Made by a program: the position numbers and the translations under genes. From a virus, in IMG/VR virus record IMGVR_UViG_3300023240_000136, positions 1 through 21,874 of that record: 21,874 bases of DNA. One strand, 5' to 3'. A model generated the notes under the pieces. The model saw only the letters and a program-made list of their open reading frames with translations, ran no database searches and was not told the DNA's origin. Positions 1 to 21,874 of the stretch are shown one piece after another; position 1 is the first letter of the stretch, and every line of letters begins with the position of its first letter.

Positions 1-1
1 C

Positions 2-36
2 GTATAAAGATTTCCTTCACTTTTTTTGCTTTATAC
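2..36. promoter_or_regulatory. Inverted repeat, possible operator
   Basis: GTATAAAG (2-9) and CTTTATAC (29-36) are perfect reverse complements separated by 19 bases. The right arm touches the -33 region of the promoter that precedes the ribbon-helix-helix gene at 72. Such proteins often repress their own promoter, so an operator is a reasonable inference. The T-run between the arms also allows a weak hairpin at the end of an upstream transcript. Confidence 0.4.
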
Positions 37-53
37 AAAAATCCTTATATTTG
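25..53 (+). promoter_or_regulatory. Bacteroidetes-type promoter for the 72-1084 operon
   Basis: A TATATTTG box at 46-53 matches the Bacteroidetes -7 consensus TAnnTTTG exactly. A TTTG at 25-28 could be the -33 element, but the 17-base spacing is slightly short of the usual 19-21. Transcription would start near 60, about 12 bases before the ATG at 72. Confidence 0.5.
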
Positions 54-71
54 GTAAACAATCCTTGAAAC

Positions 72-236
72 ATGGCCATAAAAGAATCGAAAGATGTTAA
101 TACGAGAGTAGTCAGGGCTTTAGTTCCTAATTCAATGGAGCAAGAGTTCACAGAAATAGCCGAGCGCAGAAAAGTATCTAAGAGTAGCGTTATCAGAAAA
201 GCCATTTGCGAGTTCAATAAAAAGTGGCGACTGTGA
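72..236 (+). CDS. Ribbon-helix-helix DNA-binding protein (CopG/Arc-like)
   Basis: A 54-residue protein with the layout of a ribbon-helix-helix transcription factor. A short basic strand lies at about residues 9-18, a first helix at about 20-33 (EFTEIAERRKV), a turn with the SKSS sequence, and a second helix at about 37-50. These proteins bind DNA as dimers through the paired strands and commonly repress their own operon. The gene is the first of a rightward operon, directly after a TAnnTTTG promoter and an inverted repeat that could be its operator. The start is the only ATG giving the full fold. The fold assignment rests on pattern alone, so the target is an inference. Confidence 0.7.
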   Translation: MAIKESKDVNTRVVRALVPNSMEQEFTEIAERRKVSKSSVIRKAICEFNKKWRL

Positions 237-315
237 TCTATTTTGAGATAACCCCAAACTTTTCGCAACCTTATTTTGTGACGTTCGTAAAAGGTAAGTA
301 ACAAGACATGCCGCT

Positions 316-660
316 ATGGAAGATTTAAAATTTAAGACTCTAAGCCTATCGCACTCAAAGGCGATTCAAAAAAGACTATTCAAACTAGGATGTCGGTGGG
401 CTGGGTCTTTAGACCAAGAAATTGGTGACGCTGAAGGATTGAATATCTATGTTTATGAAAATAGAATGTATCACAACTTTTCAAAAGATCACTTTATTGA
501 CTACTCAGGTAAGTCGGCCACGCTTGATGATCTGTATAATGAATCCGTTATTAATCCAAAAAATGAAGATGCAACTAAAACTAAGATTGATTCGTTAACG
601 GTCGAAGTTGAACGGCTTTCAAAGCTTGTGCATAAAATAGAAACAGACTTAGCTAAATAA
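316..660 (+). CDS. Conserved phage protein of unknown function
   Basis: This 114-residue protein has an N-terminal half of alternating short strands and helices, with a SKAIQKRLFKLGCRW segment at about 14-28 and an aromatic patch near 45-62. The last 30 residues (TKIDSLTVEVERLSKLVHKI) form a clear heptad coiled coil, suggesting it oligomerises. Small proteins with this kind of N-terminal half recur in Bacteroidetes phages, to my recollection, without an assigned role. It is the second gene of the rightward operon and ends 2 bases before the next ATG, so co-translation is likely. No enzymatic motif is visible. Confidence 0.75.
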   Translation: MEDLKFKTLSLSHSKAIQKRLFKLGCRWAGSLDQEIGDAEGLNIYVYENRMYHNFSKDHFIDYSGKSATLDDLYNESVINPKNEDATKTKIDSLTVEVERLSKLVHKIETDLAK

Positions 661-662
661 AT

Positions 663-938
663 ATGAAAATAATCAAATCGCTTTTTAAGGCAAAAGAAGA
701 AACTTTATTTGATAAGAAAGGCAATGTTAAATTAACAGAAGATTCTGCTTATTTAATGGATTGTATTTTAACGATATACGCTTCTGGAATAGAAGTAAAA
801 ACATTGCATAGGCTTAATTTAGAGCTATACAGGTGTGGTGTATACATAAGTTACCCTGACCTTAAAAAGGTTATTACTTACCTATGTAACGAAGGACTAT
901 TATCTAAGCTAACCGATGATCTTGTAACTCTAAAATAA
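663..938 (+). CDS. Small protein, possible winged-helix fold
   Basis: A 91-residue protein of unknown function. After a basic N-terminus, residues 27-90 alternate helices and short strands, with SYPDLKKVITYLCNEGLLSK resembling the recognition-helix and wing region of small winged-helix proteins. This is only a pattern impression. Its stop codon overlaps the next start in a TAATG arrangement, pointing to translational coupling. It could be a regulator encoded with the ribbon-helix-helix protein upstream. Confidence 0.65.
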   Translation: MKIIKSLFKAKEETLFDKKGNVKLTEDSAYLMDCILTIYASGIEVKTLHRLNLELYRCGVYISYPDLKKVITYLCNEGLLSKLTDDLVTLK

Positions 939-1084
939 TGAGCAACCGAATAGGCCAAAACAAGTTATACGCCAACGGTATGAAGTCCACACCGTACTAC
1001 CTTCGTCAGGGTTTTGTATTTGATTACGATAAGAAGCCGACTGAAAAGGTATTGATTAAAAATGGCGAAACGGTTAAAGTATAA
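938..1084 (+). CDS. 48-residue protein of unknown function
   Basis: An open frame starting at ATG 938, sharing the A of the previous stop (TAATG). It encodes a basic protein with several Tyr and Lys residues and no recognised motif. Coupling to the gene before it, and the terminator 16 bases after its stop, support it as the real last gene of the rightward operon. Its function is unknown. Confidence 0.6.
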   Translation: MSNRIGQNKLYANGMKSTPYYLRQGFVFDYDKKPTEKVLIKNGETVKV

Positions 1085-1099
1085 ACGATTAAACATTGA

Positions 1100-1129
1100 A
1101 CAAAGGCTACCGATTAGAGTAGCCTTTGT
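1100..1129. terminator. Hairpin between converging operons
   Basis: ACAAAGGCTAC (1100-1110) pairs perfectly with GTAGCCTTTGT (1119-1129) around an 8-base loop, giving an 11-bp stem. It sits 16 bases after the rightward operon and touches the stop codon of the leftward tape measure gene. It can fold in either transcript. A strong T-run is missing on both sides, so termination efficiency is uncertain. Confidence 0.7.
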
Positions 1130-3465
1130 TATTGCAGCCTACTCTCTACCCTCACCTTATTTCTGCTATTCGCCTTAGCTTGAATGTCAATGACCGATAC
1201 AACGGGTGAAGGCATATTCTCAATAGCCGAAATGATAGCATTAATATCAAAGCCAGCATTAGCCCCGCTTGCAGACCTTCCAACAAATCCACCGTCCGCA
1301 TATCCTTTCAGCCTTGAAGATTCTAACGAGCCAATCAGGCCCGAAAACTTAGGGCTTTGGACCTGCCATTTAGGAACTACATATTCATTTTCGTGAACTA
1401 TGCCCGCTTGTCTGAATCCAGTTTCGTCTGAGTAGCCGTATCCGTTTCCAGTATGCCCACCGTCCGCAAACGATCTTCGGCCTGTCTGTCTTCCTCCAGT
1501 AGAAGGGACTCTTGAAGTTCCTGTTTGAGCTTGTGCTGGCGGCACATTTGTAGAAGCGATCTTAGCTATTTGAACCGCGCCCGATATACCCGTTAATACT
1601 GCAAGTGGTATATTTGGCAAAGCTTGAGACACGGCTGTAGCTGTATTTATAAAGGCTTGAATACCCGCAAATATTTTACCCGCTGCGGTTTCCCTTCCGA
1701 GTGATTCGATAGCAAAGTTAACAGCAAAGTTTGCAAGGTCTACTTTACCCTGTGCAACCGCGCTATTTTGAGCATCCAAAGCATCGGATGCCATTTGATT
1801 CGCTTTTAATTGCGCATCTAAACTAGAGGCTCTAATGCCTTGAATTTCATCTTCAGCGGATTGAATGATTGCGACTCGTTCGGCTTCGCTGATTGTCAAA
1901 TCATTGTTAGCGTCATCGATTGCCAGTTGAGCATTAATCATTCTGATAGCTATTGCGCCCGCTTCGATCTCTGTTAAGCTGTCTTCATATTCTTGCTTAG
2001 ATATTAATCCGTTCGCGTATCGTTCCTTTAGGTCGTTAATTTCGCGATCAGCAGTCACTAGCATTCTTTGCTCTTTAGCTTCTTCGAACTCGATATCCAT
2101 TTCTTCAAATGAAATGAGCGCGTCTAGTTGGTCATCTCTTCTTTTTTCAAATGCCTCTTTAGCTATGGCCGTTCTTTTGTCGGTTTCTTGTTGAATGATT
2201 TGTGTTTGTTCACGGATCAAGCTGTTTTCATTTGTTAGCTGTTCGCTACGTTGTGAGTTTACACGCTCTTGTATTTCAAGTATTTTAAGTTCCGCTTCTG
2301 CTTTTTTGTCTAGGTTCGCTGTGCTATCTCCTTCGGCTTTGATTCTTAATTCTGAAATTTCTAAAGCCCTTTGAGCCAATAACAATTCCGATTCAGCTTG
2401 ATCTTTTAATAAAGCCCCTAAATCTTTGTTAGCCTTAATACGATCAGGCATTGACTTAGATTCATCGTCTCTTAGCTGACGAAGCTTTTCGGCTTGAGTT
2501 TGAAATTCTAATTGAAGTTTTCCTTGTTGCCTTCTAATACCATTTAGTTCTGCTTCGGCTTTAGCTAGTTGAGCCGTGGCGATAGACGTTTCCTTAATCT
2601 TCTCTGTTAACACACCTAACGCAACCGATGCTTTATCAAATCCAAAAAATGACAATGCGTTCTGAACTTGCTTTGAAACTTTTTCAACAACAGCCCCTAA
2701 TATTTCAAACCCTTTTGCAACGCCCTCAACTAAGAATGTTGCAACGGGTTCAAGCGCACTAAGTACGCCTCCTAATATTCCTTTGAATACATTCATGACA
2801 GAAGCCAATGCAGCACTACCTTCTTCGCTTCTGTTTAGTGAAGCGGTGAATAATTTAAATAACCCTACGACCGAACCGATGACCAAAGCAACCGCGCCAA
2901 TCGCAGCCCCTAATGGAGTAGCCAAGAATTTTAACGAAGCAACCGTTGCGGCTCTCAATCCGCTAACCATTCCAACTAACCCCTGACCAAATGAACCCGT
3001 TGCCCCGACCGCTTCTTTTATTGAATCGGTATAGTTTCCAACATTTCGTCTAGTGTCGCCTGTGGCTTTTTCTTCTTTCTTTAATATTTCTGTTAACTCT
3101 AACTTTCGCTTTCCTAGCTTTTTAGATTCTTCTGAGTTTGCACCTTCTGCATCCGTAACCTTTGCCCATTGCTGAGACACTAACGACAGTTCTGCTCTTA
3201 GCTTTTCAATGGTTCCAGAACTTTGGCTTTGTATTTTGTTGTTTGCTATAACGACTCTTTCATTTTCTCTTAGGCTTTTACTATTTTCTTTTATCGTAAT
3301 GTTGTTTTTGGTGATTGCCACGGAGTTATCTCCCTCAGCTTTGGATAGTTCTTTATTCGCTAGTCTTAATTTATCGATCTCTCTACGCGCTTCGGCTGCT
3401 GCTGAAATTGCTTCCTCAACTTGTTTTTGGTCTATCCCGATGCTTAATAAAATATTCTCTTCCAT
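1129..3465 (-). CDS. Phage tail tape measure protein
   Basis: This 778-residue protein sets tail length by spanning the tail lumen during assembly. It has the classic layout: an N-terminal coiled coil (about 12-140), a Gly/Ala hydrophobic stretch (about 159-210) that could enter the host membrane, a long charged coiled coil rich in Ala, Glu, Lys and Gln (about 290-560), a second hydrophobic stretch (about 595-660), and a Gly-rich C-terminus with FADGGHTG and ENEYVVP motifs typical of Bacteroidetes phage tape measures. At about 0.15 nm per residue it predicts a tail near 117 nm, consistent with a siphovirus. It is the last gene of the late operon and starts 2 bases after the preceding stop. 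The start ATG is at 3465. Confidence 0.93.
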   Translation of the reverse strand: MEENILLSIGIDQKQVEEAISAAAEARREIDKLRLANKELSKAEGDNSVAITKNNITIKENSKSLRENERVVIANNKIQSQSSGTIEKLRAELSLVSQQWAKVTDAEGANSEESKKLGKRKLELTEILKKEEKATGDTRRNVGNYTDSIKEAVGATGSFGQGLVGMVSGLRAATVASLKFLATPLGAAIGAVALVIGSVVGLFKLFTASLNRSEEGSAALASVMNVFKGILGGVLSALEPVATFLVEGVAKGFEILGAVVEKVSKQVQNALSFFGFDKASVALGVLTEKIKETSIATAQLAKAEAELNGIRRQQGKLQLEFQTQAEKLRQLRDDESKSMPDRIKANKDLGALLKDQAESELLLAQRALEISELRIKAEGDSTANLDKKAEAELKILEIQERVNSQRSEQLTNENSLIREQTQIIQQETDKRTAIAKEAFEKRRDDQLDALISFEEMDIEFEEAKEQRMLVTADREINDLKERYANGLISKQEYEDSLTEIEAGAIAIRMINAQLAIDDANNDLTISEAERVAIIQSAEDEIQGIRASSLDAQLKANQMASDALDAQNSAVAQGKVDLANFAVNFAIESLGRETAAGKIFAGIQAFINTATAVSQALPNIPLAVLTGISGAVQIAKIASTNVPPAQAQTGTSRVPSTGGRQTGRRSFADGGHTGNGYGYSDETGFRQAGIVHENEYVVPKWQVQSPKFSGLIGSLESSRLKGYADGGFVGRSASGANAGFDINAIISAIENMPSPVVSVIDIQAKANSRNKVRVESRLQ

Positions 3466-3467
3466 TG

Positions 3468-5597
3468 CTATAGTCTTATGAGCGTTACTAAGGTGCTTTC
3501 GCTTGCTGTTAAATTAAACTCGCTTACGTTGTTGATGTAAAAGTAATCATTAAAGTAGTCTATCCATATTGGTATCGTGCTGTCAAAGTTCTCAATATCA
3601 ACTGTGGTTAGTCTTATAAAGCATTCAACTACTTTTGTTTTTTTCGTTGCGTCATTGAGTAAACTAAATCTTTGGTTTAGCACGTTTTGAAAAAGTATAT
3701 TATTATTGGCCACTTCGTAATTAGCCGCAATAGTAGTGCCTCCAGTAATCTGTAATAGACTAGTAGTAGATCTGTTAAGTTTGACTATCCTAGTTTTAAA
3801 CCCTTCAATCTTAGCATCTGGGTCTAAGTTGTAATTCGTGCCGTCAAATATGTATTTGTTGCCCGTGAAGATTTTAGCCATACTACGCGTGTCATTTAAT
3901 AACGTCAAGTCAATAGCGCACAAAGAGAACGGTGCGGTGTATACTTCGCTTTCCAAGTCTATTGTAGTGTCAGCTATTGAAAATGTTCCGCGTCCGTAAT
4001 TGGTTAAAGCCGATAAGAACGGATCGCTTTCGTCATTCGAATATTGGAAGTAGTTACTTTGAGCGTAGTTGCCTAGCTTAAATGAAACCTTTGGTTTTGT
4101 GCTTAGGTCTAGTTTTTCAGACCAGTCCAACGCGTTCGGCTTGTTATTAACTACGTCATTAACACGAACGAGTTCTATTGTCTTGTTGTATTCATCAACC
4201 TTTGGAAACACGCCCATAACATTGCACGTGTAAAGAAATGCGTTACCTACGTTAATATCTTCAAATGAATCTAAGACATTAACAGTCGAGGGTATAATGG
4301 CATTATCGATTTGCTCAATGTTCATGCTAAAATCTGAAAAACTAAACGACCCTAGATTATCCGTCACCGCTGCGGGCTTGGTTTCAAGTGGACTAAATTC
4401 AATTTCGCTTTCGATCTTCCATACCATCACAAAGTTAGTGGCCGTCCCCGCTATCGATGCCAGAAATCCAGCGTTCAAAACCTCGATGTTAATAGGTATT
4501 GTTGGCGAATATATTTCTTGAGTTAGGTTAGTCGTTCCGTTTTGGTCTATGTAAGTCGCTGTGTAATATTCATATTCAAAGCTAAATGCGATACCATCAA
4601 CGGCTCCCGTAGTCTTGTTGTATACATCCATTTGTATACGCATTATCGCAGATGTAACGAATAGATTTCGATAGAAAGACTGTGGGCTATTTGTTGTAAA
4701 CTGACCGTTTAGATTAAACTCAAACGTAGTCAGTGCTGAATATGTAGACGGAAAGTTATAACCGAAAGTTATATACCCAAGCCCCGTTATTGTCGTGTCT
4801 CGATAAAGCCCGTCCGCGTCTGTAATTACGCTTGGAAAGTTTATCGGTGCTTTAACAATCGAGTTATCAATGTAAACGGATTCCTTAACAGATAGCAATC
4901 CGAAAGGCAAAACACCGTTTATAAATTCATAATCAACAATGTAGTCGTTATTTGTACCTACCACATTCTTAGCGGGTATCGCTAAAGTACTGTACACGTC
5001 ATCCGTCCATAAGTCGCCAATAGTCCTATACCCGATCAGCTCAATAGCCGAATCGATAATGAACTTTAGATAAAGCGATGGCAGAAAAAAGTCGTATCGA
5101 TAAGTCGATGTGTCGGCCTTGTCAAAGAATCCGTAATCAATGTTAGGATATACTATTCCTGTTGACTTGTCACGCAACGCCTCGACTCCCGCAATGCTGT
5201 AGTCATGTGTTAACGGTGTTAGGTAGTCCGCTAAGCTAGTTAAGCTAACCGATTTGATTAGCTGAAAGAAATTACCGTCCCCGCTTTTAATGCTTAGTTG
5301 ATAGTTGTTACCGTCAAAGCCCTCTAACGTGGCTACACCGTGGACCACTTCAGACCCGTCCACGTCAATGATTGCAGTCAGTGACTTGTAAGGTTCGTCA
5401 TTTGTTGAGTTGATTAATTCAGAGACGTTTAATATGTCTCTATTCTTTTGATTGTTGGCTGGGACGTTAAAGATGTTCGAAAAACTAGCCGAACGGATTC
5501 CTAAAGTCAAAAGGTCATACCCTATTACTGAGTATACTATTGGTTCGTTTCCACTTAGGTGGATGCGTTCGCCTTCGATCTTTATGTTCGTGTTCAT
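3468..5597 (-). CDS. Large tail or baseplate structural protein
   Basis: A 709-residue, beta-strand-rich protein with few charged repeats and many Asn, Thr, Ser and Tyr residues, typical of a structural component. Near residues 38-54 it carries SFSNIFNVPANNQKN, which matches a pattern (SFS-F-xP-N) seen in large Bacteroidetes phage tail proteins encoded next to the tape measure. No enzymatic motif is seen. It starts with an ATGA overlap with the 60-residue gene before it and ends 2 bases before the tape measure start, so the three are likely translated together. A distal tail, hub or baseplate role is inferred from position and size. Confidence 0.75.
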   Translation of the reverse strand: MNTNIKIEGERIHLSGNEPIVYSVIGYDLLTLGIRSASFSNIFNVPANNQKNRDILNVSELINSTNDEPYKSLTAIIDVDGSEVVHGVATLEGFDGNNYQLSIKSGDGNFFQLIKSVSLTSLADYLTPLTHDYSIAGVEALRDKSTGIVYPNIDYGFFDKADTSTYRYDFFLPSLYLKFIIDSAIELIGYRTIGDLWTDDVYSTLAIPAKNVVGTNNDYIVDYEFINGVLPFGLLSVKESVYIDNSIVKAPINFPSVITDADGLYRDTTITGLGYITFGYNFPSTYSALTTFEFNLNGQFTTNSPQSFYRNLFVTSAIMRIQMDVYNKTTGAVDGIAFSFEYEYYTATYIDQNGTTNLTQEIYSPTIPINIEVLNAGFLASIAGTATNFVMVWKIESEIEFSPLETKPAAVTDNLGSFSFSDFSMNIEQIDNAIIPSTVNVLDSFEDINVGNAFLYTCNVMGVFPKVDEYNKTIELVRVNDVVNNKPNALDWSEKLDLSTKPKVSFKLGNYAQSNYFQYSNDESDPFLSALTNYGRGTFSIADTTIDLESEVYTAPFSLCAIDLTLLNDTRSMAKIFTGNKYIFDGTNYNLDPDAKIEGFKTRIVKLNRSTTSLLQITGGTTIAANYEVANNNILFQNVLNQRFSLLNDATKKTKVVECFIRLTTVDIENFDSTIPIWIDYFNDYFYINNVSEFNLTASESTLVTLIRL

Positions 5598-5776
5598 TTA
5601 TCTTTTCCGTATTCGTTCTCGATTGTGATATGCGCTTGGTCATCCCAAGCTAAAGCCCTATTTAAAACGATAGCCCTCCCACTTGCGTTCAATTCGTTCA
5701 TAGACTTAGCAAATTCTGTTAAAGTGTTCTTTGTTTCGTTTAGAACTGTGACTAAGTTGTTAGTTTCTTTGCTCAT
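5594..5776 (-). CDS. Small helical protein upstream of the tail hub gene
   Basis: A 60-residue, mostly helical and soluble protein with a possible short coiled coil at about 8-32 (LVTVLNETKNTLTEFAKSMNEL). There is no known motif. The stop overlaps the next start (ATGA), linking its translation to the large tail protein. It could be a small tail accessory or chaperone, but nothing in the sequence decides this. Confidence 0.65.
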   Translation of the reverse strand: MSKETNNLVTVLNETKNTLTEFAKSMNELNASGRAIVLNRALAWDDQAHITIENEYGKDK

Positions 5777-5781
5777 GTCGA

Positions 5782-6276
5782 TTATCCTTTAGTACAATGT
5801 TCTGATAAGTCTTTGTCAAAAGATTCCATAAAATCTGCTTTGATTAGTTCCAAGTCGCTGTTAACAACGTATTGTCCGTTAACGTCATAGAGCCAAATAC
5901 CTTTGTTGAATAGTATTTCAAAGTTGTTTTTTTTAATAAACTTGTTTGTCTGTTTTTGAGATAAGTTTCTTAAAACGTGTTTTTTTCTATCCTCGTCAAA
6001 CCCGATATACATCTTAACATTTAAGTCGCAAACCCATAAGGCTTCCCCTAATATGTCACATTTAATTGCAACGATATACTCATTATCTTCGTTTCGATAG
6101 TATTTTGTTTCGCAAATGATAGCATCGTTTTGATCTATTGAATCCATGTGGACATACCTAGTCTCTGAAGTAAGCCCTTTAAATGCTAAGTAAGAAAGTA
6201 TGTCTTCCATATTTTCTGTTGGTTCACATATTTGCTTAGTACGTTCTATGTATGCTTCTTTTTGTTCTTTGCTCAT
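5782..6276 (-). CDS. Unknown protein within the tail gene cluster
   Basis: A 164-residue protein that I do not recognise. The N-terminal half is acidic and helical. The middle (about 50-95) holds alternating strands with several Cys and Tyr residues, and the C-terminal third is Lys/Asn-rich then acidic. Unlike its structural neighbours it has an Ile/Lys/Asn-rich composition, closer to small accessory proteins. It sits 5 bases after the tail protein at 6282-7211 and 5 bases before the next gene, so it is certainly part of the late operon. Confidence 0.7.
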   Translation of the reverse strand: MSKEQKEAYIERTKQICEPTENMEDILSYLAFKGLTSETRYVHMDSIDQNDAIICETKYYRNEDNEYIVAIKCDILGEALWVCDLNVKMYIGFDEDRKKHVLRNLSQKQTNKFIKKNNFEILFNKGIWLYDVNGQYVVNSDLELIKADFMESFDKDLSEHCTKG

Positions 6277-6281
6277 GTCGT

Positions 6282-7211
6282 TTATTGCGTTTGAATTTCT
6301 ACTTGTTCGGCTAACCTAAAACTAAATGCTATTTTATTCTGAGCTTGATTGAATCGGTTTCCGTAAGTTTTAAAACTATTAACGTCTAAAATGATAGGTA
6401 TATCCCATGCTAAGGTCGCAGTATTATAAAGAAAACATTGCACGCTTGATATGAGAGCCTGTAGTAAATCGAGCTCAATTTTACTAAGGCTATTACTGGC
6501 AACTTCATAACCATCGTACACATCATCTATTTGGCTTTTTCGTAAAACTTTGTCCGCTGTTAAATACGTGCTTTGTCTTCCATGGTTGCGACCTTTGATA
6601 TATTTACATTCTAAAGCGTAGCTATTAAAGCCCCCCTCTCTATTGTTTATCCACGCAAAGTTAAGCGCATCCGCTACGCATATCTTACGAATCTGCGAAG
6701 CTGGGTAAATACATACAGTCAAAGCTACTTCGGCAGCCGCATCGTTCAATACTTCAATATCGTAACATCCAACATATTGATTAATCCCGCTTGTCAAATA
6801 GTCTTCTTTGTTATAATCATCAGACAAGTAGTCCCCGCTTACACCGACTATATTCGTGTCAATCTGTAATGTCAATATATTAGTAACAGTGCTGACTATC
6901 GTAATAAATGGCAATGTACTAGGGTTCAATGTAACCGTCCCCCAGTTCCCAGCTGCCCTAATCAATACGACCGTTAACTTTTGGCCGCTAATTAATGAGG
7001 CCGAAACGGTATCGGAGGAACTCGATATGCTATCAACTCCAGTGATCACATTCTCTACAACCGTTTCAGAATCTTCAATCAGACTAAACAGCGTTGGTAT
7101 ATTACCGCCACTGCCTGCGTTGATGAAGGTGATAGGTAAGTCACCTAGTGGCGTGTTGCTTCCTACTAGTTGCTGGTCGATTGTGACGGTTGAATAGAAT
7201 GAGTATTTCAT
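6282..7211 (-). CDS. Tail structural protein, probable tail-tip or baseplate part
   Basis: This 309-residue protein is rich in Ser, Thr, Val and Ile in its first 130 residues, suggesting a beta-sandwich. A more conserved C-terminal region carries FAWINNREGGFNSYALECKY (about 188-207) and an ending of the type IILDVNSFKTY...IAFSFRLAEQ. The second region resembles tail proteins of Bacteroidetes phages usually found between the tail tube and tape measure genes. That similarity is from memory and gives no precise role. It lies in the middle of the late tail operon with short spacing on both sides. Confidence 0.7.
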   Translation of the reverse strand: MKYSFYSTVTIDQQLVGSNTPLGDLPITFINAGSGGNIPTLFSLIEDSETVVENVITGVDSISSSSDTVSASLISGQKLTVVLIRAAGNWGTVTLNPSTLPFITIVSTVTNILTLQIDTNIVGVSGDYLSDDYNKEDYLTSGINQYVGCYDIEVLNDAAAEVALTVCIYPASQIRKICVADALNFAWINNREGGFNSYALECKYIKGRNHGRQSTYLTADKVLRKSQIDDVYDGYEVASNSLSKIELDLLQALISSVQCFLYNTATLAWDIPIILDVNSFKTYGNRFNQAQNKIAFSFRLAEQVEIQTQ

Positions 7212-7220
7212 ATCTTGTAT

Positions 7221-7463
7221 TTACTTCTTTAAAAGCTTATCCCCTGTAAGCCCGCCTTCTATAAATGACTTATGCCCGTAAGTTTTGTCTATCTCTTTAT
7301 TGCTGACCTCGGAACAACATCCATCTACATGTACTGCTTGTACTTGCTTTAGGAATGTATCAACAAATTCGCTACTATCACGTTCATCGTGAGCAATGTT
7401 AGTTCCACTTTCTTGAACGTATTCTCTTAATCCGTCCATAAATTCTATTAAAGTATTTCTCAT
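7221..7463 (-). CDS. Small acidic protein of unknown function
   Basis: An 80-residue acidic protein with a predicted N-terminal helix (TLIEFMDGLREYVQ) and an adjacent Cys pair (DGCCSE) at about 48-49. No motif is recognised. It lies between two structural tail genes, 9 bases before the next start, which makes a small virion or assembly role possible. Confidence 0.65.
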   Translation of the reverse strand: MRNTLIEFMDGLREYVQESGTNIAHDERDSSEFVDTFLKQVQAVHVDGCCSEVSNKEIDKTYGHKSFIEGGLTGDKLLKK

Positions 7464-7484
7464 AATTCAGTTTTATTTTTTTGT

Positions 7485-8387
7485 TTAAAAACTTGAAGCC
7501 GATTCTACTGTAACGGTATAAGAGCGGCTTGGTAGTATGGTAAAGGTATAAAGAATTTCACCAACAACCGTTGGCGCGTAATCCGTAATGACTTTTACCT
7601 CTTGGTAAATCGTAGCCGTTAGATCATCCGTGACAGTCAATCTAATGGCGTTGTCTTTAGTTGAATCTAAGTCAGCACTTAGAGAGAACGCATAGGCCTG
7701 TATCGAATCTCCACTTGTTCCCGCAAATGTTCCAGTACCCGAACTAAATTCAAGAACCGCATCCGTCCCGTTCTTCTTGATTCTAATATTCCCATCAACA
7801 GAATGAGGTGCGCTTTGTTCGGCTAATGCCCACGAGGTCGTACTAGCTGTTGGCACGCTGTCCCCTACTCGAAACAGTTCCCACGCAAGGCTAAGGCTGT
7901 AGTCCTTTCCCACCGTTGGCGAATCAATCCTAAAGTAGCTACGCAGGTATTTTGCTAGATCAACGTCAAAGCGTAATGTAGTTGGATTAATGCTAACCGA
8001 TATGTCTGCTATCTTTTTATAAGGCTTTACGCCCGAACCCGCGCCCGTTTTGTAACCGCCAAATAATTCAAAGCTTTGTTTCTTATCGGGATTAAAACGA
8101 TTTGAAAGGCTGTCTAAGCCGTTGAACGGTGTGTCCAATGTAATGCCCAGCGTGCTAGTAGCCACTAGCTGAGTCACCTTGTAGCTGCCACGGTATGAGC
8201 CGTTTAATATCTGCACATAGCTACCGACTGTGACCTCGTTTGCAAACGAATCATCAACGGTAATGCCTAGCTTACCGCTTGAATCGTATACGGTGCATAG
8301 CGGTAACGCCCACGCATAGCTGATGGTTATCGGTTCGAACACGCTAGTGATAGCGGGCGCGTCATTGGTTACGTTAAGTGATGCCAT
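7485..8387 (-). CDS. Structural protein, possible tail tube or tail-tip protein
   Basis: A 300-residue protein with almost entirely beta-rich composition (Ser, Thr, Val, Gly), no Cys beyond one near residue 31, and no enzymatic motif. Its N-terminus has the SYAWALPLCTVYD pattern (about 23-35) followed by Gly-rich turns. It is followed by tail genes and preceded by neck genes, which is where a major tail protein is often encoded. Composition and position fit a tail tube or tail-tip protein, but I cannot distinguish the two. The start ATG at 8387 lies 3 bases after a 16-codon mini-frame. Confidence 0.65.
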   Translation of the reverse strand: MASLNVTNDAPAITSVFEPITISYAWALPLCTVYDSSGKLGITVDDSFANEVTVGSYVQILNGSYRGSYKVTQLVATSTLGITLDTPFNGLDSLSNRFNPDKKQSFELFGGYKTGAGSGVKPYKKIADISVSINPTTLRFDVDLAKYLRSYFRIDSPTVGKDYSLSLAWELFRVGDSVPTASTTSWALAEQSAPHSVDGNIRIKKNGTDAVLEFSSGTGTFAGTSGDSIQAYAFSLSADLDSTKDNAIRLTVTDDLTATIYQEVKVITDYAPTVVGEILYTFTILPSRSYTVTVESASSF

Positions 8388-8390
8388 GTT

Positions 8391-8441
8391 CTATTTATCT
8401 TTTCCTGACTTTAGCCTTATGCGGTGTTTGTTCTTTTTCAT
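8391..8441 (-). CDS. Possible 16-codon basic mini-gene
   Basis: A very short frame, MKKNKHRIRLKSGKDK, starts after an A-rich stretch (AACAAACAAACAACAAT) that resembles Bacteroidetes translation start regions. Its stop is 3 bases before the ATG of the structural gene at 8387. It may be a leader that couples translation, or chance. The 97-base gap in which it lies holds nothing else recognised. Confidence 0.22.
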   Translation of the reverse strand: MKKNKHRIRLKSGKDK

Positions 8442-8484
8442 ATTGTTGTTTGTTTGTTCAATTTACGTAAACCATGGCTAAATG

Positions 8485-8847
8485 TTACAATGATCGATGC
8501 TTAAAACATTCCTGTGTATCTAACTGCAATGTATTTGCAATGAAAGAAACGTCCTTATCAAACTTTAGGCATTTACCATAATGCAAAGAACACCCACCTT
8601 CGTCAAATACAAAGTTCATTTTATGAACGTCTTTAAATATTAGTCTAGCTTTATCGTTTTCTCCTTTCCTTAACCTATCCTCACCGCTTTCAATTAGCTT
8701 TAATCGTTTAATGTCAAAGTACTTTTTTTGCATCTGATAATGAAAGTCTACATGCCTTTGTCTTTGACTAAGACTGCGCTCTAAATGACCGCAATCGCTG
8801 CAATTGCAATCTATTTTCTGAAGTTCAATTATGCTTGCTTTATCCAT
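8485..8847 (-). CDS. Cysteine-rich, putative metal-binding protein in the neck/tail cluster
   Basis: A 120-residue protein with an N-terminal DCNCSDCGHLERS cluster (about 13-25) and later Cys residues at GGCSLHYGKC (about 84-93) and ECFKH near the end. This pattern suggests one or two bound metal ions, zinc or iron-sulphur. The middle is helical and strongly basic. Proteins of this kind recur between neck and tail genes in Bacteroidetes phages, to my recollection, but I know of no tested function. It starts 30 bases after the HK97 gp10-like gene in the leftward operon. Confidence 0.68.
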   Translation of the reverse strand: MDKASIIELQKIDCNCSDCGHLERSLSQRQRHVDFHYQMQKKYFDIKRLKLIESGEDRLRKGENDKARLIFKDVHKMNFVFDEGGCSLHYGKCLKFDKDVSFIANTLQLDTQECFKHRSL

Positions 8848-8877
8848 ATTTACACTTACGTAATCTTTTACTTTTTG

Positions 8878-9351
8878 TTACGCTACCTTTAGAAATTCAT
8901 TTGTGACCGATGTCACCACCGCTTGAAATAGCTTGTCTGTTAGATTAGCTTTGATGTATGCAGCGTTTGTATAGTCGGTAATTACTCCAGACTTACCACC
9001 GTTACGATATAGCAACGAGCCTTCTTTGCCTATCTTACGCGCTATCAAATACGCTAGTGACTTCTTGGTAATTCCTTGCAACGGTACTGGCTTGCTATCT
9101 AGCCACTCTTCAATGACGCTTGATGGTGGTGCTTTACCCGCCTTGCGTCCTGTTTCCAATACAGTAAAGAACTTTTCGCTAGAGAATATCTTTAGTGTTT
9201 TACCATCATACGAATACCCTAGACTATCGGCCATCTTGCCGCTTGCGTTCATAGACCCGTAACTAGTCACTTGCTTATTCTTAATATTGTCTTGAATGCC
9301 CTTGATGACACCCTCGGCAAATGCTTTCACTATGATTTCAGTTGATAGCAT
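8878..9351 (-). CDS. HK97 gp10-like neck / tail-completion protein
   Basis: This 157-residue protein resembles the HK97 gp10 family that forms part of the head-tail joining or tail-completion ring. The recognisable core is VLETGRKAGKAPPSSVIEEWLDSK (about 64-87) in two halves, TGRKAGKAPP and the EEW turn, followed by SLAYLIARKIGKEGSLLYR, a conserved sequence in the Bacteroidetes members. The size fits. It abuts the 9352 gene with no gap, as expected for a head-tail connector cassette. The start ATG is at 9351. Confidence 0.8.
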   Translation of the reverse strand: MLSTEIIVKAFAEGVIKGIQDNIKNKQVTSYGSMNASGKMADSLGYSYDGKTLKIFSSEKFFTVLETGRKAGKAPPSSVIEEWLDSKPVPLQGITKKSLAYLIARKIGKEGSLLYRNGGKSGVITDYTNAAYIKANLTDKLFQAVVTSVTNEFLKVA

Positions 9352-9801
9352 TTAGCAAGGCTTTTGTACGTTGATTGTAAATGAGACTATGCAACCGCTT
9401 ACCGTTCCCGTGTATATCTGCTTTTGCCCTTCAAACGATACATCACTAATAACATAGTTAACAGGGCTTGGTGTGTCGTTTAGCTCCGTGATAAACGCTT
9501 CGGCTAAAGTGCTCATTTCGTTAACTATCGCCTCGTGCCTTACCGCTGTATCTGTTGGGTCTGCTGATCTAGTGAATAGCATATTGAGCGACCCGCTGTT
9601 ATAGTTGCTAGATTCACCCGTTCGTAGAACATAGGTAAACGGTAACAAGCTTATCAACGGCTTTGCGGTCGTGGCTTGTTCGCTCTCGTTCGGGTAATTG
9701 ATTGTCTGGAAAATGTCGTCTCCATAAATGAACTGGCCAAGAGTATTAACCGCCTCGGCCTTGGTTCTGATTAGATTTACTATCGTGCTATGTATGCTCA
9801 T
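9352..9801 (-). CDS. Putative tail terminator / head-tail joining protein
   Basis: A 149-residue protein in the position of a tail terminator: right beside the HK97 gp10-like gene and downstream of the terminase genes. It begins with a helix (IHSTIVNLIRTKAEAVNTL), as tail terminators usually do, and continues with strands and a central variable loop. The match is by layout and length, not by a strong motif. It overlaps the preceding gene by 14 bases, which supports coupled expression. Confidence 0.6.
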   Translation of the reverse strand: MSIHSTIVNLIRTKAEAVNTLGQFIYGDDIFQTINYPNESEQATTAKPLISLLPFTYVLRTGESSNYNSGSLNMLFTRSADPTDTAVRHEAIVNEMSTLAEAFITELNDTPSPVNYVISDVSFEGQKQIYTGTVSGCIVSFTINVQKPC

Positions 9802-10459
9802 TTCCGCTTAGTTTCTTTATTTCACTTAATCTCTCTTGATACATCGCAACCGCTTTGGAATACAGTAAATGGAAGTAAACCGTTTCCGCGTCTTTATCTT
9901 CGATATCAGCATACTTGGTAAGGTCGCCACTTGCTAATGAATACCGTACCGCACCGACTCCAAAGGATTCAAGGTCTTTAACACCCGCATCAATTTCTTG
10001 TTCCGAATATCCTTTGTTATCGTTCAAGTCTTTGTACCGTTCCAAAAATACGGATAAGCTGTTTAATATGTTAATACTCTGGCCATATATTAAACCGATA
10101 GGCCAGCTTAACGCTTTGTCACCGAAATAGATAACGCACAACTCCACGCAGTAACTCCACTTATTACGCGACTGCAAAGCCATCTTAGCGAGTTCTACTT
10201 TAGCAAACGATTTGCCAGCTACGTTTATATCCTTCTTGACCTTAGCACCTTTCGGTTCATCTTCCATAAATTCAAGAATAGACATGAACGCCAATACCTG
10301 GTCGCTATTCAATGCTTTCACCTCTTGGTCTGTTAGGTTACTAAAATGCTTTATTTGATCACGTGGCGCGTCTGGGAACGTATGCAGCTTAGCGACCGAT
10401 ACGTCTTCCCACAAGCTTAGTATTTGTCTGGACTCGCCTTGAACCTTGAAGTTTACCAT
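9788..10459 (-). CDS. Tail assembly chaperone-like protein
   Basis: A 223-residue protein with an N-terminal LWEDVSVAKLHTF segment (about 16-28) and a C-terminal segment with VGAVRYSLASGDLTKYADI (about 171-189) followed by a Lys/Glu helix. Bacteroidetes phage proteins with a W-D-V-T start and an LA-GD-lK-ei ending are usually placed where lambda gpG-like chaperones sit, so a tail-assembly role is inferred. Its first 71 bases overlap the end of the large terminase gene in another frame, an unusually long overlap. Such proteins normally sit just before the tape measure gene, but here it directly follows the terminase. Confidence 0.55.
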   Translation of the reverse strand: MVNFKVQGESRQILSLWEDVSVAKLHTFPDAPRDQIKHFSNLTDQEVKALNSDQVLAFMSILEFMEDEPKGAKVKKDINVAGKSFAKVELAKMALQSRNKWSYCVELCVIYFGDKALSWPIGLIYGQSINILNSLSVFLERYKDLNDNKGYSEQEIDAGVKDLESFGVGAVRYSLASGDLTKYADIEDKDAETVYFHLLYSKAVAMYQERLSEIKKLSGNEHT

Positions 10460-11696
10460 GTGTTGAGTTTTTAGTTTGTCCTCGCAATTTAAACATTTCG
10501 TTTACAAAATAGATCAAAGCATCCATCGCGTGATCGTTTCCGTCCTCTGGCTTATTTGTCTTTTCACCACTTCGATCCTTAGCCCAAAGGTAATCTTCCA
10601 ACTCATTGATAATGTCCTTTGAATCATATGTGACGTACCAAGTATTAAATGTCTGCAAGGACTGAATAGCGTAGTTCTTATGGTCGTTGCCTTTGTAGCA
10701 CTTGGTAATAGTGAACCCCGCTCTATGTACATCTTCAATAGACTTTGGATCTGCCGAATCCGCTACTATCTGCTTTTGCTTGTCAACCCCAATACTATTC
10801 ATGATATTGATCAACTCGCTATTGACTAGACCCGTTTTATAAATTAGCTGCTTTACGATTATCGTACCATTCCATTTATAGACAGCTACCAATGAACATG
10901 GGTCATTAGCAAAACCAAAGTCGAGCCCGTACCCTTGAAGACTTGCGTCTGCTGGTATTGAATGTATCTCGCTGTAATTTTCAAAGATAACACCGTCTAA
11001 CGATCCGATCAGTCCTAAGCCATAGACGCGCCATTTGTTCGCCCAATATTTGTTCTTAATATTGTCGTCTCTAAATAGTTCTGGGAATGGTAATTCTGGA
11101 TTGAAGAACCCTTTGGTCTTATAGTCTAGTATTGCGTTTCTCTCGCTTATCGGAAGGTACTCGTTATCTTCGAATGTTAAGGTGATGAAGTTGTTTTGAT
11201 TTATGTAGTCATTACCCCAGAACCTTCGATCTGGATTATAGTCAATGATTGTCAAACCAGCCCGTGAAATGAATTGAACGGCCGTGTCAACTTCTAGCTT
11301 ATCAGCTTCGTTAATGTATAGCAAGTCGCGCCTAAATCCCTTACCCACGTCATTAACGTCAGCCCCTAAGAAATCAATATAAGAACCGTTAGTATATTCT
11401 TGCTTGCTTTCAGATCGGTTGAAGTCGCTTTCATTGCGCATGACATTCCAGTCCTTAGCTATTTTCTTGTAGTCTCTTACAACCGTCTTCTTCATTTTGG
11501 ACAGTTCCGAACTCAATACGGTAGCTTCTTTTTCGCTGCCTAGTAAAGATTGAATAATGAGTTCAATAATGCTTATAGTTTTCCCCGCACCTTGTCCGCC
11601 ACAAATAACAAAGACCGTTTCCTTTGGATTAGAAACGATCAAGTCAAGGATTTTATAATATGCCTTTGAGTATTTGTATTTATTTTCGGCTACCAA
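10389..11696 (-). CDS. terL: Large terminase subunit (DNA packaging ATPase/nuclease)
   Basis: A 435-residue packaging motor. Walker A is GGQGAGKT (33-40) and Walker B is LLYINE (125-130), with the catalytic Glu at 130. The C-terminal nuclease has GLDFGFANDP (257-266), ADSADP (312-317) and GNDHAMDALIYF (386-397), the acidic triad expected for the RNase H-like domain. It cleaves concatemeric DNA and pumps it into the prohead. The only standard start before Walker A is a TTG at 11696, since an in-frame stop lies 8 codons further upstream and no ATG is available. It overlaps the small terminase by 17 bases and the following gene by 71 bases. Confidence 0.95.
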   Translation of the reverse strand: MVAENKYKYSKAYYKILDLIVSNPKETVFVICGGQGAGKTISIIELIIQSLLGSEKEATVLSSELSKMKKTVVRDYKKIAKDWNVMRNESDFNRSESKQEYTNGSYIDFLGADVNDVGKGFRRDLLYINEADKLEVDTAVQFISRAGLTIIDYNPDRRFWGNDYINQNNFITLTFEDNEYLPISERNAILDYKTKGFFNPELPFPELFRDDNIKNKYWANKWRVYGLGLIGSLDGVIFENYSEIHSIPADASLQGYGLDFGFANDPCSLVAVYKWNGTIIVKQLIYKTGLVNSELINIMNSIGVDKQKQIVADSADPKSIEDVHRAGFTITKCYKGNDHKNYAIQSLQTFNTWYVTYDSKDIINELEDYLWAKDRSGEKTNKPEDGNDHAMDALIYFVNEMFKLRGQTKNSTHGKLQGSRRVQTNTKLVGRRIGR

Positions 11697-12123
11697 TGTC
11701 GGGAAGGTTTGGAATATTTAACCCCCCTTTGATCTCCGTCTCTTGCTTGTCAACTAAGCTATTAAGACGCTGGGTTATTGATGAATTATAGACGTTGAGA
11801 AGTCCACCAGTTATTTGATCGTGCCGTATTTCTTCTCGTATTGCGCGACAGATAGGCATAAAGTTCTCGTATAGTCCGTCCTGATTCTTAAAATACTGAT
11901 GAACCGTCCCGTAGTTTTTATAGCAATAACCATAAAACCCCTCAAGCACAAGTGGTAACTTAGGGTAATCGATACGCTCTTGTCCATCCCTTCCAACATA
12001 TTGAACCTTCGGCCATCGTTTTGATTCTTCGGTCAACGTGCCTTTGTATTTCTCCCAAACCGTTAGTAATTCGTCAGGCATTTTAAATATTCTCGATGGA
12101 TGTATATTACCGTTTTTAGACAT
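11680..12123 (-). CDS. terS: Putative small terminase subunit
   Basis: A 147-residue protein directly upstream of the large terminase and overlapping it by 17 bases. A region around RIFKMPDELLTVWEKYK (about 11-27), a middle KLPLVLEGFYGYCY segment (about 55-68) and helices with a REEIRHDQITGGLL motif resemble the small packaging proteins of Bacteroidetes phages, which recognise the packaging site and regulate the large subunit. The ATG at 12123 is chosen because it lies 1 base after the stop of the preceding gene. A longer frame reaching 12267 would run inside that gene. Confidence 0.75.
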   Translation of the reverse strand: MSKNGNIHPSRIFKMPDELLTVWEKYKGTLTEESKRWPKVQYVGRDGQERIDYPKLPLVLEGFYGYCYKNYGTVHQYFKNQDGLYENFMPICRAIREEIRHDQITGGLLNVYNSSITQRLNSLVDKQETEIKGGLNIPNLPDIGSRK

Positions 12124-12124
12124 G

Positions 12125-12400
12125 CTAGTAAATGCTTGGTTCAATAGTGGTGAATGGTTCTGAGTGAACACCATCTTTTGTGAGCCATAACCGATCTGCA
12201 TTTTTTGCATACGATAGATGGCAAGACACTTCTTCAGCCCCGTACTCGTACACTGTTTTGTAACCAAAGTACTTGCGTATCCTTTCGGATTGCGCTTGGT
12301 AATCGCCTTTCATTTCTTGCGTAAAGAAGCCCGCGTCTTTTAGTTCACGAAAAGGAAAGTGTTCCTTCATAAATCTTTGTAAAACTTTATCTTCATTCAT
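12125..12400 (-). CDS. Small protein at the head of the late operon
   Basis: A 91-residue protein of unknown function. The N-terminus has an EHFPFRELKDAGFFTQEMKG segment, and the middle is rich in Tyr and Glu (YFGYKTVYEYGAEEVSCHL). It is the first gene of the terminase operon and its stop is 1 base before the small terminase ATG. The ATG at 12400 is preferred over a TTG two codons upstream. A TAAATTTG box at 12404-12411 lies only 4 bases before this ATG, which would make the message nearly leaderless. Confidence 0.7.
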   Translation of the reverse strand: MNEDKVLQRFMKEHFPFRELKDAGFFTQEMKGDYQAQSERIRKYFGYKTVYEYGAEEVSCHLSYAKNADRLWLTKDGVHSEPFTTIEPSIY

Positions 12401-12403
12401 AAT

Positions 12404-12434
12404 CAAATTTACAAAAGAATAGCCATAAAAAAAA
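12404..12434 (-). promoter_or_regulatory. Candidate late promoter, leaderless arrangement
   Basis: On the minus strand TAAATTTG (12411 to 12404) matches the Bacteroidetes -7 box TAnnTTTG. An upstream T-run around 12431-12434 could act as a weak -33 element with 19-base spacing. The -7 box ends 4 bases before the ATG at 12400, so transcription would begin at or near the start codon. Confidence 0.4.
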
Positions 12435-12455
12435 CCACCCTATTTAAAGGGGGGC
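12427..12455 (-). terminator. Rho-independent terminator after the 12489-13121 gene
   Basis: On the minus strand a G/C-rich stem (GCCCCCC at 12455-12449 with GGGTGGT ending at 12434, one mismatch and one G-T pair) is followed by eight T residues (12434-12427). It separates the accessory gene upstream from the terminase operon. Confidence 0.75.
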
Positions 12456-12488
12456 TTCATTTAAACAAATGAATAATGGGATTGTTAA

Positions 12489-13121
12489 CTATGAGATTAT
12501 TAATTCAGAATTCACGATTTTCATTGTTTTGTTTTTCATTGTCCTGTACCCAGCAAGAACATAATACTCATAGCCTTGGTATTCTCTTTTAACAACATCC
12601 TCAGCCTTCAAAAAAGGTATCATTAAATCACATCCATAAGGGTTGTCATCTTGTCTCTCTTGCTCCCAATCATTCAAAGGCTCAAACGTGAATGATATGC
12701 AAACATTACTATCACTTAGCCTAAAGTTGCTACATGTAGTAAATTCACGACCTGACAAAAATTGATCATTGAACGCTTGATATTTGGCTATGTTATCATT
12801 CTTTAAATCTGCTGCCTCGCTGTCAATCCTGTCTTTCTCTACCCTTTGAGCCTCCTCAATCTCTATTTGCTCAGGGCTTTTCTTGTAGCTTTCCCAACTT
12901 CTATTTTTGCCCCTTAATGAATCATCAGGAGTAAGATTTTCACAACCAAACCCTTTCGCCTTATCTTGAGCTAAATCTAGCTGCATTGATAAATTTTGCA
13001 TGTAAGTGTAGTTAGTACTGACTCCTGAAATATAGCTTCGCCCATTTATGGTTGCGTAACTGTTTGAATTTTCAACATCCCATAACGTGTAATATTGCTC
13101 TGTAAAACCGATCTGTAACAT
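12489..13121 (-). CDS. Conserved protein of unknown function, YTLWDV family
   Basis: A 210-residue protein beginning MLQIGFTEQYYTLWDVEN, followed by YTYMQNLSMQLDLAQDKAKG and a DDSLRGKNRSWE segment (about 65-76). This three-part layout recurs in proteins of Bacteroidetes plasmids and phages, to my recollection, without a known role. A charged helix (about 82-125) and a C-terminal beta region with repeated Tyr follow. The ATG at 13121 is chosen because the recognised start motif begins there and a 16-bp palindrome sits upstream. A frame from 13166 would place that palindrome inside the gene. It is isolated as a single transcription unit by terminators at both sides. Confidence 0.7.
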   Translation of the reverse strand: MLQIGFTEQYYTLWDVENSNSYATINGRSYISGVSTNYTYMQNLSMQLDLAQDKAKGFGCENLTPDDSLRGKNRSWESYKKSPEQIEIEEAQRVEKDRIDSEAADLKNDNIAKYQAFNDQFLSGREFTTCSNFRLSDSNVCISFTFEPLNDWEQERQDDNPYGCDLMIPFLKAEDVVKREYQGYEYYVLAGYRTMKNKTMKIVNSELIIS

Positions 13122-13135
13122 AGTCTTGTTGTTTT

Positions 13136-13151
13136 GTATATTTAAATATAC
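13136..13151. promoter_or_regulatory. Perfect 16-bp palindrome GTATATTTAAATATAC
   Basis: An exact palindrome 14 bases before the ATG at 13121. Its position in the leader of an isolated gene suggests a binding site for a dimeric regulator. Its high AT content means chance cannot be excluded. Confidence 0.4.
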
Positions 13152-13212
13152 GCAAACACCTGACATTGGTTGCGTTGATTTATACGAGTGGTAGTATTAT
13201 TATACATGCGGT

Positions 13213-13256
13213 AAAAAACCACCCTAGATAGCGTCTTTCCGCTTTGCTTTGGGTGG
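13213..13256 (-). terminator. Probable terminator after the accessory gene block
   Basis: On the minus strand CCACCC (13256-13251) pairs with GGGTGG (13224-13219) and is followed directly by six T residues (13218-13213). The 26-base loop is long and can form extra structure. It would stop transcription coming from 13368-14169. Confidence 0.55.
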
Positions 13257-13313
13257 CTTCGTTACAACTCCGTGACGCTGATAAATGGGATGCGTGGCGG
13301 AGAGTATTTTCAT
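13224..13313 (-). CDS. Possible 29-residue basic protein
   Basis: An ATG frame reading MKILSATHPIYQRHGVV and ending in a Lys/Arg-rich tail (KPPKAKRKDAI), with its stop inside the stem of the following terminator. Composition is protein-like, but the region is also rich in inverted repeats and could instead be a structured RNA. No homologue is recognised. Confidence 0.28.
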   Translation of the reverse strand: MKILSATHPIYQRHGVVTKPPKAKRKDAI

Positions 13314-13367
13314 GACCCGTTAGCTGATCTGACGGGAAGCCAAGCGGGTACGGTTATTCAAATATAT

Positions 13368-13790
13368 TCAATCTTCTTTAAAGTAGGCTAGATATAATCT
13401 GTTAATGTTGTCCCAATACTCATACCCTTGAGGTGAACTATTCCAATGAAAACACACTAACATCCCCCCCTTGTCCGTATTCATATAGGGAACATCACTG
13501 CACTCCTTTAAATAATCGTGCGCTAGATACGGGTACTGATCTTTCACCGACTCGAAGAAGCCCCAAAGGCTTTTCTTTTCTCGGATTGGTTCTGCCCATT
13601 TTTTATTGTAAATGATTATGCCAAGCCCATTGCCATTTTTCATCCACACTATATCATCAGATGTATCTAAAGCCTCTATGTCTCGAAAATTCGTATACAT
13701 AGTTTGACTTTCGCGATTGGTTAGGCACGAAATCACATCCCCCCTCTTATACCGCTTTTCAATTTCGGCTATCGCTTCTTTTAAATTCAT
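13368..13790 (-). CDS. Accessory phage protein of unknown function
   Basis: A 140-residue protein that I do not recognise. It has an amphipathic N-terminal helix with a basic patch (AEIEKRYKRGD), a middle with WMKNGNGLGIIIYNKKW, and an aromatic C-terminal part (CFHWNSSPQGYEYWDNINRL). No catalytic motif is visible. It starts inside the end of the previous gene (ATGA overlap) and is the last gene before the structured segment and terminator. Confidence 0.65.
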   Translation of the reverse strand: MNLKEAIAEIEKRYKRGDVISCLTNRESQTMYTNFRDIEALDTSDDIVWMKNGNGLGIIIYNKKWAEPIREKKSLWGFFESVKDQYPYLAHDYLKECSDVPYMNTDKGGMLVCFHWNSSPQGYEYWDNINRLYLAYFKED

Positions 13791-14014
13791 AATATCGTTA
13801 CGTTTAGTTTTTGATAAAGTCCTTCTTTGTAATCAGTCACTCTGTAATTGATCACCCCGTCCTGCCTAAGCTGCCTAACCTTCCTCATGAATGTGTCCGC
13901 GAATGAGTAGCGTCTATTCATGTCGATCTTCTTTGCTTGTCCAACTAGCATAGATGAAAAAAAGTCGTCAGGCATGTCGTTGAATGCTTGCAGTGCTATT
14001 TGTTTGAGTGTCAT
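13787..14014 (-). CDS. Small protein, possible winged-helix fold
   Basis: A 75-residue protein with two helices, a basic turn (KKIDMNRRYSFADTFMRKVRQL) and a short strand pair at the C-terminus, compatible with a small helix-turn-helix or winged-helix protein. The phrase DTFMRKVRQLRQDGVINYRV looks like a recognition helix plus wing. This is inferred from pattern only. It overlaps its neighbours on both sides by 4 bases (ATGA), so the three genes 13368-14169 form one coupled unit. Confidence 0.6.
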   Translation of the reverse strand: MTLKQIALQAFNDMPDDFFSSMLVGQAKKIDMNRRYSFADTFMRKVRQLRQDGVINYRVTDYKEGLYQKLNVTIL

Positions 14015-14169
14015 GTTGTTTTGTTTTGGTTAATAAATAATTTTGGGAACCGATTACTTGGACGCTGATCTAGTTCAATTCGCTTCGGTGTTGGCTCTTG
14101 AATCGATTCGTAAAGAAAGCATGTTCCGTTTTTACAGTCGCATTTATTGTTTACGTAAGCTTTGCACAT
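14011..14169 (-). CDS. 52-residue cysteine-rich protein
   Basis: A small protein beginning MCKAYVNNKCDCKNGTC, with four Cys residues at 2, 10, 12 and 17 and a basic, Pro-containing tail. The close Cys spacing suggests a bound metal ion or redox role, but no family is recognised. Its stop overlaps the start of the next gene (ATGA), which supports it as a real gene. It is the first gene downstream of the attC-like site at 14205. Confidence 0.6.
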   Translation of the reverse strand: MCKAYVNNKCDCKNGTCFLYESIQEPTPKRIELDQRPSNRFPKLFINQNKTT

Positions 14170-14204
14170 TTTGTTTCGTTTAAATTTCGAGCATTAAAAT
14201 GACT

Positions 14205-14258
14205 CGATAACAGCCGCTAAAATACATTGAAGAAACGTATTCTAGCTTAGTGTTGTGC
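14205..14258 (-). other. attC-like recombination site B
   Basis: Read on the minus strand the site runs R'' GCACAAC (14258-14252), spacer ACTAA, L'' GCTAGAATAC (14246-14237), an 11-base top loop, L' GTATTTTAGC (14225-14216), spacer GGCT, and R' GTTATCG (14211-14205). AAC pairs with GTT, the spacers form an unpaired internal loop and the L boxes pair over 10 positions with one G-T pair. This is the folded layout of integron attC sites, at 54 bases. It lies 7 bases after the stop of the methyltransferase-like gene, as in a cassette. Confidence 0.72.
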
Positions 14259-14265
14259 GTAATAC

Positions 14266-14907
14266 CTAAGCATCCGTTTTCATAAGGAAGTTATGCCATT
14301 GGTTTGCCATAGCCTGTGCAATTCCCGGAAATGTTTTACTTCTTAGTTTTGCTCTTTCATCCTTTGGTAGTTTCCACGCATCAGCATACCAAGCAGGCAT
14401 AGTTTTACCACTCTTAAATTCTTTTCGCTTTGGTGGTTCAACCTCATTCGTAGGATTCAATGTCGGAAGTCCTTTAATCCAAAGGCAGGTTTTCTTTTCA
14501 AATGGGTCGCCAAATTGATAAGGGTTTATTATTTGGTCAGGTTTCCGCCATTCGCTACTCATTACGCCAACAGGGTTTTCAATTACAATATGGTCGCAGT
14601 TAGCATTGGCAAACATCATAAAGAATTTAATCGCTTCTTTACGGGCTGCGTGTCGCTTCACGGCTTTTTCACCATATCTTTCAATATTAAACCATCTATT
14701 GCCTGTCACAGTTAAGTAGGTACACGGTGGAAAGCTAATAATCAAATCCCAATTTTCTTTTAATAGTTCGGTTACATCTTTTTGCAAGTGCCATTCAGGA
14801 TGTCCACCGCTACAAGGCAATATATCACAAGAAAAAGCCTCGTGTCCTAACTTTCTAAATTCTTTCGTTACTGCTTGGCTTTCCTCACAGGCTATTAATA
14901 TTTTCAT
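14266..14907 (-). CDS. DNA-methyltransferase-like protein on an integron-like cassette
   Basis: A 213-residue protein with an N-terminal Rossmann-like start (MKILIACEESQAVTKEFRKL) and D28 after SC, a FPPCTYL motif (59-65) equivalent to the PC catalytic motif of cytosine-5 methyltransferases, and IENPVG (109-114) in the place of their ENV motif. CLWIKGLP at 141-148 is also typical of a phage and bacterial family annotated as cytosine methyltransferase-like. It would modify DNA, possibly to resist restriction. The target-recognition region is short and activity is not certain. It is flanked by two attC-like sites in the same orientation, with matching boundary boxes, so it is the cargo of a cassette. 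Confidence 0.78.
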   Translation of the reverse strand: MKILIACEESQAVTKEFRKLGHEAFSCDILPCSGGHPEWHLQKDVTELLKENWDLIISFPPCTYLTVTGNRWFNIERYGEKAVKRHAARKEAIKFFMMFANANCDHIVIENPVGVMSSEWRKPDQIINPYQFGDPFEKKTCLWIKGLPTLNPTNEVEPPKRKEFKSGKTMPAWYADAWKLPKDERAKLRSKTFPGIAQAMANQWHNFLMKTDA

Positions 14908-14944
14908 TCTATTTAAGTTTAGTTTTTAATAATCCGGTACATAA

Positions 14945-15007
14945 GCACAACATTGTATAAAAATACATTGCTCGTGCCTCGCACGTTTTTTATACTCAGC
15001 GTTATGG
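14945..15007 (-). other. attC-like recombination site A
   Basis: Read on the minus strand: R'' CCATAAC (15007-15001), spacer GCTGA, L'' GTATAAAAA (14995-14987), a top part with hairpin CGTGC/GCACG (14985-14973) and 9 extra bases on one side, L' TTTTTATAC (14963-14955), spacer AAT, and R' GTTGTGC (14951-14945). R boxes pair at 6 of 7 positions including AAC/GTT, L boxes pair perfectly, and the spacers form an internal loop. The one-sided extra bases resemble extrahelical bases that orient attC recombination. It overlaps the stop codon of the Trp-rich gene, as is common for cassettes. Confidence 0.75.
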
Positions 15008-15118
15008 CAAATTAGATTCAGCATCCCACTTAAATCTAATCCACCACCTTCTATTCCAAAAGTCTTGGTGTCTTTGCCAACCTTTTTTGTATAGTTGCCC
15101 CCATTTTCTTTTGGTCAT
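15002..15118 (-). CDS. 38-residue Trp-rich basic protein, cassette cargo
   Basis: A very small protein with six Trp among 38 residues (KWGQLYKKGWQRHQDFWNRR and the following WW) and many Lys and Arg. No family is recognised. The ATG at 15118 is preceded at about 8 bases by AAGGAG, a Shine-Dalgarno-like site unusual among the A-rich start regions here. A longer start at 15160 (52 residues) would begin within the cassette boundary box. The stop codon lies in the R'' box of attC-like site A. Trp- and Arg-rich peptides can act on membranes or nucleic acids, but this is speculation. Confidence 0.55.
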   Translation of the reverse strand: MTKRKWGQLYKKGWQRHQDFWNRRWWIRFKWDAESNLP

Positions 15119-15156
15119 TTGTACTTCTCCTTTTGATTGTATTATTTCAGAACTTG

Positions 15157-15163
15157 CCATAAC
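15157..15163 (-). other. 5' boundary box of cassette 1 (GTTATGG)
   Basis: GTTATGG on the minus strand is the exact reverse complement of the R'' box CCATAAC of site A. The expected crossover is between G15163 and T15162. Sequence upstream does not form a clear attC fold, so this likely marks the junction with the original phage sequence. Confidence 0.6.
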
Positions 15164-15202
15164 ATTATTTAAAAATCATTAAAACGCTTTTTACATTTAG
15201 CA

Positions 15203-15349
15203 TTACCCTTTAGACATTCTAATCGCTTTCCTCTCCATCTTTGGCGGGCCTTTCTTTCCAGCCTTGTAAATGTCACCGCAGCTTCTTGAAGAAGCGCACG
15301 AGGTGAGCATAAAACTAGCTAGGAATATTATTGTCAATATTTTTTTCAT
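15203..15349 (-). CDS. Small predicted lipoprotein
   Basis: A 48-residue precursor starting MKKILTIIFLASFMLTSC. It has a basic n-region, a hydrophobic core and a LTSC lipobox with Cys18, followed by ASS, so it should be lipid-modified by signal peptidase II processing. The mature part is about 31 residues, basic, with one further Cys (RSCGD). Its start lies 35 bases inside the end of the DUF6633-like gene, making it part of the replication operon. Phage lipoproteins of this type are sometimes involved in superinfection exclusion or lysis control (Rz1-like), but neither can be concluded. Confidence 0.7.
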   Translation of the reverse strand: MKKILTIIFLASFMLTSCASSRSCGDIYKAGKKGPPKMERKAIRMSKG

Positions 15350-15908
15350 CTTTCTTTTCTTTTAAGTATTGGTACTTAATTTCATTATACGTAGCGTTTG
15401 AAAATTGGTTGCCTTTTTTATTCAGTTCCTTTTGAGTTTCAATATATTCTTTGCCTTTTCGGTAAAAATCTTCAGCATCAAAATCATTATCTTTTTCGAC
15501 TAGGTTCTGTTTTATCTTTTCGTGATTCTCTTTGGCTTGATACTTCCCATCTAAATATATTTGCATCCATTTTGAAATCAGTTCCAAGTTAAGCTTACCG
15601 TAAGAGTTAACACCGTACACACCTCTTCGGCCTTGCTTAAGGCATTCGATAATATCTTGAATAGATTCGTATTGATACATTTCAATCAAATCTTCGGTGA
15701 TAATCTTAATTGCGCTATCGCTTAGATTGATCTGCATAGCTTCGGACGCTTTGACTATTGCGCTTATTACTTGCGTTTGAACTGTCTTTTCGTTCCCCTC
15801 CCTTATCTGCATTAGCATTGGCTTCGCTTCGAGGTTATAAGCTATCGTAGTCAATGCCGTTGGCTTCCGCGAGTGCGCGCGCTCGATCGCCTTGGTTTCC
15901 TTTTCCAT
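15315..15908 (-). CDS. DUF6633-like protein, possible helicase-loading partner
   Basis: A 197-residue protein whose core SDSAIKIITEDLIEMYQYES and the following QGRRGVYGVNSYGKLNLELISKWMQIYLDG segment resembles the DUF6633 family found after the initiator gene in many Bacteroidetes phages and prophages. The N-terminus is basic and the C-terminal third is Lys/Asp-rich and probably disordered. Its place after an O-like initiator, with a 74-base overlap, parallels lambda P, so recruitment of host DnaB helicase is a reasonable inference. No phage helicase gene is in the window. Confidence 0.65.
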   Translation of the reverse strand: MEKETKAIERAHSRKPTALTTIAYNLEAKPMLMQIREGNEKTVQTQVISAIVKASEAMQINLSDSAIKIITEDLIEMYQYESIQDIIECLKQGRRGVYGVNSYGKLNLELISKWMQIYLDGKYQAKENHEKIKQNLVEKDNDFDAEDFYRKGKEYIETQKELNKKGNQFSNATYNEIKYQYLKEKKDEKNIDNNIPS

Positions 15909-16560
15909 TGTTATCTTTTTGAGTGAAGAACCCTTTCCATCCGTTTGAAATTGATTCGTGAATAATTTTAATAGCAGTTAATTCGGTTGCGTTTGAAAGT
16001 TCGGAAAGTTTAGCTAAAGCCGCTTGTTCGCTTACCTGGCTTTTGTAATTAAATTTATGATCTGCCTTTTTGTATTCCTTCCAAATGTTCCATTGACTAA
16101 AAAATTCATTTGAATCAAAAGGCAAAACTACCTCTTGTTTATTGTTAATTGGTTTATTGTTTATTGTTATTTGTTTATCTATACTATCATTGCTTTCACT
16201 AGTGCTTTCACTTTGCTTTGTACCGTGCTTTATCAATGCTTTATCAAGTGCTTTATCAAGTGCTTTGTTAATATTTGATAGGGCAATGATGTTTGCTGAG
16301 TATTGATTCTTTGACCGTTCAATCATTTCAAATGCACCCCATCGAACTAAGTCGTTAAGGGTATTTATGTAGGTGTTATATGACTTTATTCCTATTGCCT
16401 CCATTGCCATAGTAGTAGGAAAACCAAATTTCTTTTTCCATCCTAAACGGTTGCAATGCTCAATGGCAAAGAAATATAAAGCCGTATGATTTGGCTTGAT
16501 CTTTTCTGGATTTTCAAAGCAGAAGTCAAACCATGATCTTGAGAGTTCGTAACTATTCAT
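15835..16560 (-). CDS. Replication initiator, lambda O-like, with internal origin
   Basis: A 241-residue protein. Residues 1-95 form a winged-helix DNA-binding domain (HTALYFFAIEHCNRLGW, then KSYNTYINTLNDLVRWGAF). Residues 94-141 are a low-complexity linker encoded by the repeat array and AT tract. Residues 145-225 carry the EFFSQWNIWKEYKKADHKFNYK and NGWKGFF sequences typical of initiators in Bacteroidetes phages. It should bind the repeats in its own gene, melt the origin and recruit partners. The ATG at 16560 is chosen since the GTG at 16605 would put translation through the structured leader. It starts the leftward replication operon. Confidence 0.85.
   Translation of the reverse strand: MNSYELSRSWFDFCFENPEKIKPNHTALYFFAIEHCNRLGWKKKFGFPTTMAMEAIGIKSYNTYINTLNDLVRWGAFEMIERSKNQYSANIIALSNINKALDKALDKALIKHGTKQSESTSESNDSIDKQITINNKPINNKQEVVLPFDSNEFFSQWNIWKEYKKADHKFNYKSQVSEQAALAKLSELSNATELTAIKIIHESISNGWKGFFTQKDNNGKGNQGDRARALAEANGIDYDSL
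16137..16272. repeat. Probable replication origin: iterons plus AT-rich tract
   Basis: Seven TGCTTT cores start at 16191, 16203, 16214, 16226, 16237, 16249 and 16261, spaced 11-12 bp, close to one helical turn. The four rightmost extend to the longer unit TGCTTTATCAAG or a close variant. Beside them, 16137-16190 is strongly AT-rich with repeated TTTATTG, a likely melting region. This is the layout of lambdoid origins inside the initiator gene. Confidence 0.75.
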
Positions 16561-16580
16561 GGCATTTATTAAAATAAAAT

Positions 16581-16657
16581 AGGCGTACAAATCCGACCCT
16601 CTCACCTGTCATCATTGTACGCCTACACGTTTCTTTATCGCTCTATACCGTGAGAGG
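16581..16657 (-). promoter_or_regulatory. Structured leader of the initiator mRNA, possible pseudoknot
   Basis: On the minus-strand transcript four arms occur in the order CCTCTCAC (16657-16650), AGGCGTACAA (16624-16615), GTGAGAGG (16605-16598), TTGTACGCCT (16590-16581). Arms 1 and 3 pair over 8 bp and arms 2 and 4 over 10 bp, both perfectly. This interleaved order is that of an H-type pseudoknot, ending 20 bases before the ATG at 16560. It could be a translational operator, attenuator or small riboswitch-like element. Confidence 0.5.
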
Positions 16658-16666
16658 CAGCGAATA

Positions 16667-16697
16667 CAAATATAACCTTTTCCATCGGTTATCTAAA
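16667..16697 (-). promoter_or_regulatory. Leftward promoter of the replication operon
   Basis: On the minus strand TATATTTG (16674 to 16667) matches the TAnnTTTG box exactly. TTTA (16697 to 16694) lies 19 bases upstream as a near match to the -33 TTTG. Transcription would start near 16660, directly before the first arm of the leader structure. An AACCTTTT motif (16674-16681) lies in the spacer. Confidence 0.6.
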
Positions 16698-16832
16698 TAC
16701 AAAGGCAAATGTTTTATCAATCCATTTTATTAACTTAGTTCGCAGTATGCGCGTTAACAGATTGCCTTTACGTTTATGTTTGCTGTTTGGTTTCAGATTT
16801 TGAAAGTGCTTCGATTCGTGTCTTGGTCTCAT
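16689..16832 (-). CDS. Possible 47-residue basic protein
   Basis: An uninterrupted ATG frame in the control region encoding a strongly basic protein (MRPRHESKHFQNLKPNSKHK, later KLIKWIDKTFAFVFR). An A-rich stretch precedes the ATG, as at other starts here. No promoter was found above it on the minus strand, and the rightward TATATTTG promoter overlaps its 5' end, so it may be spurious. No homologue is recognised. Confidence 0.35.
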   Translation of the reverse strand: MRPRHESKHFQNLKPNSKHKRKGNLLTRILRTKLIKWIDKTFAFVFR

Positions 16833-16845
16833 TTCTTTATATTTG
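16815..16845 (+). promoter_or_regulatory. Rightward promoter of the early operon
   Basis: TATATTTG at 16838-16845 matches the Bacteroidetes -7 box, with TTCG (16815-16818) 19 bases upstream as a near match to the -33 TTTG. Transcription would start near 16852 and give a leader of about 150 bases before the ATG at 17003. Confidence 0.6.
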
Positions 16846-16873
16846 GTTGCGGATGTTTACGAGATTAATATCG

Positions 16874-16894
16874 AAAAGGTTACAACCTTTTTTT
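16874..16894 (+). promoter_or_regulatory. Dyad AAAAGGTT/AACCTTTT with T-run
   Basis: AAAAGGTT (16874-16881) and AACCTTTT (16884-16891) form a tight dyad followed by more T residues. As RNA it is a weak terminator-like hairpin about 20 bases after the expected transcription start. As DNA it could be an operator. The AACCTTTT half recurs at 16674-16681 and 16971-16978. Confidence 0.4.
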
Positions 16895-16925
16895 ATTAGG
16901 TGCGTAATAGTAAGGGTGACGTAAG

Positions 16926-16969
16926 CTAAACGGGCGCGCTAGTGCCGTTTAGGTACTGTTATTTTTTTT
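16926..16969 (+). promoter_or_regulatory. Leader hairpin followed by T8
   Basis: CTAAACGG (16926-16933) pairs perfectly with CCGTTTAG (16945-16952) around an 11-base GC-rich loop. Eight T residues follow at 16962-16969 after a 9-base gap. It lies in the untranslated leader of the early operon and could slow or end transcription. Confidence 0.45.
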
Positions 16970-17002
16970 AAACCTTTTCAACTCATTCTCGTAAAGATAG
17001 CT

Positions 17003-17260
17003 ATGAACAATAAAGACAAACGATTCTATTCCGAAAACAGTAGCGTCACCGACAATATAGATTCGTGGCACGATGTTGACTGGATCAGCGAACAAGGCGA
17101 CCGCGACACGTTCGGCCAAGACTGCCAAGACTACACCATTCAAATGCTAGGACGAATCCAAGGCAGTGACGACTGGGTAACTGGGACTGCTACCTTTATC
17201 GAGCACGAAGAAGGCTTCTATCTTGACGAAGTTACCGATATTAAAGAGTATTCAATTTAA
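17003..17260 (+). CDS. First early gene, acidic protein of unknown function
   Basis: An 85-residue, strongly acidic protein (many Asp and Glu, few basic residues after the N-terminus) with Trp residues at DSWHDVDW and DDWVTG. The C-terminal half, TGTATFIEHEEGFYLDEVTD, suggests a small beta domain. It is the first gene of the rightward early operon after a 150-base leader. Small acidic early phage proteins can mimic DNA or block host factors, but I see no specific match, so no function is given. Confidence 0.7.
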   Translation: MNNKDKRFYSENSSVTDNIDSWHDVDWISEQGDRDTFGQDCQDYTIQMLGRIQGSDDWVTGTATFIEHEEGFYLDEVTDIKEYSI

Positions 17261-17270
17261 ACAAACACGA

Positions 17271-17744
17271 ATGAAAACACACATAAAGAAGCTGCGAAAC
17301 CCCAACTACATCGGTAGTTGGGACTTGATGGATGAGGATGGGATTATTAAGAACAAGATAGTAACCATTGAAGACGTTAAGAATGACACGGTATTTGATG
17401 GAAAAGGAGGTAGTGAAGAATGTACGGTGTTACATTTCTCAGGGATAAAGCCAATGATTTTAAATGCCACAAATATTAAAACCATTTGCAAAACATTAGA
17501 CACTCCATTTATTGAAGAATGGATTGGTAAGAAAATAGAACTTACCGTTAAGAAGATTAAAGCATTTGGAGAAATGCACGAAGCACTAAGAGTAGTGTCT
17601 AGCGACTTAGATATGAATCCTAGCCATCCGAAATGGAACGGGGCTAAGAAAGCTATTCAATCCAAAACCGTCACCGTAGACGCGATTAAAAAGATATACA
17701 ACTTAACAGAAGCAAACGAAAAACTACTAACAGATGCAAATTAA
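17271..17744 (+). CDS. OB-fold-like partner of the phage exonuclease
   Basis: A 157-residue protein. Its middle, LHFSGIKPMILNATNIKTIC and then WIGKKIELTVKKIKAFGEMHEALRV (in two parts, about 75-125), follows a pattern found in phage proteins next to YqaJ-type exonucleases. The strand-rich layout resembles an OB fold, so single-stranded DNA binding in recombination is likely but inferred. The ATG at 17271 is used since a TTG start at 17223 would overlap the previous gene by 38 bases. It overlaps the exonuclease gene by 11 bases. Confidence 0.65.
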   Translation: MKTHIKKLRNPNYIGSWDLMDEDGIIKNKIVTIEDVKNDTVFDGKGGSEECTVLHFSGIKPMILNATNIKTICKTLDTPFIEEWIGKKIELTVKKIKAFGEMHEALRVVSSDLDMNPSHPKWNGAKKAIQSKTVTVDAIKKIYNLTEANEKLLTDAN

Positions 17745-18471
17745 AGAATTTAGAATTAGGTGTTCGGCCATCGGCTTAATCATGGGTGAAATGGGATTGA
17801 CCGATAAACAAACAGAAAAGCTGGAAGAGTTAAATCTACGCTATACAAATGCTATTCTCGGAAAGGCTAAGCCCTTAACTGATAACATGGATGCTGAAAT
17901 GAAGGCCATGATAGTGAAGCGCGATAATGCGCAGCTACCACAAACTTGTAAAAGCTATTTACAGGAATGGATAAAGGAACAGGTTTACAATGAGCAAAAG
18001 CAAATCAAATCAAAGTACCTGACTAAAGGCATTGAAGTCGAAAACGCAGCAATCGACTACTATTCTGAAATAAACGATCTAGGATTTTTAGTTCCAAGCG
18101 ATGTTTTTTTTACTTCTGAATTTATACAGGGCACGCCTGACTTGATAGTAGGCGATACCGTCTACGACTTCAAGTCTTCTTGGGATTGCTTTACGTTTCC
18201 TTTATTTGAAACCGAAATAGATAAAGGCTACTGGTCACAACTGCAAGGGTACATGTTTCTGACTGAACGCAAAAAAGCAAGGCTAGTTTACACCCTCCAG
18301 AATACGCCCGAAGAACTAGTATTTGATACGTTCACGGATTACACTGATATTGATTCGAAATTTAGAATCAAAGAGTTTGCATTTAATTACGATAAGGAAT
18401 TTATCAAATCGGTAGAAGATCGCGTGAAGTTATGCCGCGTGTATATTGCCGATTTAATAACGAAGCTGTAA
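17734..18471 (+). CDS. YqaJ-like PD-(D/E)XK exonuclease
   Basis: This 245-residue nuclease should resect double-stranded DNA ends during phage recombination, like lambda Exo. The core is complete: KGIEVENAAIDYY (98-110) with the helix Glu, GTPDLIVG (133-140) with Asp136, DFKSSW (145-150) with Asp145 and Lys147, and WSQLQGYMFLT (167-177) with the conserved Gln-rich motif. Its ATG overlaps the OB-fold-like gene by 11 bases, and its stop overlaps the next start (TAATG). No Beta- or RecT-type annealing protein is clearly visible, so the OB-fold-like neighbour may serve as partner. Confidence 0.88.
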   Translation: MQIKEFRIRCSAIGLIMGEMGLTDKQTEKLEELNLRYTNAILGKAKPLTDNMDAEMKAMIVKRDNAQLPQTCKSYLQEWIKEQVYNEQKQIKSKYLTKGIEVENAAIDYYSEINDLGFLVPSDVFFTSEFIQGTPDLIVGDTVYDFKSSWDCFTFPLFETEIDKGYWSQLQGYMFLTERKKARLVYTLQNTPEELVFDTFTDYTDIDSKFRIKEFAFNYDKEFIKSVEDRVKLCRVYIADLITKL

Positions 18472-18650
18472 TGTTAGAAGAAATTGACAACATCAACGGT
18501 GTTATTTGCAAGCTTGAAAAGCAAGTAAATAACATTTACGCAACCAAAGAAAGGCAAAGCGCGTATAGTCAGATACGAATACTAAAACAAACACTTAACA
18601 GATTGGAACGGATGCAAATCTCTAGCGATCAAAAACAACTATTCCTATGA
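18471..18650 (+). CDS. Small coiled-coil protein
   Basis: A 59-residue helical protein with heptad-like Ile/Leu spacing (INGVICKLEKQVNNIY, then IRILKQTLNRLERM), probably a coiled coil that oligomerises. The ATG at 18471 overlaps the exonuclease stop (TAATG), and its own stop overlaps the next ATG. An alternative start at 18432 would lie within the exonuclease. Role unknown. Confidence 0.6.
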   Translation: MLEEIDNINGVICKLEKQVNNIYATKERQSAYSQIRILKQTLNRLERMQISSDQKQLFL

Positions 18651-18829
18651 GCGAATTTAAATCCTTACCAGAAACGCCAATAGAAAAGGCCGAGCACCAA
18701 GAGACTGATCTATTTTATAAATATCTATGCAAAGATAAAACAGTCGGACACATTGAAATTGACAGAACCAAAATCAAATACGCTCTGAATAATTACACTG
18801 TCGAGGTGACATTTAAGATTAAGCCATGA
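18647..18829 (+). CDS. 60-residue protein of unknown function
   Basis: A small protein with a charged N-terminal half (TPIEKAEHQETDLFYKYLCK) and a C-terminal strand pair (IKYALNNYTVEVTFKIKP). Four-base overlaps (ATGA) link it to genes on both sides. No family is recognised. Confidence 0.6.
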   Translation: MSEFKSLPETPIEKAEHQETDLFYKYLCKDKTVGHIEIDRTKIKYALNNYTVEVTFKIKP

Positions 18830-19056
18830 TTAAAAAAGCGCAAGAATTAGAGTTTATCTCATGGATTAAGCGAGACGGAAGTGGATCTGTCAAAGTTCCT
18901 AAAGATATGCTAGAAGATATATTGCAATGTAATGATAAGTTTCAGCTAAATAGATTGTCACTAAAGCATAACACCTACATAGCTAGCGGCTTTAATTCAT
19001 TTGTTGTAAAAATAATCGGAAAATCAAACAACCCAAACGGAAAACTAAACGTATAA
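18826..19056 (+). CDS. 76-residue protein of unknown function
   Basis: A small basic protein with a FISWIKRDGSGSVKVPKDMLED segment (about 10-31) followed by mixed strands and helices. There is no motif of known function. Coupled to the previous gene by an ATGA overlap, it is followed after 5 bases by the next. Confidence 0.6.
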   Translation: MIKKAQELEFISWIKRDGSGSVKVPKDMLEDILQCNDKFQLNRLSLKHNTYIASGFNSFVVKIIGKSNNPNGKLNV

Positions 19057-19061
19057 CAAGT

Positions 19062-19361
19062 ATGGAATTTGAAGACATAAAGAAAGCCCTATCCGAAAGC
19101 GATAACATTTGGGTAGATAGTAGAGACGTAGCCACAGGAAAATGCAAACGATTCTTAAATGCCGTAATGCACTCCGATAATTATAAGTTTGCGATATACA
19201 CTGAGATGGTAGAAGATGCCAACAGCACGCACGAAAACAAGTACATGAGCGGCTACGCTATCGAACACAAAGAAGTCACGGACGTTTGGGATGCAAAAGG
19301 AAAGATACACCTAACCGAAGAGACATTGAATGAATTAAGCAAACACATAAATATAAAGTAA
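19062..19361 (+). CDS. 99-residue protein of unknown function
   Basis: A mixed alpha/beta acidic protein with DVATGKCKRFLNAVM (about 22-36) and a C-terminal LTEETLNELSKH helix. No family is recognised. Its stop shares a base with the next ATG (TAATG), continuing the dense packing of the early operon. Confidence 0.62.
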   Translation: MEFEDIKKALSESDNIWVDSRDVATGKCKRFLNAVMHSDNYKFAIYTEMVEDANSTHENKYMSGYAIEHKEVTDVWDAKGKIHLTEETLNELSKHINIK

Positions 19362-19543
19362 TGGACGAGGACGAATTGAGAGAGGTTATATTTGATTTGC
19401 ATGACGGTATTAATATGGCTTATAGGTTCATTCAGCTAAATATGGAAGAGCCTAAGAACCGAACCATAAGCGAACTACTCTTATACAAGATGTTAAGAGC
19501 CGAAGAAGTAAATAGAGACAAACCAAAACCAAAAAAGAAATAA
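19361..19543 (+). CDS. 60-residue helical protein
   Basis: A short helical protein, acidic at the N-terminus (DEDELREVIFDLHDGINMAY) and ending in a Lys/Pro tail (KPKPKKK). One base separates it from the DUF3127 gene, so it may act with that protein. No motif is recognised. Confidence 0.6.
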   Translation: MDEDELREVIFDLHDGINMAYRFIQLNMEEPKNRTISELLLYKMLRAEEVNRDKPKPKKK

Positions 19544-19544
19544 T

Positions 19545-19898
19545 ATGAGCATCGAATTAACAGGAAAAGTAATCAAAGTTTTCCCGACTAATCACGTAAA
19601 TGATAAGTTTTGTAAAAGGGAATTTGTATTAGAGGTAGCTGACAACCCAACGTATCCAGAGACTATTATAATGGAAGTGATTCAAGACAAATGTGATAGC
19701 CTAGACCATATGAAGGTAGGCGACACCGTAACGGCTCACCTTAATCTAAAGGGTAGAAAGTGGCAGAAAGACGAATCAAGCGAAATTAGATACTTCAATA
19801 CTATTCAGTGCTGGAAGTTTGACAAGTCAGATCAAAGCGCACCGCCTCCGACAAGTAATCAAAGCTTCACGGACGAAGAAAAAGCCCCTTGGGAGTGA
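19545..19898 (+). CDS. DUF3127 single-stranded-DNA-binding-like protein
   Basis: A 117-residue protein with an OB-fold layout: MSIELTGKVIKVFPTNHVND starts strand 1, FVLEVADNPTYPETIIMEVI gives strands 2-3, and MKVGDTVTAHLNLKGRKW matches the D-x-V-x-V turn and basic strand of the DUF3127 family of Bacteroidetes. The tail is disordered, Gln/Pro/Ser-rich, and ends in acidic EEKAPWE, like the partner-binding tip of SSB proteins. It probably coats single-stranded DNA during phage replication and recombination. It is followed by a GTGA-overlapping zinc-finger gene. Confidence 0.8.
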   Translation: MSIELTGKVIKVFPTNHVNDKFCKREFVLEVADNPTYPETIIMEVIQDKCDSLDHMKVGDTVTAHLNLKGRKWQKDESSEIRYFNTIQCWKFDKSDQSAPPPTSNQSFTDEEKAPWE

Positions 19899-20146
19899 GT
19901 AGCGACTGGGCAACTAAGTACGTCATAGAGGAAAGTAAGGAGTGCGTAAGGTGCGAACTCCAGCAGCCTCTAAGGCGTTACGGGAAAAGAAGCAAAGTCT
20001 GCCACGATTGCAAAGCGAAGTACACACGTGAGCGCACTAAGCAGCTAATGGCCGACCCTGAGACTGCGAGGTTTCTAAAGGAAAAGCAACGGATAAGGAA
20101 CAAGAAACGGGACAGGCAAAAGAAGTGGGTAATTATTAATAAGTAA
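19895..20146 (+). CDS. Small zinc-finger protein
   Basis: An 83-residue protein with a CVRC...CHDC pair of Cys motifs (spaced about 15 residues), a likely zinc ribbon, followed by a long strongly basic helix (KYTRERTKQL and many Lys/Arg to the end) suited to nucleic-acid binding. The GTG at 19895 is chosen because it overlaps the SSB-like gene's stop (GTGA). A TTG two codons upstream is less likely. HNH endonucleases also have such ribbons, but no HNH catalytic residues are seen. Confidence 0.68.
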   Translation: MSSDWATKYVIEESKECVRCELQQPLRRYGKRSKVCHDCKAKYTRERTKQLMADPETARFLKEKQRIRNKKRDRQKKWVIINK

Positions 20147-20150
20147 TATT

Positions 20151-20351
20151 ATGTACATAGAAAATCATTACGATATAGGCGACATGGTTTATCTTCATAC
20201 AGATAACGATCAGTTGCAAAGATTTGTAACGGGTATACTTGTAAAGCCTAGCAGCTTAACATACGCTTTGAGTTGCGGATCTAATGAAAGCTGGCACTAT
20301 GATTTTGAAATTACCGTAGAGAAAAATGTGTTAAAAACAAGTGCTAACTAG
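20151..20351 (+). CDS. 66-residue conserved phage protein
   Basis: A beta-rich small protein (IGDMVYLHTDNDQLQRFVTG, then LTYALSCGSNESWHYDFEIT). To my recollection similar short proteins occur widely in Bacteroidetes phages without known function. It ends the first part of the early operon. The 100-base gap after it holds a hairpin. Confidence 0.65.
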   Translation: MYIENHYDIGDMVYLHTDNDQLQRFVTGILVKPSSLTYALSCGSNESWHYDFEITVEKNVLKTSAN

Positions 20352-20391
20352 TTATAATTTACCGACTGAATAATTTTAGTACCGCCCATAT

Positions 20392-20429
20392 AAATAAGCG
20401 CAACCAATAAAAAAGGATTGCGTTTATTT
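20392..20429 (+). terminator. Hairpin between early gene groups
   Basis: AAATAAGCGCAA (20392-20403) pairs with TTGCGTTTATTT (20418-20429), 12 bp with one G-T pair, around a 14-base A-rich loop. The descending arm ends in a T-rich run. It may be a partial terminator or processing site between 20351 and 20452. Confidence 0.5.
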
Positions 20430-20451
20430 GAATACACGAAACGAAAGAACT

Positions 20452-20667
20452 ATGAAAACTTATTTACAATCAATCGACAAGAAAACATCTAACGAAATTT
20501 TAAGACTAACCAAAAGACTTCAAGGTCTAACCATTGAGGCATTTGAGGTTTACGATGGTCAAGAGCATAATGCAGAAAGGGTAACATTTACAGATGCCGA
20601 GCAGGCCGCAGAGATGTATTTCCGTAGGTTTCAAGACGTTTTCGGAGTAATGACTTTTGATTATTAA
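20452..20667 (+). CDS. 71-residue protein of unknown function
   Basis: A mixed charged protein with two helices (SNEILRLTKRLQGLTIEAFE and EQAAEMYFRRFQDVF) around a short loop. No family is recognised. The ATG at 20452 follows an A-rich start region, and it ends 2 bases before the next ATG. Confidence 0.62.
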   Translation: MKTYLQSIDKKTSNEILRLTKRLQGLTIEAFEVYDGQEHNAERVTFTDAEQAAEMYFRRFQDVFGVMTFDY

Positions 20668-20669
20668 TA

Positions 20670-20750
20670 ATGACCGACCTAATCACAAACATAGCCACAA
20701 TCGCATCGCTAGTCGGTGCGGTTGTTTGGCTTTTAAACAAACGAAAATGA
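20670..20750 (+). CDS. 26-residue membrane peptide
   Basis: A tiny frame, MTDLITNIATIASLVGAVVW and a short basic end (LLNKRK), forming one predicted membrane helix with a positive C-terminus. Its stop overlaps the ATG of the next membrane protein (ATGA). This layout suggests the two membrane proteins work together, for example as lysis-timing or exclusion factors, which is inference only. Confidence 0.5.
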   Translation: MTDLITNIATIASLVGAVVWLLNKRK

Positions 20751-20935
20751 TAGAAATAGCAACTAGAATAGTAATAGGCTTCGCATGCCTTTGGTTCATG
20801 ACGCTGTTAGCGTTCAACGTGGCCGACATGGTGACAAGTATAGTCACGGGATCAGTCTTTGGAATATGCTTTGTCGGCTTTGGCCTCGTGTCGATGCTTT
20901 CTTTTTATCAGGCTTATAAACTTGTAAAAACATGA
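20747..20935 (+). CDS. Two-helix small membrane protein
   Basis: A 62-residue protein with two predicted membrane helices (about 7-29, IVIGFACLWFMTLLAF, and 33-56, GSVFGICFVGFGLVSMLSFY), with short charged ends. It resembles small phage holin-like or exclusion membrane proteins in size, but nothing further is decided. The ATG at 20747 is chosen because it is coupled (ATGA) to the 26-residue peptide; a longer frame from 20657 would cover that peptide. Confidence 0.6.
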   Translation: MIEIATRIVIGFACLWFMTLLAFNVADMVTSIVTGSVFGICFVGFGLVSMLSFYQAYKLVKT

Positions 20936-21195
20936 GCCAAATTAGATACAAAGACATTATCGATTTAGGTTTTAATGAGGACTTCTCGCCATCTGATAAG
21001 GTTTACCAAGATCAATACGGTTACGATTATGTCATAATAACCAAGAAATTAACAAAGCGTATTTACCTAGATTGGCAAAAAGAAACGAGAATATGTGAAC
21101 TTGTTAGGACTGATAAAGAAGGTAACGTAAAATCAAGGCTCGTTATGTCAGACTTAAAATCTATTAAGGATATGATTAATTTTTACTCTGATTAA
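20932..21195 (+). CDS. 87-residue conserved phage protein
   Basis: A small protein with the pattern RYKDIIDLGFNEDFSPSDKV, then YLDWQKETRICELVRTD and a C-terminal helix. Proteins with this W-ET-ELvR core recur in Bacteroidetes phages, to my recollection, with no known function. It overlaps the membrane-protein gene by 4 bases and ends the early operon. Confidence 0.65.
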   Translation: MSQIRYKDIIDLGFNEDFSPSDKVYQDQYGYDYVIITKKLTKRIYLDWQKETRICELVRTDKEGNVKSRLVMSDLKSIKDMINFYSD

Positions 21196-21222
21196 AAAAA
21201 AGACGGTCATTACTGACCGTCT
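21194..21222 (-). terminator. Strong terminator of the lysis operon
   Basis: Perfect 9-bp stem AGACGGTCA (21201-21209) / TGACCGTCT (21214-21222) with a 4-base loop. On the minus strand it is followed by a run of T residues (21201-21194), so it ends leftward lysis transcription. It also separates that operon from the converging early operon, though without a T-run in that direction. Confidence 0.88.
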
Positions 21223-21254
21223 AAACTAAACAACTAAACAAACTACTATGAATT

Positions 21255-21545
21255 TTAAATGCTTTGAAAAAGGTATGCTAACAAAGCCATGAACGCTAGG
21301 AATCCTATTCCCATTCCGAATGTCTTTATGTTCATACCTTTAAAATCTTCGATGTCTACTTTTCCATCTTCGTTCGTATCAAAGAAGGATTTGGCAAAGT
21401 CTTGAATGAATGTCAATGGCGTTCCCTGAGTAGCCCCGTTAACCACACCACTAACGAACTGGCCGACTTTAGTTTTTTCGGCCTTTGGAAAGATGGTGTT
21501 AAACACCCCTTTGATACTGATATTTTTTAATAGTCCTTTTAACAT
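21255..21545 (-). CDS. EF-hand and membrane-segment protein, possible holin
   Basis: A 96-residue protein with a DTNEDGKVDIED calcium-binding loop (about 56-67) of EF-hand type, followed by one predicted membrane helix at the C-terminus (GMGIGFLAFMALLAYLF). It starts 4 codons inside the endolysin end, so it is the next gene of the lysis operon. Position and single membrane span make a holin or lysis regulator plausible. The EF-hand is unusual for that role and could sense calcium or serve structure only. Confidence 0.6.
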   Translation of the reverse strand: MLKGLLKNISIKGVFNTIFPKAEKTKVGQFVSGVVNGATQGTPLTFIQDFAKSFFDTNEDGKVDIEDFKGMNIKTFGMGIGFLAFMALLAYLFQSI

Positions 21546-21874
21546 AGCTTTATAGTTTTAGTTAATGTCCATTCGCTTTTTGAATCGCTCTCGTAAATAT
21601 AACGAAAACCATCGTTAGAACCGTAGTCACAATGTATGAAATTTTCGTAGATAGCTATTCGATTGTATTCTGTATTTTCTATTATCAAATTAAATAGCTG
21701 AAGTAGTTTAGATTTTTTACAAGTCCAGTCGACTGCACCCGAACCCTCAAACGTGTGTTGGCTGTTTCCGCTGCGACCCTTCATTAGTTCGTAGGCTTTA
21801 GGACGGTAGCCGCTGTTTTGGCTTGCGGTGATCCACGAGCCTAGTTCATGCCTTACCTTTGACATCGGTAAGAT
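21539..21874 (-). CDS. Endolysin, M15 D-Ala-D-Ala peptidase-like, partial
   Basis: The visible 111 residues include NSGYRPKAYELMKGRSGNSQ and then HTFEGSGAVDW, the SxHxxGxAxD zinc motif in which His and Asp are ligands, and NRIAIYENFIHCDYG, which gives the third ligand His. This is the catalytic domain of M15A peptidases, which cut peptidoglycan cross-links at lysis. The frame stays open through the window edge at 21874, and family members have about 40-50 residues before the SGYRP segment, so the 5' end is missing. An ATG at 21865 lies inside the expected domain and is unlikely to be the start. Confidence 0.82.
   Translation of the reverse strand: MLPMSKVRHELGSWITASQNSGYRPKAYELMKGRSGNSQHTFEGSGAVDWTCKKSKLLQLFNLIIENTEYNRIAIYENFIHCDYGSNDGFRYIYESDSKSEWTLTKTIKLC

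Follow-up and report, generated by a model that had tools for sequence, protein, structure and literature searches.

A covarying kissing-loop leader RNA, a candidate transcription attenuator, ahead of phage replication genes

The window considered here is a stretch of 21,874 nucleotides, positions 1 to 21,874 of virus record IMGVR_UViG_3300023240_000136. Its minus strand carries a gene for an O-like replication initiator, and the leader of that gene contains two perfect inverted repeats, P1 (8 bp) and P2 (11 bp). The features of the leader, in order of transcription, are as follows.

16667..16674, minus strand: -7 promoter element TATATTTG, from the sequence; consensus TAnnTTTG; predicted +1 at about 16662
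16659..16663, minus strand: 5' arm of the H1 stem, TCGCT; the helix covaries in sub-group A4, with 98% of cells paired
16650..16657, minus strand: 5' arm of P1, CCTCTCAC, within the H1 loop; exact repeat, covariation, shuffle test
16638..16642, minus strand: 3' arm of the H1 stem, AGCGA; 5-bp pairing with 16663-16659, covariation
16615..16625, minus strand: 5' arm of P2, the terminator-like stem, TAGGCGTACAA; exact repeat, covariation
16611..16614, minus strand: 5' side of an internal loop, UGAU (UGAA in relatives), opposite GGAU; from alignments
16608..16610, minus strand: 5' arm of the H2 upper stem, GAC; two-sided changes among relatives
16598..16605, minus strand: P1', GTGAGAGG, in the 10-nt apical loop of H2 (the loop being 16607-16598); exact repeat, covariation
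16595..16597, minus strand: 3' arm of the H2 upper stem, GTC; covariation
16591..16594, minus strand: 3' side of the internal loop, GGAU; from alignments
16580..16590, minus strand: 3' arm of P2, TTGTACGCCTA; exact repeat, covariation
16568..16579, minus strand: U-rich tract TTTTATTTTAAT immediately 3' of P2, from the sequence; it also trails H2 in relatives when the scan does not require it
15835..16560, minus strand: replication initiator, O-like, phrog_678; start set by an M1 that is invariant among relatives

In plus-strand numbering, P1 pairs 16598-16605 with 16650-16657 and P2 pairs 16580-16590 with 16615-16625, both without mismatch. On the minus strand the arms follow one another as P1, P2, P1', P2', so that the helices cross. 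Upstream of both is the -7 box (16674-16667), and downstream the initiator ATG at 16560. An earlier, sequence-only reading had placed two perfect interleaved stems of 8 and 10 bp in this part of the initiator mRNA leader. The placement is borne out by the coordinates, and both stems are exact; the length of the first was right, and the second is 11 bp. That reading also held two such arms to be improbable by chance, and none of 3000 dinucleotide shuffles of the leader equals the crossing pair (observed stacking, -36.9 kcal; best shuffle, -31.3 kcal). Nested RNA folding of the leader is unremarkable (z -1.4); it misses the element because the signal resides in the crossing pairs. Three features had gone unnoticed: the 5-bp H1 stem around the P1 5' arm, the GAC/GUC upper stem around the P1' loop, and the U-rich tract at 16579-16568 after P2'.

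The -7 element TAnnTTTG of Flavobacterium johnsoniae has its first T at -12 (PMC6847099). Among 38 relatives of the window leader the start of the -7 box precedes H1 by a median of 12 nt, and H1 therefore begins at about +1. For the window itself a transcription start near 16662 is predicted, upstream of position 16650, as the proposed pairing had been said to need. Between promoter and first gene, then, a stable hairpin is followed directly by a U-tract, the sequence arrangement of an intrinsic terminator or attenuator.

Relatives were sought through the initiator and through the leader. A genome-contig search with the single initiator protein returned none, and a second search with an alignment succeeded. 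A viral-contig scan with the initiator gave 80 loci, among which scoring for crossing helices revealed several leaders with the same topology and different letters; further scans enlarged the locus set beyond these 80. A descriptor was composed of the promoter, the P1 5' arm, a terminator-like hairpin with P1' in its loop, and the U-tract. In a looser form it gave too many false matches, with a null tail to about -29, and a stricter geometry was therefore adopted. The strict descriptor finds 56 distinct elements in 3.4 Mb, 38 of them forming a strong class A; shuffled DNA totalling 28.8 Mb yields 8. On the sense strand, an element lies no more than 2 kb upstream at 36 or more of the 70 distinct initiator loci, and on the antisense strand at none of them; by eye, the element is also present in L013, L035, L061 and L064. 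A scan requiring neither promoter nor U-tract again finds sense-strand elements only (24 loci, and 0 antisense). In most of these the -7 box precedes H1 by 10-14 nt and H2 is followed by a U-rich run; one match, L068, looks like chance.

Two named phages are carriers: in Polaribacter phage Danklef_1 the element lies from 28556 on, ahead of Danklef1_42 and of the initiator Danklef1_43, and in Flavobacterium phage 11b it lies from 33621 on. The leader has no match in a phage DNA similarity search, and the element has none in 10 host genomes; among 199 Flavobacteriaceae genomes, with scoring limited to top candidates, there is one clear match, on a small contig. Two relatives merit separate mention. 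L282, on a contig binned as Maribacter, has two leaders 1.5 kb apart, at 4422 and 5971, with different P1 arms. In L090 (2698-2770) H1 is kept and the upper part and loop of H2 are apparently lost; this natural deletion therefore cannot form the P1 contact.

The two crossing helices had been labelled a possible H-type pseudoknot. That label does not fit the window or 30 of 38 relatives, in whose minimum free energy folds the P1 5' arm itself lies in the loop of H1. In nested folds of the 38 elements H1 forms in 30 and the lower stem of H2 in 35, and the two P1 arms are about 81% and 87% unpaired. Because both arms thus fall mainly in loops, P1 is best read, from these predicted folds, as a kissing interaction between the H1 loop and the apical loop of H2. 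The complementarity of the two hairpin loops falls within the 6-10 nt expected of a kissing-loop RNA, with compensatory changes and a median loop-loop pairing energy of -10 kcal/mol, and in some relatives the H2 loop consists of exactly the P1' letters. A second group of relatives, class B, looks H-type.

The fold was also tested without calling on P1. A covariance model built from five relatives on H1 and H2 only, blind to P1, recovers the window leader at E=3e-7 and picks up L005, a case not seen before, with a promoter that had escaped the descriptor. When P1 was added afterwards to the 11 best matches of this model, two-sided changes appeared in 26 of 28 pairs, 95% of cells held standard pairs and P1 was paired in 92% of cells. 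The covariation score of the 11 is 0.93, against about 0.14 with partners slid by 1-3 columns, in a set of which part, though not L005, had originally been found with P1 as a criterion. Covariation across homologous leaders had been proposed as a check on the pairing; compensatory changes are present, and the fold is real and under selection. Since 25 cells hold G-U and only 4 hold A-C, the sense RNA is the molecule that folds.

The same observations bear on the idea that the repeats serve at the DNA level, as operator or origin sites bound by a repressor or by the initiator, and that the RNA fold is incidental. Inverted repeats near a divergent promoter region and beside an initiator gene would suit such sites. 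However, arm changes are compensated, wobble pairs are strand-specific, and the elements lie on the transcribed strand only, at a fixed distance from the promoter; the DNA-site reading is scarcely credible and is already largely refuted.

The letters of P1 are private to each phage. The 38 elements have 33 different arms, and only 3% of cross pairs between the arms of different phages reach -8 kcal/mol. L011 and L014 differ at 8 of the 14 positions of P1, all of them compensated, and at 5 of 104 unpaired positions. The generalization that P1 is the fastest-evolving part holds for some pairs and not for all groups. Privacy of this kind, and the rewriting of P1 between two leaders that differ by about 5% elsewhere, are what might be expected if the short leader RNA of one phage could pair with the leader of another of its kind and shut off the latter's replication operon in trans, as a form of superinfection immunity or incompatibility. 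The phage P4 CI RNA and plasmid inc RNAs shut replication genes by RNA pairing in trans. By analogy such a role may be imagined here, but we think it very improbable: pairing in cis would hide both loops, P1 does not outpace the other parts in every group, and the element is absent from most integrase-bearing relatives, which would need prophage immunity. No second copy or complement of the loops was found in the phage genomes beyond chance, nor was any trans-acting signal found. The lack of a second partner makes a separate phage antisense RNA unlikely and fits action in cis; no TAnnTTTG is seen on the plus strand where an antisense RNA would start.

In the internal loop of H2, two alternative modules occupy the same place and are possibly protein sites: UGAA/GGAU, with tandem G-A (L137, L130, L008, L076), and the sarcin-ricin-like AGUA/GAA (L048, L034, L246, L240). 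As to a conserved ligand-binding core of the riboswitch kind, sub-group A4 shares the short modules UGAA/GGAU, AUUAUA and AAAGGAAUUAUU, and other relatives are without them. The sequence-only reading had supposed that the leader controls initiator dose through a protein or ligand. Control of dose stays plausible; a ligand is weakly supported, P1 being sequence-free and the short modules recurring within one sub-group. Its other suggestion, that the structure keeps the start site accessible, gives way to transcription termination, to which the hairpin and U-tract point instead. In class A the U-rich run adjoins the hairpin whether the first ORF begins 5 or 51 nt later, in a search of which the U-tract was itself part; this fits a terminator better than a ribosome site, without amounting to proof. 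The U-rich run might serve translation initiation, which in Bacteroidetes is not known to use Shine-Dalgarno pairing, and H2 might have an effect other than to end transcription. In the stretch from the U-tract to the first ATG, AATAGTTTATCGGTATCTTAAAACCG recurs in L037, L038, L035, L032, L060, L234 and L240.

Class B relatives differ from the window element, which belongs to class A and has no conserved leader ORF. Their P1 is longer, H1 is absent, and the leader contains an ORF of 31-33 codons, which begins beyond the P1 5' arm (within 0-2 nt in most families), crosses P1' and P2', and usually stops over the start codon of the next gene. The peptide is unconserved in sequence, and among the 38 class A leaders a single one has an ORF of this kind; the arrangement suggests that in class B it matters whether the leader is translated through. 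ORFs of 31-33 codons that start with MK are found in the leaders of L243, L244, L100, L241, L011, L027, L250 and L067. The window has a possible second leader of class B type, weaker, at 13200-13367 on the minus strand before ORF 12489-13166; it comprises a promoter TATATTTG, P1 TGGCTTC/GAAGCCA, P2 CCGCC/GGTGG, a T-run and a 29-codon ORF, MKILSATHPIYQRHGVVTKPPKAKRKDAI. On the plus strand, 16838-17003 contains a divergent promoter-like TATATTTG and two terminator-like hairpins with T-runs before ORF 17003-17260, and the rightward operon may thus also have an attenuator.

The element heads the replication operon, often 10-30 nt before the first ATG, and the operons behind it encode, as judged by eye from translations, wHTH initiators, including types unlike that of the window, with helicase loaders or a DnaB-like helicase. 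The link between element and initiator arises partly by selection, most loci having been gathered through the initiator; exceptions are L343, phage 11b and the whole-record scans. L343, found in a Flavobacteriaceae genome by the RNA model alone, has the element before a different wHTH protein; its small contig (1-1913) has apparent repeated ends and is either a small circular replicon or an assembly artefact. Across some 1 Mb of larger phage records, most carriers have a single element, and the window's near-identical relative and G003 have two each.

Integrase-bearing records that were scanned contain no convincing element, the lone match, in G044, being AT-rich and chance-like, and prophage-type loci of sequenced bacteria have none near this initiator. 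PF00589 occurs in 1 of 38 element-bearing records, compared with 7 of 12 records that have the same initiator and lack the element (Fisher p about 6e-5; 4e-4 among records of at least 26 kb); since records may be fragments, this is a trend and not a rule. That integrase-bearing relatives mostly lack the element speaks against a role in lysogen immunity.

It is also conceivable that a protein, either the initiator or a host RNA-binding protein, reads the kissing complex by its shape and represses translation or stabilizes termination, in a form of autoregulation. Precedents exist: Rop recognizes the RNAI-RNAII kissing complex whatever its sequence, and T4 gene 32 is autoregulated. Conservation of architecture without conservation of P1 letters would be in keeping with a reader of this kind, as would the recurrence of UGAA/GGAU or AGUA/GAA at one place. 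The initiator itself is an unlikely ligand, however, because the element fronts different wHTH initiators and is missing from most integrase-bearing relatives with the same initiator. By analogy, then, recognition by a protein may account for the element, although we consider this rather unlikely.

A further reading takes the leader to be mainly a gene for a small stable RNA, two hairpins and a terminator, that acts in trans or on the polymerase, the initiator being merely read through. The element is indeed compact, with two hairpins from +1 on and a terminator-like end of its own, is present once or twice per record, and resembles the put RNA of phage HK022 in size and in place near the 5' end of an early transcript; putL, of about 70 nt, forms two stem-loops just downstream of an early promoter (PMC9378689). 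But put acts on the zinc-binding domain of RNA polymerase so that later terminators are passed, and has no need of a U-tract such as that directly after H2. The window element differs in its terminator-like H2, its sequence-free P1 and the phylum of its host. The loops have no complement elsewhere in the phage genome, and the element always heads a replication operon, often just before the first ATG. A small RNA gene is an unlikely account of the leader.

The explanation we favor, and consider probable though far from assured, is that the leader is an RNA attenuator, acting in cis on transcription of the phage replication operon, and that the kiss locks its terminator. Judged by comparison among relatives, the leader has a conserved and covarying fold in the sense of the transcript, a position at +1, a U-tract, one or two copies per record and a link to replication operons. 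Transcription would begin at the base of H1. As the polymerase advances, the loop of the terminator hairpin H2 would emerge and kiss the H1 loop through P1, and the kiss could hold the short upper stem and internal-loop module together and speed or lock formation of the lower stem, P2. The polymerase would then stop at the U-tract and release a short RNA of about 85-100 nt. Were H1 or the kiss unformed or undone, read-through would yield the initiator mRNA, and the share of read-through would set the dose and timing of the initiator and downstream genes. We infer termination at the U-tract, a kiss that favors it, and whatever shifts the balance; the role of the kiss and its direction, for or against termination, are a guess, because the terminator would work without H1.

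No Rfam 15 family matches the window at the gathering threshold, and none matches the leader up to E=5; no description of such an RNA was found in open-licence papers. Among known systems the pT181-type attenuator is the one whose working the element would most resemble, except that a single RNA supplies both sides of the kiss. The pT181 (repC) attenuator likewise lies in the leader of a replication initiator, with a terminator hairpin before the gene, kissing loops and private loop sequences (PMC4878617). There, however, the leader kisses a second, antisense RNA, and the terminator has a competing anti-terminator, whereas here the kiss is within the leader and the first hairpin stands at +1. 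The RepZ leaders of IncI, IncB and IncK plasmids, with leader peptide and pseudoknot, also govern initiator mRNA by long-range loop pairing, but on translation, through an antisense RNAI that kisses stem-loop I (PMC10724649). Class B relatives resemble them in their short leader ORF, the stop of which usually lies over the start codon of the gene behind.

Phage precedents are more distant. T4 gene 32 is a phage replication gene with a pseudoknotted 5' leader; its H-type knot nucleates gp32 binding, acts on translation and has no terminator hairpin. The CI RNA of phage P4 is a leader RNA that ends the transcript of a replication operon early, but it acts in trans in lysogens, and here most integrase-bearing relatives are without the element. 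The RNAs of type III toxin-antitoxin systems, tandem pseudoknot repeats before an endoribonuclease gene, were considered and set aside: the element is a single unit, and the genes downstream encode replication proteins. The element is accordingly filed as a transcription attenuator in kind, a member of neither the pT181 nor the put family.

Because dozens of relatives, mostly without detectable integrase, keep the shape with different letters, the leader is very likely a real and undescribed RNA switch that would limit the amount of replication protein made. A broader proposal is that phages have here a new class of leader RNA, gating replication operons through a sequence-blind, intramolecular kiss between a +1 hairpin and a terminator loop, and that non-integrating Bacteroidetes phages use it, each with private loop letters, where integrating relatives use a repressor; this we offer tentatively, as falling somewhat short of probable. 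Little is known of how Bacteroidetes phages control their genes. This RNA is compact and strongly covarying, matches no Rfam family, and stands mostly once per record in a set position before replication genes; it provides a testable control point for the start of phage replication, and its sequence-free kissing loop would make it a source of many natural attenuators, mutually orthogonal, for work in Flavobacteria.
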